A stretch of DNA of 64,000 nt from Chlorobaculum limnaeum (GCF_001747405.1 NZ_CP017305.1:514001-578000); one strand, 5' to 3'. Positions 1 to 64,000 are shown, numbered from the stretch's first letter. Translations and numbers: made by a program. Notes: a model not told the origin generated them from the letters alone.

Positions 1-185
1 GCCGCAACTGCCTTGGCCTCTTTTTCGGCAAAGGTACCGCCGCCTTTTTCTGGACGGCAACGCCATCAGGTGAGTTCGATGCCTGGAACCGCGAGATCAG
101 CGAAGGCAGTCGCAAACTGCAACGAGTCAGCGTCGCCAAAGGGCTGGGCTTGTCGGTGCGGTGCGTGAAGGATCGTGAAAAATGA
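1..185 (+). CDS. FISUMP-domain protein, C-terminal end (partial)
   Basis: The reading frame is open from the left edge (codons begin at base 3) and stops with TGA at 183-185, leaving about 60 residues. The end reads GLGLSVRCVKDREK. A closing G-(F/L)-S-V-R-C-V-K-D is typical of the Fibrobacter succinogenes major paralogous (FISUMP) domain of secreted or surface proteins, and the upstream FFWTAT plus AWNR also fit that domain's end. The function of these proteins is unknown. The start, signal peptide and the rest of the domain lie outside the window. The family assignment rests on this terminal motif only. Confidence 0.65.
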   Translation, partial: RNCLGLFFGKGTAAFFWTATPSGEFDAWNREISEGSRKLQRVSVAKGLGLSVRCVKDREK

Positions 186-216
186 TCGGACGGATCTGGG
201 GCAACAGCAAGCGACC

Positions 217-729
217 TTACTTTTTCAGCTTTCCCAGCCCTGGCGCGAACTTGCCAACTTTCGCGGCATAGTCGCGGTACTCGGGGTGGCGCTCGGTGAG
301 CCAGGCCTCCTCTATCGAGGCTTTATAGTTGAAAAATGCGAGCGCCAGCGCTGTCACCAAAAGGTGCGAGAGGCTCAGCGAGAACACGGCCCATCCGGCG
401 GCTGCGAAGAGCTGGGAGCTGTAAAGCGGGTGGCGCACCAGCGCGTAGACGCCAGTATCGACCAGGTGGTTGTCTTCGACCGGGTAGGGCAAGGGGGTCA
501 GATAGCGGCGGATATTCAGTGAACCGCCGATGCCGAGTGTCGCGCCGATAGCCACTCCGACAATGAGAACGCACCAGCGCAGCAGAGCGAGTTGCCGGTA
601 GATATCGCCGTTTTGGAGATCGGGCCAGATTGGAATGAAAAAATAGAGTGCTACGAGCGCCATCTGGATGACGACCAGATGTTCGCCTCGTTGTCCAAAA
701 TGCTTCGATTTACCGGATTTCTTTGCCAT
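217..729 (-). CDS. Isoprenylcysteine methyltransferase-like membrane methyltransferase
   Basis: A membrane protein of about 170 residues with several hydrophobic helices. Its C-terminal half carries the signature of the ICMT/phospholipid methyltransferase family: TGVYALVRHPLYSSQL, then an E-A-W-L-x(4)-P-E-Y-x2-Y segment and a final KFAPG. These proteins bind S-adenosylmethionine and methylate membrane-embedded or small substrates; the substrate here cannot be told. An in-frame ATG exists at 753, but the ATG at 729 (MAKKSG) has an AAGAGG ribosome site at suitable spacing, so I use it. It is divergent from the isochorismatase-like gene, with about 54 bp between them. Confidence 0.75.
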   Translation of the reverse strand: MAKKSGKSKHFGQRGEHLVVIQMALVALYFFIPIWPDLQNGDIYRQLALLRWCVLIVGVAIGATLGIGGSLNIRRYLTPLPYPVEDNHLVDTGVYALVRHPLYSSQLFAAAGWAVFSLSLSHLLVTALALAFFNYKASIEEAWLTERHPEYRDYAAKVGKFAPGLGKLKK

Positions 730-783
730 CGCATCCTCTTGACATTCGTTCAAATTGCTCTATTTTAAAATCTTCCAAAATGT

Positions 784-1377
784 ATGAAAATGGATTCGCC
801 GTCACCTTTAAACCATAGCCAGCAGCGCGTTATGATCACTCCGAAAGAAACTCTTCTGCTCGTCATCGATATTCAGGAGAAACTCGCTCCTGCCGTTTTT
901 CATTCGGATCGTGGCATAAAAAATACCGGCAAGCTGATCCGGGCGTGCAAGCTTCTTGGCGTGCCGGTCGTTCATACCGAGCAGTATCCGAAAGGGCTTG
1001 GCCGCACGGTCGATGAACTGGGCGTGCTGATCGGAGACGAGCCGCCGTTCGAGAAACTCTCGTTCAGTTGCTGCGGCAACAACGAGTTCATGAAGCGCCT
1101 GCGTGCGCTGGGCCGCAATGACATCCTCGTGGTTGGCATGGAGACCCACGTCTGCGTTTACCAGACTTGCGTCGAGCTGCTCGAATTTGGCTACAACGTG
1201 CATCTGGTGACCGACGGCGTTTCGTCGAGAAGCGAGGAGAACCGCGCACTCGGCATCCGCTGCATCGAACGCGCCGGAGCCGCGCTCACCAGCACCGAGA
1301 TGGCCATTTTCGAACTCCTGCGCATCGCGGAAGGCGACACCTTCAAGGCAATATCGAAAATCGTCAAGGAGGATTGA
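784..1377 (+). CDS. Isochorismatase-family cysteine hydrolase
   Basis: A 197-residue alpha/beta hydrolase of the isochorismatase (cysteine hydrolase, YcaC-like) superfamily. The expected catalytic triad can be placed: Asp29 in LLVIDIQ, the Lys of FEKLSFSCCG, and the Cys of ETHVCVYQT, preceded by the family's cis-peptide G-M-E-T-H region. Relatives hydrolyse amide or vinyl-ether bonds in small molecules (nicotinamide, carbamoyl compounds, isochorismate). There is no pathway context, so the substrate is unknown. The start is uncertain: ATG 784 has no clear ribosome site, and ATG 832 (MITPKE) would match shorter family members. Confidence 0.8.
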   Translation: MKMDSPSPLNHSQQRVMITPKETLLLVIDIQEKLAPAVFHSDRGIKNTGKLIRACKLLGVPVVHTEQYPKGLGRTVDELGVLIGDEPPFEKLSFSCCGNNEFMKRLRALGRNDILVVGMETHVCVYQTCVELLEFGYNVHLVTDGVSSRSEENRALGIRCIERAGAALTSTEMAIFELLRIAEGDTFKAISKIVKED

Positions 1378-1425
1378 GGATTATTTTTCCCTCGAATCGG
1401 AATCGCATCAATTGGTGAATGGTAG

Positions 1426-1446
1426 GGACGGGTTTTATGCCCGTCC
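1426..1446. terminator. Stem-loop in the convergent gap
   Basis: A 7-bp inverted repeat (GGACGGG/CCCGTCC) with a 7-base loop lies between the isochorismatase-like gene (+) and lpxK (-). It could end transcription from either side, but no long T run follows it. Confidence 0.4.
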
Positions 1447-1470
1447 TCTTTATGCCCGATCACAACGAAA

Positions 1471-1490
1471 CCCCGGCTTGAAAGCCGGGG
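1471..1490. repeat. REP-like palindrome, CCCCGG family
   Basis: A 20-bp palindrome with 9-bp arms (CCCCGGCTT/AAGCCGGGG) around a GA centre. The same 20-mer occurs in reverse orientation at 18957-18976, and a one-step variant lies at 18900-18919. All three are in gaps between genes, which marks a dispersed repetitive extragenic palindrome family rather than a one-off terminator. Confidence 0.75.
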
Positions 1491-1510
1491 CAACGTGAAT
1501 GTAAGATCGA

Positions 1511-2563
1511 TCAGCGTTTCACCACCCCCATCAGCCGCCTCTCCAGCTCCTTCGCGCCGTCCGGAAACTCTGGCTCAATCGTCAGATAGCGGCATCCAGC
1601 CTCCGCGAGCATTCTGGCAAGCGCCGGGTCGTCCGCGATGCGGAACCAGTCTTTCTCCGTCGTGACCGGTACGAGGGCTTGCCGCTTCGCTTCGCCGATG
1701 ATCGAGCGAATCGCCGCCTCCGTGTAGGGTTCGTGGTCGCGGAAGAACTTTGTCGCCATGACGCTTATTCCCGCCTCGTCGAGGCTGTGCAGGAAGCCCG
1801 CCGGAGCGCCGATGCCCGCGAAGGCGAGCGCTTTCAGCGATGGCTCGACACCGCCGCTCTCCGACGTATCCACCTTCATTAGTTTTCCCGGTTTGATCTT
1901 CGAACGGAGCACCGGCTTGCCGTACTCTTTGAGGCGGGCGAGCAGCGGCGCGGCTTTGATCTGGTCGGTGATTTTGCCGAGGATAATCACGTCAGCTCGC
2001 AGCAATCCCCGCAGCGGTTCGCGCAACCGACCGGCGGGGAGCATCACATCCAGCTCCCGCGGAGCGCTGGCGTTGACGACGACGATGTCGAGGTCTCGCC
2101 CGATTTTGCGGTGCTGGAAGGCGTCGTCGAGCACGATCACGCCGGGCAGGCGGTCGGCGAACTGGCGCATCAGAAATTGCACTCCTTCGACGCGCTGCTC
2201 GGCCACGATCACGATAGTGGAGGGATTTCGCGCGGCGAGCATCGCGGTTTCGTCACCCGCGTCACGGCTGCCGAGCAGAATCCGCTTGCCATCCGAGACG
2301 AGCTGCACGCCCTTCGTCCAGCGTCCGTAGCCTCGCGACACGATGGCTGTGGCGACACCCGACGTTTCGTAGAATTTGACGATCCAGTCCACGAGCGGCG
2401 TCTTGCCGGTGCCGCCGGTGGTGATGTTGCCCACCGAAACCACCGGAATCGGAGAGCGCCAGCTCTTGAAAACGCCCCGGTCGTAGAGCCGGTTGCGCAG
2501 ACGCATCGCCATGCCGTAGAGCGCGCCGATGGGTCGCAGGAGGATGGCGGCGCTACCGGGCAT
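1511..2563 (-). CDS. lpxK: Tetraacyldisaccharide 4'-kinase
   Basis: Phosphorylates the 4'-position of the lipid A disaccharide precursor at the inner membrane, the sixth step of the Raetz pathway. The protein has an N-terminal hydrophobic segment, then VGNITTGGTGKTPLVDW, the LpxK-type P-loop, followed by VSRGYGR, GDET and LDDAFQHRK, all family motifs. I start at ATG 2563 (MPGSAAILL, about 350 aa), which overlaps the stop of the upstream acyltransferase gene by 11 bp and suggests translational coupling. An ATG at 2590 is an alternative; the in-frame extension further upstream is low-complexity shadow sequence. Its partner gene is the DUF374 acyltransferase. Confidence 0.9.
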   Translation of the reverse strand: MPGSAAILLRPIGALYGMAMRLRNRLYDRGVFKSWRSPIPVVSVGNITTGGTGKTPLVDWIVKFYETSGVATAIVSRGYGRWTKGVQLVSDGKRILLGSRDAGDETAMLAARNPSTIVIVAEQRVEGVQFLMRQFADRLPGVIVLDDAFQHRKIGRDLDIVVVNASAPRELDVMLPAGRLREPLRGLLRADVIILGKITDQIKAAPLLARLKEYGKPVLRSKIKPGKLMKVDTSESGGVEPSLKALAFAGIGAPAGFLHSLDEAGISVMATKFFRDHEPYTEAAIRSIIGEAKRQALVPVTTEKDWFRIADDPALARMLAEAGCRYLTIEPEFPDGAKELERRLMGVVKR

Positions 2564-3182
2564 CGTCAGCGAATGTTGTCGAGAGTTCATCGGCCCAGGC
2601 GCGGAACGCATCTTCGGACGGGAAGTCCGGCACCTGCACGACGCGAAGCGTGACCTGCACACGGCTGAAGGGCATCGGGATTTCAAACCTGTCCCAGCTT
2701 TTGAGGCTTCGCGTGTTCCCGTAACGAATCTTCGCGAACACCACCGGCGCGTGGTGCAGCGCGGCGAGCCGGAGCGTGCCGTACTTGAAGCGGTGGTGCG
2801 GGCCGCGTGGGCCGTCGGGCGTCACGGCCACCACGCCGCCGCTGCTCAGGGCGACGCCGATGTTGCGCCGGACAACCTCCTTGCCCCGCGAACTCGATCC
2901 GCGAATCAGCCGGAAGCCGAGGCGGTCGAGCGCGTCCGAAAGAATCTGCCCGTCGCCGGAGAGACTGACGACGGCGGAGATCTCTCGTCGGGGGAAAAGT
3001 CGCCGCGCCAGCAGCCAGCCGACGATCATCTTGCCGTGCCAGAAGGCGAACATCACGCCGCGCGGGTCATCCGGCAGCTTCTCTCCGTCAATCTCGATCT
3101 TCAGCGTCGCGAAGAGCAGCTTCAGAACGTGGGGGAGCAGGCGGGTGGCGCTCTTCAGGAGGATGTCTTTCACGAAAGCCAT
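2553..3182 (-). CDS. DUF374 / LPLAT-like lysophospholipid acyltransferase family protein
   Basis: About 209 residues from ATG 3182 (MAFVKDILLK). Visible motifs are MFAFWHGKMIVG, VVSLSGDGQI, LGFRLIRGSSSRGK and VAVTPDGPRGP. This pattern is the DUF374 branch of the LPLAT acyltransferases, in which the usual H-x4-D motif is altered. Family members sit in lipid A gene clusters and are thought to add an acyl chain to a lipid A or Kdo-lipid precursor. The overlap with lpxK supports a lipid A role, but substrate and reaction are inferred. The longer in-frame start at 3326 lacks family similarity and I rejected it. Confidence 0.82.
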   Translation of the reverse strand: MAFVKDILLKSATRLLPHVLKLLFATLKIEIDGEKLPDDPRGVMFAFWHGKMIVGWLLARRLFPRREISAVVSLSGDGQILSDALDRLGFRLIRGSSSRGKEVVRRNIGVALSSGGVVAVTPDGPRGPHHRFKYGTLRLAALHHAPVVFAKIRYGNTRSLKSWDRFEIPMPFSRVQVTLRVVQVPDFPSEDAFRAWADELSTTFADDAR

Positions 3183-3365
3183 GCAGTGGGTCAAGGGTGT
3201 ATCGGGAAATGGAGGCGAGGTGTTCGGCGCGGATTTTTTTATTGTTTTTGTGATCGTCGATGCATTATATAATGCAGTTTCCCGGCTCCGCCCGGCCGGA
3301 TGCAATTTAACAATCCACGCCGACAAACCACAGGGTGATTTGAGGCCGTCACTTTATACGCAAAT

Positions 3366-4643
3366 ATGAACGTTCTGATCATTGGAAGCGGCGCCAGGGA
3401 ACATGCCATGGCCTGGGCCGTCGCGCGCAGCAGCAAGGTTTCAACCGTTCTGGTGGCTCCCGGCAACGGCGGCACGGCCACGATGGGCGGCAAGGTGCGC
3501 AACGCGCCGGTCAAGGCGACCGACATCGACGCGCTGCTCGATCTCGTCGCCAGAGAGTCGATCGGCCTGACGGTGGTCGGTCCGGAGCAGCCGCTCGAAG
3601 CGGGCATCGTCAACCGGTTCCGCGCGGCGGGGCTGAAGGTGGTCGGCCCGACCGCCGAGGCGGCGCGTCTCGAAACGAGCAAGGTGTTCGCCAAGGAGTT
3701 CATGAAGCGCCACGACATTCCGACCGCCAGTTACGAGGTGTTCCGCGATCACGCCTCCGCCAGAGCGTACCTCGAAGCGTGCGGTTCGTTTCCGCAGGTG
3801 ATCAAAGCCAGCGGCCTCTGCGCGGGCAAGGGGGTCGTCGTCGCGATGACTCGCGAGGAGGCTCTCGGGGCGATCCACGAGTTTTTCGAGTCGCGTATCT
3901 TTGGCGAAGCCGCCGACGAGGTGGTGATCGAATTCTTCCTCACCGGCCAGGAGGCGAGCGTTTTCGCCCTGACCGATGGTCGCGACTATCGCCTCTTCCT
4001 CTCCGCGCAGGATCACAAGCGCATCGGCGAGGGGGATACCGGCAAGAATACCGGTGGCATGGGCGCTTACGCACCGGCTCCGCTCGTAACGCCAGAGGTG
4101 ATGCAGCGGGTCGAGGAGCTGGTCATTCGTCCGACCCTCGCCGGAATGAAGGCCGACGGTTACGCCTATACCGGCTTTCTCTACGTCGGCCTCATGATCG
4201 ACAATGGTGTGCCGTCGGTGGTCGAGTTCAACGCTCGTCTCGGCGATCCCGAAACGCAGGTGGTGCTGCCGATGCTGAAGAGCGACCTCTTCGACGCGCT
4301 GCTTGCAAGCGTCGATGGTGGACTCGAAACGGTACCGTTCGAGATGCAAGAGGGGGCCGCCGCGACGGTGGTGATGGCTTCGGCGGGCTATCCCGATGCG
4401 TACGAGACCGGCAAGGCGATCACCATCGATCCGGCGGTGAACGATCTGGAGGGGGTGCTCGTTTTCCATGCCGGTACGCTTCGCGAGGGCGATGCTCTCC
4501 TGACCTCTGGTGGCCGCGTGCTTTCGGTGACGGCTTGCGCCGCATCGCTGAAGGAGGCGCTCGACCGGGCCTATCGCGCGGTGGCCGCCATCGGATTCGA
4601 GGGGGCATATTGCCGCAGGGACATTGGCGCAAAGGCGCTCTGA
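3366..4643 (+). CDS. purD: Phosphoribosylamine-glycine ligase (GAR synthetase)
   Basis: ATP-dependent ligation of glycine to 5-phosphoribosylamine, the second step of de novo purine synthesis. At 425 residues it is full length. It starts with the N-terminal domain motif MNVLIIGSGAREHAMAWA, continues through an ATP-grasp domain (KASGLCAGKGVVVA; SAQDHKRIGEGDTGKNTGGMGAYAP, a PurD hallmark) and the metal-binding EFNARLGDPETQVVLP, and ends in the small C-terminal domain. It is transcribed away from the lipid A genes; the gap 3183-3365 must hold divergent promoters. No other purine gene is in the window. Confidence 0.97.
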   Translation: MNVLIIGSGAREHAMAWAVARSSKVSTVLVAPGNGGTATMGGKVRNAPVKATDIDALLDLVARESIGLTVVGPEQPLEAGIVNRFRAAGLKVVGPTAEAARLETSKVFAKEFMKRHDIPTASYEVFRDHASARAYLEACGSFPQVIKASGLCAGKGVVVAMTREEALGAIHEFFESRIFGEAADEVVIEFFLTGQEASVFALTDGRDYRLFLSAQDHKRIGEGDTGKNTGGMGAYAPAPLVTPEVMQRVEELVIRPTLAGMKADGYAYTGFLYVGLMIDNGVPSVVEFNARLGDPETQVVLPMLKSDLFDALLASVDGGLETVPFEMQEGAAATVVMASAGYPDAYETGKAITIDPAVNDLEGVLVFHAGTLREGDALLTSGGRVLSVTACAASLKEALDRAYRAVAAIGFEGAYCRRDIGAKAL

Positions 4644-4674
4644 AACATCCGGTATATTATCGTAGTGGTTTGTA

Positions 4675-5106
4675 ATGAAATTACCTCGTCGCAAGTTTGA
4701 GATCATCCAGGAGCACGCCGTCAGGGATCTTCCCTACGAGTGTTGCGGCCTGCTCGTGGGCCGGAAGGTTGTCGATCATCGCGGAAATATTGACAATATC
4801 GTGCTCGAAGTCGCCCCGTGCCGCAACGCGCTCTATTACGGCAAGGAGAATGGCTTTGAAATCGCCTACAACGAATTCATCGATGTGGAGCGTGAGGCTC
4901 GAAGCATGGGCCTCGATGTCGTCGGCTCGTACCACTCGCACATCAACTCGACCGCCGTGCCATCGAGAAACGACATCGATTTCGCCAGCACAGGCCACTC
5001 GATGCTGATCATCTCCCTTTACGGCGGCGTGCCACGGGAGGTCACCGCCTGGCTCCGCCGCGACTCCGGTGGCTTCCACCAGGAGCAGATCAAGGTGATG
5101 GCGTGA
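4675..5106 (+). CDS. JAMM/MPN+ metalloprotease (Mov34 family, M67-like)
   Basis: A 143-residue single-domain protein with a complete JAMM zinc site: Glu22, then His87-x-His89, Ser97 and Asp100 (H-x-H-x7-S-x2-D). Bacterial JAMM proteins of this size cleave the C-terminal tail from ubiquitin-like sulfur carriers (ThiS/MoaD/CysO type) or other isopeptide bonds. No sulfur-carrier or E1-like gene is adjacent, so the target is unknown. It follows purD after 31 bp in the same direction and may be cotranscribed with it. Confidence 0.85.
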   Translation: MKLPRRKFEIIQEHAVRDLPYECCGLLVGRKVVDHRGNIDNIVLEVAPCRNALYYGKENGFEIAYNEFIDVEREARSMGLDVVGSYHSHINSTAVPSRNDIDFASTGHSMLIISLYGGVPREVTAWLRRDSGGFHQEQIKVMA

Positions 5107-5142
5107 AGACAAATTATGAATTGAAGAGTGAGTTTCCGGTTT

Positions 5143-5178
5143 GTCTACCAAGTCCAGTGCGTCCACAACGTCCACTGG
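5143..5178 (-). repeat. 9-bp periodic repeat array, GTGGACNNN type (4 units)
   Basis: On the minus strand, four consecutive 9-base units share a core: three GTGGAC or CTGGAC and one GTAGAC, each followed by three variable bases. It lies upstream of carB. Related arrays are at 7517-7543, 60150-60185, 62156-62191 and, with another core, 23603-23647. Confidence 0.75.
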
Positions 5179-5205
5179 TGAAAGCTCAGAACACCGGAAA
5201 AAATT

Positions 5206-5235
5206 TTGTACATTGCGCAACCGAAGATTTATAAC
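5206..5235 (+). promoter_or_regulatory. Candidate promoter of the carB-trpC pair
   Basis: A TATAAC hexamer (5230-5235) one base from the consensus -10 lies 18 bp after a weak TTGTAC -35 (5206-5211), about 20 bp upstream of the GTG start of carB. Predicted by eye only. Confidence 0.35.
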
Positions 5236-5256
5236 AAGACTTAAAGCGAAAGACTA

Positions 5257-6741
5257 GTGCCAAAACGTCAGGATATCAAGTCCATACTGGTGATTGGAGC
5301 CGGGCCGATCGTGATCGGGCAGGCGTGTGAATTCGATTATTCGGGAACCCAGGCGTGCCGCGCCCTGAAGGAGGATGGCTACCGTGTCATTCTCGTCAAC
5401 AGCAATCCCGCCACGATCATGACCGATATCGAGCTGGCCGACGCCACCTATATCGAGCCGATCACTCCCTACTACGTCACCAAGATCATCGAGAAGGAGA
5501 AGCCGGATGCGCTGCTGCCGACCATGGGTGGCCAGACCGCGCTGAACACGGCGGTGAAGCTCGCCGAGTCGGGCGTGCTCGAGCGCCACGGCGTCGAGCT
5601 GATCGGCGCGAAGTTCCGCGCCATCCGAAAGGCCGAGAACCGCGAGTTCTTCAGCGACGCCATGAAAAAGCTCGGCCTCGAAATGGCCAAGGGCTTCTTC
5701 GTTCGCAACGAAAAAGAGGCGAAGGATGCGCTCGACGAGATCGGCCTGCCTATCGTCATCCGCCCCTCCTTCACGCTCGGCGGCACGGGCGGCGGTTTTG
5801 CCGAAACCAAGGCGGACTACTACGACGCAGTGCGCCGCGGTCTGGCCGAAAGCCCGATTGGCGAGGTGCTGGTCGAGGAGTGCCTGAACGGCTGGAAGGA
5901 GTACGAGCTTGAGGTCATCCGCGATCTTGCCGACAACGTCATTATCGTTTGCTCCATCGAGAACGTCGATCCAATGGGTGTGCACACCGGTGACAGCATC
6001 ACGGTCGCGCCCGCGCAGACGCTCACCGACCGGCAGTACCAGGAGCTGCGCGACGCCTCGATCAGGATCATCCGCGAAATCGGCGTCGAGACCGGCGGCA
6101 GCAACATCCAGTTCGCCATCAATCCGAAGAATGGCCGAATCGTTGTCATCGAGATGAATCCGCGCGTGTCGCGAAGCTCGGCGCTCGCCTCGAAGGCTAC
6201 CGGCTTCCCGATCGCGAAAGTGGCCGCCAAGCTCGCCGTGGGCTACACGCTCGACGAGATCACCAACGACATCACCAAAAGCACTCCCGCCAGCTTCGAA
6301 CCTTCCATCGATTACACCGTCGTGAAGGTGCCACGCTGGGACTTCGAGAAGTTCAAGAATGTCGATGCCCGCCTCGGTGTGCAGATGAAGTCGGTCGGCG
6401 AGGTGATGGCCTTCGGACGCAACTTTCGCGAGGCACTGCAAAAGTCGCTGCGTGGGCTGGAGATCGGTCGCGCGGGCCTCGGCTGCGACGGCAAGGACAT
6501 CATGAATGTCATCGACATGACCCAGCAGCAGCGCAAGTTTGCCAAAGAGGATCTGCTCGAAAAGATCAAGATTCCCAAGGCCGACCGGATGTTTTATCTC
6601 CGCTACGCTTTCCAGGCGGGCGCGACCGTCGAGGAGGTGCAGCAGTCCACCGGCATCGATCCGTGGTTCCTCGATAACATCCGCCAGATCGTCGCCTTCG
6701 AGGACGAGCTTCGTCAGATGGCAGCCGAAAGCGAGGCATGA
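5257..6741 (+). CDS. carB: Carbamoyl-phosphate synthase large subunit, N-terminal half (split gene)
   Basis: Matches the carboxyphosphate half of Car[21 protein letters not shown] at the N terminus, [20 protein letters not shown] and [18 protein letters not shown] of the first ATP-grasp domain, then the start of the oligomerisation domain ([16 protein letters not shown]). The protein stops at 494 residues, whereas full-length CarB is about 1070. The second ATP-grasp and the MGS-like allosteric domain are missing and do not follow, because trpC begins within the stop codon. The clean end suggests a two-gene CarB, as known in Aquifex and some methanogens, with the other half elsewhere. The start is GTG 5257, on which the family N terminus begins directly. 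Confidence 0.9.
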
Positions 6742-7508
6742 CCTATCTCACCCGGATTCTTGAAACCAAGTCGGGAGAGGTCGCCGAACTGAAAAAGCAG
6801 GAGCCGGAGCGCCGCTATCGCGAGATGCGCGGCGAACTTCCGGCTCCGCGCGATTTCCGCTCGGCCATCGCGAGTCGTGACGGCGGCATCAACCTGATCG
6901 CCGAGGTCAAGAAAGCCTCGCCCTCGCGCGGGGTGCTGGTCGAGGATTTTCGCCCGCTCGATATCGCCGCCCGCTACGCCGAACTCGGCGCGTCGGCCTT
7001 CTCCGTGCTCACCGACCGCCACTACTTTCAGGGATCGCCCGACTACCTGAAGGCGATTACGCAGCAGTTCTCCATTCCCGTGCTCCGCAAGGAGTTCATC
7101 ATTGACGAGAGCCAGATTTACGAAACCCGCCTCATGGGCGCGGACGCGGCGCTCCTGATCGTGGCGGCGCTCGCGCCGTCGCAGTTGCGGGACTATCTCC
7201 AGCTCTTCGCGGAACTTGGCCTGCACGCGCTCGTCGAGGTGCACGACCGTCGCGAACTCGATATCGCCATCGAGCAAGGCTCCACGATTGTCGGCGTCAA
7301 CAACCGCGACCTGCGCGACTTCACCGTCGATCTCATGACCTCGGTCAACCTCAGGCGCGACTATCCCGAAGGCGTGCTCGCCGTCGCCGAAAGCGGTCTG
7401 AAACGCCGCGACGATGTGCTGCTCATGCAGCAGGCAGGCTTCGACGCCGCGCTCATCGGCGAGGGGCTGCTCACCAGCGAAGAGCTGAGGGAGTTTGCCT
7501 GGGGGTAG
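6738..7508 (+). CDS. trpC: Indole-3-glycerol-phosphate synthase
   Basis: Closes the indole ring from CdRP in tryptophan synthesis. It is a 256-residue (beta/alpha)8 barrel of normal monofunctional length, not fused to TrpF. Family motifs include [13 protein letters not shown] (catalytic Lys and phosphate site), [36 protein letters not shown] and [11 protein letters not shown]. Its ATG overlaps the carB stop by 4 bases (ATGA), so the two are translationally coupled, pairing a pyrimidine/arginine gene with a tryptophan gene. No other trp gene is in the window. Confidence 0.96.
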
Positions 7509-7516
7509 GAAATGCG

Positions 7517-7543
7517 GTGGACTTGGTGGATGACGTGGACAGG
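7517..7543 (+). repeat. 9-bp periodic repeat array, GTGGACNNN type (3 units)
   Basis: Three head-to-tail 9-base units (GTGGACTTG, GTGGATGAC, GTGGACAGG) begin 8 bases after the trpC stop. Same family as the arrays at 5143 and 60150. Confidence 0.75.
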
Positions 7544-7575
7544 TAACTGCAGAAATTCTTTCTTCTCCCAAAAGT

Positions 7576-7601
7576 CTCATGGGACCCAAAAGTCCCATGA
7601 G
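7576..7601. terminator. Bidirectional hairpin between trpC and rpe
   Basis: Perfect 10-bp inverted repeat (CTCATGGGAC/GTCCCATGAG) with a 6-base loop in the convergent gap. It is A-rich on the left and T-rich further right, compatible with termination of rpe and trpC transcripts. Confidence 0.6.
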
Positions 7602-7624
7602 CACACACTTTCAATTTTCTTCTC

Positions 7625-8287
7625 TCACTCCAGCCCTTTCAGCTTTTTCGCGGCCTTCACCGGGTCGGCGGCTTTGAAGAACGCCGTGCCGGCGATGAGG
7701 GCGTCGGCTCCGGCGGCAATCACCTCGGCGCAATTCTCTTCGGTCACGCCGCCATCGACGGCGATCACCAGTTCAGGATTCAGCTCTTTGCGCATGGCGT
7801 CGAGCTGCGTGATCTTTTTGATCGCGCCAGGGATGAACTTCTGGCCGCCGAAACCGGGGTTGACCGACATCAACAGGACCAGATCGAGATCGGCAAGCAC
7901 CGGTTCGAGCAGCGACACCGGCGTGGCGGGGTTGATCGAGACGCCCGCTTTCGCGCCGAGGCTCTTGATGAACTGGATCGTGCGGTGCAGGTGCGGGCAG
8001 GCTTCGAGGTGCACGGTCACCTGGTCGGAACCGGCCTTGACGAAATCCTCGATGTAGCGGTCGGGATCGGTGATCATCAGGTGGGTATCGATCACCATCG
8101 AGGTGCATTTCTTGATCGCCTGAATGATGAAGGGGCCGAAGGTGATGTTGGGCACGAAAACGCCATCCATCACATCGCAGTGCATCCAGTCCGCGCCAGC
8201 GTTTTCAGCTAGCTCGATAGAGGCTTTCAGGTTCGTGAAATCTGCCGATAGAGCGGATGGAGCCAGAAGCGTGGTTTTTCCGGGCAT
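7625..8287 (-). CDS. rpe: Ribulose-phosphate 3-epimerase
   Basis: Interconverts ribulose-5-phosphate and xylulose-5-phosphate in the non-oxidative pentose phosphate pathway. It is 220 residues, standard for the family. Motifs are LAPSALSADF, WMHCDVMDGVFVPNITFG (metal-binding His and catalytic Asp), DTHLMITDP, VTVHLEA, MSVNPGFGGQKF and AVDGGVTEEN. Green sulfur bacteria use this pathway for pentoses rather than a Calvin cycle. Convergent with trpC. Confidence 0.96.
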   Translation of the reverse strand: MPGKTTLLAPSALSADFTNLKASIELAENAGADWMHCDVMDGVFVPNITFGPFIIQAIKKCTSMVIDTHLMITDPDRYIEDFVKAGSDQVTVHLEACPHLHRTIQFIKSLGAKAGVSINPATPVSLLEPVLADLDLVLLMSVNPGFGGQKFIPGAIKKITQLDAMRKELNPELVIAVDGGVTEENCAEVIAAGADALIAGTAFFKAADPVKAAKKLKGLE

Positions 8288-8328
8288 AAATTACTGTGGG
8301 TTATACGGTGATTGGTAGAGTATTACGG

Positions 8329-10554
8329 TTAAAAAGCTTCTCCGATTCCGAAATTGAAGGTGAAATCGGTCAGTTTCATCTTTGAAAACTGCCATCGTTC
8401 CGGATCGGCAGGATCGTGCAGTTTCCAGGCGAAGTCGAACCTGAACGGGCCGATTGGTGAGCCGATGCGCAATCCGGCTCCCCAGTCCCAGGCGAAATCG
8501 CGGGTCAGCGACTGGAGCGAGAAGGCGTAAGGGCCGGTTCTGTCCCAGATGTTACCCGCGTCGGTGAACAGGGTGACTCCGGATTTCTGTCCGAAAACCT
8601 TGAAAAGCTGCATCCGGTATTCGAGGCTGAGTTCCGCCTTGATGTCCCCGCCGAAATTGGAGATAGCTTCGTTCGCGTTGCTTCCGGGGCCGAGCGTTCC
8701 GAAAATCCAGCCGCGCATACTGTTCGATCCGCCCGCGTAGAAGCGGTGATCTTCCGGCGTGGACTGCGCCTTGCCGTACGGACTCATCCACCCGAGGGCG
8801 ACCTTTGCCGCCACCTGCCGGTCGGGCGAAAGCTCTTTCGTTACGGCAAGCTGCGTATCGAGTTTGACGTACTGATTGTAGGGTGTACCGAAAATCTGGG
8901 CATCCGAGCTGGCGAACTCTTCGTTCGCTTTTGTATCGACAAAGTTGTCGATCAGCCACAACAGGCTGCCCGACTCTTCGGCCATGGCCGAGAAGTTCCA
9001 GAAGGTCGATTTCTTTCGCCGCGTTGCGCTGTCCCGGTTCGAGTAGTTGTAGCGAAGCCTGAAGGTCTGGTTCAGGCGAGTCTGGAGCAGGCTGTCGAGG
9101 CCCCGCTTCACCGCGACCGGATCGTCGGGATCGATACCGATATTTTCAGCCAGATCGGTTTTGAACAGTTGCTGGAAGCCGCGCAGAGAGTCCTTGCGAG
9201 CGACTTCGAGTTCGAAGAAATCGAAGCTGAGTTTCGAATTTCTGGTTGGCCGCGTGCTGTAGGTGCCCCGAATGATCTCCCGCTGGCTGTTGAGCAGCAC
9301 CGGCTGTTTCGATTTTGCATATTCGACGGTTCCGCTGTAGAACGATCCCTGTTTGCCGAGTCTCGGGATGGTCAGGTCTGCCTTGATATGAAATTCATAG
9401 GGGATGATCTTGTCATACTGGTCGGCGCTGAGGCTGGAGAGCACGCTGGTGTTCGACGAAGTCTGCGTGCCGTAGTTGGTTGAAAGTCTCAGCTGCTGGC
9501 CTGCGCCGAAGAGATTCCGGTTTTCGTAGGTCAGCGCGCCGCCGACAAACAGGGAACCATAGCGATTGTCAACCAGAAGCTTGGGTTCGAGCTGGTGTTT
9601 CGGACTCGGATCGAGATCGATAGTCACAGGAATGGCATCAGTGATGACGGAATCTTTTTGCATCGAAATGGATGAGAAAAGACTGGTCGCGCCGAAATTT
9701 TCGAGCGTTCGCTGTTCGAGGGACTGACGGGTCAGCGCGCCCTTCTTCCAGGCGATGGCCGACGAGAATACTTTTGGCGAAAACTTCTGGCCGCCGTAAA
9801 TGGTGACCGAAACATTGTCTCTCTCGAATGTCTTCGCGGTTGCCGGATTGTCCTTCGCCAGCGGATCGTGGACGATCACCTTCACCGGGCCGTAAGTGTG
9901 GCGTCCGGGCAGGCCGATGCTGAATCTTACTCCGGCATGATGGCCGAGAGTATCGACCGTGATTCTGATGCTGTCCGGATGAAAAAAAGTGTAGCCGTAC
10001 TCGCGGAAAAAATCGAGGGTGCGATCCCGCTCGTTGATCAGGTTTTCAACGGAGAATATCTGCTGGAGCTTCAGTTGGCTTCTTCTGAGGTAGCGGGTGC
10101 GGAGATTTTCAGGAATCGAGTCGAGGCCGGTGTAGCTGAGCGAATCGATGAGGGTTGGCTGGTTCTCCCTGATACGGATCGCGATGTGCACATCACCATT
10201 GTCGCCGCGCGTGACGGCAGGATCGACATTGGCGAAGAAGTAGCCCTTGAAGGTGTAGAGCTTCCGGATGAGGTCGATGTCTTTTTCGAAATCCTCGGCA
10301 ATAAACGTGCGTACCGCGCCAGCAAACAGACCGGTGCCCAGAAAGGAGTCACGCGTGGTGGTTGACATGACTCCCCGTATCTCTTCGGTCGTCAGGGCTT
10401 TGTTGCCGGTGATTTTGATGCTTTTGACCTGCGGAAGCGATGAGGCGTTGCCGTTCATGAGGGGCGAATTTTCTTCAGCCCACAGCACTCCAGGCATCGA
10501 AAGCATGAGGAGGAGCCAGAATATCATTCCCGCCCTGAACCGGCGGGAGATCAT
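8329..10554 (-). CDS. Omp85-family outer membrane protein (BamA/TamA-like)
   Basis: A 741-residue precursor. Residues 1-26 form a signal peptide (hydrophobic FWLLLMLSMPG core, cleavage near LWA-EE). POTRA-like repeats follow (VKSIKITGNKALTTEEIRG; TLIDSLSYTGLDSIPENLR), then a beta-barrel domain with the Omp85 motif region FYAGGSNSMRGW near residue 605 and the closing strand FTFNFGIGEAF, which ends in Phe. Omp85 proteins insert or export proteins at the outer membrane. The POTRA region is shorter than that of a standard five-POTRA BamA, so a TamA-like or accessory role is plausible. The exact role is not determined. Confidence 0.85.
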   Translation of the reverse strand: MISRRFRAGMIFWLLLMLSMPGVLWAEENSPLMNGNASSLPQVKSIKITGNKALTTEEIRGVMSTTTRDSFLGTGLFAGAVRTFIAEDFEKDIDLIRKLYTFKGYFFANVDPAVTRGDNGDVHIAIRIRENQPTLIDSLSYTGLDSIPENLRTRYLRRSQLKLQQIFSVENLINERDRTLDFFREYGYTFFHPDSIRITVDTLGHHAGVRFSIGLPGRHTYGPVKVIVHDPLAKDNPATAKTFERDNVSVTIYGGQKFSPKVFSSAIAWKKGALTRQSLEQRTLENFGATSLFSSISMQKDSVITDAIPVTIDLDPSPKHQLEPKLLVDNRYGSLFVGGALTYENRNLFGAGQQLRLSTNYGTQTSSNTSVLSSLSADQYDKIIPYEFHIKADLTIPRLGKQGSFYSGTVEYAKSKQPVLLNSQREIIRGTYSTRPTRNSKLSFDFFELEVARKDSLRGFQQLFKTDLAENIGIDPDDPVAVKRGLDSLLQTRLNQTFRLRYNYSNRDSATRRKKSTFWNFSAMAEESGSLLWLIDNFVDTKANEEFASSDAQIFGTPYNQYVKLDTQLAVTKELSPDRQVAAKVALGWMSPYGKAQSTPEDHRFYAGGSNSMRGWIFGTLGPGSNANEAISNFGGDIKAELSLEYRMQLFKVFGQKSGVTLFTDAGNIWDRTGPYAFSLQSLTRDFAWDWGAGLRIGSPIGPFRFDFAWKLHDPADPERWQFSKMKLTDFTFNFGIGEAF

Positions 10555-10586
10555 CGTTAAAAAAAAACATCGCTCCCTCTTCTCCC

Positions 10587-10814
10587 TTAGTTTAGCGGTT
10601 CTTCGTCGCTGTAACCGAAATCCTCGTCAGTCGGGTAATCAGGCCATATCTCTTCGAGCGTTTCATACAGCTCGTCGCTGTCGGGCAGATCCTCAAGGTT
10701 TTCGATGACTTGCTGCGGAGCGCCCGTTCTGTTGGCGTAATCGATCAGTTCATCCTTGGTGACAGGCCAGGGTGCATCGGCAATATATCGGGCAAGATCG
10801 AGATTCCAGTACAT
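10587..10814 (-). CDS. DUF2795 family small acidic protein
   Basis: From ATG 10814 this is a 75-residue protein, MYWNLDLARYIADAPWP onward, rich in Asp and Glu at the end (LEDLPDSDELYETLEEIWPDYPTDED spread over about 26 residues). The order hydrophobic start, WPVTKDEL, then N-(R/K)-x-G-A-P-x-x-V-(I/L)-x-x-L and an acidic tail fits DUF2795, a small winged-helix-like family of unknown function. Longer in-frame starts (10862, 10952) have no better ribosome site and add unrelated residues. It lies 32 bp ahead of the Omp85 gene in the same direction. Confidence 0.7.
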   Translation of the reverse strand: MYWNLDLARYIADAPWPVTKDELIDYANRTGAPQQVIENLEDLPDSDELYETLEEIWPDYPTDEDFGYSDEEPLN

Positions 10815-11171
10815 GCTGACGGTAAATGGTTGATTCAGTAATAGTTGAAGGATCTCCTGCATTCCGGCGGCAACGATGCGCGCTACTCCTGACGGCCACT
10901 TTTCATGCCATGACTTCCGGCTGAGCCGAAAGCTTCGTCTGCGGCATGGCAAGCAGACAGCGCGAAAGGGGAGAACAGATACCGGCGTGGCGCACAGTAG
11001 TCATTCATACGCCATTCATGGCCTTTTCAAGCCATCACGATCTCATTGCCTTTGCCAGGTTTTCAATCCTTTATCGAAAAAGCATTGAGTGAGTGACTGG
11101 TTGCCGTAACAACAGGGTGGTTCCAATTAAGCTCACGAAATATAAAAAAAGATTTCTGGAATAATCAACGG
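10815..11171. other. Gene-free interval between polA and the DUF2795 gene
   Basis: 357 bp between two minus-strand genes. It has a T run on the minus strand near 11150 just after polA but no convincing hairpin, no tRNA-like fold and no repeat of the families seen elsewhere. It presumably holds the promoter for the DUF2795-Omp85 pair. Part is covered by an in-frame upstream extension of the DUF2795 gene that I consider non-coding. Confidence 0.5.
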
Positions 11172-14036
11172 CTAATGGGCCTCCAGCCAGTTTTTTCCGA
11201 CCCCGGTCTCCACCTCCACAGGAACCTTCTTCACCCCGCATTTCGCGGCGGCTTCGACCATGTTGCGCCCGACCATCTCCCTGAGACGCGCCTCTTCGGC
11301 TGGCGGCGTTTCGAAGAGCAGTTCGTCGTGCACCTGCAACAACATCACCGAGCGGAAGGCTCCGGTGTTCAGTTCGCGGCTGACGGAGCACATGGCGTAT
11401 TTGATGATGTCCGCCGCCGTGCCCTGGATCGGCGTGTTCATCGCGATGCGCTCGGCGGCCTTGCGGATGTTGGCGTTCGGGCTGTTCAGGTCTGGCAGGT
11501 AGCGGCGGCGGCCCATCAGGGTGGTGACGTAACCGCGTTTCCGCGCCTCCTCGATAGTCGTCTGGAGCGAAGAGAACATGCCGGGATATTTGGCCATGTA
11601 GGTGTCGATGATCTCCCTGGCCTCTTTCTGCGTGATGCCGAGGCGCTGCGAGAGTCCGAAGGGCTGGATGCCGTAGAGAACGCCGAAGTTGACCTCCTTG
11701 GCCTTGCGCCGCATGTCGGGCGTCACCTCCGCCGTGTCGAAGATCACCCGCGCCGTGGCGGCGTGGATATCCTCGCGGTTGCGGAACGCCTCGATGAGCA
11801 TCGGGTCGCCCGACAGCTCGGCGGCGATGCGCAGCTCGATCTGCGAGTAGTCCGCCGAGAGCAGGAGATTGTCCTTGTTCGACGGGATGAAGGCGCGGCG
11901 AATCTCCTTGCCGAGTTCCGTGCGGATCGGGATGTTCTGCAGGTTCGGGTTCGACGACGAGAGCCGCCCGGTGGCCGCGACCGACTGGTTGAACGAGGTG
12001 TGCACCCGGCCCGTCAGCGGGTTGATCATCTTCGGCAGCGCCTCGATGTAGGTGCCCTTAAGCTTCTGCAGGCTGCGGTATTCGAGCAGGTCGGAGGCTA
12101 TCGGGTGGAGGATCGACAGCTCTTCGAGTACCTGCACGTCGGTCGAGTAGCCGGTTTTGGTGGCCTTTTTTGGCGGCAGTTGCAGCACCTCGAAGAGGAT
12201 GTGGCCGAGCTGCTTCGGCGAATCGATGTTGAAGCTCTCGCCAGCGGCATCGAAAATCTTGCCGGTCAGCGTTTCAAGATCGCGCTTGACCGTCAGAGCG
12301 CACTGTTCGAGGTGCGCCGTGTCGATGGCGACGCCCGTGTGCTCCATCCGGGCCAGCACGCTCACCAGCGGGAATTCGAGCTGGCGGCAGACGTCGAAGA
12401 GTTCGGGCGTCTGTTCAAGCTGCTCCTGAAGCGTCAGGCGCAGCTTGAGGGCGATGTCGGCGTCTTGGCAGGCGTAGTCCGAGAGCTTGCGGGGTTCGAC
12501 CTCGAAGATACCGATGGCCGACTTGCCCGTGCCGACCAGCTCGCCGTACTTCACGGTCTGCCGCCCGAGATGCCTGGCGGCCAGATCGTCGAGATTGTGC
12601 CGCGCCTCCGGGTCGAGCACGTAGCTTGCGAGCATGGTGTCGAACTCGACCGGCGCAAGCTCCACGCCGTACTTCTTCAGCACGAGCATGTCGTACTTCA
12701 GGTTCTGGCCGGTCTTGGGCAGCGCCGGATTTTCAAGCAGCGGCTTGAGGCGCTCGACCGCCTTGCAGGCGTCCAACCCCGGCGTGCCGAAGTAGACGAA
12801 CCAAGCCTCGCCGGGTTTGACGGAGAAGGAGATGCCCGCCAGCTCCGCCGCGAAGGTGTCGAGACTCGTGGTTTCGGTATCGACCGCGATTCCGGCGGAG
12901 CTTTCGAGCAGCGTCAGAAGCGCTTCGAACGCCTCCTCGCTGTCCACGAGGTGATACTCCGAGCCTTCGCTCGCCGGGATCAGTTGCGGATCGTCGGGGT
13001 CGTCAGAGTCTGCCGCTGCCGGTACGTTTTCGGAAGACGAAGCGGCGGGCGCGTCGATCCGCAGAACGGCAGGCACGCGGGCGGCGATGCTCTTCAGCTC
13101 CAGCCTCGCCAGGTGCGCGAAGAGCGCCTCGGGGTCGGGCCTGCTCGCGTGCAGCGCTTCGAGCGTAAGCGGCAGGTCGAGGTCGGTGCGGATCGTCACC
13201 AGCTCGCGCACGAGCGGCATCATCTCGCGGAACGCTTCGAGGCTCTGGCGCGTCTTGGGCGTCAGCGCCTCGAGATTGGCATAGATGCCTTCGAGCGAAC
13301 CGTACTTTTCAAGCAGACTCGAGGCGGTTTTCGGGCCGATCCCCTTCGCGCCGGGAATGTTGTCCGAGGTGTCGCCGGTGAGCGTCAACAGGTCGATGAA
13401 CTGCTCCGGCGGTGCGCCGAACTGCGCCTTCACCTCGGCGCTGCCGACCAGCTCGAACTCGTTCTGTTTCTTGCCGGGCTTGAGGATGCGCACGCCGTCG
13501 TGCACGAGCTGCGACATATCCTTGTCGGGCGTGACGATGAAGACCTGGCAGTCGGCCTCGAACTTCCGCGCCGCCGTGCCGATGAGGTCGTCCGCCTCGA
13601 AGCCGGGCATGATCACGAGCGGAATGCCGAGGGCCCGGATCAGCTTCCGGATGTCGCCGAGCTGGCTGATGAGGTCGTCCGGCGGGGCCGGGCGGTTGGC
13701 CTTGTACGCCTCGAACTTATCGTGGCGGAAGGTCTTCTCGGGGCTGTCGAAGGCCACGGCGAGGTACTCCGGGCGGTACTCCTCGATGATCCGCAGCACG
13801 CTCGACACGAAACCGAACACCGCGCCGGTCGGCTGGCCGTCGCGCGTGCTCATCCGCGCCTGTTGCAGCGCGTAGAAGGCGCGGTAGACCAGCGCCATGC
13901 CGTCGAGCAGGAAGAGGCCCGGCTTCTGTCCGGTCTCTCTTGCGGCATCGGCTTTCTTCTCCGGAACCGCTTCCGGTCGCGGCGGCGTTTCGGGCGGGGG
14001 AGCGTCGAACAGGCCCATCTGGTTGTCGCTCGTCAT
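11172..14036 (-). CDS. polA: DNA polymerase I
   Basis: Repair and Okazaki-fragment processing polymerase, 954 residues, full three-domain type. The first 300 residues are the 5'-3' nuclease (LLDGMALVYRAFYA, PGFEADDLIG, TGDTSDNIPGAKGIGPKTA). The 3'-5' exonuclease keeps its acidic motifs: VDTETTSLD, NLKYDMLVL and the YACQDADIAL region with Y-x3-D, so proofreading should be active. The polymerase motifs A (ADYSQIELR), B (RRKAKEVNFGVLYG) and C (QVHDELLFE) are present. The first 40 residues are a proline-rich, poorly conserved leader. It overlaps pheA by 4 bases. Confidence 0.97.
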   Translation of the reverse strand: MTSDNQMGLFDAPPPETPPRPEAVPEKKADAARETGQKPGLFLLDGMALVYRAFYALQQARMSTRDGQPTGAVFGFVSSVLRIIEEYRPEYLAVAFDSPEKTFRHDKFEAYKANRPAPPDDLISQLGDIRKLIRALGIPLVIMPGFEADDLIGTAARKFEADCQVFIVTPDKDMSQLVHDGVRILKPGKKQNEFELVGSAEVKAQFGAPPEQFIDLLTLTGDTSDNIPGAKGIGPKTASSLLEKYGSLEGIYANLEALTPKTRQSLEAFREMMPLVRELVTIRTDLDLPLTLEALHASRPDPEALFAHLARLELKSIAARVPAVLRIDAPAASSSENVPAAADSDDPDDPQLIPASEGSEYHLVDSEEAFEALLTLLESSAGIAVDTETTSLDTFAAELAGISFSVKPGEAWFVYFGTPGLDACKAVERLKPLLENPALPKTGQNLKYDMLVLKKYGVELAPVEFDTMLASYVLDPEARHNLDDLAARHLGRQTVKYGELVGTGKSAIGIFEVEPRKLSDYACQDADIALKLRLTLQEQLEQTPELFDVCRQLEFPLVSVLARMEHTGVAIDTAHLEQCALTVKRDLETLTGKIFDAAGESFNIDSPKQLGHILFEVLQLPPKKATKTGYSTDVQVLEELSILHPIASDLLEYRSLQKLKGTYIEALPKMINPLTGRVHTSFNQSVAATGRLSSSNPNLQNIPIRTELGKEIRRAFIPSNKDNLLLSADYSQIELRIAAELSGDPMLIEAFRNREDIHAATARVIFDTAEVTPDMRRKAKEVNFGVLYGIQPFGLSQRLGITQKEAREIIDTYMAKYPGMFSSLQTTIEEARKRGYVTTLMGRRRYLPDLNSPNANIRKAAERIAMNTPIQGTAADIIKYAMCSVSRELNTGAFRSVMLLQVHDELLFETPPAEEARLREMVGRNMVEAAAKCGVKKVPVEVETGVGKNWLEAH

Positions 14037-14875
14037 GCGTTCACCACCCCGTAGCTGCCGAGCACCCTTACCATCGTGGCGAACTCGCGGAGATTTTCAA
14101 GCGCGTTGTGGACGTTCGTATCCTCCCGGTGACCGATGAAGTCGGCGTAAAAAAGATACTCGAACGCCTTTTTGCGCGACGGGCGCGACTCGATCTTGGT
14201 CAGGTCGATCCCCCTGAGCGCGAAGGTGGCCAGCGCCCTGAAGAGCGACCCCTGCTCGTTGGGCAGCGCGAAGACGATCGAAGTCTTCTGACGTGCCGTG
14301 TCGGGCTGGACTTTGAGATGCGACAGGTCAGGATTGTTCTCGCGAGCGATGCAGAAAAAGCGGGTGAAGTTCCACTCCTCGTCGGCGAGATTTTCGCGGA
14401 GAATGTCGAGACCGTAAAGCTCGCCCGCCCGCTTAGAGGCGATGGCGAGCGCCGTCCGGTCGCCGCTTTCCGAAATTATCTTGGCGCTTCCGGCGGTGTC
14501 GTAAGCCGCTTCGGCCTTGATATGCGGATGAGTCGCGATGAAGTTGTGGCACTGCGCCAGCGCCTGGGGGTGGGAGAGTACCCGGCGGGCCTCTTCAACC
14601 GACGAGCCGGGAAGCGCCAGCAGGCAGTGCTCTACCTTTACGAAGGTCTCGGCGAGGATCGCCACCGGACGGCGGAGCAGAAGGTCGTAGTTCTGGTGGA
14701 TGCTGCCGCCAAGTGAGTTTTCGATGGGAATCACCGCGTAGTCGGCTTTCTGATCCGTGACCGCCGAGAATACGTCATCGAAGCTTTCGCACGGCATCGG
14801 CTCACCGAACCTCAGTGCCGCGATTTCACTGTAAGCGCCGGGTTCCCCCTGATAAGCGATCGAGCAGTTTGTCAT
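14033..14875 (-). CDS. pheA: Prephenate dehydratase
   Basis: Converts prephenate to phenylpyruvate in phenylalanine synthesis. The 280-residue protein has the prephenate dehydratase domain (IAYQGEPGAYSE; VIPIENSLGGSI; SHPQALAQC; the W-N-F-T-R-F catalytic TRF motif near residue 170) followed by an ACT domain (GSLFRALATFALRGIDLTKI, then ESRPSR), the site of phenylalanine feedback in relatives. There is no chorismate mutase domain, so mutase activity must come from another gene. ATGA-type overlap places it upstream of polA in one transcript. Confidence 0.96.
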   Translation of the reverse strand: MTNCSIAYQGEPGAYSEIAALRFGEPMPCESFDDVFSAVTDQKADYAVIPIENSLGGSIHQNYDLLLRRPVAILAETFVKVEHCLLALPGSSVEEARRVLSHPQALAQCHNFIATHPHIKAEAAYDTAGSAKIISESGDRTALAIASKRAGELYGLDILRENLADEEWNFTRFFCIARENNPDLSHLKVQPDTARQKTSIVFALPNEQGSLFRALATFALRGIDLTKIESRPSRKKAFEYLFYADFIGHREDTNVHNALENLREFATMVRVLGSYGVVNA

Positions 14876-15070
14876 TCTTCGTTCTTGTCATTAATTTAAG
14901 GGCACCTTTGAAATCTTGCCGACCCGGCCCGGCAAACGTTGGGGAGCCGTGGCGATTTTCAGAGGCGCTTTTAATTTTATACCCTGCGGAATTTGCTTTT
15001 CTTAAAGTAAAAGAAATCTTTTCATAAACGAGTCATTTCCGGAATACCATCAATCATCGGATTGTAATCT

Positions 15071-15823
15071 ATGTCAGGACACAGTAAATGGGCGACCATC
15101 AAGCGCAAGAAGGCCGCCACCGATCAGAAGAGAGGCAACCTGTTCACCAAGCTCGTCAAGGAGATCACCATCGCGGCCCGCATGGGTGGCGGCGATGCGA
15201 CCGGCAACCCGAGGCTGAGACTCGCTATCGACACGGCGCGGGCCAACTCGATGCCGATGGAGAACATCCAGCGGGCTATCAAGAAGGGCACCGGCGAACT
15301 CGAAGGCGCCACCTATGACGAGATCACCTACGAAGGGTACGGGCCGGGCGGCATCGCCATCATCATCGAGACTGCGACCGACAACCGCAACCGCACCGTG
15401 GCCGATATCCGCCACATCATGAGCCGCAACGGCGGTTCGCTCGGCGAGAGCGGCAGCGTGGGCTGGATGTTCCAGCGCAAGGGTTCCATCGACGTACCGA
15501 AATCTGCGGCCAGCGAGGATCAGCTCATGGAACTCTTGCTCGATGCTGGTCTCGAAGAGCTGGAGTCGGACGACGAGCAGTTTTACACCGTGCTGACCGA
15601 CGTAAAAGACCTCGAGGCGGCCAAGAAGGCACTCGAAGAGGCGGGCATTCCGTTCGAGAACGCCAAGATGGATTTGCTGCCCGACAATTACATCGAACTC
15701 GATGGCGAGGATGCCCTGAAGGCGATGAAGCTGATCGACGCGCTCGAGAGCAACGACGACACCCAGGTGGTTTACAGCAACATGGAGATCAGCGAAAACG
15801 CCATGGAGAGCTTTGAGGATTGA
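15071..15823 (+). CDS. YebC/PmpR family translational or transcriptional regulator
   Basis: 250 residues with the YebC N-terminal hallmark [20 protein letters not shown], then [49 protein letters not shown] and the acidic C-terminal part. Family members (YebC, TACO1) were described as DNA-binding regulators, and more recent work links them to translation of difficult peptide sequences. It directly precedes ruvC with 3 bases between stop and start; a yebC-ruvC arrangement is common in bacteria. Confidence 0.95.
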
Positions 15824-15826
15824 ATC

Positions 15827-16393
15827 ATGATTGTGCTGGGCATCGATCCGGGCAGCCGCAAGAGCGGCTATGGCGTCATCGCAGGGACGGCGGCGGGCTG
15901 GCGTGTGCTCGGATGCGGCTTGGTGCGCCTCGCCGCCTCGGCGACGCTGCATGAGCGCATCGCCCAGCTCTGCCTTGGTATCGACGAGGTGATCGCGCAG
16001 CTGAAGCCCGATGCTGTGGCACTCGAAACGGCCTTCGTGGGGCGGAACGTTCGGAGCGCCCTGATTCTCGGCCAGGTGCGCGGCGCGGTTCTCGCCACGG
16101 TGTTGAGGCACGACCTGCCGGTGCGCGAATACTCGCCACGCGAGATCAAGCTCGCCGTCACCGGCACCGGTTCGGCGCGCAAGGAGCAGGTGGCGGCGAT
16201 GCTGTCGCGGCTGCTCGATCTCGGCCTCGAGCCGAAGCCGCTCGATGTCACCGATGCGCTTGGCGTCGCGTATTGCGATCTCGCGCGGGGCGCGTCCGTC
16301 ATCCGGCATGAGGGCGGAACAAAGAAAAGCGGGAACAGCCGGAACAGGGGGTGGGCGGCATTCGTGGCCGACAACCCGGAGCTGGTTGCCTGA
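15827..16393 (+). CDS. ruvC: Holliday junction resolvase RuvC
   Basis: Cuts Holliday junctions in recombination, working with RuvAB. 188 residues: [14 protein letters not shown] holds the first catalytic Asp, [19 protein letters not shown] the Glu, the [14 protein letters not shown] region the DNA-binding loop, and [12 protein letters not shown] the final acidic residues. The C-terminal 30 residues (basic, Gly/Ser/Asn rich) extend beyond the catalytic core. Coupled to the YebC gene. The partner ruvB lies separately at 52736; ruvA is not in the window. Confidence 0.95.
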
Positions 16394-16410
16394 GAATCTT
16401 CCGGAACCAA

Positions 16411-16977
16411 ATGAATACCATCGTGCAGGGACATATCTTCAATATCCCCAACTTTCTGAGTTTCCTGAGGATTCTCCTGATTCCGTGGTTCATCTACAGC
16501 CTCGACTCTGGCCAGACGCAAACCGCGCTCATCATCATGGTCGTCGCGCTGCTTTCCGACTGGTTCGACGGCCAGGCGGCCCGGTGGACCAACGAGGTCT
16601 CCGACATGGGCAAGATTCTCGACCCTCTGGCCGACAAGCTCTGCCTGGCCAGCGTCGCCATCTACTACCTCTGGAAAGGGGAGTTGCCGGTGTGGTTCGT
16701 GGCGTTCGTGGTGTTTCGTGATCTGGTGATCTTCTTCGGCGCGGCGTGGATACGTCACCGGCACAACGTATTGACGACGTCACTCTGGCCCGGCAAATGG
16801 GCGGTTGGCTTCGTCTCGATGATGTTCATCACGATGGTCTGGCCGCTTCCTCTTTTCCGGCAGTGGCCGGTCAAGGAGTTCTTCATGTACCTCTCCACCG
16901 CCACGCTTTTCTACTCTTTCGTGGAATACTGCATCAGGTTCTACAAAATCCAGAAAGGGGCCGAGTTCAGGGCCTGA
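16411..16977 (+). CDS. pgsA: CDP-alcohol phosphatidyltransferase (PgsA-like)
   Basis: A 188-residue inner-membrane enzyme. It carries the CDP-alcohol motif D-G-x2-A-R-x8-G-x3-D-x3-D as DWFDGQAARW followed by GKILDPLADK, and begins IPNFLSFLRILLIPWF as PgsA does. The likely reaction is CDP-diacylglycerol plus glycerol-3-phosphate to phosphatidylglycerol phosphate; another CDP-alcohol head group cannot be excluded. The start is ATG 16411; the longer frame from 16351 overlaps the ruvC end and adds unrelated residues. Confidence 0.85.
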   Translation: MNTIVQGHIFNIPNFLSFLRILLIPWFIYSLDSGQTQTALIIMVVALLSDWFDGQAARWTNEVSDMGKILDPLADKLCLASVAIYYLWKGELPVWFVAFVVFRDLVIFFGAAWIRHRHNVLTTSLWPGKWAVGFVSMMFITMVWPLPLFRQWPVKEFFMYLSTATLFYSFVEYCIRFYKIQKGAEFRA

Positions 16978-17159
16978 TTTTCTCCATTACCCCCATTTTT
17001 CCCCTAATTTCTTTGAATGCGGGATGTTATCCATGGATTAACGCCCTCAATATGGATAAGTGTACATAATTAACAGTGCATGGTGTATATGACTGTTGTC
17101 AAGTATAATTAAGCCAATACTTTAATGGTGGTTCACGGGTTTTTTTCGCGCGTGCGGAA

Positions 17160-17226
17160 GGTGTGGACAACTTGTTGACAACCTGTTGGCTGACCTGTTG
17201 ACAAGGTGTGGAAGGGTGTTGGCAAG
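17160..17226 (+). repeat. Iteron-like array of six ~11-bp repeats
   Basis: Six contiguous units of 11 bases (one of 12): GGTGTGGACAA, CTTGTTGACAA, CCTGTTGGCTGA, CCTGTTGACAA, GGTGTGGAAGG, GTGTTGGCAAG. The common core is TGTTGACAA. The 11-base spacing, close to one helical turn, resembles protein-binding iterons. Confidence 0.65.
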
Positions 17227-17230
17227 ATGA

Positions 17231-17257
17231 AAAAACCCCGGTAATCCGGGGTTTTTT
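17231..17257. terminator. Bidirectional intrinsic terminator
   Basis: CCCCGG/CCGGGG stem with a TAAT loop, flanked by five A on the left and six T on the right. It serves both the phosphatidyltransferase transcript (+) and lpxC-fabZ (-). Confidence 0.9.
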
Positions 17258-17282
17258 GTTGTGACGTATTTTCCGGATCGCG

Positions 17283-18686
17283 TCAGCTCTTTTTGCTCAT
17301 GACGGTGGCCATCAGCGATGCTTCACAGACCAGTTCGCCACGAACATAGGCCTTGGCGTCGAACTGGCAGACAGAGCGGCGTTTGTTGGTCATGATCGCT
17401 TCGATGACCAGTGTGTCGCCCGGCAGCACCGGTTTGCGGAAGCGGGCCTTGTCGATGCCCATGAAGAATACCACCGATTCCTGGATGTTCTCGTTGCCGT
17501 TGAGCATGATGATGCCGCCGGTCTGCGCCATCGCCTCGATGATGAGCACGCCGGGCATTACCGGATTGCCGGGGAAGTGGCCCTGGAAGAATGGCTCGTT
17601 CATCGTGACATTTTTGATCGCGACGATCTTTTCGTCGAGCTTGAATTCGACGATCTTGTCGATCAGCAGGAACGGGTAGCGGTGCGGCAGGATCTTCATG
17701 ATCGCGTTGATGTCGAAGATCACCCCGGCCTTCTTCTCGTGCTGGAACTGGCGAGCCAGCTTGTTGCGGTCGGCGTACTTCTTGAGCTGCTTGACGAACT
17801 CCACGTTCGAGGCGTGGCCCGGCCGTGCGGCCAGAATCTGCGCCTTCACAGGCATGCCGAGCAGGGCGAGATCGCCGAGCATGTCGAGCAGTTTGTGGCG
17901 AGCCGGTTCATTGGTGAAGCGCAGCTCGCGGTTGTTCAGGATGCCGTTCTGCCCGAGCACGAGGTGCGAAGCGTCCACTCCCACCTTGTCGGCCAGCGCC
18001 TGAATCTGCGTTTCGTCGAGCTGCTTGTCAACGATCACGATGGCGTTGTCGATGTCGCCACCTTTGATGATGCCCTGGTTGGCCAGCGCTTCGACCTCGG
18101 AGAGAAAGCAGAAAGTGCGGCACGGCGAGAACTCGCGGAGGAACTCCTTGTCGAGGTCGAAGAGGCCGGAGTGCTGCGAGCCGAGCGCCGGGTTCTTGTA
18201 ATCGACCATGACGGTAGCGCGGAAGCCGTCGAGCGGCAGGGCCACGATGTCCACGCCCTTTTCGGCGTCGTGGTACTCGATGGTCTCGTCGATGACGAGG
18301 TAATTTTTCGGCTCGTCCTGCTCGGCGATGCCGGCCGAAAGCAGCGCTTCGGCAAAAGGATGGGCGCTGCCGTCGAGCACCGGCGGCTCGGGGCCGCTCA
18401 GCTCGATGCGACAGTTGTCGATCTGGAGGCCGAAGAGCGCGGCCAGCACATGCTCGGTGGTGTGCACCCTGGCCTCGCCGATGCCGATGGTGGTGCCGCG
18501 AAGCACATCGACGACATGATCGATCAGCGCCGGAATCTCCGGGCAGTCATCGATGTCGTTTCTCACAAAAATATAACCGGTGTTGACCGGCGCGGGCTTG
18601 AAGGTGATGGTGCACTCCCGGCCGGTGTGCAGACCGATACCCGTGAGTGAGATTTCGTTCTGAAGGGTACGCTGATGAATGAGCAT
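17283..18686 (-). CDS. lpxC-fabZ: Bifunctional UDP-3-O-acyl-GlcNAc deacetylase / 3-hydroxyacyl-ACP dehydratase
   Basis: A fusion of about 467 residues. Residues 1-305 are LpxC, the zinc deacetylase committing UDP-GlcNAc to lipid A; zinc ligands are visible in VHTTEHVLAALFG and ARHKLLDMLGDLAL. Residues 320-467 are FabZ, which dehydrates 3-hydroxyacyl-ACP in fatty acid synthesis, with catalytic His in GHFPGNPVMPGVL and Glu in IEAMAQTGG. Both enzymes draw on 3-hydroxyacyl-ACP, so the fusion may balance lipid A against phospholipid. Such fusions are known in Bacteroidetes and Chlorobi. The start is ATG 18686 (MLIHQRTL); an extra ATG 18719 adds 11 unrelated residues. Confidence 0.96.
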   Translation of the reverse strand: MLIHQRTLQNEISLTGIGLHTGRECTITFKPAPVNTGYIFVRNDIDDCPEIPALIDHVVDVLRGTTIGIGEARVHTTEHVLAALFGLQIDNCRIELSGPEPPVLDGSAHPFAEALLSAGIAEQDEPKNYLVIDETIEYHDAEKGVDIVALPLDGFRATVMVDYKNPALGSQHSGLFDLDKEFLREFSPCRTFCFLSEVEALANQGIIKGGDIDNAIVIVDKQLDETQIQALADKVGVDASHLVLGQNGILNNRELRFTNEPARHKLLDMLGDLALLGMPVKAQILAARPGHASNVEFVKQLKKYADRNKLARQFQHEKKAGVIFDINAIMKILPHRYPFLLIDKIVEFKLDEKIVAIKNVTMNEPFFQGHFPGNPVMPGVLIIEAMAQTGGIIMLNGNENIQESVVFFMGIDKARFRKPVLPGDTLVIEAIMTNKRRSVCQFDAKAYVRGELVCEASLMATVMSKKS

Positions 18687-18790
18687 GGATGGCGTGAGAT
18701 TGCGATGGAAAATGTCCAAGATACGAAAGCCGCGCTAACTCTTCAAATCGGGGTTTTGAGGGGCGATGGGCGCGGCGGCAGCTCTTGCAT

Positions 18791-18814
18791 TCAGGAGGGT
18801 TTCAACCCTCCTGA
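18791..18814. repeat. Perfect hairpin, 10-bp stem
   Basis: TCAGGAGGGT and ACCCTCCTGA flank a TTCA loop. The centre (GGTTTCAACC) resembles the CCCCGG palindromes that follow, suggesting related REP-like elements. Confidence 0.6.
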
Positions 18815-18860
18815 CGTTCACTCCAGCGACAAAAATCGCAATTACTGTCGATGCAAGATA

Positions 18861-19015
18861 TTGGGCTTAAGCCCTGACTTATTTTACTGTATTCCCATAC
18901 CCCGGACTGAAGTCCGGGGCAATTATCAAGAGTTTTAATGGCCGGATTAATAATTGCCCCGGCTTTCAAGCCGGGGTATAGAGGTAATTGATAATAATCA
19001 AGGGCTTTAGCCCAA
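18861..19015. repeat. Composite inverted REP cluster (BIME-like)
   Basis: Two CCCCGG palindromes (18900-18919 and 18957-18976) in opposite orientation are flanked outside by two GGGCTT(A)AGCCC palindromes (18863-18874 and 19002-19013), also mirrored. Flanks match too: ATACCCCGG and GGGGCAATTAT on one side, the reverse on the other. The whole 155 bp is a nested inverted repeat filling most of the gap between lpxC-fabZ and the inositol-phosphatase gene. One palindrome recurs at 1471-1490. No transposase gene is nearby. Confidence 0.8.
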
Positions 19016-19046
19016 TTTCTTCTTTTGCGATCCTCGCAAATCGTTG

Positions 19047-19856
19047 TCAGGGATTGACCGGCTTTCCCCCGAACTGCCGCTGTGCTTTCTCCAGCAGCAT
19101 CGGATGGGTGACGGGGCTTCCGGCGAGGATGCTCGTGTGGGCGAACACATCCTCCGAGCCACTGAAGCCGGTCACGATGCCGCCCGCCTCGCGCACCAGC
19201 AGCACGCCTGCCGCGAAGTCCCACGGAAAGAGCCGATACTCGAAGAAACCATCGAAGCGTCCCGCCGCCGTGTAAGCCAGGTCAATCGAAGCCGACCCGG
19301 CGCGGCGGATGCCCGCCGAATCGGCGATGACATCCTTGAGCAGGCCGATGTAGCCGTCGATGTAGTGATCGTAATCCCTGAAAGGCAGGCCAGTGGCGAA
19401 CAGGTAACTCCCTTTTTCATGACGAGTTGAAACGCCGATGCGCTCGCCGTTCAGGAACGCCCCTTCGCCCTTAGAGGCGGTGAACAGCTCGTCGAGCACC
19501 GGCACGTAGACCACGCCAACCGCAAGTTCGCCTGAGGCGTCGCGCATGGCGATGCTGATGCCGAAGAGCGGGAAAGAGTGGATGAAGTTCAGCGTGCCAT
19601 CGAGCGGATCGACAATCCAGGTGCGCCCCGACGCCCCCTTGCCGCTGGTTCCCTCCTCGCAGAGCAGCCCGTCTTCCGGAAACGCCTCGGCGATGGTGGC
19701 CGAAATCACCGCCTCGCACTGCTTGTCAACCTCGGTGACGAAATCCTTGTACTCCTTGGTGACAATTTCGCGATGAGAAAGTTCGCCGAATCGTGAAAGG
19801 GTGATAGCGCCTGCCGCTTTGGCTGCCTTGACGGCTGTCTGGAGTTCGAGATTCAT
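19047..19856 (-). CDS. Inositol monophosphatase family protein (SuhB/CysQ-like)
   Basis: A 269-residue Mg-dependent phosphatase of the IMPase fold. Metal-site motifs are present: DFVTEVDKQCE, LLCEEGTSG (Glu), IVDPLDGTLNFIHSFP (the D-P-x-D-G-T signature) and FPWDFAAGVLLVREAGG (second signature). Substrates in this family include inositol-1-phosphate, histidinol phosphate, fructose-1,6-bisphosphate and PAP. No neighbour decides among them. Confidence 0.9.
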   Translation of the reverse strand: MNLELQTAVKAAKAAGAITLSRFGELSHREIVTKEYKDFVTEVDKQCEAVISATIAEAFPEDGLLCEEGTSGKGASGRTWIVDPLDGTLNFIHSFPLFGISIAMRDASGELAVGVVYVPVLDELFTASKGEGAFLNGERIGVSTRHEKGSYLFATGLPFRDYDHYIDGYIGLLKDVIADSAGIRRAGSASIDLAYTAAGRFDGFFEYRLFPWDFAAGVLLVREAGGIVTGFSGSEDVFAHTSILAGSPVTHPMLLEKAQRQFGGKPVNP

Positions 19857-20053
19857 ACGCTGCGTCGTGATCAGGTGAACGAAAATTGCTGGCCCAATAT
19901 ATCATTTGTCAGTGAATTGCTGGGGCGGGTCTTGTGACCGTTCGGCAACGTTAAGCAGGTCGAAATCTTTGTCCACCTCGTCCGAGCGGGGAATTAACTA
20001 TCCGGAATGGCGTTGGTATATGTGAAATTACGTTCATCAATCAGCCAATCATC

Positions 20054-20530
20054 ATGAACAATCGAATTCTCACCCTCGCGCTTTGCATCGGCCTCTGCCT
20101 GGCGGTCGGCTTTGCCGGAAGCACCTTCACCCCGGAGCCGGGTTCCTGGTACTACACCACGCTCAACAAGCCGGAATGGAATCCGCCAGACTGGCTCTTT
20201 GCGCCGGTCTGGACGGTTCTGTTCATCATGATGGGCACGGCGCTCGCCAAGGTTCTTGGCGCGGGGTGGCAGAAGCGCGAGGTCAAAGCGGGCGCGGCGC
20301 TGTTCGCGATTCAACTGATCCTGAACCTCGGCTGGTCGGCGTCGTTTTTCGGAATGCAGTCGCCGATGCAGGCGCTGGTCGTCATCGCGTTGCTCTGGAT
20401 TTTCATCGTCCTGACCATGCTGGCCTTCGCCAAAGTCTCGAAACCAGCCTCATTGCTGCTCGCGCCCTATCTCGCTTGGGTGAGTTTCGCCTCTTTCCTG
20501 AACTTCACCATCCTCCAGCTCAACCCGTGA
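20054..20530 (+). CDS. tspO: TspO/MBR family membrane protein
   Basis: 158 residues predicted to form five transmembrane helices, with the family's aromatic-rich signature (WYYTTLNKPEWNPPDWLFAP, then VWTVLF) and a later W-x-x-x-F helix (LILNLGWSASFFGMQ). TspO proteins bind porphyrins and cholesterol-like ligands and in phototrophs modulate tetrapyrrole and pigment gene responses. That would suit a bacteriochlorophyll-rich organism, but the role here is inferred from family only. Divergent from the inositol-phosphatase gene across 197 bp. Confidence 0.92.
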   Translation: MNNRILTLALCIGLCLAVGFAGSTFTPEPGSWYYTTLNKPEWNPPDWLFAPVWTVLFIMMGTALAKVLGAGWQKREVKAGAALFAIQLILNLGWSASFFGMQSPMQALVVIALLWIFIVLTMLAFAKVSKPASLLLAPYLAWVSFASFLNFTILQLNP

Positions 20531-20549
20531 AAGAGCAGGCTGGGGTTAT

Positions 20550-20585
20550 CCTGTACGACCTATAAGTTTCGATAGGTCGTGCAGG
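20550..20585. terminator. Long hairpin between convergent tspO and lipoprotein genes
   Basis: 14-base arms (one mismatch pair) around an 8-base loop. The left arm contains TACGACCTAT, a sequence also seen in the 9-bp array at 23603-23647. It probably terminates both genes. Confidence 0.6.
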
Positions 20586-20606
20586 AAAGCTATTGTTTGA
20601 AGAGCG

Positions 20607-21158
20607 CTATTCCAGCGTTTTCAGCTTCGCGACGGCCATTTTTCCCGCCTCGATCAGTCTTTCCCGGATGGCAGCATTACTGGTGTTTCCGGCTCCGATC
20701 TGGATGTAGTAGCCGTCGGCCATAATGTAGATGCCGCCGCTCGCGATGAACGCTTCGTCGCCCACTCCTTCGACATCGGTTCTCATGCCCTCGAAATTAT
20801 CCTTGAGGCTCTTGTAGATCGAAGCCGTGCCGACGCCGCCGGGCGGGAAGAATGCGTCTTGGGTCAGCGAGACCTGCAAGAAGGGTATCGGTTCGCCGCT
20901 GGCCGGGTTGTACAGGCAGAGCTTCATGCCCACCACCTGCTGTTCACTTTTCTCCGCAGGCTTGACCGCTTCCCCAAGCAGCTTGGCAGCCTCCTCTTGC
21001 GTGATGAGCTGGCAAGGTTCGATGATTTTTGAGGACTGCCGCTGAACTGGCGAATTCCCTCCGCCGGTATCAGATTGCTGGGACGAGTCGCCGCCGCATC
21101 CGCCAAAAAGGAGGACAGCGCAGAGCGGCAGAATCCGGATGATGTGTATTGGTCGCAT
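20607..21158 (-). CDS. Lipoprotein, DUF3558-like
   Basis: 183 residues beginning with a lipoprotein signal (hydrophobic ILPLCAVLLFGG, then Cys21 of the lipobox LFGGC), followed by a Ser/Gly-rich linker. The mature domain starts PCQLITQEEAAKLLGEAV, a pattern of DUF3558-type lipoproteins, and contains GVGDEAF and a final helix ending KLKTLE. It is predicted to be anchored in a membrane facing the periplasm. Function is unknown. The family assignment is by motif resemblance only. Confidence 0.65.
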   Translation of the reverse strand: MRPIHIIRILPLCAVLLFGGCGGDSSQQSDTGGGNSPVQRQSSKIIEPCQLITQEEAAKLLGEAVKPAEKSEQQVVGMKLCLYNPASGEPIPFLQVSLTQDAFFPPGGVGTASIYKSLKDNFEGMRTDVEGVGDEAFIASGGIYIMADGYYIQIGAGNTSNAAIRERLIEAGKMAVAKLKTLE

Positions 21159-21232
21159 GGGTTGGGGTGGTTTTTTTCTGTGGAAAGATTACATTTAAAA
21201 ATTATTTGATTTTCTATAAGTCAATATTGGCT

Positions 21233-21466
21233 ATGAAAATGACTAATCCAATTAAACCAACTTACAGCGATATTCAGAAATGGATTCGCGAGAACCACGG
21301 CTTTGTTCCAAAGAGCTGCTGGATTGCTCATGTCAAAGAATTACATGGGTTGAACCCACGAATCGCAGGCAATCGGATTCTAAAGGATGCGAGAGCAGTC
21401 CCATGCCCTGAAAATAAAAGGGGGGCAATCGAGGACGCTTTTCGACACTTCGGTATGATAAATTGA
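21233..21466 (+). CDS. Small conserved-looking protein, 77 aa, family not recognised
   Basis: From ATG 21233 the product is MKMTNPIKPTYSDIQKWI onward. It is basic, with a helix-rich middle and paired Cys (KSCWIAHV, AVPCPENKR), ending EDAFRHFGMIN. The arrangement suggests a small nucleic-acid-binding protein, but I recognise no family with confidence. The longer frame from 21149 overlaps the lipoprotein start and is unlikely. Codon use is clearly more AT-rich than in neighbouring housekeeping genes, and the same holds for the nuclease-like gene downstream, suggesting transfer of the pair. Confidence 0.6.
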   Translation: MKMTNPIKPTYSDIQKWIRENHGFVPKSCWIAHVKELHGLNPRIAGNRILKDARAVPCPENKRGAIEDAFRHFGMIN

Positions 21467-21535
21467 CGCGAACCATGTTGCAGACGTAATGCGGACAAGT
21501 CATACGTTTCATATAAAATGTAATTGAGTAGAGAA

Positions 21536-22027
21536 ATGAGTGGAAAACACTATTTGGGAAAAGCTGGGCATCTTGCAGTTATGTCTGAACTTGCATTCCT
21601 TGGTTACAACGTTGCAACACCAGAAGTAGATATCGGTGATGATGTTTTTGCAGTTAATGATCTGACAGGGGCTCTTTACCGAATCCAAGTCAAAACATCT
21701 ACGGCTACTCGTCAAAGTGTATCAAATCGTTGCACATTTTCGCTTCGAATGGACCAATTGCGCACACCTCAGAATCCAGAACTTCACTATGCCTTCGTTA
21801 CGAAAATATCTTCACACTGGCATTACGTAATAATATCGCGTGCTGTTTTATATCATTTACAGGGGAGTGGTTTAGGTTCTATTGCCAATCTTCAGAATAA
21901 TCGGCAATCGCTCACGGCCAACATTACGTTTCACGACGATGGAAGAGTAATGGCTGGTCGTGATCATGATTTAAGCCGATATTACAATAACTGGGACACT
22001 TGGTCCAATTTGCGCATAAGCTCATAA
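21536..22027 (+). CDS. Probable PD-(D/E)XK nuclease-fold protein (DUF4365-like)
   Basis: 163 residues. The N-terminal part, GKAGHLAVMSELAFLGY, then VATPEVDIGDDVFAV and YRIQVKTSTA, fits the restriction-nuclease fold: Glu in the first helix, Asp after the first strand, and Q-V-K as the (D/E)XK equivalent. No separate specificity domain is visible. It is AT-rich and lies 69 bp after the 77-aa gene. I use ATG 21536 with GAGAA upstream; an in-frame TTG at 21524 is possible. A defence or mobile-element origin is inferred from fold and composition. Confidence 0.65.
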   Translation: MSGKHYLGKAGHLAVMSELAFLGYNVATPEVDIGDDVFAVNDLTGALYRIQVKTSTATRQSVSNRCTFSLRMDQLRTPQNPELHYAFVTKISSHWHYVIISRAVLYHLQGSGLGSIANLQNNRQSLTANITFHDDGRVMAGRDHDLSRYYNNWDTWSNLRISS

Positions 22028-22087
22028 TAAGGATGCTTTCCTTCGAGTTCACTCAGCCAAGGTTTTACATCAAGGAGATATTCAATC

Positions 22088-22390
22088 ATGCTTACTCAAA
22101 ACAAATCACCATACATCGCTCATCTCTTCGTCTGCACCAATGATCGCGGGGGAGAGCGGAAATCTTGTGCGGATGGTAACTGCCAGCTTATCAAGGAAAA
22201 ATTGAAGGAAGCGGTTGACTCGAAAGGGTGGAAAGGGAAGGTCAGGGTCTCGACCTCCGGCTGCATGGGGGTTTGCGCTCAGGGGGCGAATGTGATGATT
22301 TATCCGCAGAAGCTCTGGTTTTCCGGGGTTTCTCCTGATGATGTGGATGCAATTTTGTCTACGATCGAGCGTTTGATGAGTGAGGACTGA
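22088..22390 (+). CDS. Thioredoxin-like [2Fe-2S] ferredoxin
   Basis: A 100-residue protein with the four Cys of the thioredoxin-fold 2Fe-2S ferredoxins: Cys16 (LFVCTND) and Cys27/Cys32 (KSCADGNCQ) near the N terminus, plus a C-terminal pair in STSGCMGVCAQG. The fold matches Aquifex Fd4 and the NuoE C-terminal domain. It would carry single electrons; the partner is unknown. A strong ribosome site (AAGGAG at 22072-22077) precedes the ATG. Next to it are an ArsR gene and a Cys-rich mini-protein, so a metal or redox-linked set is possible. Confidence 0.88.
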   Translation: MLTQNKSPYIAHLFVCTNDRGGERKSCADGNCQLIKEKLKEAVDSKGWKGKVRVSTSGCMGVCAQGANVMIYPQKLWFSGVSPDDVDAILSTIERLMSED

Positions 22391-22443
22391 CCTTGTTCGA
22401 AAATGTTTTAGTATTTGCGCGTTCACTTAATTAGATTGATTCG

Positions 22444-22731
22444 ATGAGTAACGCTGACAACATGGCACGGATTTTCAAGGTGCTTTCCGTTGGCTCCAGA
22501 GTTCGGATCGTCGAACTGCTGAAGGAACGGTCGCTGTGCGTGAATGCGCTGGCCAAGGCTCTTGAAATCACTCCGGCGGCGGTTTCGCAGCATCTCCGGG
22601 TTTTGCGCGATGCCGAAGTCGTGCTTCCTGAACGGCGCGGCTATTCGGTGCATTACCGCGTGGACAAGGAGGTGCTTGCCGAATGGAACACGGCTGCATC
22701 AACGTTGCTCGGCGTCACGAATGAAGAGTGA
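22444..22731 (+). CDS. ArsR-family winged-helix regulator
   Basis: 95 residues with the ArsR DNA-binding core (VGSRVRIVELLKER; ITPAAVSQHLRVLRDAEVV; ERRGYSVHYRVD). The alpha-3 metal site of classical arsenic sensors, E-L-C-V-C-D-L, is reduced here to S-L-C-V-N-A-L with one Cys, so As(III) sensing of the standard type is unlikely. The regulator may respond to another metal or redox signal. It sits 53 bp after the ferredoxin gene and 34 bp before the Cys-rich 51-aa gene, suggesting local control. Confidence 0.9.
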   Translation: MSNADNMARIFKVLSVGSRVRIVELLKERSLCVNALAKALEITPAAVSQHLRVLRDAEVVLPERRGYSVHYRVDKEVLAEWNTAASTLLGVTNEE

Positions 22732-22765
22732 ACGAAATCATCATCAATTCAACTGGAGTTACATC

Positions 22766-22921
22766 ATGAGCGAAGAAAAAACCTGCTGCTGCCAGAAGCC
22801 AGAAATGCTGAAAGGCACCCCCGAAAAGTGCTCGCCCGAAACCATCAAACAGTGCCACGGCGACGAGCCTTTCCACCCCTGTGTTCCGGAAGATCAGAAA
22901 GCCCCGGGTGAAAAGGAGTGA
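22766..22921 (+). CDS. Cysteine-rich 51-aa mini-protein
   Basis: Reading from ATG 22766 with a TGGAG ribosome site gives 51 residues with six Cys: Cys7-8-9 in a run, Cys22, Cys30 followed by His31, and Cys39. The rest is Lys/Glu/Pro rich and hydrophilic, with no signal peptide. The density of Cys and the adjacent ArsR gene point to metal or Fe-S binding. A longer in-frame ORF from 22544 lies antiframe within arsR and is not real. I know no named family for it. A strong terminator follows. Confidence 0.7.
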   Translation: MSEEKTCCCQKPEMLKGTPEKCSPETIKQCHGDEPFHPCVPEDQKAPGEKE

Positions 22922-22950
22922 TCAGGCCGACACGGTCTGCCATTAATTCA

Positions 22951-22990
22951 AAAGCCTCAACAGAAGATGATTCCTGTTGAGGCTTTTTTA
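22951..22990 (+). terminator. Intrinsic terminator after the Cys-rich gene
   Basis: 13-bp perfect inverted repeat (arms 22951-22963 and 22974-22986) with a 10-base loop, the right arm running into a T tract. It also suits the convergent DUF4405 gene. Confidence 0.9.
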
Positions 22991-23031
22991 TCCCTTCGAG
23001 GGGCATTTATCGAGACGTGTTAACCCGCCGC

Positions 23032-23520
23032 TTACTCAAACAGCGCGAGGATGACCTTTTGCGCTTCGCTGTCGTTGGAGGTGGCGATCTCCTTGATGCT
23101 CTGGTTTGCGTTGCCAACCTTCAACCCTTTTTGTTCCAGCTTTGCAACCGCCTGTTCAGGAGTCAGCTTGACAATTGGAGCCAGGGTTTCAACCGAGGCG
23201 GTCGAAAGGGTGCGGTTGACCCGCATGAACGGATTGCCGCCTTTGCCTTGCGATGGCACGGTGATGGCGGCGATGGTGATGATCAGGCCCGTGGAGATGA
23301 TTGCAAGCGCCGCTTTGCGGCTGAAGTAGTTGGCGAAGCTTTTCCAGTTCGCGATCGTATGGAGAACGCCGCCGGTGACGAGCGCCCAGCTCAGCCATTC
23401 GTGGACGGGCTTGATGAGGCCGCCCTCTTTGTGGAAGAAAATCAGAATGCCGGTGACGGCTGAAATGATGAATGTTGCGATGACAAGCGGCGTAGCCCAG
23501 GATTTCAATGTCGGTTTCAT
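23032..23520 (-). CDS. DUF4405 membrane protein (cytochrome b-like helices)
   Basis: 162 residues. Three hydrophobic helices lie in the first 90 residues, with His at positions typical of heme ligation in cytochrome b-like proteins: FFHKEGG, PVHEWLSWALV and GGVLHTIANWKSF. This is the DUF4405 pattern. The C-terminal 70 residues are soluble (VKLTPEQAVAKLEQKGLKV) and may form a small helical sensor or binding domain. Electron transfer or heme binding at the membrane is likely but not shown. Confidence 0.75.
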   Translation of the reverse strand: MKPTLKSWATPLVIATFIISAVTGILIFFHKEGGLIKPVHEWLSWALVTGGVLHTIANWKSFANYFSRKAALAIISTGLIITIAAITVPSQGKGGNPFMRVNRTLSTASVETLAPIVKLTPEQAVAKLEQKGLKVGNANQSIKEIATSNDSEAQKVILALFE

Positions 23521-23602
23521 GTTCGTTTTTCAGTAGTGGTGAACATCTTGCTTCACCTTCTCTGACGACGATTGGGCGGGAGTCTTGCGGGTGATTTTCT
23601 TG

Positions 23603-23647
23603 TACGACTTATAGGTCTTACAGGACCTATACGACGAATGAGACGAC
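23603..23647 (+). repeat. 9-bp periodic repeat array, NNNGACNNN type (5 units)
   Basis: Five contiguous 9-base units: TACGACTTA, TAGGTCTTA, CAGGACCTA, TACGACGAA, TGAGACGAC. The GAC (or GTC) at positions 4-6 recurs with the same period as the GTGGAC arrays, but the flanking triplet differs. Part of it (TATAGGTC...GACCTATA) can also fold as a hairpin. Confidence 0.55.
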
Positions 23648-23650
23648 TAC

Positions 23651-23690
23651 AAAAAACAGCGAAGCCCCGGTTTGATGCCAGGGCTTCGCT
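23651..23690 (-). terminator. Intrinsic terminator of acs
   Basis: Arms AGCGAAGCCC (23658-23667) and GGGCTTCGCT (23681-23690); on the minus strand the hairpin is followed by six T. It lies 24 bp past the acs stop. Confidence 0.9.
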
Positions 23691-23713
23691 GATGATGTGA
23701 CTTCGTGAACTGG

Positions 23714-25690
<1,977 letters not shown>

Positions 25691-25870
25691 TGGTAAAAAC
25701 GGTTTTGTATTGAAAAAAAAGCCTGCCACCCCTTGAGAGGGCGCTGACGGTTCGGCCGGTATTGGGTAAGGGTCCGGCCGGTTACCCTGTAAATAATCGT
25801 GAACTAAAATTTACAGAAAAAAAACAGATCATGCCAAAAAGGTAATTTATATCATACCTGCAAGTTCCGG

Positions 25871-28297
25871 TTACTTTTCTGCCGGTTTTACAGCGAAGTT
25901 GACCAGCTTGCCCGGCACGGCGATCTCCTTGACGATTGTCTGACCTTCGAGGAACTTCACCACGCTCTCCACCTTTTTCGCCTCGGCGATCATCTCCTCC
26001 TTCGCGCAGCCCGCCGGAGCCTGGAACGTACCCCGGAGCTTGCCGTTGACCTGCACGGCAATGGTGAGCACGTCGTCCGCGGCGAGCGCCGGATCGAACA
26101 CCGGCCATACGGCTCCGCTGATCGACTCCGCATGGCCGAGCGTCTGCCACAGCTCTTCGGTGATGTGCGGCGCGAAGGGCGAAAGCATCACGAGCACGGT
26201 CTCGACCGCCTCGCGGCAGTAGCAACCAGCTTTGTGCAGTTCGTTCGTCAACACCATCATCTCCGAGATGGCGGTGTTGAACTTGAGCTGCTCGGTATCT
26301 TCGGTCACCTTTTTGATCGCCTTGTGTGTCCGCTTGAGGATCGCGTCGTCCGGTTTGGTCTCGGTGACTCTCGGCGTTTCGGCGAACTCCTCCCAGACGA
26401 GGCGCCACACTTTGTTGAGGAAGCGGCTGATCCCCTCGATGCCGTTGGTGTTCCAGGGCTTGACCTGTTCGAGCGGGCCGAGGAACATTTCGTAGAGCCG
26501 CACCGCGTCCGCGCCGTAGCTGTTCAGCACGTGGTCGGCGGGAATGACATTGCCCCGCGATTTGGACATCTTCTCGTTATCCTCGCCGAGGATCATCCCC
26601 TGGTTGAAGAGGCGCTGGAAGGGCTCCTTCGTGCTGACGACGCCGAGGTCGTAGAGCACCTTGTGCCAGAAGCGCGAGTAGAGCAGGTGCAGCACCGCGT
26701 GCTCCGCGCCGCCGATGTAGAGATCGACGTTCATCCAGTATTTTTCGCGCGACGGATCGATCAGCTCGTCGCTGTTTTGCGGGTCGATGAAGCGCAGGTA
26801 GTACCAGCAGCTTCCGGCCCATTGCGGCATGGTGTTGGTTTCGCGGCGGAATTTGCCGTGCTCGTCCTCACCGTAGAGCCAGCTCTCGATGTTGGCCAAC
26901 GGTGATTCGCCGGTCGAGGTCGGCTGGTAGGCCTCCACCTCCGGCAACGTGAGCGGCAAATTGGTCTCCGGGCGCATCGTGCCGTCGTCGTAGTGCTTGA
27001 TCGGGATCGGCTCGCCCCAGTAGCGCTGGCGGCTGAAGACCCAGTCGCGCAGCTTGTAGTTCACCTTGCGCTTGCCCTTGCCCTTCGATTCGAGCCAGGT
27101 TGCCATGCGGTCGAAGGCGGTTTTGAAATCGAGACCGTCTATGGAGATTTCGTCGTTCGAGGAGTTGACGCAAAGACTGTCCTTGCCCTCGAACACCGCC
27201 TCCTCGACGTCGTGCGGGCTTTTGATCACTTCACGGATCGGCAGGCCGAACTTCTTGGCGAACTCCCAGTCGCGGCTGTCATGCGCCGGGACGGACATGA
27301 TCGCGCCGGTGCCGTAGCTGGTGAGCACGAAGTCCGAAATCCAGACCGGCAGCGCCTCGCCCGTGGCCGGATTGATGGCGTAGGAGCCGGTGAAGACGCC
27401 GGTTTTCTCCTTCTGCAAACCGGTGCGCTCCAGCTCGGTTTTGAGCCTGGCCTGCTCGATGTAGCGCTTGACCTCCACGAGCTGCTGGGCGATGGCGAGC
27501 TTTTCGGCCATCGGATGCTCCGGCGAAATGACCAGATAGGTCGCGCCGAAGAGCGTGTCGGGGCGGGTGGTATAGACGCGCAGGTTGGTGCGGTGGCAGC
27601 GCAGCTCGAAGTCGATCTCGACGCCTTCGGAGCGGCCGATCCAGTTGCGCTGCATCTGCTTGACGTTCTCCGGCCAGTCAACCTCACCGAGATCCTCAAG
27701 CAGCCGTTCGGCGTAGGCGGTGATCCTGAGCACCCACTGGCGGAGCGGGCGGCGGACGACCGTGTAGCCGTCTGCCAGCTTTTCATCCACCTCTTCGTTG
27801 GCCAGCACGACCTTCAGCTCCTCGCACCAGTTGACGTCCACCTCCGAGATGTATGCCAGCCCTTTTTCGTAGAGCTTCAGGAAAATCCACTGCGTCCACT
27901 TGAAATAGTTCGGGTCGGTGGTGTTGATTTCGCGGCTCCAGTCGTAGGAGAAGCCCATGCTCTTGAGGGTCTCCCGGAAGTTCGAGACGTTGACCTCGGT
28001 GGTCAGGCGCGGATGGGTGCCGGTCTTGATGGCGAACTGCTCGGCGGGCAGGCCGAAGGCGTCCCACCCCATCGGGTGCAGCACGTTGAAGCCCCGGCAG
28101 CGCTTGTAGCGGGCGACGATGTCAGTGGCTGTATACCCTTCGAGGTGGCCGACGTGAAGTCCCGAACCGCTCGGGTAGGGGAACATGTCGAGCACGTAAT
28201 ATTTGGGTTTCTCCTGATCCTGTCCCGAAGCGAAGGTGTTTTCGCTTGCCCACCGGGCCTGCCACTTTCGCTCTGTCGCTGAAAAATCGTATTTCAT
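25871..28297 (-). CDS. leuS: Leucyl-tRNA synthetase
   Basis: Class I aminoacyl-tRNA synthetase of 808 residues. The HIGH-type motif is HVGHLEGYTATD and the KMSKS loop is EKMSKSRGNVIPAD; an editing (CP1) domain is present, with TTRPDTLFGATYLV and GTGAIMSVPAHDSRDW. A C-terminal anticodon-binding domain ends QTIVKEIAVPGKLVNFAVK, the usual LeuS tail. The start is ATG 28297 (MKYDFSATERKWQ), where family similarity begins; an extension to 28384 overlaps the pnp terminator. Confidence 0.97.
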   Translation of the reverse strand: MKYDFSATERKWQARWASENTFASGQDQEKPKYYVLDMFPYPSGSGLHVGHLEGYTATDIVARYKRCRGFNVLHPMGWDAFGLPAEQFAIKTGTHPRLTTEVNVSNFRETLKSMGFSYDWSREINTTDPNYFKWTQWIFLKLYEKGLAYISEVDVNWCEELKVVLANEEVDEKLADGYTVVRRPLRQWVLRITAYAERLLEDLGEVDWPENVKQMQRNWIGRSEGVEIDFELRCHRTNLRVYTTRPDTLFGATYLVISPEHPMAEKLAIAQQLVEVKRYIEQARLKTELERTGLQKEKTGVFTGSYAINPATGEALPVWISDFVLTSYGTGAIMSVPAHDSRDWEFAKKFGLPIREVIKSPHDVEEAVFEGKDSLCVNSSNDEISIDGLDFKTAFDRMATWLESKGKGKRKVNYKLRDWVFSRQRYWGEPIPIKHYDDGTMRPETNLPLTLPEVEAYQPTSTGESPLANIESWLYGEDEHGKFRRETNTMPQWAGSCWYYLRFIDPQNSDELIDPSREKYWMNVDLYIGGAEHAVLHLLYSRFWHKVLYDLGVVSTKEPFQRLFNQGMILGEDNEKMSKSRGNVIPADHVLNSYGADAVRLYEMFLGPLEQVKPWNTNGIEGISRFLNKVWRLVWEEFAETPRVTETKPDDAILKRTHKAIKKVTEDTEQLKFNTAISEMMVLTNELHKAGCYCREAVETVLVMLSPFAPHITEELWQTLGHAESISGAVWPVFDPALAADDVLTIAVQVNGKLRGTFQAPAGCAKEEMIAEAKKVESVVKFLEGQTIVKEIAVPGKLVNFAVKPAEK

Positions 28298-28353
28298 GGT
28301 GTACTGGTCGTTTTCAATAATGGTGCAGGGAAGATAATCCCGCGCCGGTAATG

Positions 28354-28393
28354 AAAAAAGGCAGTGCAGGGTTATTTCCCCCACACTGCCTTT
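28354..28393 (-). terminator. Intrinsic terminator of pnp
   Basis: 9-bp arms (AAGGCAGTG at 28358-28366, CACTGCCTT at 28384-28392); on the minus strand the stem runs into a six-T tract. It separates pnp from leuS. Confidence 0.85.
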
Positions 28394-28411
28394 GTTTCAG
28401 TTGCGTCGCGT

Positions 28412-30613
28412 TCAGTCCCGTTCCGGCTGTGCCGTGCCGTTAGCGTCGGCGGGCTGCTCTTCGTCCAGCAGGGCCTTCATCGAGAGGGCGAACTTGGTTT
28501 TGCCGGTGCGCGGATCCTTGCGCACGTCGATCAACTTCACCTTGATCCGGTCACCCACCTTGAGCACGTCGCTCACCTTGGCGATGCGCTGCTTCGAAAT
28601 CTCCGAGATGTGCACCAGGCCGTCGGTCTTCGGCAGGAACTCGACGAAGGCGCCAAGCTCGTCGCGGATGTCGCGCACCTTGCCCATGTAAACCGTGCCG
28701 ACTTCGGGTTTGGAGACGAGGGTCTTGATGGTCTCGACAGCCGCCTTGGTGCCTTCGGGGCTGGAGCAGGCGATAGTCACCGTGCCGTCGTCTTCGATGT
28801 TGATCTCCGCGCCGGTCTCCTCGGTGATGCTGCGGATGGTCTCGCCGCCCTTGCCGATCACCATGCCGATGGCGTCCACCGGAATCTGGATGGTGGTGAG
28901 GCGCGGCGCGTACCTGCCGATGTCTTCGCGGGATTCGGGAAGGGCCTCGGCCATGACGTCGAGAATGTGCATGCGTCCGCGGCGTGCCTGTTCGAGCGCG
29001 GTTTCGAGGATGTGGTAGTCGAGGCCGTCGATCTTGATGTCCATCTGGCAGGCGGTGATGCCGTCACGGGTACCGGCAACCTTGAAGTCCATGTCGCCGA
29101 GATGATCCTCGTTGCCGAGAATGTCCGAAAGCACGGCGTAGTTGTCGCCCTCCTTGATGAGGCCCATCGCGATGCCGGAGACCGGCTTACGGAGCGGAAT
29201 GCCGCCATCCATCGCAGCGAGAGTGCCGCCGCAGACCGAGGCCATCGACGACGAACCGTTCGATTCGAGGATGTCCGAAACGAGGCGCACGGTGTAGGGG
29301 AACTCCTGCTCCGGAGGCATCACCATCCTGATGGAGCGCTCGGCGAGGTTGCCGTGGCCGATTTCGCGACGTCCGGTGCCGCCGAGCCTGCCGGTTTCGC
29401 CGACCGAGAAGGGCGGGAAGTTGTAGTGCAGCATGAAGCGCTTGTCCTTGTCGTCGGTGAGCGTATCGACCGACTGGGCGTCCTTTTTGGTGCCGAGCGT
29501 GAGCGTGACGAGCGCCTGCGTTTCGCCGCGGGTGAAGAGCGCAGAACCGTGCGCCCTCGGAATGAGGCCCAGCTCGATGCTGATCGGGCGAACCTGCTCC
29601 AGCGTGCGTCCGTCGAGGCGTTTGCTGTCATCGAGAATCATGTGGCGCATCACCTTCTTTTCGACCGAGTGGATGCACTCTTCGATCATGTGCTCGTTCA
29701 GGCAGAAGGCGCTGGAGGGATCGGCTTCGATCTGATCGGGGCCGACGCGGTCGGTGAAGTGTGTGAGGGTTTTCCTGAGGGTCTGAGTGTAGATCGCCTT
29801 GGTCTTTTCGGCGCGCTCCTCCTTGGCGAGCGGGGTGTAGGCCAGCGCCTTCAGCTCGGCGGCGCAGTGCTCCTCGACGAACTTGACCAGCTCTTCCGGC
29901 GCGACGGTCGGAGAGAACGGGCGTTTGGCCTTGGCGACTTCCGCGGCGAGTTCGCGCTGGAGGCGGCATATTTTCTTGATGGCCTCGTGGCCGAAGCGGA
30001 TGGCGTCGAGCATCTCGACTTCCGAAATCTCCTTCATCTCGCCTTCCAGCATGCAGATGGTGTCCTCGGTGCCACCGATGCAGATGTCCATGTCGCTCTG
30101 CGACAGCTCGTTGGTGTCGGGGTTGACGAGGAAGAAGCCGTTGATGCGGCCGACGCGAACCTCGGACATCGGGTTCTGGAAAGGAATGTCCGACACCATG
30201 ATGGCGGCCGAAGCGGCGATGCCACCCAGCACGTCGGCGTCGTTGATCGTATCTGACGAGATGACCGAAATGATGATCTGGGTCTCCTGATAGTAGCCGT
30301 CAGGGAAGAGCGGGCGCAGGGCGCGGTCGATCAGGCGGGCGGAGAGAATCTCCTTTTCGGACGGGCGGCCTTCACGCTTGAAGAAGCCGCCGGGGAACTT
30401 GCCGGCCGCGGAGTACTTTTCGCGATACTCGACCTGGAGCGGGAAGAAGTCCTGGTTCGGCGAAGGGGGAGTTCTGGTCGATACCACCGTGGCGAGCACC
30501 ATGGTGTCGTTCATCGTTACGACCGCCGAGCCGTCGGCCTGTTTGGCCATTTTGCCGGTTTCGATAGTGATTACCTTCCCCTGTCCAAGATCGATCTCTT
30601 TTTTGATAAACAT
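28412..30613 (-). CDS. pnp: Polyribonucleotide nucleotidyltransferase (PNPase)
   Basis: 3'-5' phosphorolytic RNA degradation. 733 residues: two RNase PH-like cores, the second with [21 protein letters not shown] and [18 protein letters not shown], a KH domain with GXXG loop ([17 protein letters not shown]), and an S1 domain near the end ([28 protein letters not shown]). All catalytic segments appear intact. The last 20 residues are a variable tail. The rpsO gene that often precedes pnp is not adjacent. Confidence 0.97.
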
Positions 30614-30791
30614 GGAAATCAGTTGTGGTTAAAAGTGATGAACCTCTTCGCTGGACCTTCGGGACGATGCCATGCCGATGGAAAAATCAGGACGCTGGAT
30701 GCAGGTCGCGTTCGAAGCCAATTCAAAAATTAAAAAGTCAAATAATATACTACAAAATAGTTCCCTTCCAGTACCGGTTTGCCGGAAAGCG

Positions 30792-31646
30792 TCACGTGCA
30801 TTCGAAGCGCCAGTTGTCGATCAACCGGGTCTTGCCGATGCGCACGGCCATGACGAGGCGGCAGGCTTTGCCGGGCGTGGCTTGCGTTATCGGCTCGAAG
30901 GTGGCCTCATCGACGAAAGAGAGATAGTCCGGCTCGGCGTCCGGCTCTGTGCGCACCAGAGCTTCGGCTTCGGCGGCAATCGTGTCGAGTTCGCGCCTGC
31001 CCGCTGTGATCTCGCGCCCCGCAAGCTGGATGGCGCGGTAGAGCACCGTCGCCTGCTGGCGCTCGTCCGACGAGAGGTAGATGTTGCGCGAACTGGTGGC
31101 CAAGCCGTCGCTTTCGCGGGTGACCGGCGCGCCGAGAATCGTAACGGCGATGTTCAGGTCGGCCACCACCCGCCGGATGACCGTGAGCTGCTGGGCGTCC
31201 TTCTCGCCGAAGACTGCCAGGTGCGGGCGCGTGATGCCGAGCAGCTTGACCACTACCGTGGCTACGCCGCTGAAGTGGCCGGGCCGCGACGCCCCCTCAA
31301 AGCGCGTCGCTATCGGGCCGGGATCGATCATGGTCGCGTATCCCTCCGGGTAGATCGCCTCCGCCGACGGGGCGAAGAGGTAATCGACGCCCGCCGCACG
31401 AGCGAGCGCCGCGTCCTGCTCGAAAGGACGCGGGTAGCGGTGGAAATCTTCGTCCGGCCCGAACTGCGTCGGGTTGACGAAGATGGTCATGATGACCGTT
31501 CCTGCATGTGCCTTCGCGAGTTTCACCAGATTCAGGTGCCCTTCGTGCAGAGCGCCCATCGTCATGACGACGCCGATGTACTGGTGCTGGAGACGCAGCT
31601 TCTCGGCGATCTTCTGCATCTCGGCGGGGTCATTGATGATCTGCAT
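30792..31646 (-). CDS. panC: Pantoate-beta-alanine ligase (pantothenate synthetase)
   Basis: Condenses pantoate with beta-alanine using ATP, the last step of pantothenate synthesis. 284 residues with the HIGH-like motif [44 protein letters not shown] and [17 protein letters not shown], the usual active-site set. The start is ATG 31646, preceded by CAGGAA; the frame further upstream belongs to the overlapping rsmI in another phase. panB and panD are not adjacent. Confidence 0.96.
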
Positions 31647-32364
31647 GTTCCTGTCTTTTTTTTGAACGTTTGTCTGCCGGATGGACGACCACGACGAACT
31701 CACCCCGCTGCTTCTGGCCGGTGAAGTGGCTCGCCAGCTCGTCGGGCGTGCCGGTGACGTACTCTTCGTGCATCTTGGTGATTTCACGCGCGGCGAACAC
31801 CTGCGCGTCGGGGAAGTGCTCCTTCACCTCCTCCATCAACCGCCCGATGCGGTGCGGCGATTCGTAGAGGACAACCGTGCTTTCGATGGAGGCGAGGAAT
31901 TCGAGGCGGGTTTTGCGCCCCTTCTTGTGCGGCAGGAATCCGGCGAAGAAAAAGCTGCTCGACGGCAGCGGGCAAACCGAGAGCGCCGCCGTCAGGGCGC
32001 TTGCGCCCGGCACCGGCACCACCGGCAGGCCCGCCGAGTGCGCGGCGCTCGCCATCGTGTAGCCGGGATCGCTGATGGCCGGAGTGCCCGCGTCGGTCAC
32101 GAGCGCCACGTCCGCGCCCTCTTCGAGCAGCTCCGTCACCTGCCGGACGGCGCGCTCCTCGTTGAAGCTGTGGTAGCTGACGAGTCGCTTGCCCTCAATG
32201 CCGAAGTGTTTGAGCAGAATCGAGGTGCGCCGGGTATCCTCGCAGGCAATCGCCCCAGCGTCGCGCAGGGTGCGAACCGCGCGAAAAGTCATGTCGTCGA
32301 GATTGCCGAGCGGGGTGGCCACGACGTACAGCGTGCCCTTATGTTCGTCACGGGAATGTATCAC
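31630..32364 (-). CDS. rsmI: 16S rRNA (cytidine-2'-O)-methyltransferase RsmI
   Basis: SAM-dependent 2'-O-methylation of C1402 in 16S rRNA. A tetrapyrrole-methylase-fold protein of about 244 residues with [51 protein letters not shown] and [13 protein letters not shown], all RsmI signatures. No ATG lies ahead of the conserved start, so GTG 32364 is most likely. The 3' end overlaps panC by 17 bases. Divergent from the opp ATPase gene, with a 102-bp shared upstream region. Confidence 0.93.
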
Positions 32365-32466
32365 TGCTAACGCCAGTTGATGAGGGGCGGCCTTTGTTCG
32401 GGAAAGCTTGTATATTGTCTTCCAACAGTATAGCAAAAAATATGAGAAACAGATTGATGCAAGCCC

Positions 32467-33450
32467 ATGCAGCGTGAACAGATACTGTCGGTCAGCGGCC
32501 TGAAGGTGCATTTTCCTGTCAGGAACTCCGGATTGACTGGCGGCAAGCAGGTGGCCAAAGCGGTGAACGGCGTGTCGTTTGATGTGTTCCGGGGCGAAAC
32601 GCTCGGCCTGGTCGGCGAGTCGGGCTGCGGCAAGACCACGCTTGGCCGCTCGATCGTGCGGCTCGTGCAGCCCTCTAAAGGAGGCAAGATCGTCTTTCAT
32701 GGTCGCGACATCACCGGGCTTGGCAACCGCGAGTTCCGTCCGATCCGCAAAGAGATGCAGATGATCTTCCAGGATCCTTTCGGATCGCTCAATCCGCGCC
32801 TGACCATCGGGCAGATGCTCGGCGAGGTGCTCAAGGTGCACGGTATCACGAAAGGCACGCAGGCGACCGCGAAAAAGATCGACCAGCTCCTCGACACCGT
32901 CGGCCTCAACCGCGACTATGCCAACCGCTATCCCCACGAATTTTCGGGCGGCCAGCGCCAGCGCGTCGGTATCGCCAGGGCGCTGGCCGTCAACCCGTCG
33001 TTCATCATCTGCGACGAGCCGGTCTCGGCGCTCGACGTTTCGATCCAGTCGCAGATCATCAACCTGCTCAAGGACTTGCAGAAAGAGTTCGGCCTCACCT
33101 ACCTCTTCATCGCGCACGACCTCTCGGTGGTGGAGTACATCTCGGATCGCGTCGCGGTGATGTACCTCGGCAAGATCGTCGAGATCGCCGACGCCGGAAC
33201 GCTCTACGCCAACCCGAAGCACCCCTACACCCAGGCGCTGCTCTCGGCGATTCCAATGCCCGAACTTGGCCACAAGCGCGAGCGCATCGTGCTGAAGGGC
33301 GACCTGCCGGGGCCGATGTCGATTCCTGAGGGATGCAGTTTTCACCCCCGCTGCCCCTTCGCCAGGGAGGAGTGCCGGAAGCGCGAGCCGGAGCTGCTGG
33401 CACTCGGTGACGATCCGTCGCACAAGGTGAGCTGCATACTTTATCAGTGA
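32467..33450 (+). CDS. Oligopeptide/dipeptide ABC transporter ATP-binding protein (OppF/DppF type)
   Basis: 327 residues. Walker A GESGCGKTTLGRS, Q-loop FQDPFGSLNPRLTI, signature FSGGQRQRVGIARAL, Walker B FIICDEPVSALDVS and the H-loop FIAHDLSVV are all present. The C-terminal oligopeptide extension has Cys-rich CSFHPRCPFAREECRKREP, specific to the OppD/OppF class and reported to hold an Fe-S cluster in relatives. The likely substrate-binding and permease partners are at 49972-52717; the second ATPase and second permease are not in the window. Confidence 0.93.
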   Translation: MQREQILSVSGLKVHFPVRNSGLTGGKQVAKAVNGVSFDVFRGETLGLVGESGCGKTTLGRSIVRLVQPSKGGKIVFHGRDITGLGNREFRPIRKEMQMIFQDPFGSLNPRLTIGQMLGEVLKVHGITKGTQATAKKIDQLLDTVGLNRDYANRYPHEFSGGQRQRVGIARALAVNPSFIICDEPVSALDVSIQSQIINLLKDLQKEFGLTYLFIAHDLSVVEYISDRVAVMYLGKIVEIADAGTLYANPKHPYTQALLSAIPMPELGHKRERIVLKGDLPGPMSIPEGCSFHPRCPFAREECRKREPELLALGDDPSHKVSCILYQ

Positions 33451-33465
33451 TTTCAATCAATTGAC

Positions 33466-35256
33466 ATGGCAGAAAAGAATCGAAAAAAAGGCGGATGTTT
33501 CCGCGCCGGATGCCTGACGCTGGTCGTCGGCGTGCTGCTTTTTGCCGGAATCGGCGTGCTGGCGCATCAGTGGGGCAACCGGCTTCCGGGCCGCTTCGTG
33601 CTCCGGGTGCCCGTGAGCGGCGCAATCGACGAGCGCTCGCCGGATGCCGCCTCGCTGCCCTTTGGCGGCACGCGCCAGACCCTTTCGCTCGAAGAGCTGC
33701 TGACCATTCTCGACCGTGCGAAAACCGACAAGCGGGTCGATTCGGTGCTGCTCCAGATCGACGGCCTGAACGCTCCGGCGGCCAAAGTGCAGGAGCTGGG
33801 CAACTCGATTGCCGACCTGCGGAAATCGGGTAAAAAAGTGACCGCCTTGCTGAACACTCCCGGCGACAAGGAGTACCGGCTCGCCGCCGCCTGCGATTCG
33901 ATCATCGTGCAGAAAGGCTCGTGGATGTTGCTCGACGGTCTCAAGGCCGAGCTCTTCTTTTTTGCCGAGCCGCTCGAAAAACTTGGTGTGAGCTTCCAGG
34001 CCGCGCAGTGGAAGAAGTACAAAAGCGCCGTCGAATCTTTCACGCGGAGTTCGGCAAGCCCGGAGAACCTCGAAGAGACCAACGCGCTGCTCGACGACGC
34101 CTGGGCGGATTATCTCGACTCCGTGTCGCGTCAGCGCCGCGTCAGCCGGGAGGCGTTCAGGAGTGTCGTCGATTCGCTCGCCGTGCTGACGCCTGAAAAG
34201 GCGCTCTCGTTGCGCCTCGTCGACCGCGTCGCCACCGAACGCGAGCTTGACAAGGAGTACGAAGAGCGGCTCGGCAAGCCTGCCGACGAGCTGTTCGTGG
34301 AGGGCCGGGAGTATCTCGATGCCACCGGCGGCATGAGGCCGCAAAGTATCGGCGACCGGATCGCCGTGGTCGCCATCACCGGCATGATCGTCAGCGACGG
34401 CTCGGCGGAGATGGGCGATGGCGAAGCAACGGATGTCGCCACCCTGAAGCAGGCGCTCCAGACGGCGCTCGACGACACGAAAGTCAAGGCGATCGTGCTG
34501 CGCATCGACAGCCCCGGTGGCGACGCGCTCGCCGCTTCGACGATGCTCGAACTGCTTGAAGAGGCGAAAACGAAAAAGCCCATCGTGGCCTCGATGTCCG
34601 GCGTGGCTGCCTCGGGCGGCTACATGGTGGCGCTCGCGGGCAGCAAAATCTACGCCGAGCCGATGACCGTGACCGGCTCGATTGGTGTCTTCTCGCTCAA
34701 GCCCGATTTCGGCGGCCTGCTCGAAAAAAGCGGCATCCGCCGCGAAGTACTGACGCGCGGACGTTTTGCCGACGCCTACACGCCCTTCAAGCCGTTCGAC
34801 GACGCTTCGTTCCGCAAGTTCGTCGAAACCGCCGGGACGATCTATGACGATTTCATCGCCAAAGTTGCGAAAGGCCGCAGGATGACTCCCGCCGAGGTCG
34901 ATGCCGTGGCCGGAGGCCGCGTGTGGAGCGGCAAACGCGCGCTCGAAGTCGGTCTCATCGACCGCATTGGCGGCCTCGACGCAGCCGTGCAGGAGGCCAA
35001 AAAGCTCGCCAGAATGGATGCCAAGGCAAAGCCGGAGTTGCTCTACCTGCCCGTCCGCAAAACCTGGCTCGAATACCTGCTCGCAGGCGACGCATCGCAA
35101 CTGACCTCGGCGCTGGCCGCCGGAATCGTCAGGCAATCGCTCGGCGAACTGCAACCGCTCGCCAACCTGCCCGGCACAAGAACCGCCCGCTTCCTCCTCC
35201 GAACGGAAGCGCCGCAAGTGCTGGCGCTCGATCCGGTCGAAGTGGAGATAAAGTGA
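33466..35256 (+). CDS. sppA: Signal peptide peptidase SppA, 67-kDa type
   Basis: A membrane-bound serine protease that degrades cleaved signal peptides. 596 residues: one N-terminal membrane anchor (LTLVVGVLLFAGIGVLA, about 17-33), then two tandem crotonase-like domains as in E. coli SppA. The general-base Lys is expected in QWKKYKSAVESFTR and the Ser nucleophile in SGVAASGGYMVALAGSK; IVLRIDSPGGD and VTGSIGVFSLKPDF complete the second domain. It follows the opp ATPase after 15 bp and is probably cotranscribed. Confidence 0.94.
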   Translation: MAEKNRKKGGCFRAGCLTLVVGVLLFAGIGVLAHQWGNRLPGRFVLRVPVSGAIDERSPDAASLPFGGTRQTLSLEELLTILDRAKTDKRVDSVLLQIDGLNAPAAKVQELGNSIADLRKSGKKVTALLNTPGDKEYRLAAACDSIIVQKGSWMLLDGLKAELFFFAEPLEKLGVSFQAAQWKKYKSAVESFTRSSASPENLEETNALLDDAWADYLDSVSRQRRVSREAFRSVVDSLAVLTPEKALSLRLVDRVATERELDKEYEERLGKPADELFVEGREYLDATGGMRPQSIGDRIAVVAITGMIVSDGSAEMGDGEATDVATLKQALQTALDDTKVKAIVLRIDSPGGDALAASTMLELLEEAKTKKPIVASMSGVAASGGYMVALAGSKIYAEPMTVTGSIGVFSLKPDFGGLLEKSGIRREVLTRGRFADAYTPFKPFDDASFRKFVETAGTIYDDFIAKVAKGRRMTPAEVDAVAGGRVWSGKRALEVGLIDRIGGLDAAVQEAKKLARMDAKAKPELLYLPVRKTWLEYLLAGDASQLTSALAAGIVRQSLGELQPLANLPGTRTARFLLRTEAPQVLALDPVEVEIK

Positions 35257-35274
35257 TAATTGACAATGGATAAT

Positions 35275-35308
35275 GCAGGGGCGCTCCCGAAGGTTGGGAC
35301 GCCCCTGC
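35275..35308. terminator. Strong hairpin between sppA and the porin gene
   Basis: A two-tier stem: outer arms GCAGGGGCG/CGCCCCTGC (35275-35283, 35300-35308) and an inner TCCC/GGGA. It lies in a 59-bp convergent gap with no long T run. Confidence 0.65.
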
Positions 35309-35315
35309 GTATCGT

Positions 35316-36632
35316 TCAGAACGAGTAGGTGACCGAAGTCTGGGCGCGGACGGCATCGCCCTCTTTGGCATCCTTGTAGTCGGTTCTCCAGCGGGATAGC
35401 TGGCCGCCAAGGATGAAGTTCGGCGTGATGCGGTGCGTTACCGAGATGAACTGCGTTTCGTTCAGCGTCCGGCCGGTTATCGACAGCACATCATCGTCAT
35501 TCGGGTCATCCATGCCCGCGCCGATGCTCAGCGTCGTCTCGGGGCTTGCCGCATAGCGCAGGGCCGCCCAGCCGCCGCGCGAGCGGATTGCCGTGACGCC
35601 ATTTCTGCCCTGGCCGATGCCTCCCCAGTAATCGTCGAGATTCTCGCCGGTGAACAGTTCACTGGCAAAGAGCAGCCTGTCGCTCAGTGGCAGCGACAGT
35701 TCGAGCACGCACGACCACGAGTCGAGCGTCTCATGAGAACCGTCGGCGTCGGTGTCCCACTCCTCCTGCCCGTAATGGCCCGAAACAGCGATGCTTGCCG
35801 GTTTTCCCGAAACAAGGAGTGGCGTCGAAAGCGCCAGGCGTCCCTGAAGCGAGGGCATCGCGGCGTCTTTGCCCGAATCCGCGCCGCTTCCGTTCGTTTC
35901 GCCAATCGTCCTCGCAGCCGCCACGGCAACTTCGACGCGGCTCTTTTGGCCGCTCTTGAACCCTTTGGTGAGGCGAAGTTGCGGATGGCGTCCGCCGATG
36001 TTGCCCGCGTCCCACATGATCGCCGGATCATCCACGAACGGGATGAGCGAGGCGTTCAAGTCCCAGGTCTGCCCGGCGATGATGCTGAAGTCGTTTGCGG
36101 GCCAGAAAGCTTTCAGATAGCCGTGGCGGAGGCGCGGGCTTGAATTGTTTTCCGCGCCGACGTAGCTCAGAAAGTCGAACTCGATATTGCCGGTCAGCTT
36201 CATCGTCTCGGTATCGGGGCCGTAAAGATTCATGCCGATTCTCGTTGCATTTGCCGTGAGGTTCCATTCGGCATCGTCGTTGACCGTTTTCTCCGAGGGG
36301 GCGTAGAGCGCGATGTTGCCCGGCGTAATCCGGCCTGTGTCGTACGAAGCGTCGAAACGGGCGAATCCATAAAACTGGAGCTTCGCGCCCGAAGAGACCG
36401 TCACGGTCGCCGGAGACGAAACTTCAGGTTTTCTGGCGGTCTCGGGAGCGGCAGCCGTCTGCGAAGTGGATGGAGCCGCAGGCTGTGCTTTGACCAGCGC
36501 TTTCAGTTCGGCAAGCTCCTTTTCGAGGCTGGCGATTCTTGCCTCGACCGTATCGGCAGCCATCGCCGGAGAGGAGCCAAGCAGTGCTCCGGCAAGCAGC
36601 AGTGTATGCCGGAGTGATCCTTTTGCGTTCAT
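35316..36632 (-). CDS. Outer membrane porin, DcaP-like
   Basis: About 438 residues from ATG 36632. Signal peptide MNAKGSLRHTLLLAGALLG to PAMA-AD, then a coiled-coil-like Leu/Glu/Lys segment (ARIASLEKELAELKALVKA) typical of trimeric porins, a Pro/Ala/Thr linker and a long beta-barrel beginning KLQFYGFARFDASYD. It ends TSVTYSF, with Phe as the C-terminal residue for Bam recognition. The start KLYGF-x-R-x-D resembles DcaP-type porins. The cargo is unknown. The frame is open upstream into comM because of a frameshift there; the porin starts at its own ATG. Confidence 0.8.
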   Translation of the reverse strand: MNAKGSLRHTLLLAGALLGSSPAMAADTVEARIASLEKELAELKALVKAQPAAPSTSQTAAAPETARKPEVSSPATVTVSSGAKLQFYGFARFDASYDTGRITPGNIALYAPSEKTVNDDAEWNLTANATRIGMNLYGPDTETMKLTGNIEFDFLSYVGAENNSSPRLRHGYLKAFWPANDFSIIAGQTWDLNASLIPFVDDPAIMWDAGNIGGRHPQLRLTKGFKSGQKSRVEVAVAAARTIGETNGSGADSGKDAAMPSLQGRLALSTPLLVSGKPASIAVSGHYGQEEWDTDADGSHETLDSWSCVLELSLPLSDRLLFASELFTGENLDDYWGGIGQGRNGVTAIRSRGGWAALRYAASPETTLSIGAGMDDPNDDDVLSITGRTLNETQFISVTHRITPNFILGGQLSRWRTDYKDAKEGDAVRAQTSVTYSF

Positions 36633-36772
36633 TCTTGGATGGTATGAGTTGATGTGGATCGTCGGATGTGCGCGAGAAAGAACGATAAAGTTCTCAATAT
36701 AGCCAAGCAGGCTTTTTTTCTCTGAACATCCGCGCTCAAGCGCATTTCCCCTCATCCGTTCGCTCTCCCCCC

Positions 36773-38315
36773 TTAAAAACTCCAGAACTCGCGGTCGAGG
36801 CTGCGGTACTGGATTCCCTGCACGAGGTGCTTCATTTCGATGTGCTCCGCGCCGTCGAGGTCGGCGATGGTGCGGCTGACCTTCAAAATCCGGTCGTGCG
36901 CCCTGGCCGAGAGGTTCAGGCGGTTCATGGCGTCCATAAGCTTTTCGGCGCTCTGCTGGTCGAGCTTGCAGAACTTGCGGATCAGCTTCGAGTTCATCTG
37001 CGCGTTGGTGAAGATGCGCGGCGAAGCGCTCGTGCTGCACGGCCCGCGCCGCGATGACCCGCTTGCGGATGGCGCTGGAGCTTTCGGCCAGATTGTTCGA
37101 GAAAAGCTCGATGTTCTCGACCTTCGGCACGTCGATGTGGATGTCGATGCGGTCGAGCAGCGGGCCGGAGATTTTGGAGAGGTAGCGCCGGATCTGCTCC
37201 GGCGAGGCGGTCGGCAGGCCGTCGCGATCCTTCAGCGGCCCGGCGGGGCTGGGGTTCATGGCGGCCACCAGCATGAAGCCCGCCGGATAGCGCGTCGAAA
37301 GCGCCGCGCGAGCCACGGTCACTTCGCGATCTTCGAGCGGTTGGCGCAGCACTTCGAGCGCGTTGCGGGTGAACTCCGGCAGTTCGTCGAGAAAGAGCAC
37401 GCCGTTGTGCGCCAGGCTCACCTCGCCCGGTTTGGCCTGCGCCCCGCCGCCGATAAGGGCGACGTTGCTCGTGGTGTGGTGCGGGCTGCGGAAGGGGCGG
37501 GTGATCATGAGCGGACGGTTGCGTTCGAGCAGGCTCGATACCGAGTAAATCTTGGTCGTTTCGAGCGACTCCTCGAAGCCGAGCGGTGGCAAAATGCCCG
37601 GTATCGCCTTTGCGAGCAGCGTTTTGCCGCTGCCGGGCGGGCCGATCATGAGCAGATTGTGCCCGCCCGCCGCCGAGATTTCGATAGCCTTCTTGGCGGC
37701 GAGTTGGCCCTTGATCTCGGCGAAATCGACAGGGTACTCCGGTTCGCAGTCGAACAGCTCCGCCACGTTGACACTCACCGGCTCGGCGGTGATGGAGCCG
37801 TTGAGCAGCCCGGCGGCCTCGACGAGCGTTTCGACGCCGAACACCTGCGTCGCCGCGCCGGTCGCCGAAATCGCCACTGCCGCCTCCGCCGCGTTCATTT
37901 TGGGCACGATCATCCAGCGGATGTTCTCCTTCGCGGCCATCACGGCCATCGGCAGCGTGCCGCTGATGCGCCGCACCGAGCCGTCGAGCGCCAACTCGCC
38001 AAGTACGATGGTCTCCTCGAACGGCCCCTTGATCTCGCCAAGCGAGCCGAGCAGCCCGACGGCGATGCCGAGATCGAACGAAGTGCCCTCCTTCTTGACG
38101 TCCGCAGGCGCAAGGTTGACCGTGATTTTCTTCGACGGTAACTCGAAGCCGGAGTTGCGGATAGCCGTCAGAATCCGCTCTCGGCTCTCCTTGATCGCGC
38201 TGTCCGGCAGCCCGACCACTGTGAAGGCAGGCAAGCCGCCGGAAACATTGGTTTCAATCTCGACCTTCAGGGCATCGATGCCCAGCAGCGCCGCCGCGCA
38301 GAGTTTGGTAAGCAT
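36773..38315 (-). pseudogene. comM: comM (Mg-chelatase-like AAA+ ATPase), frameshifted
   Basis: From ATG 38315 the product is a YifB/ComM protein: N-terminal Lon-like fold (GLPAFTVVGLPDSAIKESRE), Walker A GPPGSGKTLLAKAIPG, HHTTSNVALIGGG and Walker B GVLFLDELPEF. After VQHERFA (near 37022) the frame turns into non-homologous sequence, while the expected C-terminal part (MNSKLIRKFCKLDQQSAEKL to REFWSF) continues in another minus frame and stops at 36773. One extra base near 37015-37022 explains this; joined, the protein is about 513 aa, the family length. ComM is a branch-migration helicase for natural transformation. It is a real mutation or a sequence error. Confidence 0.85.
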
Positions 38316-38661
38316 ATATGAGACAATGAGTAGGGGGTGATTCACTGCCAGCGCCGATTACAAGGGTTTAGGGGATAACCGCCGCTTTCACCTGATTATA
38401 CGAAAAAATACGGTGAATTCCGCATCGCGAGATACTGGTATTGGGTCGATATGGAGCAGGTGCCGAGGATTTTGATGGTGAGATGACTTTTTTTACTTTA
38501 GCTAAAAGTAGTTGTTTTATCGGCTGATTTTTCTGGAGTGTGCAGATAGATTGAAACCAAAACAAGAAAATTACGACAAAAAAACAGAATAAGCTTCCCG
38601 GCCAATTGTTAATGTACGGCGGAGGTGAGGAAACGCCCATTGATATAAATATATACTTAAT
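38316..38661. other. AT-rich non-coding stretch
   Basis: About 350 bp after the comM start with no convincing gene. Composition shifts from GC-rich to AT-rich within it, and a small inverted repeat (TACTTT/AAAGTA around AGCTA) lies near 38505-38522. It probably marks the left edge of an accessory patch reaching to the ppc 3' end. Confidence 0.5.
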
Positions 38662-38796
38662 ATGGGAGGCTTGATTACAATATCTGTTACTGAAGAGACT
38701 TGGATAGAGATGTCTTCGTTAATTGCAAGCCAGTTTCTTGGTCGGCTGCAGGGTGCTTTGGCCGAGGCTGCCAAAAAGATTATTAAGGAGAGCTAA
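38662..38796 (+). CDS. Possible 44-aa small protein
   Basis: ATG 38662 to TAA 38796 encodes 44 residues, MGGLITISVTEETWIEMSS, then an amphipathic helix-like LQGALAEAAKKIIKES. There is no clear ribosome site. It lies 86 bp before the DUF4160 gene in the same direction and may belong to that accessory module. An antisense frame overlaps it, and coding status is uncertain. Confidence 0.3.
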   Translation: MGGLITISVTEETWIEMSSLIASQFLGRLQGALAEAAKKIIKES

Positions 38797-38882
38797 TATT
38801 TTTGGTCATAAACTATGGATAGATAATGATGTTGATCTGTAATTGTCTAATTGTATTTGAATAATTCTGATGAGGGTCGCAT

Positions 38883-39188
38883 ATGCCAAAAATATATGTA
38901 TACCTTGGGATTGTTATTCTTTTCTACAGCAATGAACATGAGCCGATCCATGTTCACGGTAAGTTTCAGGGATGCGAGTCCAAGGCAGAAATTATTATTG
39001 AAAATGGGAAGGTTATATCTATTGTTATCCAGTCTGTTAAGGGCAGAAAAGGGTTGTCGTCGGCAGTCTTGAATGATTTCAAAGTTTTCGTTGAAAGCAA
39101 CGCTGATAAAATAGTCGAGAAATGGATAGACTATTTTGTGCTCCATAAACAAGTGCAGTGCGAAATAATAGACAGGAGAATCAAATGA
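38883..39188 (+). CDS. DUF4160 domain protein
   Basis: 101 residues. The beginning MPKIYVYLGIVILFYSNEHE, then PIHVHGKFQG with two His, and the later AEIIIENGKV match the DUF4160 pattern (G-I-x-I-x-F-Y-x2-E-H-x-P-x-H-x-H). The conserved His/Glu hint at a metal or catalytic site, but function is unknown. It overlaps the next gene by 4 bases (ATGA). DUF4160 and DUF2442 genes often sit side by side in bacteria, and a toxin-antitoxin role has been suggested; I see no direct proof. AT-rich relative to its neighbours. Confidence 0.8.
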   Translation: MPKIYVYLGIVILFYSNEHEPIHVHGKFQGCESKAEIIIENGKVISIVIQSVKGRKGLSSAVLNDFKVFVESNADKIVEKWIDYFVLHKQVQCEIIDRRIK

Positions 39189-39448
39189 TTTCGGATGAAC
39201 AGGTGATTTGGATAGAGCAGGTCAACTACTTGGGTGACTTCAGGCTGGCGCTTTTTTTTAATGACAATACCAGTCAACAGATTGACTTTTTCCCATTTCT
39301 TTCATCTTCTCGAAATCCTCTCATCAGGAAGTACCTCGATATTGAGGAGTTTCGTAAATATTCTCTTGATGCGGGTGATCTGGAGTGGAATGATTATGAT
39401 CTTTGTTTCCCGATTGCTGATCTCTATGAAAACAGAATATCGCGATGA
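39185..39448 (+). CDS. DUF2442 domain protein
   Basis: 87 residues from ATG 39185, whose ribosome site (GGAGAA) lies inside the DUF4160 gene. The layout is VIWIEQVNYLGDFRLALFFNDN, then IDFFPFLS, IRKYLDIEEFRKYSLD, and the closing W-N-D-Y-D-L-C-F-P-I-A-D-L-Y, the DUF2442 signature (W-x2-G-x-D-L-x-P-x-x-L-Y). It is a small beta-rich protein of unknown function, probably the binding partner of the coupled DUF4160 protein. Confidence 0.8.
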   Translation: MISDEQVIWIEQVNYLGDFRLALFFNDNTSQQIDFFPFLSSSRNPLIRKYLDIEEFRKYSLDAGDLEWNDYDLCFPIADLYENRISR

Positions 39449-39482
39449 CTATTTGACTAAATTTTATCACCCTTCCAACAAA

Positions 39483-39515
39483 CTGCCTGGCCAGCTCGGG
39501 GGTTTGGCCGGGCAG
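39483..39515. terminator. Hairpin between DUF2442 and M15 genes
   Basis: 11-base arms (CTGCCTGGCCA/TGGCCGGGCAG, one wobble) around an 11-base loop in a convergent 84-bp gap. Confidence 0.65.
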
Positions 39516-39532
39516 CTTGCCTCTCGCTTCTG

Positions 39533-40141
39533 CTATACGTAAACGCCGCCTCCGCTATTGTGCCTGTTGCGCAGTTCGGCGAGCATCTGCTTTTCGGTCA
39601 TATTTTTCGCCCAGTCTGGTCGTAACTGAAAGTGGGGCTGGTCAACGATGGTTTTCCAGTTTCCCCCCCATTCGAGTCCCAAGTCCACTCCCAACGCGCC
39701 GACGGCTTTGTATTTGGGAGATTCGTCCAGATACTTGTTCCCTTCGAATACGCCAATGTCGAAGGCGATGCCGAAGTTGTGATTGGAGTATCCGCCCTTG
39801 GCTTTGGTGACTTTGCTTCCGGGTTCGGTTCGTCCCTTGGCGTAGAGCGCATTCTGCTCGGCGTAGGTTCTGAGTCCGCTGATGATTTTGATTGTGATGC
39901 CGACGCTGGCGGCTTTATGGACGAGGGCGCGGGCCATAGGCTGCACCTCGGGCAGGAGCGTGGCGATTGCCTTTTCGCTCCGACTGTCAACCGTCGTGAC
40001 GGTGGCCGTCGGCTCGGTATCTGCCGACTTTTGCGGAACGATGCGTTGATAAATCGCGCCCCAGGTTTGGGGGCCAGCCTTGCCGTCAACGCTGATACCG
40101 AGTTCCTTCTGGATCGCGGAAATCATCTCTTCGATGCGCAT
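39533..40141 (-). CDS. M15-family L-alanyl-D-glutamate endopeptidase (endolysin-like)
   Basis: 202 residues. The first 40 residues (MISAIQKELGISVDGKAGPQTWGAI) are a peptidoglycan-binding-like repeat; the rest is an M15 zinc peptidase: ISGLRTYAEQNALYAKGR, YSNHNFGIAFDIGVF (S-x-H-x2-G-x-A-x-D, His and Asp zinc ligands) and VDQPHFQL with the last His. The fold matches CwlK and phage endolysins. There is no signal peptide, as in phage lysins needing a holin. A good ribosome site (CAGGAG) precedes ATG 40141. A phage or mobile origin is possible; no other phage genes are seen. Confidence 0.85.
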   Translation of the reverse strand: MRIEEMISAIQKELGISVDGKAGPQTWGAIYQRIVPQKSADTEPTATVTTVDSRSEKAIATLLPEVQPMARALVHKAASVGITIKIISGLRTYAEQNALYAKGRTEPGSKVTKAKGGYSNHNFGIAFDIGVFEGNKYLDESPKYKAVGALGVDLGLEWGGNWKTIVDQPHFQLRPDWAKNMTEKQMLAELRNRHNSGGGVYV

Positions 40142-40240
40142 GAACGTCTCCTGTCTGGTTGATGAAAAAGCTACAAAAGAGTCATTATCAGAAAAAGGCA
40201 GGGTCGGGTTGCTCGATGTCCGCCCGAGAATTTTCTCTTT

Positions 40241-40465
40241 TCACTCCGTAGTCCGTAATCCTCCCGATATGGCGTTGACTGTCAGCAGCAGTTCGGGATG
40301 CAGTGCGTCGGCCTGTTCTTCGTTGCCGGAAGCGTTGGCGGTTCGCCAGCTTTTGAGCAGATCGATCTGCAAGCGGTGCAGTTTGCCGAGGCTCTCATGG
40401 CGGTTTTCGATGAAACGGTAGACGTTGAAGTGTTTTTCCCTGAATGGAGTTGTGTTTCGGTACAT
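40241..40465 (-). pseudogene. Duplicated 3' fragment of ppc
   Basis: An ORF of 74 codons whose last 67 residues copy the C terminus of PEP carboxylase encoded at 41731-44496: REKHFNV, RFIENR, LGKLHRLQIDLLK, WRTANASGNEE and PELLLTVNAISGGLRTT are shared, with about nine substitutions. Homology also holds at DNA level and ends within a few bases of the stop codon. The first seven codons (MYRNTTP) are unrelated. It cannot form an enzyme and is best read as a partial duplication that brackets the UbiA-like gene with the true ppc end. Confidence 0.88.
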
Positions 40466-40595
40466 CCTCTCCGGTGATGGGTTACACAGCCGGGTTTACC
40501 ATTCGTTCAATGGAACAATATAAGAATCTTGACGGTCGTGGCTCATGGTCGTCAACTCACTGCCCGGCTATTCCATCAACAGCGGCCCGAACGGA

Positions 40596-41465
40596 TTATC
40601 TCGCATAGAAGGCGATCAATCCGAAAGAGAGAAAGAGAACGGTGGCCAGAACGATGGTCAGGTCACTGATTTTGCGCATGAATGGTTCCTTGTGCTCTGA
40701 GTACAAAGTGGCGATGAGCATGACGGCAATATTGTTCAACAAAAGAAAATAGCTTGATGCCGGCAGGATTTTTGTAAAGGTGAACCCGAAGAGAATCGCT
40801 CCGGAGATGAGGCTTATGGCGATGAGCAGTCGTTTGGTTTGCGGAAAGGTCAAGGTGTTTCCGATCGTTTTGATTCCGCTTACGAGGTCTCCTTGGCTAT
40901 CGCGCATGTCCCACATCACTTCGATAAAAAATGCGCAGATAAAAACATAGCCCCAGCAGATCCAGGCTTTGAGCGATAGCGGACGGCCTTCGAAGAAGAG
41001 GGGAAGAAAGATGAGCGCGGTTGCCCAGTCGAGCGGAGGGGTGAGATTTTTTACGATGTAGATATCTTTCAGCCGTCGCGCGCCCTTCAAACGTTTGGCG
41101 AGACTGGCTGGAAAGCTCTTGTGATTGTAGAGATAACCGATGACGATGATGAACGTTGTGGCCAGAAAGGCTGATGCGCCGAATCGTGAGGCGATCACCA
41201 GAGAAAGAATGGAGATCAGATAGAAAATCACATAGGTGATGAACATATCACTTTTGGAGGCGAGTTCAAGACTGTCGGGGTCGTTGATGGCATCTTCGAT
41301 ATCATCGGTAAGGCGGTTGTACTGGTAAATTGAAAATGTCAGCAGAAAAACGGTCAGAATGGCCCAGGCATTGAGCGGAATTTCGAAATAGACCGACCAG
41401 CTCGCGGCGGCAAGCGCTGAAAGAAGTGAAAGGTGCAGTTTGTTTCTGAAAAAATAGCGCAGCAT
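40596..41465 (-). CDS. UbiA-family prenyltransferase
   Basis: 289 residues, about eight to nine transmembrane helices. Both Asp-rich motifs of the UbiA superfamily are present: YQYNRLTDDIEDAIND (N-x3-D-x3-D) near residue 50 and MWDMRDSQGDLVSGIKTI (D-x3-D-x3-G) near residue 185. Such enzymes move polyprenyl groups onto quinone precursors, chlorophyllides, hemes or lipids. It lacks close features of BchG/ChlG that I could recognise, so the acceptor is open. It is embedded between the ppc gene and the ppc 3' fragment, with 130 bp and 265 bp gaps. Confidence 0.85.
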   Translation of the reverse strand: MLRYFFRNKLHLSLLSALAAASWSVYFEIPLNAWAILTVFLLTFSIYQYNRLTDDIEDAINDPDSLELASKSDMFITYVIFYLISILSLVIASRFGASAFLATTFIIVIGYLYNHKSFPASLAKRLKGARRLKDIYIVKNLTPPLDWATALIFLPLFFEGRPLSLKAWICWGYVFICAFFIEVMWDMRDSQGDLVSGIKTIGNTLTFPQTKRLLIAISLISGAILFGFTFTKILPASSYFLLLNNIAVMLIATLYSEHKEPFMRKISDLTIVLATVLFLSFGLIAFYAR

Positions 41466-41671
41466 GGAATGTTTTCAGCTCGGATTCAGTGACGATATTC
41501 ATCGGTTGCACGTATGGAGATGCTCATTTCTGCCGTCTTGCACTAACCGCGAGAGCTGCGATGAAAGTTTCTCGCCGCGAATTCAGTGACGTGCGCAGCA
41601 GCGGCGACGATTGTTCGCTGACGGTCATGGCTCTTGCTGGCTCAAGGCGATCCGTTTGACAATGAAAGAGC

Positions 41672-41697
41672 GAAGCCCCGACTGGCGCCAGGGCTTC
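41672..41697 (-). terminator. Hairpin downstream of ppc
   Basis: GAAGCCC/GGGCTTC arms with a 12-base loop. The arms resemble the acs terminator. The T content after the stem on the minus strand is only moderate. Confidence 0.5.
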
Positions 41698-41730
41698 ATA
41701 CGTTGATCGTCTTGTTCGCCCATTGTGCGC

Positions 41731-44496
41731 TTACCCTGTTGTCCGCAATCCTCCCGAAATGGCGTTGACCGTGAGCAGCAGCTCGGGCAGCAGGGCATTG
41801 GCCTCTTCTTCGTTGCCGGAGGCGTTGGCGGTTCGCCAGCGTTTGAGGAGGTCGATCTGCAAGCGGTGCAGTTTGCCGAGGCCCTCCTGGCGGTTTTCGA
41901 TGAAACGGAAAACGTTGAAGTGCTTCTCGCGGAGCGGGCCGCCGTAGAGCAGGTCGAGCAGGCGCATCGTGCGGAGGTATTCGGCCTGGATCATGCCGAG
42001 AAGGTTTTCGCGGATGCATCGATCCTCCACCAGCGCGGCGTATTGCTCCATGATCCATGGATCGACAGACAGGATACTGGTGGCGATGTTGTTTATTATA
42101 TAATGAAATGGCGCCCAGGAGAAGTCGCTTTTGCGCATCACCTCGAAAGTATCGGGATCAGTGGCGCGAAGCTCTTCGAGCGCCGTGCCCGCGCCGTACC
42201 ATCCGGAGATGCCGAATCGCGCCTGGTTCCAACTGAAGACCCACGGGATGGCGCGGAGGTCTTCGAGGCTCTGCCGCCCGGTGCGGCGTGCGGGGCGCGA
42301 GCCGATGCGGCTCGATTCGATGATGTCGATCGGCGTGGCCTGGCGGAAGAAGTCGATCAGCCCGTCGGCTTCGATGAGCTGCCGGTAGGCTTTGTTGCTG
42401 CTGCGTGCGAGCGTGTCCATCGCCTTTTCGAGCTGGTGGGGGCGATAGCCCTCCTTGCGGTGGTCGAGCCGCGCTTCAGTGACTCCGGCCAGGAAAAGTT
42501 CGAGATTATACGCCGCGCTGATGCGGTTGGCGTATTTCTGGGCGATGGTCTCGCCCTGTTCGGTGACGCGGAGTCCGGCGTCGAGCGAGCCGTGCGGCTG
42601 CGCCCGGATGAAGCGATGGGTCGGCCCCGCCCCGCGGCTGATGCTGCCGCCGCGTCCGTGGAAGAAGAGAATATCGACGCCGTGTTTCCGGCCCGCCTCG
42701 ATCAGGCGCTCCTCGGAACGGTAGAGACTCCAGAGGCTCGCGACGATGCCGCCATCCTTGTTGCTGTCGCTGTAGCCGACCATTACCTGTTGCACGGGCT
42801 TCTTCCGCCCTTGCAGCTCCTGCTGCAAGGCAATGCTGCGGCGCGTGACCGGATGCGCGAGAAAGCGGTCGAGAATTTCGTGGCTGCGTTCGAGGTCGTC
42901 GATGGTCTCGAAGAGCGGCACCACCGGAATCGGGCAGGCGTCGCCGTCGCCCTGTGGCGTCATGAGGCCGACCTCGCGGGCGAAGAGGTAGATGACGAGC
43001 AGATCCGAGACGTTGCGCGTCATGCTGACGATCAGCGAGCCAATGCCGTCCGGGCCGAACTGCCGGTAGTGCTCGAAGAGCACCCGGTAGCAGGCGAGCA
43101 CGATTTCAGCCTCCGGCCCGGCGTGCATGTCGGGGTGGGTGAAGGGGCGTGGCGAGAGCAGTTCCCGGTCGAGGAACGCGAGACGAGCCTCTTCACTCCA
43201 TTCCGGAAAGCCTTTGCCGTCGAGGCCCGCCGCCGTCATGAGCTGCGAGAGGGCAAGGTCGTGGAAGCGGCTGTTCTGGCGGATGTCGAGCCGTCCGAGG
43301 TGAAAGCCGAAGGTCTGCACGATGCGGTAGACCGGCGCGACGTCGCCGAGCGCGATGTTCCGCGCGTCGATGGCCGTGAGCGAGGTCATCAGCAGCTCCA
43401 GGTCGGCGAGCAGCTCGGCGTGGCGGCGGTAACTATATCTTTCGGGTTCTGTTTTTCCGGCGAGTTGTGTTGCGGTTTCGTCCGGTAAAGCCGCGATCAT
43501 GAGATTGACGAACTGCCGCCACGGCTCGTGCAGGTTTCTCTCGAAGGCTGCCATCCCTTCCTCTCCGAGCTTGTGGCGCAACGTTTCCATGCGCTCTTCC
43601 ATCGCTCCGGAGGGAGACTGGAAGCGGCCTGAGAGGCTGAGCATCGAGGCGAGCCATTCGAGCTGGCGGCGGACCAGACCGATGGCGTGGCTGCGCATCT
43701 CCTGAAGGGTTTCCTGCGTGGTTTCAGCGGTTACGAGCGGATGGCCGTCGCGGTCGCCGCCGACCCAGCTCCCGAAGCTGAGGCGCGGCAGGTTGCGCGG
43801 ATCGGCGGTGGTCGCCGGGTCGAATCCGGCCACGGTCCACGCCTTTTCGAGGCGGCTGTCGAGTATCGGCAGGATGTCGGGGAAGATGGTGTGCAGGTAG
43901 TGCAGCACGTTCTGCCGTTCGGCGCTCACCTCTGGCTTGACGAACAGGATTTCGCCGGTGCGCCAGAGTCGTTCGAGCACCACCTTGATGTCGGCGCGGA
44001 TTTTATCTCGCTCGGCGGGCGTCCACATGCGGTTCTCGCGCTTGACGAGCAGGAGGTACAGTTCGCGGTGTTGTTCGAGCACAGTGCGGCGCTTGGCTTC
44101 GGTCGGGTGAGCCGTCAGGGTTGGCTCGACCTCGATGTCGGGAAGTTCCGCCGCTATTTCCGCTTCGGCGACGCCGAGGTTTTTCAGGTGGCGGAGCGCT
44201 TCTCCCCAGAGGCCGCTGAGCGACTCGACGCCCTCCTTCGATTCGAGGCGGCGGCGGTACTGGGCGGCGGAGTTCTCCTCGGCCATGTTGAGCAGCTGGA
44301 AGACGATCGACCATGCCTGAATGGCGCGTTCCGCCTGGACGAAATCCCCGACAGGTGATTTGCTGTCGCCGCTGATGTGCCGGGCGAGTGAATGCTGCCC
44401 GAGATTTTCCAGCACCTCGACAAAGCAGTCGAGCAGGTAGCGAAAATCGAGCGAGGCTTTGTCGAAATCGACGACGCTGGTCGTTGAGGTGATCAT
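41731..44496 (-). CDS. ppc: Phosphoenolpyruvate carboxylase
   Basis: Carboxylates PEP to oxaloacetate, feeding the reverse TCA cycle. 921 residues, normal length. Active-site segments are LTAHPTEAKRRT (His), SFGSWVGGDRDGHPLVT, VGYSDSNKDGGI, FFHGRGGSISRGAGPTH and QARFGISGWYG. The C terminus NAISGGLRTTG is the usual one (R-x-T-G). Bacterial PPCs of this type are often controlled by acetyl-CoA and aspartate; no regulatory element is evident in the DNA. It is divergent from pscC over a shared 209-bp region. A partial copy of its 3' end lies at 40241. Confidence 0.97.
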   Translation of the reverse strand: MITSTTSVVDFDKASLDFRYLLDCFVEVLENLGQHSLARHISGDSKSPVGDFVQAERAIQAWSIVFQLLNMAEENSAAQYRRRLESKEGVESLSGLWGEALRHLKNLGVAEAEIAAELPDIEVEPTLTAHPTEAKRRTVLEQHRELYLLLVKRENRMWTPAERDKIRADIKVVLERLWRTGEILFVKPEVSAERQNVLHYLHTIFPDILPILDSRLEKAWTVAGFDPATTADPRNLPRLSFGSWVGGDRDGHPLVTAETTQETLQEMRSHAIGLVRRQLEWLASMLSLSGRFQSPSGAMEERMETLRHKLGEEGMAAFERNLHEPWRQFVNLMIAALPDETATQLAGKTEPERYSYRRHAELLADLELLMTSLTAIDARNIALGDVAPVYRIVQTFGFHLGRLDIRQNSRFHDLALSQLMTAAGLDGKGFPEWSEEARLAFLDRELLSPRPFTHPDMHAGPEAEIVLACYRVLFEHYRQFGPDGIGSLIVSMTRNVSDLLVIYLFAREVGLMTPQGDGDACPIPVVPLFETIDDLERSHEILDRFLAHPVTRRSIALQQELQGRKKPVQQVMVGYSDSNKDGGIVASLWSLYRSEERLIEAGRKHGVDILFFHGRGGSISRGAGPTHRFIRAQPHGSLDAGLRVTEQGETIAQKYANRISAAYNLELFLAGVTEARLDHRKEGYRPHQLEKAMDTLARSSNKAYRQLIEADGLIDFFRQATPIDIIESSRIGSRPARRTGRQSLEDLRAIPWVFSWNQARFGISGWYGAGTALEELRATDPDTFEVMRKSDFSWAPFHYIINNIATSILSVDPWIMEQYAALVEDRCIRENLLGMIQAEYLRTMRLLDLLYGGPLREKHFNVFRFIENRQEGLGKLHRLQIDLLKRWRTANASGNEEEANALLPELLLTVNAISGGLRTTG

Positions 44497-44638
44497 GGTT
44501 TTCGGGACTTCTGGTTGGGCAACGGCTTATACTGCCATGAAACTTACGTTTCAAGCGGCTGCAAGCAAAATGCCAAATCTCTCCGTCCGGGATTATGGGT
44601 AATGTTTGACGCTTTTTAGGCTTAAATGTTTGTCCCCT

Positions 44639-44667
44639 TTGTCAATAATGTTTATCTTTCACAATAA
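44639..44667 (+). promoter_or_regulatory. Weak promoter candidate for pscC
   Basis: TTGTCA (44639-44644) and CAATAA (44662-44667) lie 17 bp apart, about 40 bp before the pscC start. The -10 match is poor. The surrounding 209 bp must drive both pscC and ppc. Confidence 0.25.
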
Positions 44668-44705
44668 ATTCTTGCAAGCGGCTAACACCTAATTCATTAC
44701 CTGTC

Positions 44706-45326
44706 ATGGACAACAAGTCAAACGGTAAGCTTATTGCTCTTGCAGTAGGCGGGGCTGTCTTAATGGGAGCTTTGTTTTTCTCGGTATCTTTCCTGACCGG
44801 CTACGCTCCGGCGCCGAATTCCATTCCAGCTCTGGTTCCGCTGAAGTCATTCATGGGATGGTTCCTGCTCATTTTCTGCGCTTCTCTCATTATCATGGGT
44901 CTTGGCAAGATGTCCGGGGCTATCAGCGACAAATGGTTCCTGAGCTTCCCGCTGAGCATTTTCGTGATCGTCATGGTGATGTTTTTCAGCCTTAGGCTCT
45001 ACTGGGAGGGTGGACGCACCACCACGATGGACGGCAAGTACATTCGTACAACCGCCCAGCTTTCAGATTTCCTCAACAAGCCCGCCTCGACGAGCGATCT
45101 TCCCCCGGTTCCCGAAGGCTTCGATTTCAATGCTGCAAAGGAGCTTGTCGACGCAAAGTGCAACAAGTGCCATACCCTTGATTCTGTCGCTGACGCTTTT
45201 CGCACCAAGTTCAAGAAAACCGGTCAGGTCAGGCTTATCGTCAAGAGAATGCAGGAGTTCCCCGGTTCCGGCATAACCGCGGAAGAAATCAATACCATCG
45301 GTACCTGGCTTCAGGAGAAGTACTGA
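44706..45326 (+). CDS. pscC: Photosynthetic reaction centre cytochrome c-551 (cytochrome cz)
   Basis: Carries electrons from the cytochrome bc complex to P840 in the green sulfur type I reaction centre. 206 residues: three hydrophobic helices (about 8-31, 48-66, 78-97), then a periplasmic domain with one heme c site, Cys152-N-K-Cys155-His156. A distal Met is plausible in KRMQEFPGSG, as in small class I cytochromes. The combination of a three-helix membrane anchor and a C-terminal mono-heme domain is specific to PscC of Chlorobiaceae. Monocistronic, ended by the hairpin at 45366. Confidence 0.95.
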   Translation: MDNKSNGKLIALAVGGAVLMGALFFSVSFLTGYAPAPNSIPALVPLKSFMGWFLLIFCASLIIMGLGKMSGAISDKWFLSFPLSIFVIVMVMFFSLRLYWEGGRTTTMDGKYIRTTAQLSDFLNKPASTSDLPPVPEGFDFNAAKELVDAKCNKCHTLDSVADAFRTKFKKTGQVRLIVKRMQEFPGSGITAEEINTIGTWLQEKY

Positions 45327-45365
45327 TTCCCTGAGGAATTCACATCAGAGGTTTTATCTCAGCAG

Positions 45366-45385
45366 CGCCCCGGATTTCCGGGGCG
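45366..45385. terminator. Hairpin between pscC and queF
   Basis: Perfect 8-bp stem CGCCCCGG/CCGGGGCG with ATTT loop in a 75-bp convergent gap; only two T follow on the plus strand. Confidence 0.7.
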
Positions 45386-45401
45386 TTCTGCATTGGGAGG
45401 G

Positions 45402-45755
45402 TTACTGCTGGCTGGCGCTGTAGCTGACGGTGACCGTCTCGGTGATGCCGCCCCTGGCGTTCCACTCGGCTTTGACGCTCATCCTTCTTGGCTGGCAGGC
45501 TTCGACCAGGTCGTCGAGAATCCTGTTGGTGATGTTTTCATAGAAGATTCCCGCGTTGCGGAATTCGAGGTAGTAGTACTTGAGGGATTTGAGTTCGATG
45601 CAGCTTTTGTCGGGCACGTAGTTGACGGTGATCGTGCCGAAGTCAGGCAGGCCGGTTTTGGGGCAGACCGAAGTGAATTCGGGATTGACGATCTCGATGG
45701 TGTAGTCCCTGCCGGGAAAGGTGTTGTCGAAAACTTCGATGATCTCTTTTTTCAT
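45402..45755 (-). CDS. queF: 7-cyano-7-deazaguanine reductase (preQ0 reductase)
   Basis: NADPH-dependent four-electron reduction of preQ0 to preQ1 on the queuosine tRNA-modification route. 117 residues, the short unimodular type I QueF (YkvM-like). The nucleophile Cys31 lies in [14 protein letters not shown] with Asp38 following; the QueF motif appears as [14 protein letters not shown]. Other que genes are not in the window. I saw no preQ1 riboswitch fold in the 107-bp upstream gap. Confidence 0.94.
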
Positions 45756-45862
45756 GGGTTTTCACATGTGGGTTGAAGTGGTTCTCGATAGCGCTGCAAA
45801 ATAGAAAACGGATGCGATATTCATTAAATTCGTGACGAGTTTTACCATCAGGAGTTTCATTC

Positions 45863-46597
45863 ATGCCTTTTGAACGATACACGGTGCCGGTGTCCGGAAG
45901 TTCGGACGCGGCCATTGACGAAGAGCTAACCCGTCTGAGAGCGGAACTTGCCGCTGAATACGATCTGCGGGAGGTTTCGCATCGCTTTGCAGAGAGCGAC
46001 TTCACCTTTCTGAGCGTGCTCGACAGCTACGCGCTGCTCGATCGCATCGACCCCGCAGCTTTCGTGAAGGACGAGCAGATGCCCTACTGGGCGGAAATCT
46101 GGCCTGCCGCCGTGACGCTTTCCCGGCAGATCATGGAGAGCGGAGAACTTGCCGGGAAGTCGGTGCTCGAACTCGGAGCCGGTGTCGGCATGGCGAGCAT
46201 CGCCGCCGCCAGAAGCGGCGCTCGCGTGCTCTGCACCGACTACTCGACCGAGGCGCTGAGGTTCGTGGCCTGGAACGCTATGAAGAATCGCGTGCCGCTC
46301 GATACCTCTCGCCTCGATTGGCGCATGATCAAGGGTGACGAAAAGTTCGATGCCGTCATCGCCGCCGACGTGCTCTACGAGCGGGTCAATCTGCTGCCCA
46401 TCGTGACGGCCGTCGATGCGCTACTTGCTCCCGGCGGGGCGGCCTGGATCGCCGATCCTCGGCGGCGGCTTGCCGAGCAGTTTCTCGAACTGGTGCACGA
46501 GAACGGATTCGAGATCGCCGAGACGCGCATGTTCGACGCCGAAGGCGACCAGACAGTGGCGGTCACGATTTACAAACTGCAACGGGCGACGGCATGA
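45863..46597 (+). CDS. Class I SAM-dependent methyltransferase (METTL/Methyltransf_16-like)
   Basis: 244 residues. An N-terminal helical region precedes a Rossmann methyltransferase: PYWAEIWPAAVTLSRQI, motif I VLELGAGVGMASIAAA, then RVLCTDYSTEAL and DAVIAADVLYE. The P-Y-W-A-x-x-W-P-(A/S) start is typical of the family that includes protein-lysine and ETF-beta methyltransferases. The target is unknown. It overlaps the downstream DUF4905-like gene by 4 bases, so the set 45863-48452 probably forms one operon with the Xer recombinase. Confidence 0.85.
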   Translation: MPFERYTVPVSGSSDAAIDEELTRLRAELAAEYDLREVSHRFAESDFTFLSVLDSYALLDRIDPAAFVKDEQMPYWAEIWPAAVTLSRQIMESGELAGKSVLELGAGVGMASIAAARSGARVLCTDYSTEALRFVAWNAMKNRVPLDTSRLDWRMIKGDEKFDAVIAADVLYERVNLLPIVTAVDALLAPGGAAWIADPRRRLAEQFLELVHENGFEIAETRMFDAEGDQTVAVTIYKLQRATA

Positions 46598-47445
46598 ATA
46601 CTGAAGCATCGGAGAAGCGTCCGATACAGACATCCGCCGAACAGCTCTGGTCGTGGCATGGCGGCAGCGGTGCGCTCATCTGGCAACTGATGTTTGGCGG
46701 CGAAACGGTGATGGGCATCAATCGTTTTCCACAGGAGCGCAAGGCGTCGTTCTTCTGCCTCGAATCCTCCTCGGGCCGCGTGCTGCGTGACGATTTCGTG
46801 CTGACTTTCGATAATGGCGAATCTGAAGCTCCGGTTGGTGACGGCTGGATGATCGGGCTCGAAACGGTTCACGGCAACCTGCTCTTCTGCCACGCATACC
46901 AGGCTGGAAGCCCGGAGCACCAAGGCATTTGGGCGCTCGATCTTCCGGCAGGGCGCGTCTCCTGGGGCCGTCCCGATCTCGTGTACATGGCCAATTTCGG
47001 CGATGCCATTCTCGCCTACCGGTCGATCGTCTTCGCGGGGTTTCCCGAGCGGGACTACTTCCTGATCGATCCCTTGACCGGTCGCGAACTCGAACACCTC
47101 GGCACGGCGCACGAGCGTCCCAACCGGCTCCGCGACGCGGCGCAAAGCGAAGAGGAGCGGCAGGGCATTTTGCTGCCCGATGCCACTTTTGACGAGCTGG
47201 GCCACGTCGAGCATATCGAAAGCGGCTCGATGACCGTCACGGTACGGCACCGGATGGAGCACGGCGCGGAGGGCATTCCCGCCTGGGTCTCCACGCTGTG
47301 CGTGAGCGAAGGTGATCGCCTCATCCATGAAGCGGTGATGGCTTCCGGGGAACCGATGCCGGTTTTCAACAGTTTTCTCATCAAAGACGACCGGTTGTAT
47401 TACATCAAAGAGAGAGAGAGCCTCGTCAGTCTCGTTATTTCATGA
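46594..47445 (+). CDS. DUF4905-like conserved protein
   Basis: 283 residues, soluble, rich in beta-propeller-like strands. The beginning (WSWHGGSGALIWQLMFGGET, then MGINRFPQERKASFFCLE) and the middle (GIWALDLPAGRVSWG; DYFLIDPLTGREL) suggest repeated blades with alternating W-x-L-D-x-x-x-G units. This matches, as far as I can recall, DUF4905 of Bacteroidetes/Chlorobi; function unknown. Coupled by 4-base overlaps to the methyltransferase before it and the recombinase after it. Confidence 0.6.
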   Translation: MNTEASEKRPIQTSAEQLWSWHGGSGALIWQLMFGGETVMGINRFPQERKASFFCLESSSGRVLRDDFVLTFDNGESEAPVGDGWMIGLETVHGNLLFCHAYQAGSPEHQGIWALDLPAGRVSWGRPDLVYMANFGDAILAYRSIVFAGFPERDYFLIDPLTGRELEHLGTAHERPNRLRDAAQSEEERQGILLPDATFDELGHVEHIESGSMTVTVRHRMEHGAEGIPAWVSTLCVSEGDRLIHEAVMASGEPMPVFNSFLIKDDRLYYIKERESLVSLVIS

Positions 47446-48452
47446 AGAGAAGCACCCCTGATCGAGTTCCGAAAAAAGAGGTCGCCAGTTTCCGGTGGCT
47501 CGATGCGTTTCTCGCGTATCTCCAGTCCGCCCGCAACGTCTCGCCTAAAACGGTGACGGCTTACACGACCGATCTGATCCAGTTTTTTGAATTCCTGAAG
47601 GAGGAACGCGGCCTCGACGCTCTTGCCGCCGTCGATCCGGAGCTGGTCGAAGTGCCCGATGTGCGGCATTTCATGGGCCGCCTGCTCGATAGCGGCGTCA
47701 AGCCCCGTTCGATTGCGCGCAAGCTCGCCTCGGTCAAGAGCTTCTACCGTTATCTGCTCGATACCGGAAAGATCGACCGTTCGCCGCTTTCCCTGGTTCT
47801 CACACCAAGGCTCGACCGGAAGATGCCCGAATTCCTGAGCGAAGAGGAGGCGTCGCGGCTTTTTGACCAGTTTTTGCCGTCAGAGAGCAACTGCTCCGGC
47901 GAGGAGGATCGACGGAAAGTCGGGGAGCGGATGTTCGAACTGTCGAGAGACCGTGCGGTGCTCGAAGTGCTCTACGGTTGCGGCCTGCGAATCTCCGAGG
48001 TGACTGGTCTGGAAACCGCTGATATCGATCTCGCGCATGGCTTTCTGAAAGTTACCGGAAAGGGGCGCAAACAACGGATCGTGCCGCTTGGCGAACCCGC
48101 CGCCGAGGCGCTCAGAAATTATTTTGAAGTCAGGCGAAACTTCTTTAGAATATTGAAAGAGGGGGCTGGTGAAGCTTCGAGAGTCTTCGTAACGGCAAAA
48201 GGCAGACAGATTTATCCCATGCTTGTGCAGAGAATGACAAAGAGGTATCTCTCAGCGGTTACCGAATCGGAAAAGAAAAACCCACACATGCTCCGGCACA
48301 CCTTTGCAACGCACATGCTCAACGGCGGAGCAGACCTGAAAAGCGTCAGCGAAATGCTCGGCCACAGCAGTCTGACGACCACGGAGCTGTACACCCATGT
48401 GACGTTCAACAGGCTGAGGGAAGTTTATAACAAAGCTCATCCGAGGGCCTGA
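47442..48452 (+). CDS. xerC: Tyrosine recombinase XerC/XerD
   Basis: 336 residues. N-terminal SAM-like core-binding domain (YLQSARNVSPKTVTAYTTDL; RSIARKLASVKSFYRYLLD), then the catalytic domain with all residues: Arg in GCGLRISEVTGLE, Lys in VTGKGRKQRIVPLG, His-x2-Arg in HMLRHTFATHML, His in LGHSSLTTTELYTHV and the Tyr nucleophile in the same stretch. It resolves chromosome dimers at dif. It is longer than the usual 300 residues because of an extra segment around 140-160. XerC versus XerD cannot be decided. The overlap with the DUF4905-like gene argues against a phage integrase. Confidence 0.9.
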   Translation: MKRSTPDRVPKKEVASFRWLDAFLAYLQSARNVSPKTVTAYTTDLIQFFEFLKEERGLDALAAVDPELVEVPDVRHFMGRLLDSGVKPRSIARKLASVKSFYRYLLDTGKIDRSPLSLVLTPRLDRKMPEFLSEEEASRLFDQFLPSESNCSGEEDRRKVGERMFELSRDRAVLEVLYGCGLRISEVTGLETADIDLAHGFLKVTGKGRKQRIVPLGEPAAEALRNYFEVRRNFFRILKEGAGEASRVFVTAKGRQIYPMLVQRMTKRYLSAVTESEKKNPHMLRHTFATHMLNGGADLKSVSEMLGHSSLTTTELYTHVTFNRLREVYNKAHPRA

Positions 48453-48546
48453 TTCTCTGTATTACCGGCCCATGTTCAGCTAAATGACATGATCAATGCC
48501 GGTACCGTTCTTTTAAAGTATTTCAACTCTTTCAAGGGAGGCAGGT

Positions 48547-48873
48547 ATGACAAACTCAGTTACCAGTGATGCGGTTACCGTCAAGGTTACTCTTCGTCAT
48601 TCCAACAATCACGGAAGCATAGAAGACTACGCGCGTGCTGCGGCTTCGGGTCTTTTGAAGTTTCATGCAGGCGCGCTCAATTGTCATGTCATTCTCGATC
48701 ATCAGAAAAATGATCATGACCAGAACAAGTTGGCCGAAATCACCGTTCATGTGCCGCAGCACGATTTCGTGGCCAGAGAGTCGGCTCCAACCTATGAACA
48801 GGCGATAGACAACTGTATCGATGTCCTGGAGCGGCAGCTCAAGAAACTGAAGGAAAAGCAGAAGAACATCTGA
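48547..48873 (+). CDS. hpf: Ribosome hibernation factor, short HPF/RaiA type
   Basis: 108 residues of the ribosomal S30AE domain: VKVTLRHSNNHGSIEDYARAAA, an alternating strand NCHVILDHQK, LAEITVHVPQHDFVARES and the closing helix IDVLERQLKKLKEKQ. It lacks the C-terminal dimerisation domain of long HPF, so it would act as the short form that stabilises idle 70S or 100S ribosomes. A strong ribosome site (GGGAGG) precedes ATG 48547. It is followed by a perfect palindrome and hprK. Confidence 0.88.
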   Translation: MTNSVTSDAVTVKVTLRHSNNHGSIEDYARAAASGLLKFHAGALNCHVILDHQKNDHDQNKLAEITVHVPQHDFVARESAPTYEQAIDNCIDVLERQLKKLKEKQKNI

Positions 48874-48884
48874 AATATGTCGTT

Positions 48885-48914
48885 GTAACAGGGTCAGCAT
48901 GCTGACCCTGTTAC
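48885..48914. repeat. 30-bp perfect palindrome between hpf and hprK
   Basis: Each half is 15 bases (GTAACAGGGTCAGCA and its complement) with no spacer. It is not followed by T on the plus strand, lies 36 bp before the hprK ATG, and could be an operator, a recombination site or an attenuating hairpin. Confidence 0.8.
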
Positions 48915-48950
48915 GGTATGGGGCTTCCCTAAAACCATGATCTGCCGGGC

Positions 48951-49991
48951 ATGAATTTTGACCAGAAAGGGCTGAGAAAGCGATCGATCACGGTCGCCTA
49001 TTTTTTTGAAAAAATACAGCAGCGATTCGACATCAAGTTTCGGCGTCTCAACGGTGTCGATGAGCAGAAGAGGCGCATCCACGAACGCGATCTCCATCGT
49101 CCCGGTCTGGCCATGGCGGGCTTCACCAAACTGTTCACCTACAAGCGCGTCCAGATTCTCGGCAATACCGAAACGCGCTATCTGAACCATCTTTCCGACG
49201 AAGCGCGCAGTACGGCGTTCGCCAATTTCGTGAGCTTCAGGATGCCCTGCATCATTCTGACCAGCAACAACAAGCTCGAACCGGAGTTGATCGACATGGC
49301 AACGAACGCCGGAATTCCGGTGTTTGTCACCCGTTGCTCTTCGGCGAAGGCGATCTATCAGATCACCGATTTTCTCGACGAAGAGTTCTCGCTCTACCAG
49401 CAGTACCACGGCTCGATGGTCGATGTGTACGGCGTGGGCGTGCTCTTGACCGGCAAGAGCGGGCTCGGCAAGTCGGAGGTGGCGCTCGATCTTGTCGAGC
49501 GGGGGCATGGTCTCGTGGCCGATGACGTCGTGGTGGTCAAGCGCCGGGGCGAGACCAATGCGCTGGTTGCGTCGCGCAACAATATCATCGACCATTTCAT
49601 GGAGATTCGCGGACTTGGCGTTGTCGATGTCCGGCAGAATTTCGGCATCAGGGCGATTCGTGATTCCAAGGATGTGCAGGTGGTGGTCGAGCTGCTCGAA
49701 TGGAGCAAGGAGGCCGAGTACGAACGGCTTGGCCTCGACCAGAAAACGGTGAAGCTGCTCGGCGTCGATCTGCCGCTGGCGCAGCTTCCGATCTTTCCGG
49801 GCAAGAACATCACGGTCATCATCGAGGTGGTTGCGCTCAACTTCCTCCTCAAGCGCTATGCCGGGTACGTGCCCGCCGAGGCACTGACCGAGAGGATTCG
49901 CAACGTTATCAACAAGGATCGTGCCGAAACGCCCGCTCCGCCAACCAGTGTAGAAACCAGTTCCGAAGAGTATGATGATGAAAACGACTAA
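48951..49991 (+). CDS. hprK: HPr kinase/phosphorylase
   Basis: Phosphorylates and dephosphorylates Ser46 of HPr. 346 residues: N-terminal domain, then the P-loop LLTGKSGLGKSEVALDLVERGH, VADDVVVVKRRG and the HprK signature MEIRGLGVVDV, with RDSKDVQVVVELLEW and PIFPGKNITVIIE near the end. An acidic tail of about 20 residues follows. In Gram-negative autotrophs without sugar PTS uptake, HprK is thought to belong to a regulatory phosphorelay; no HPr or EI gene is in the window. It overlaps oppA by 20 bases. Confidence 0.94.
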   Translation: MNFDQKGLRKRSITVAYFFEKIQQRFDIKFRRLNGVDEQKRRIHERDLHRPGLAMAGFTKLFTYKRVQILGNTETRYLNHLSDEARSTAFANFVSFRMPCIILTSNNKLEPELIDMATNAGIPVFVTRCSSAKAIYQITDFLDEEFSLYQQYHGSMVDVYGVGVLLTGKSGLGKSEVALDLVERGHGLVADDVVVVKRRGETNALVASRNNIIDHFMEIRGLGVVDVRQNFGIRAIRDSKDVQVVVELLEWSKEAEYERLGLDQKTVKLLGVDLPLAQLPIFPGKNITVIIEVVALNFLLKRYAGYVPAEALTERIRNVINKDRAETPAPPTSVETSSEEYDDEND

Positions 49992-51747
49992 ACGCCTCTC
50001 CCGCCTTTTTTCGATTTCGCTGCTTGCGGCGGCGACCCTGTTGACCGCTTGTTCGAAGTCCGGCGGCAAGGGTGGCGCGATTTCTGGCGCGGCCAGGGAC
50101 ACCACGCTGGTTATCGGCATGCTTGGCGACGCCGATTATCTCAATCCGGTCATCGGCGCGTCGCTCACGTCGAGCGAGATCAGCGGCCTCATCTATCCCG
50201 GCCTGCTCCAGGGCGAGTTCGACACCAAAACCGGCCTGCTCAACTACCTCGCGCTCGAAAAGCGCCTGCGTCCCTCCTCCGGCCCCGACGAAAAGTCGCC
50301 GAAGGGGGCGCTGGCCAAAACCTGGACGATGTCGCCCGACCATCGATCCATCACCTACATTCTCCGCGACGACGCGAAGTGGGCCGACGGCCAGCCCATC
50401 ACGTCGCGCGATTTCAAGTTCACCTACAAACTTTACGGCAATCCGGTGATCGCCAGCCCGCGCCAGCAGTTCCTTGCCGAGCTGATCGGCGCGGACAAGG
50501 GAGCGGTCGATTTCGACAGGGCGATCGAAACTCCGAACGACACCACGCTGGTCTTCCATTTCTACAAGCCGGTGCCGGAGCATCTCGCTCTTTTCCACAC
50601 CTCGCTGACGCCATTGCCGGAGCATCTCTGGAAAAACGTCAAGTCCGCAGAGTTCCGTGAGTCGAAGCTCAACCAGCAGCCGGTTGGTGCCGGGCCGTAC
50701 CGCCTCGCAGCGTGGAACAAGCAGCAAACGCTGACGCTCTCGTCGAGCGCCACCTGCAACCTGCCCAAGCCGGGCAACATCCGGCGTATCATCTACCGCG
50801 TCATTCCCGACTACACCGTCCGGCTCGCGCAGCTCCAGACCGGCGACGTTGATGTGGTCGAGAACGTCAAGCCGGAGGATTTCGCCGCCGTGCAGAAAGC
50901 CAACAAGAATGTCGATATCAAGACCATCGGCCTGCGGGTCTACGACTATGTTGGCTGGCAGAACATCGACGGGGATCACTACAACAGCACTGGCAAGGTG
51001 CGCCCGCACCCGCTTTTCGGCGATCCGGCCGTGCGCCGGGCGCTGACCTTGGCTATCGACCGGCAGTCGATCATCGACGGCTATCTCGGCGAGTACGGTG
51101 TTTTGGCCAAAACCGATATTTCCCCCTCGCTGAAGTGGGCCTACGACGACTCGATCAAGCCCTATAGCTACGATCCGGCGCAAGCCGTCAAGTTGCTCGA
51201 AGCCGCGGGATGGATGCCCGGCCCCGATGGCATCCGGCAGAAGAACGGACGCAAGTTCAGCTTTGTGCTCTATACGAACGCCGGAAACGCGCGCCGGAAC
51301 TACGCCTGTACGATCATCCAGCAAAACCTTCGCGAGATCGGCATCGACTGCAAGATCGAAATGCAGGAGTCCAACGTCTTTTTCCAGAACTTGCAGGAGC
51401 GCAAGCTCGGGGCGTGGATGGCGGGCTGGTCGATCGGGCTTGAAATCGATCCGCTCGACGTCTGGGGTTCCGATCTGAAAAAAAGCCGCTTCAACTTCCC
51501 CGGCTTCATCAATCCGAGGATCGACCAGCTCTGCGAGCTTGCCAAGAACAAGATGCGCACCGAGGAGGCCCGACCCTACTGGATCGAGTATCAGAAAATT
51601 CTGCACGAACAGCAGCCGATCACCTTCCTGTACTGGATTCGCGAGACGCAGGGTTTCAGCAAGCGCATCCAGGGGGCGAAGCTCAATATCTCCGGAACCT
51701 ATTACAACATCGACGACTGGACGCTGAAACCGTCAATCGCGCCGTAA
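49972..51747 (+). CDS. Peptide ABC transporter substrate-binding lipoprotein (OppA/DppA family)
   Basis: 591 residues. A lipoprotein signal, SISLLAAATLLTAC, places Cys27 at the lipidation site. The body is an SBP_bac_5 protein: VIGMLGDADYLNPVIG, WTMSPDHRSITYILRDDAKWADG, RLAQLQTGDVDVVENV and AVRRALTLAIDRQSII. It binds oligopeptides or other amphipathic ligands in the periplasm for the permease encoded 4 bp downstream. Ribosome site GAAGAG within hprK; ATG at 49972, 49975 or 49978 may be used. Confidence 0.93.
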   Translation: MMMKTTKRLSRLFSISLLAAATLLTACSKSGGKGGAISGAARDTTLVIGMLGDADYLNPVIGASLTSSEISGLIYPGLLQGEFDTKTGLLNYLALEKRLRPSSGPDEKSPKGALAKTWTMSPDHRSITYILRDDAKWADGQPITSRDFKFTYKLYGNPVIASPRQQFLAELIGADKGAVDFDRAIETPNDTTLVFHFYKPVPEHLALFHTSLTPLPEHLWKNVKSAEFRESKLNQQPVGAGPYRLAAWNKQQTLTLSSSATCNLPKPGNIRRIIYRVIPDYTVRLAQLQTGDVDVVENVKPEDFAAVQKANKNVDIKTIGLRVYDYVGWQNIDGDHYNSTGKVRPHPLFGDPAVRRALTLAIDRQSIIDGYLGEYGVLAKTDISPSLKWAYDDSIKPYSYDPAQAVKLLEAAGWMPGPDGIRQKNGRKFSFVLYTNAGNARRNYACTIIQQNLREIGIDCKIEMQESNVFFQNLQERKLGAWMAGWSIGLEIDPLDVWGSDLKKSRFNFPGFINPRIDQLCELAKNKMRTEEARPYWIEYQKILHEQQPITFLYWIRETQGFSKRIQGAKLNISGTYYNIDDWTLKPSIAP

Positions 51748-51751
51748 CGAC

Positions 51752-52717
51752 ATGCTCAGATATATTCTCAAACGGCTGCTGATCGCCGTGCCGCTCATCT
51801 TCGGGGTGCTGACCCTGACCTTCTTCATCATCCGGCTCGCGCCGGGCGATCCGGCGGCGTTCTTCATCCAGCCGGGCATCAGCCCCAATGTCGCCGAGCA
51901 GATTCGCCAGCAGTACGGGCTGAACGACCCGCTGCCGGTGCAGTACGTCAAGTGGCTCGGCAACGTGCTGCACGGCGATTTTGGCCGCAGCTTCAGCCGC
52001 GCCCAGCAGCCGGTGATCGAGGTGATAGCCGAGGCGCTGCCGGTGACGATGACCATCGCCGTGCTCACGCTTGTGGCAAACTTCGCCTTCGGCATCATCA
52101 TCGGCGTGATTTCGGCGGTCAAACAGAACAGCTTTCTGGACCGCTTTCTGACGGTAACGGCGCTCTTTTTCTACTCCATGCCGGAGTTCTGGCTCGCCCT
52201 GATGATGATCATTCTCTTCGCCCTGAAGTGGCCGCTTTTCCCGGTCTCCGGCCTGAACGAAATCGGAGCGGAGAGCTACGGCGCGTTCGGCTTCGTCATG
52301 GACAGAATCTGGCATCTCGCCCTGCCGGTGACGGTGCTGAGCATCAACGGTTCTGCCGGAATCGCCCGCTACGTACGCGGCAGCATGCTGGAGGTGATCC
52401 GCCAGGACTACATCCGCACGGCGCGGGCCAAGGGGCTCTCCGAGCGGGTGGTGATCCTGAAGCACGCCCTGCGCAACGCGCTTCTGCCGGTGATCACCCT
52501 GATGGGCAGTTCGCTGCCTTTCATCTTCAGCGGGGCGCTCTTCATCGAGGTGATCTTCGCCTTCCCCGGCATGGGACGCGTGACCGTCGAGGCGATCTTC
52601 GCCCGCGACTACCCGCTGATCATCGCCAACACCTTCGTGTCGGGCGTGATGATCGTTTTCGGCAACCTGCTCGCCGACGTGCTCTACGCCGTGGTCGATC
52701 CGAGGATCAAACTGTGA
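51752..52717 (+). CDS. Peptide ABC transporter permease (OppB/DppB family)
   Basis: 321 residues with six hydrophobic helices. The N terminus LRYILKRLLIAVPLIFGVLT and RLAPGDPAAFF are typical of OppB/DppB. The EAA loop that contacts the ATPase is YIRTARAKGLSERVVILKHALRNA, given here in two overlapping parts. The closing YPLIIANTFVSGVMIVFGNL and LYAVVDPRIKL are standard. The matching OppC and OppD are not next; ruvB follows. The ATPase at 32467 could power it. Confidence 0.94.
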   Translation: MLRYILKRLLIAVPLIFGVLTLTFFIIRLAPGDPAAFFIQPGISPNVAEQIRQQYGLNDPLPVQYVKWLGNVLHGDFGRSFSRAQQPVIEVIAEALPVTMTIAVLTLVANFAFGIIIGVISAVKQNSFLDRFLTVTALFFYSMPEFWLALMMIILFALKWPLFPVSGLNEIGAESYGAFGFVMDRIWHLALPVTVLSINGSAGIARYVRGSMLEVIRQDYIRTARAKGLSERVVILKHALRNALLPVITLMGSSLPFIFSGALFIEVIFAFPGMGRVTVEAIFARDYPLIIANTFVSGVMIVFGNLLADVLYAVVDPRIKL

Positions 52718-52735
52718 ACATAAATCGAGAGCCGA

Positions 52736-53776
52736 GTGAGGATTGAAGCCCTGAATACCGCTCCCGACGCGACGGAAGTCCGCTTTGAGGAGCAGATACG
52801 GCCGCAGCGGATGGGCGATTTTGCCGGTCAGAAGAAGCTGACCGACAACCTGAAGGTGTTTATTACCGCGGCCCGCAAACGCGACGAGGCGCTCGACCAC
52901 GTGCTGCTCTCCGGCCCGCCCGGCCTCGGCAAGACCACGCTCGCCCACATCATCGCCTCCGAGATGGGGGGCGGCATCAAGATCACCTCCGGCCCGCTGA
53001 TCGACAAACCGGGCAACCTGGCAGGGTTGCTCACCAGCATGAAAAAGGGGGACATTCTCTTCATCGACGAAATCCACCGGCTCGCTCCGGCGGTCGAGGA
53101 GTACCTCTACTCGGCGATGGAGGATTACCGCATCGACATCCTGCTCGACAGCGGCCCGGCGTCGCGGGCGGTGCAGCTCAGGCTCGAACCCTTCACGCTG
53201 GTCGGAGCGACCACGCGGGCGGGCCTTCTGACCTCGCCGCTCCGGGCGCGATTCGGCATCAACAACCGCCTCGACTACTACACGCCCGAGATTCTCCAGG
53301 GCATCGTCGTCCGGGCGGCGGGCATCCTGAACATCGGCGTCGATGAGGACGCCGCGATGGAGATCGCCCGACGCTCGCGAGGCACCCCGCGTATCGCCAA
53401 TCGCCTCTTGCGCCGCGCGCGCGATTTCGCGCAGGTGGCGGGCGACGCCTCGATTTCGCTCGCCGTTGCGCGGCGCACGCTCGAATCGCTCGAGATCGAC
53501 GAAGGGGGCCTTGACGACATGGACAAGAAGATTCTCGAAGCGATCGTGCGCAAGTTCAACGGCGGCCCGGTCGGCGTGGCCTCGCTCGCCGTTTCGGTCG
53601 GCGAGGAGCAGGACACCATTGAGGAGGTCTACGAACCCTACCTGATCCAGATGGGCTACCTCTCCCGGACGCCTCGGGGACGTGTGGCCACCCGGCTCGC
53701 CATGCAACGCTTTTCCCATCCGGGCATCTCCGCAGAGGGGCCGCTGTTCGACGCCGCCGAAAGTCATGACGGATAG
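52736..53776 (+). CDS. ruvB: Holliday junction branch-migration ATPase RuvB
   Basis: 346 residues. Walker [20 protein letters not shown], Walker [11 protein letters not shown], sensor [19 protein letters not shown], arginine finger region [17 protein letters not shown], and a winged-helix DNA-binding C terminus ([16 protein letters not shown]). With RuvA it drives branch migration before RuvC cleavage. The start is GTG 52736; no ATG precedes the conserved region. It follows the oppB gene after 18 bp and overlaps the TPR gene by 11 bp. Confidence 0.97.
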
Positions 53777-55514
53777 AGAGAATCGCATCGTCGCGTTCCG
53801 GCGGAGCCTCGCGCTGCTGGCGCTCATCGCCGTCACCGCGCTGTCGGCGCTCCCGGCAAAGGCGTCGGTCAGCCGGGACAGTAGCGCGACTCACGCCTCT
53901 TCTTCCGTCGAGGCCGCCGACCCCATGCCCGACTACGTTCAGGGACTCATTCTCGACATGAAAGGCGATTACTGGGGAGCCATCGACCTCTTCAGGAGGG
54001 TGATGGCCCGGAGGCCCGCCGATGCCGCCGTGAAGTATTCGATCTCCAAAGCCTGGTATCGCCTGGCCGTGCTCGATTCGGCGAAGGTCTACGGCGAAGC
54101 GGCCGTCAGGCTCGATCCTTCGAACAGGCACTATCTCCGGTATCTGGCCGGTGTCGCCCATGACAGAAAAGAGTACGACCAGGCGGCGGAGCTTTACGGT
54201 CAGGCATTGCTTCTTGAGCCTGAGCGCACGGATCTCATGTATCTGCAAGGTCTTGAATATCTTGCGGCGAATCAGCTGGAGAAGGCGCTCGACGTGTTTG
54301 AGAAATCCGTGCGGATCGATCCGTACAACGAAGCTGCCCTGACGCAAACGCTGACGCTCGAAATAGGTCTCAAACGCTATGCTGAGGCCATCGATACAGT
54401 GACAAAACTACGCGGGCTTCGCGAAAGCGACCGGAGACTCGGTATCACGCTTGCGGAGCTTTATGCAAAAACCGGACAGGATACGCTGGCCATTCAGACG
54501 TTGTGGGAGCTGGCGGAGGGTGATCGCACCAATATCACCTACCGGATCGCCCTGTTCGACCACTACATAAGAGCCGGGCGGAAAGAGGAATTTCATCGTG
54601 AACTGACCACGTTTCTCGATACGTCATCATTCCCGCCGGAGCCGCTGCACGATTTCGCGAAGCTCTATATTTCTCGTTCCAGCAAGGATTCGCTGTTTGT
54701 CAGCCCGGCCCGGCTTCTGCTCGATGAGCTTGTCGCAAGGCGTCCGCGCGACAGCGAGCTTTTCATGCTGAAGGGAATGTACCACATGGTGCACGGCCGC
54801 AAGCAGGAGGGGGCCGCCCTGCTCGGCAAGGCGATTCAGCTCGACTCCGGCAATGTGACCGCGTGGGAGTACCTGATCACCGCTCGCTTCGAATCGGGTG
54901 AAAAACGCAAGGCGTTCGAGCTGCTCGCGCAGGCGCGGCGAAGGCTTCCCGGGCAGCGGCTGCGCTGGAGCGCCATCGAGGGGTATCTGCTGCTCTTTTC
55001 CAGAGAGCCTGCGAAAGCCGCCGCCGTGCTTGAAACGGTTGCAAGGGCGACGATGCAGCCTCAGGAAGAGGCGCTCCTGATTCAGGTCAACACCAATCTG
55101 GCGATGGCCTACGATCTTCTCGGCTTGAAAAAGCGTTCCCGCGTGGCCTATGAGCGGGTGATCGCGCTCGATCCGCACAACACTCTCGCTATGAACAATT
55201 TCGCCTATCTGCTCGCCGAAGAGGGCATCCGGCTTCAGCAGGCGTTACGCCTTGCAACGAACGCCGTGTTGCTCGAACCCGAAAACGGCGTCTATCTCGA
55301 TACGCTCGGCTGGGTGTATTTCAAGCTCGGCAACCACGAGCTTGCCCGGCAGCTTCTCGAAAAAGCGCTTGCCACGGGTATCGATGAAGCCGAGGTATAC
55401 CGCCACCTCGCCGAAGCATACCGGAAACTCGGCTATGAAGCCAAAGCACGGGAGATGCTGGAGAAGGCGAAGAACGTGAAGAAAGGAAAAGAGCACAAAA
55501 AAAGCGGCCATTGA
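53766..55514 (+). CDS. Secreted tetratricopeptide-repeat protein
   Basis: About 582 residues from ATG 53766. Signal peptide: [22 protein letters not shown], split here as a hydrophobic core and A-K-A cleavage site. The mature protein is a TPR superhelix with repeats such as [60 protein letters not shown] and [20 protein letters not shown], ending in a Lys-rich tail. Export to the periplasm and a scaffold role at the envelope are likely. The partner is unknown. The longer frame from 53682 lies inside ruvB and is rejected. Confidence 0.85.
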
Positions 55515-55525
55515 CCGCTTTTTTT
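55499..55525. terminator. Bidirectional terminator, TPR gene and PFOR
   Basis: AAAAAGCGG/CCGCTTTTT stem with a 7-base loop, A run on the left, T run on the right. The TPR stop codon lies in the loop. Confidence 0.88.
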
Positions 55526-55548
55526 GTTGATGCTATTTAAGCTTTTTA

Positions 55549-59103
<3,555 letters not shown>

Positions 59104-59353
59104 ACGATAAAATACTGGATTATGTTTTGTTGGGACTGCGATCCTCGACAGGTAAACCTCGAAGGTAAAGGAAAAGTTACTTTCGCAGGCAAGAAAAAGC
59201 CGTGTCAATGCTTTTCAAGAAAAAAAGAAAACCAATATACTTAAATTCGGCAGACTTTTCATAGGGGGTTGTGCAATCTATGTGCGGGAATTCGTTTCCG
59301 GCAGCAACGATCGGCCCCTCTCATCGAACCCATCATGTAACGTAAATCCTTGT

Positions 59354-59359
59354 AAGGAG
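59354..59359 (+). promoter_or_regulatory. Ribosome-binding site fixing a TTG start
   Basis: AAGGAG lies 8 bases before TTG 59368. No ATG occurs in frame before the conserved region of the methyltransferase, so this site decides the start. Confidence 0.8.
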
Positions 59360-59367
59360 TTATTTCA

Positions 59368-60141
59368 TTGGACAGAACAGACCATGCCGTCATTCCAGCC
59401 CCGGAGCCTCGCGAACAGGTCGTCTACGGCCGTAACGCCGTTATCGAGCTGTTGCAGTCGAAACCCGAGAGCGTCGAGAAGATTTACCTCCAGTTCAACA
59501 CGACCCATCCCAAGCTCAAGGAGATCGTCATAACTGCTCGCCGCCTGAAGATTCCCTGCGGCAAGGCGCGCATGGAGAAGCTTACGCTCATTGCCGGTAC
59601 GGCCAAGAATCAGGGGGTGTGCGCCCTGTTGACCAGCGTGACCTTCTACACGCTCGACGAGGTGCTCGCCGCGCCGCGCAACAGCTCCCCGCTCCTCGTG
59701 ATTCTGGAGGGGCTCGAAGATCCGCACAACGTCGGTGCGATCATCCGCACCGCCGAGGCGGTGGCCGCCGACGCGGTCATCATGATCGATGGCAAGGGAG
59801 CGCCGATCAGCGCGTCGGTGCACAAGGCATCGGCGGGAGCGCTGTCGCACATGCGCGTCTGCAAGGTAAAAAGTCTCGTCAAGACGCTCGATCTCCTGCA
59901 CGAGCGCGGATTCAGCGTCGTGGCCGCCGACATGGAGGCGGAGCACAACCACACCGACATCGACTGGACTCGCCCCACGGTGCTCGTGATGGGCGCGGAG
60001 GGCAGCGGCCTCGGCTCCGAAACCCGCAAGCGCTGCGACCGGATCGTGCGCATCCCGATGGCCGGCTGCGTCGAGTCGCTCAACGTCAGCGTGGCAGCAG
60101 GCGTGATGCTCTACGAAGCGATGCGCCAGCGGCTGGGGTGA
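59368..60141 (+). CDS. rlmB: 23S rRNA 2'-O-ribose methyltransferase, TrmH/RlmB family (SpoU)
   Basis: 257 residues from TTG 59368. N-terminal substrate-binding domain (VVYGRNAVIELLQ), then the knotted SPOUT core with motif 1 LEGLEDPHNVGAIIRTAEA, motif 2 VMGAEGSGLGSETRKRCD and motif 3 IPMAGCVESLNVSVAAGVML, SAM site and deep knot. It is predicted to methylate the 2'-OH of G2251 or an equivalent site in 23S rRNA; TrmH-type tRNA targets cannot be excluded. Divergent from PFOR, monocistronic. Confidence 0.92.
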   Translation: MDRTDHAVIPAPEPREQVVYGRNAVIELLQSKPESVEKIYLQFNTTHPKLKEIVITARRLKIPCGKARMEKLTLIAGTAKNQGVCALLTSVTFYTLDEVLAAPRNSSPLLVILEGLEDPHNVGAIIRTAEAVAADAVIMIDGKGAPISASVHKASAGALSHMRVCKVKSLVKTLDLLHERGFSVVAADMEAEHNHTDIDWTRPTVLVMGAEGSGLGSETRKRCDRIVRIPMAGCVESLNVSVAAGVMLYEAMRQRLG

Positions 60142-60149
60142 GGGGAGCG

Positions 60150-60185
60150 GTGGACGAAGTGGACGGCGTGGACGTTGTGGACAGA
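60150..60185 (+). repeat. 9-bp periodic repeat array, GTGGACNNN type (4 units)
   Basis: Four perfect GTGGAC cores, each followed by a variable triplet (GAA, GGC, GTT, AGA), beginning 8 bases after the rlmB stop. The cleanest copy of the family in the window. Confidence 0.85.
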
Positions 60186-60332
60186 AGGCTGAAAACAGGA
60201 GCAGTTTTTCAGCCTGTTGTTCTTGCTGTCCTTTGCGTCCCTTTGGTCGCTGTTGTTTTCGCAGCGCCGAAAAAATGTTACCTTGAACATCATTTGTTCA
60301 CTACCTCACAGCAACTTAAATCGCGTTCTGCC

Positions 60333-60716
60333 ATGAATATCCCTGACAATCTCCGCTATACCAAAGACCACGAATGGATCAAGCTGCTTGATGATGGCGT
60401 GACCGCTGTGGCCGGCATCACCGATTTCGCTCAGTCCGAGCTGGGTGACATCGTGTTCGTCGAAACCAAAGCTGTCGGCACGAAGGTCGCGGCGCATGGC
60501 GCATTCGGTACCGTCGAAGCGGTCAAGACCGTGGCTGACCTGTTCGCTCCGGTGGCGGGCGAGATCATCGAGGTCAACGGCGGGCTCGACGATGCGGCGA
60601 TTGTCAACTCCGATCCCTACGGTGAGGGGTGGATCGTCAAGATGAAGCTGGATAACCCTGCCGATGTCGAAGCGCTGCTTTCGCCTGCGGACTATCGCGC
60701 GCAGATCGGCGAGTGA
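60333..60716 (+). CDS. gcvH: Glycine cleavage system H protein
   Basis: 127 residues. The lipoyl domain: LRYTKDHEWIKLLDDGVTAV, GITDFAQSELGDIVFVE, then FGTVEAVKTVADLFAPVAGE with the lipoylated Lys in V-E-A-V-K-T. It shuttles the aminomethyl group between the P, T and L proteins. It lies 42 bp upstream of gcvPA. I see no glycine riboswitch fold in the upstream 190 bp, which instead carries a GTGGAC array. Confidence 0.95.
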   Translation: MNIPDNLRYTKDHEWIKLLDDGVTAVAGITDFAQSELGDIVFVETKAVGTKVAAHGAFGTVEAVKTVADLFAPVAGEIIEVNGGLDDAAIVNSDPYGEGWIVKMKLDNPADVEALLSPADYRAQIGE

Positions 60717-60758
60717 CCGGTTCTGGCGAGGTTTTTCAACTGAATCCAACAGAGTACC

Positions 60759-62093
60759 ATGCCTTTCATTGTCAATACCGATGCCGAGCGGGCCGAGATG
60801 CTCAGCCAGATTGGCGTCCAGAATTTCGATGAGCTGATCGCCGATATTCCCGAGGAGATTCGCCTCAAGCGGGCGCTCGACCTCTTTCCTGCGATGGGCG
60901 AGCCGGAGGTGAAGCGTTTGCTCGAACTGATGGCTGCCAGTAACGCCGCCACCTGCGACCACGTGAGCTTCCTCGGCGCGGGGGCGTACGACCACTTTAT
61001 TCCGGCGGCGGTCAAAACCATCTCCTCGCGGAGTGAATTCTACACGGCTTATACGCCCTACCAGGCCGAGGTGTCGCAGGGCACCTTGCAGGCGATCTAC
61101 GAATATCAGAGCGTGATGTGCCGCCTGTACGGCATGGACGTGGCCAACGCCTCGATGTACGACGGCGCGAGCGCGCTTGCCGAAGCGGCGCTGATGGCCG
61201 TGAACATCACCGGGCGCAACGGCGTCGTGGTGGCGGGCAAGCTGCATCCCTACAGCCGCCAGGTGCTCGAAACCTACCTCGAAGCCGCCGGAGAGCGAGC
61301 CATCGTGCAGAACAGCATCGAGAACGGCATCGGCAGCGTCGCCTCGCTCGAAGCGCTCGTCACCTCCGAGGTGGCGGCGGTGATCGTGCAGCAGCCGAAC
61401 TTCTACGGCTGCCTCGAAGAGGTCGAAGTCATCGGCGAGATCGCAAAAAAGAACGGCGCGCTCTTCATCGTCATGGCCGATCCGGTCTCGCTTGGCGTGC
61501 TCGAAGCGCCGGGCAACTACGGCGCGGACATCGCCGTTGGCGAAGGTCAGCCGGTCGGCAACGCCCAGAGCTTCGGCGGGCCGTACCTCGGCATCTTCAC
61601 GGTCAAGCAGGCGCACGTGCGCAAAATTCCGGGTCGCCTCGTCGGTATGACCAAGGACAAGGATGGCAATGACGGCTTTATCCTGACGCTCCAGACCCGC
61701 GAGCAGCACATCCGCCGCGAGAAGGCGACCTCGAACATCTGCTCGAACCAGGCGCTCTGCGCGTTGCAGTCGGTGGTGCACCTGTCGCTGCTCGGCAAGG
61801 AGGGCATCCGGGATGTGGCCAACCGCTCGATGCAGAAGGCGCACTACCTGGCCGACCGCATCGCCGAACTGCCCGGCTTCTCGCTGAAGTACAGCGCACC
61901 TTTCTTCCGCGAATTCGTGGTCGAAACGCCCATTCCGGCGGCGACGATCATCGAGAAGATGCTGGAGAAAAAGGTGTTCGCCGGCGTCGATCTCTCCGCA
62001 TGGGGAGAAGATGGCCTGCTGGTCGCCGTCACCGAGAAGCGCACGAAAGAGGAACTTGACAGCTTCGTCAGCGAACTCGCGTCGCTCGGCTGA
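60759..62093 (+). CDS. gcvPA: Glycine dehydrogenase (decarboxylating) subunit 1
   Basis: 444 residues, the alpha half of the split P protein: [56 protein letters not shown] and [10 protein letters not shown] are family motifs. The PLP-binding Lys lies in subunit 2 (gcvPB), which is not in the window, nor is gcvT. Together with gcvH it allows serine/glycine and C1 unit exchange. It ends before a strong terminator. Confidence 0.95.
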
Positions 62094-62112
62094 AAAGCCT
62101 CGCGAAGCGCAT

Positions 62113-62144
62113 AAAAAAAGGCCGCCCAAAAAGGCGGCTTTTTT
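62113..62144 (+). terminator. Intrinsic terminator after gcvPA
   Basis: GCCGCC/GGCGGC stem with loop CAAAAA, preceded by seven A and followed by six T; it lies 20 bp past the gcvPA stop. Confidence 0.92.
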
Positions 62145-62155
62145 GTTCTCAAGAG

Positions 62156-62191
62156 TGGGACGAATGGGACTTGTGGGACGATTGGGAGGAA
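62156..62191 (+). repeat. 9-bp periodic repeat array, TGGGACNNN type (4 units)
   Basis: Units TGGGACGAA, TGGGACTTG, TGGGACGAT, TGGGAGGAA stand head to tail directly after the gcvPA terminator. Same period and GAC core as the GTGGAC arrays but with a different first triplet. Confidence 0.75.
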
Positions 62192-62245
62192 GAGCTTCAG
62201 ACGATTCTGCGCGGTTTTTTTTCTCAAGTCCTACGGGTCATTGGC

Positions 62246-63136
62246 TCAAATCAGCCCGAGCTGCTCCAGCTCCGCTCGCAGAATCGCCTTGTTCGACTCG
62301 GCCATAGGCACGAGCGGGAGGCGGTACACCTCTTCGACCATGCCCATCAGCGAGAGCGCGTACTTGACCGGTACGGGGTTGCTCTCGATGAAGTTCAGGC
62401 GGAAAAGCTTGCGGTATTTGCGGTTGATCGCGCGGGCCTCGTCGAGGTTGCCCGCCTTCATGGCGTCGATCAGCCCCTTGACCACTTTCGGCACCTGGTT
62501 GGCCGCCACCGAAATCACGCCGTCGCCGCCGAGCGCCATGAAGGGCAGCATCAGCCCGTCCTCGCCGGTCATCACCGAGAAGTTCTCCGGGCGCTCGTCG
62601 ATGAGCGTCATGATCTGCTCGAAGTTGTCCGACGCCTCCTTGACGGCGAGCACGTTTTCGAAATCGCGAGCCAACCGCAAAATCGTCGCGGCGCTCACGT
62701 TGCTGCCGGTGCGCCCCGGCACATTGTAGATGATCACCGGAATCGAGACCGCTTCGGCCACGCGGCGGAAGTGCTGGTAGTACCCCTCCTGCGAAGGCTT
62801 GTTGTAATATGGCGCGACGGAGAGGATGGCCTGTGCCCCGGCCTTTTCGGCGTTGCGCGCCAGCTCGACCGCGTGCCGGGTGTCATTGTTGCCCGCGCCG
62901 GCGGCCACCATCATCGACTCGCCAGCCTCCTCGCAGACGACGCGGATGATCTCCGCCTCTTCGTCGTTCGTGAGGGTGGGCGACTCGCCGGTGGTGCCGC
63001 AGGGAAGCACGATGTCGGTTCCTGCATCGCGATGGAACCGCACCAGCCGCCGAAGGGCTTCGAAATCTATCGATCCGTCCTCGTGGAACGGCGTGACAAG
63101 GGCTACGGCTGAACCTGAAATAAGACGATTGGACAT
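62246..63136 (-). CDS. dapA: 4-hydroxy-tetrahydrodipicolinate synthase
   Basis: Condenses pyruvate with aspartate semialdehyde, the first committed step to lysine and diaminopimelate for peptidoglycan. 296 residues: [49 protein letters not shown] with the catalytic Tyr and AVKEASDN with the Schiff-base Lys. The start ATG 63136 is well placed at the family N terminus. Other dap genes are not in the window. Convergent with gcvPA across the array and terminator. Confidence 0.96.
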
Positions 63137-63385
63137 GAGAACTGCTTGATTCTAAAGTGGTTAAAGGCTGTCAGCGTTCCGGGGACGCCGGGTCGGGAGC
63201 GCGGTTGTTTCAGCCTTCATGATGAATTGAATGTAGCCAATGCGATGGATTTATAAAAAAACGTAAATCGAACGGCGAAGCAGAGTTTCCAAAAATCTCT
63301 CCGCCAGGCAGACAGGCGCGAGGAACAATCTGTTCTGACCAGGCCAGAGAGGTTGCTGTCATTTCATTATTTTCAGGATATTTGA

Positions 63386-64000
63386 ATGACCGGCCTCAAC
63401 GATGAAACGGAAACGATAATGGATGTAAACCCGCGCGATCTGCTCACCCGTCTGCTTGACTATATCGAGGAACAGGCCAGGGAGATCGACCCCCGCGCTT
63501 TCAGACTGTCGAATACCAGAGGATTTCTCAAGCTTCGAACCGATCTCGCCGGTCTGCCGGGCGTTGAATTTGACATCAGCGTCGAGGGCGACCACTTCTG
63601 GTTGCGCGTCCATCGACTCGAAGCGCACAAGCCTCCGGTGCCCGACGAGCGATATAACGCGCTCATCCGCTTCAGCGACGATCCGGCGGGAGCAGAACCA
63701 TCCATCGACGAACTGGCGTTCAAAGCGCATCTCCTGCCCGCCGCTGAAGACAGAAAGGCAGAGGAGATCGAGGCGCTGGAGAGGCAACATCGCGAGCCGC
63801 TCGAAGAGGCGCTCGCCCGCTATGCAGCGCTCTGGCGCGCATGGTCGGAGGGCGAAAAGCCGCGCCGCGAGACAATCGATCTTTACGGAGCGTTGTTCGC
63901 CATCAAGCACCAGCTCGAAGCCGAAGAGACGGCAAGGCCCACCGAACTTGTCTGGGGCATTGGAATCGCGAGCTGGCAGTTGACGTGGCAGGAGTCGCAG
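63386..64000 (+). CDS. N-terminal part of a large AAA/helicase-like protein (partial)
   Basis: The frame is open from ATG 63386 (AGGA ribosome site 8 bases upstream) to the right edge, 205 codons without stop. The product is acidic and helical: DLLTRLLDYIEEQAREIDPR, LRTDLAGLPGVEFD, DHFWLRVHRLEAHKPP, FAIKHQLEAEET and ELVWGIGIASWQL. As far as I recall, this N-terminal pattern precedes a superfamily I helicase core in very long bacterial proteins; no helicase motif is inside the window, so this is only a suggestion. It is preceded by 249 bp with no gene. Confidence 0.6.
   Translation, partial: MTGLNDETETIMDVNPRDLLTRLLDYIEEQAREIDPRAFRLSNTRGFLKLRTDLAGLPGVEFDISVEGDHFWLRVHRLEAHKPPVPDERYNALIRFSDDPAGAEPSIDELAFKAHLLPAAEDRKAEEIEALERQHREPLEEALARYAALWRAWSEGEKPRRETIDLYGALFAIKHQLEAEETARPTELVWGIGIASWQLTWQESQ

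Follow-up and report, generated by a model that had tools for sequence, protein, structure and literature searches.

A window of 64,000 nucleotides (the whole stretch of DNA analysed) from the genome of Chlorobaculum limnaeum DSM 1677T (G000; 2,797,276 bases, one contig) contains the 3' end of ppc twice, and the second, truncated copy is probably a recombination scar, a non-functional element left behind when two gene neighbourhoods were joined. The genes and the process are ordinary, and the scrap is useful as a fossil of the swap mechanism: recombination hotspots and one-sided integration are both known kinds of event, of which this is a fresh instance with an unusually legible scar. The original prediction had read the arrangement as the trace of lateral exchange, and this was retained; its further proposals of an integrase-style island, of the enclosed UbiA gene as the newcomer and of a foreign origin deduced from divergence alone found no support, for the reasons given below. 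Among the genomes compared, G016 is C. thiosulfatiphilum DSM 249 and G010 is Chlorobaculum sp. 24CR, G003 and G012 are presumably C. tepidum and C. parvum, and G001, G006, G009, G011 and G013 are MAGs. The MAG status of G001, G009, G011 and G013 weakens the best explanation, G001 being a mixture with three ppc contigs. Coordinates of the features are collected in Table 1.

Table 1. Features of the ppc-comM region, numbered from the first nucleotide of the window and listed from ppc in the direction of its transcription.
Feature	Coordinates	Strand	Basis
ppc, phosphoenolpyruvate carboxylase, 921 aa, intact; left flank of the variable gap	41731..44496	-	Pfam PEPcase, 749 bits, residues 54-921
Proximal repeat copy, the real ppc 3' end	41731..41935	-	Direct repeat D1, 87% identity; alignment
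J2, ppc-UbiA spacer with terminator-like hairpin (GAAGCCCTGGCGCCAGTCGGGGCTTC, then a T-rich run)	41466..41730	-	Sequence comparison; hairpin by eye
UbiA-superfamily prenyltransferase, 289 aa, cargo	40596..41465	-	Pfam UbiA, 46.3 bits (cut-off 34.2)
Spacer 3' of UbiA, ending at the illegitimate junction (~40443-40446)	40444..40595	-	Alignment
Distal truncated copy of the ppc 3' end (probable scar)	40241..40446	-	Repeat search, alignment, Pfam, tail tree
J1, ppc tail-M15 spacer	40142..40240	-	Alignment; resembles the sequence directly after the ppc stop in G010 and G006
M15 (VanY-like) peptidase, weak peptidoglycan-binding match, 202 aa, cargo	39533..40141	-	Pfam Peptidase_M15_4 and VanY
DUF4160 and DUF2442 small genes, cargo, resembling the DhiT/DhiA toxin-antitoxin pair	38883..39448	+	NCBIfam matches below cut-off
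comM (YifB/ComM-family Mg-chelatase-like AAA ATPase); right flank of the gap	36773..38345	-	Profile match, comparison

A repeat search over the 8-kb region identified one direct repeat of 201 nt (40243-40443 against 41733-41933, 87% DNA identity, offset 1490), all other repeat families being 33 nt or shorter. An ORF of 74 codons on the minus strand (40241-40465) matched Pfam PEPcase with an E-value of 2.4e-8 at profile positions 860-918 of 919, and tblastn aligned the distal copy with ppc residues 854-920 at 88% protein identity, 1,490 bp beyond the real ppc end in the direction of transcription. Repeat search, Pfam and tblastn thereby bore out the earlier observation that the last ~67 codons of ppc occur twice in the same orientation, and the UbiA assignment of the gene between the copies was upheld by its Pfam score (Table 1). 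The extent first given for the fragment, 40241-40465, held for about 40241-40446; the ORF opens with seven codons, reaching to 40465, that proved in the alignment to be junction sequence unrelated to ppc. The whole layout and its junction recurred in C. thiosulfatiphilum DSM 249, an independently sequenced isolate, which ruled out an assembly artefact, and the arrangement is probably older than the split between C. limnaeum and C. thiosulfatiphilum. The fragment ORF keeps its reading frame in both species. A functional small PEPC-derived protein was considered on account of this kept frame and the few nonsynonymous changes, and was set aside because the C-terminal TTG of PEPC is altered in both fragments (TTE in the window, MTG in the other) and conversion with ppc explains the pattern; the altered terminus was likewise the reason for taking the ORF as a scar.

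The two ppc tails are followed by different spacers from the stop codon on, J2 leading to UbiA and J1 leading to the M15 gene. J2 was common to the window, C. thiosulfatiphilum and G009, with a relic in G001. The 152-nt spacer following UbiA was found in the window genome and C. thiosulfatiphilum only, G009 sharing ~21 nt past the UbiA stop; beyond the first two genomes, the search for its source returned this stub and a 23-nt match at chance level in G014. The partner alleles were found apart, ppc-J2-UbiA in G009 and ppc-J1-M15 in 24CR and G006, and on comparison of the sequences the window allele appears to be ppc-J2-UbiA and ppc tail-J1-M15 placed end to end. As had been anticipated, ppc adjoins the M15 gene in relatives lacking UbiA (24CR and G006), and in more distant relatives it adjoins comM. 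These relatives, together with the different spacers after the tails of the two alleles, argue for the lateral exchange first proposed and against a simple tandem duplication. Homology to ppc breaks off abruptly at ~40443-40446 on one side, ppc being continuous on the other, and the break is shared with C. thiosulfatiphilum; the common junction and the spacer preceding it indicate a single origin in the two species. The cargo was therefore joined through homology on one side and at a non-homologous junction on the other, which is the configuration expected of homology-facilitated illegitimate recombination. The partner sequence downstream of UbiA is not kept in G009, and with diverged parents the junction is too old for microhomology to be read.

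The cargo itself is unexceptional. The UbiA protein carries the Asp-rich motifs NRLTDDIED and DMRDxxGD, only T55-type positions varying slightly in an alignment of five homologues; regarding its substrate, no NCBIfam model scored above cut-off and no PDB sequence matched at E 0.1. The M15 gene is whole in C. thiosulfatiphilum and G006 and is truncated in 24CR, with loss of its N-terminal part. The comM gene of the window is frameshifted by a 14-nt deletion.

The explanation we favour, with moderate confidence, is one-sided homologous recombination with an illegitimate join, followed by gene conversion and, in strain 24CR, probably by a loop-out. The gap alleles ppc-J2-UbiA and ppc-J1-M15 would have been fused end to end in the common ancestor of C. 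limnaeum and C. thiosulfatiphilum. Incoming DNA would have recombined homologously on one side, within a flank (ppc or comM); on the other it would have joined illegitimately at ~40443, a point within the final 206 nt of a ppc copy whose tail would have stayed in front of M15. Gene conversion would later have passed sequence between the two tails, and a crossover between them would probably have cost strain 24CR its UbiA gene; such a crossover would yield exactly the ppc-J1-M15 arrangement of 24CR. The likeliest vehicle would be natural transformation: C. tepidum has been called naturally transformable (PMC5473272); C. limnaeum is not known to be so beyond having served to construct mutants. 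Integration through homology on one side, completed by an illegitimate join on the other, has been described (PMC3240628). Hotspots devoid of mobile elements are also established: recombination in the core genes on either side diversifies them, and they are found more often in transformable species (2017, PMC5635113). Among the considerations counted against the best explanation are the age of the junction, the fact that other processes too can leave a truncated flank copy and a sliding comparison along ppc that displayed no sharp donor/recipient break.

The direction of the exchange was assessed from the phylogeny. The marker tree (3.1 kb) placed (G000,(G010,G016)) beside (G011,(G001,G009)), and trees of ppc parts matched it on the key clades, some nodes being weak and shifting. 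UbiA divergence (5.6% between the window genome and C. thiosulfatiphilum, 8.2% between either and G009) runs parallel to that of ppc (9.0% between the first two, 10.9% and 10.4%, respectively, against G009), which fits an adjacency of ppc and UbiA in the ancestor of the six genomes, the later addition of the ppc tail and M15, and the loss of UbiA by 24CR; transfer between lineages may instead have taken place. The phylogeny thus favours UbiA as the resident, and more likely the older one, with the ppc tail and M15 segment as the later arrival. The converse, in which a ppc 3' end with J2 and UbiA entered a ppc-M15 recipient and 24CR represents the original empty site, is a serious rival, possible rather than probable, which differs from the best explanation in direction only; since it shares the mechanism, the confidences placed in the rivals partly overlap. 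It draws on the UbiA-free ppc-J1-M15 arrangement of 24CR and G006 and on the patchiness of UbiA, which is present in 8 of 21 genomes of the genus. However, the patchiness of the M15 gene equals that of UbiA, 24CR is sister to C. thiosulfatiphilum, so that loss is the simpler account of its missing UbiA, and ppc and UbiA are likewise adjacent, across the same intergenic sequence, in the sister-clade genome G009, the divergence of UbiA following the genus tree. On the latter grounds, the earlier view of UbiA as the newcomer was not supported.

A Campbell-type single crossover, in which integration at ppc of a circle bearing a ppc 3' end and cargo would have doubled the tail, was judged improbable. 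It gives the exact anatomy of an intact gene, cargo and a truncated copy in direct orientation, and in E. coli given a one-ended substrate most events were duplications of 109-950 bp by single crossover rather than true illegitimate events (PMC3240628). However, the cargo proteins that were scanned gave no sign of a plasmid or replication gene, and the separate ppc-UbiA (G009) and ppc-M15 (24CR, G006) alleles would be left unexplained unless 24CR is a loop-out and M15 was already in place.

The history of the tails after the proposed one-sided join was examined in the tail tree, in which each fragment grouped with the ppc of its own genome (0.87, 0.98). The two tail copies within C. thiosulfatiphilum are 96.1% identical, and the fragments of the two species differ at 34 of 201 sites. 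Own-genome grouping in the presence of a shared junction indicates gene conversion between the copies, and the divergence of the fragment, which had been read as a sign of a foreign origin, no longer serves as one. Conversion also blurs which tail is native, and this counts against the best explanation. It had been recognised beforehand that an old tandem duplicate would group with the resident ppc in an arrangement common to all relatives; the grouping was observed, and the arrangement was found in only one other sampled species. An old duplication of the ppc 3' end in this lineage, with UbiA or M15 inserted later, can point to that grouping in both genomes and is nevertheless rather unlikely, because conversion accounts for the grouping where the junction is shared and the tails differ between species, and because J2 (as in the ppc-UbiA allele of G009) and J1 (as in the ppc-M15 alleles of 24CR and G006) are not copies of each other. 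In addition, the branch of the C. limnaeum fragment carries 11 synonymous and 5 nonsynonymous changes, where neutral evolution would have made ~10.8 of the 16 nonsynonymous (P 0.0024, from small counts polarised by the majority of relatives), which argues against neutral drift and therefore against simple decay of a local copy.

The scar lies in a gap of variable content. The commonest close arrangement, found across Chlorobium and the deep Chlorobaculum lineages, is ppc followed by a YifB/ComM-family gene at 71-168 bp, and the YifB/ComM gene of C. thiosulfatiphilum scores over the TIGR00368 cut-off. Among the 60 loci with enough flank, comM lies at most 400 bp from ppc in 25 and is at least 1 kb away or unseen in 35, some of these 35 being limited by the 3-kb flank and one locus (L164) not being from Chlorobiaceae. 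On the other side of ppc, a cytochrome-like gene was located at 170-452 bp in 59 of the 59 loci where it was found. The same two core genes thus flank differing gene content in related genomes, with changing cargo in about half of them and cargo classes comprising Septu, restriction, toxin-antitoxin, RTX, UbiA and M15: PtuA/PtuB of Septu in C. thiosulfatiphilum, a type ISP/IIG restriction enzyme and a Panacea protein in G009, and RTX-like repeat proteins in G013, G014 and G019. No integrase was detected between ppc and comM in the eight genomes searched, and no mobility genes were seen in the gap of the window. This pattern identifies the ppc-comM gap as an accessory hotspot, which would be entered by DNA homologous to the flanking core genes. 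To our knowledge, it has not previously been listed as such in Chlorobiaceae.

Further pieces of the flanking genes were recovered from other genomes. In G013, cargo resembling that of G012 (84%) is followed by a decayed ppc piece and the RTX-like gene, the ppc piece spanning about -287 to -73 at 76% identity and a further upstream piece being seen against G012. In G011 the 5' end of comM is duplicated, the extra copy (~548 nt at 90%) standing ~6 kb ahead of the complete gene, and an apparent transposase gene, identified by eye near this copy, was listed against the best explanation. In G001, J2 and the beginning of UbiA are accompanied by an inverted 32-36-nt ppc end; an inverted ppc match of 44 nt in G009 was regarded as chance. 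The leftover ends differ among the window genome and C. thiosulfatiphilum on the one hand and G013, G001 and G011 on the other, which speaks against a fixed attachment site and favours recombination steered by homology in one flank or the other. We tentatively suggest that truncated flank copies (ppc tail, comM head) might be recurrent fossils of one-sided recombination during transformation of green sulfur bacteria, their short repeats then serving as loop-out points that speed the turnover of ppc-comM cargo.

Site-specific integration would make the ppc 3' end an attachment site at which a small or decayed element supplied a replacement 3' end, in the manner of islands at tRNA genes. This reading is very unlikely: it would account for entry of cargo at a gene 3' end, restoration of the gene and retention of the displaced end in direct orientation, but the leftover ppc ends vary between genomes, a comM 5' copy stands at the other flank in G011, most occupied gaps are without a ppc repeat, the repeat of 201 nt at 87% is unlike an exact core, and the only tyrosine recombinase near ppc (47442-48452, best scores to XerC and XerD) is syntenic in 8 of 8 genomes searched. 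That synteny is the basis on which the Xer gene was read as probably of housekeeping type, and on this and the differing ends of the leftover flank pieces the island-like insertion originally envisaged was dropped. A tRNA-linked island was rejected separately, ARAGORN finding no tRNA in the window.

Phage-defence genes are among the cargo of the hotspot, in which no integrase was recognised, and the leftover pieces of flank genes let the route of cargo entry be read from sequence. Paired repeats in two cultured species and a probable loop-out strain, in a genus with a transformable model species, provide a testable system. In its conserved flanks (ppc and comM), fast-changing cargo, lack of a recognised integrase within the gap and occurrence in a genus with a naturally transformable member, the locus resembles the core-flanked hotspots described previously (PMC5635113); it differs in that truncated copies of the flank genes were left in the gap of several genomes, which indicates exchange through homology on one side rather than on both. 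Genomic islands known to rebuild the end of a target gene likewise leave the target restored and the displaced 3' end at the far side, whereas here no integrase was recognised, the leftover ends are not fixed and both flanks are affected. A further likeness is to homology-facilitated illegitimate recombination in S. pneumoniae, A. baylyi and P. stutzeri, and in E. coli (PMC3240628): although the event described here is deduced from an old scar with a diverged junction, the two have in common one homologous and one illegitimate side, and homology-facilitated illegitimate recombination can likewise leave a partial copy of the target gene beside the foreign DNA.

The small-gene pair of the window comprises a DUF4160 and a DUF2442 gene, which overlap and resemble the DhiT/DhiA toxin-antitoxin system, with NCBIfam matches under the cut-offs. 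Defence-type cargo of relatives is listed together with this pair below.

Coordinates of cargo, comM and flank-gene remnants
Feature	Coordinates	Genome and setting
comM	window 36773-38345	C. limnaeum
DUF4160 + DUF2442	window 38883-39448	C. limnaeum
PtuA/PtuB pair, Septu-type	L031:7809-9709	C. thiosulfatiphilum DSM 249, M15-comM interval
Type ISP/IIG restriction enzyme-methyltransferase, Panacea-domain protein, small unknown gene	L032:1678-7756	MAG G009, adjoining UbiA
ppc piece	L036:2227-2521	MAG G013, between TerB-like cargo and RTX-like gene
Region in which the comM 5' end is present twice	L046:11625-19730	MAG G011

UbiA homologues were also observed at other sites in G008, G004, G007 and G019 (loci L042, L043, L044 and L045); those of G008 and G004 adjoin a SOUL-like gene with a hisB-like gene nearby (gene names assigned by eye).

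The comM gene of C. limnaeum is missing 14 nt relative to C. thiosulfatiphilum DSM 249, Chlorobaculum sp. 24CR and genome G003, the deletion being flanked by short repeats. Once shifted, the frame reads through into the porin-like gene downstream, yielding a single ORF of 1009 codons. This comM is a pseudogene candidate, the 14-nt deletion being read from a 454-based assembly.

Three differing ppc contigs (L034, L047 and L048) were found in MAG G001, which is therefore a mixture of Chlorobaculum strains. The ppc piece in G013 is decayed and frameshifted. In G011, the extra comM 5' end lies ~6 kb ahead of the full comM, from which an apparent transposase gene separates it; this duplication is the mirror image of the ppc scar, the truncated distal ppc 3' end of the window.
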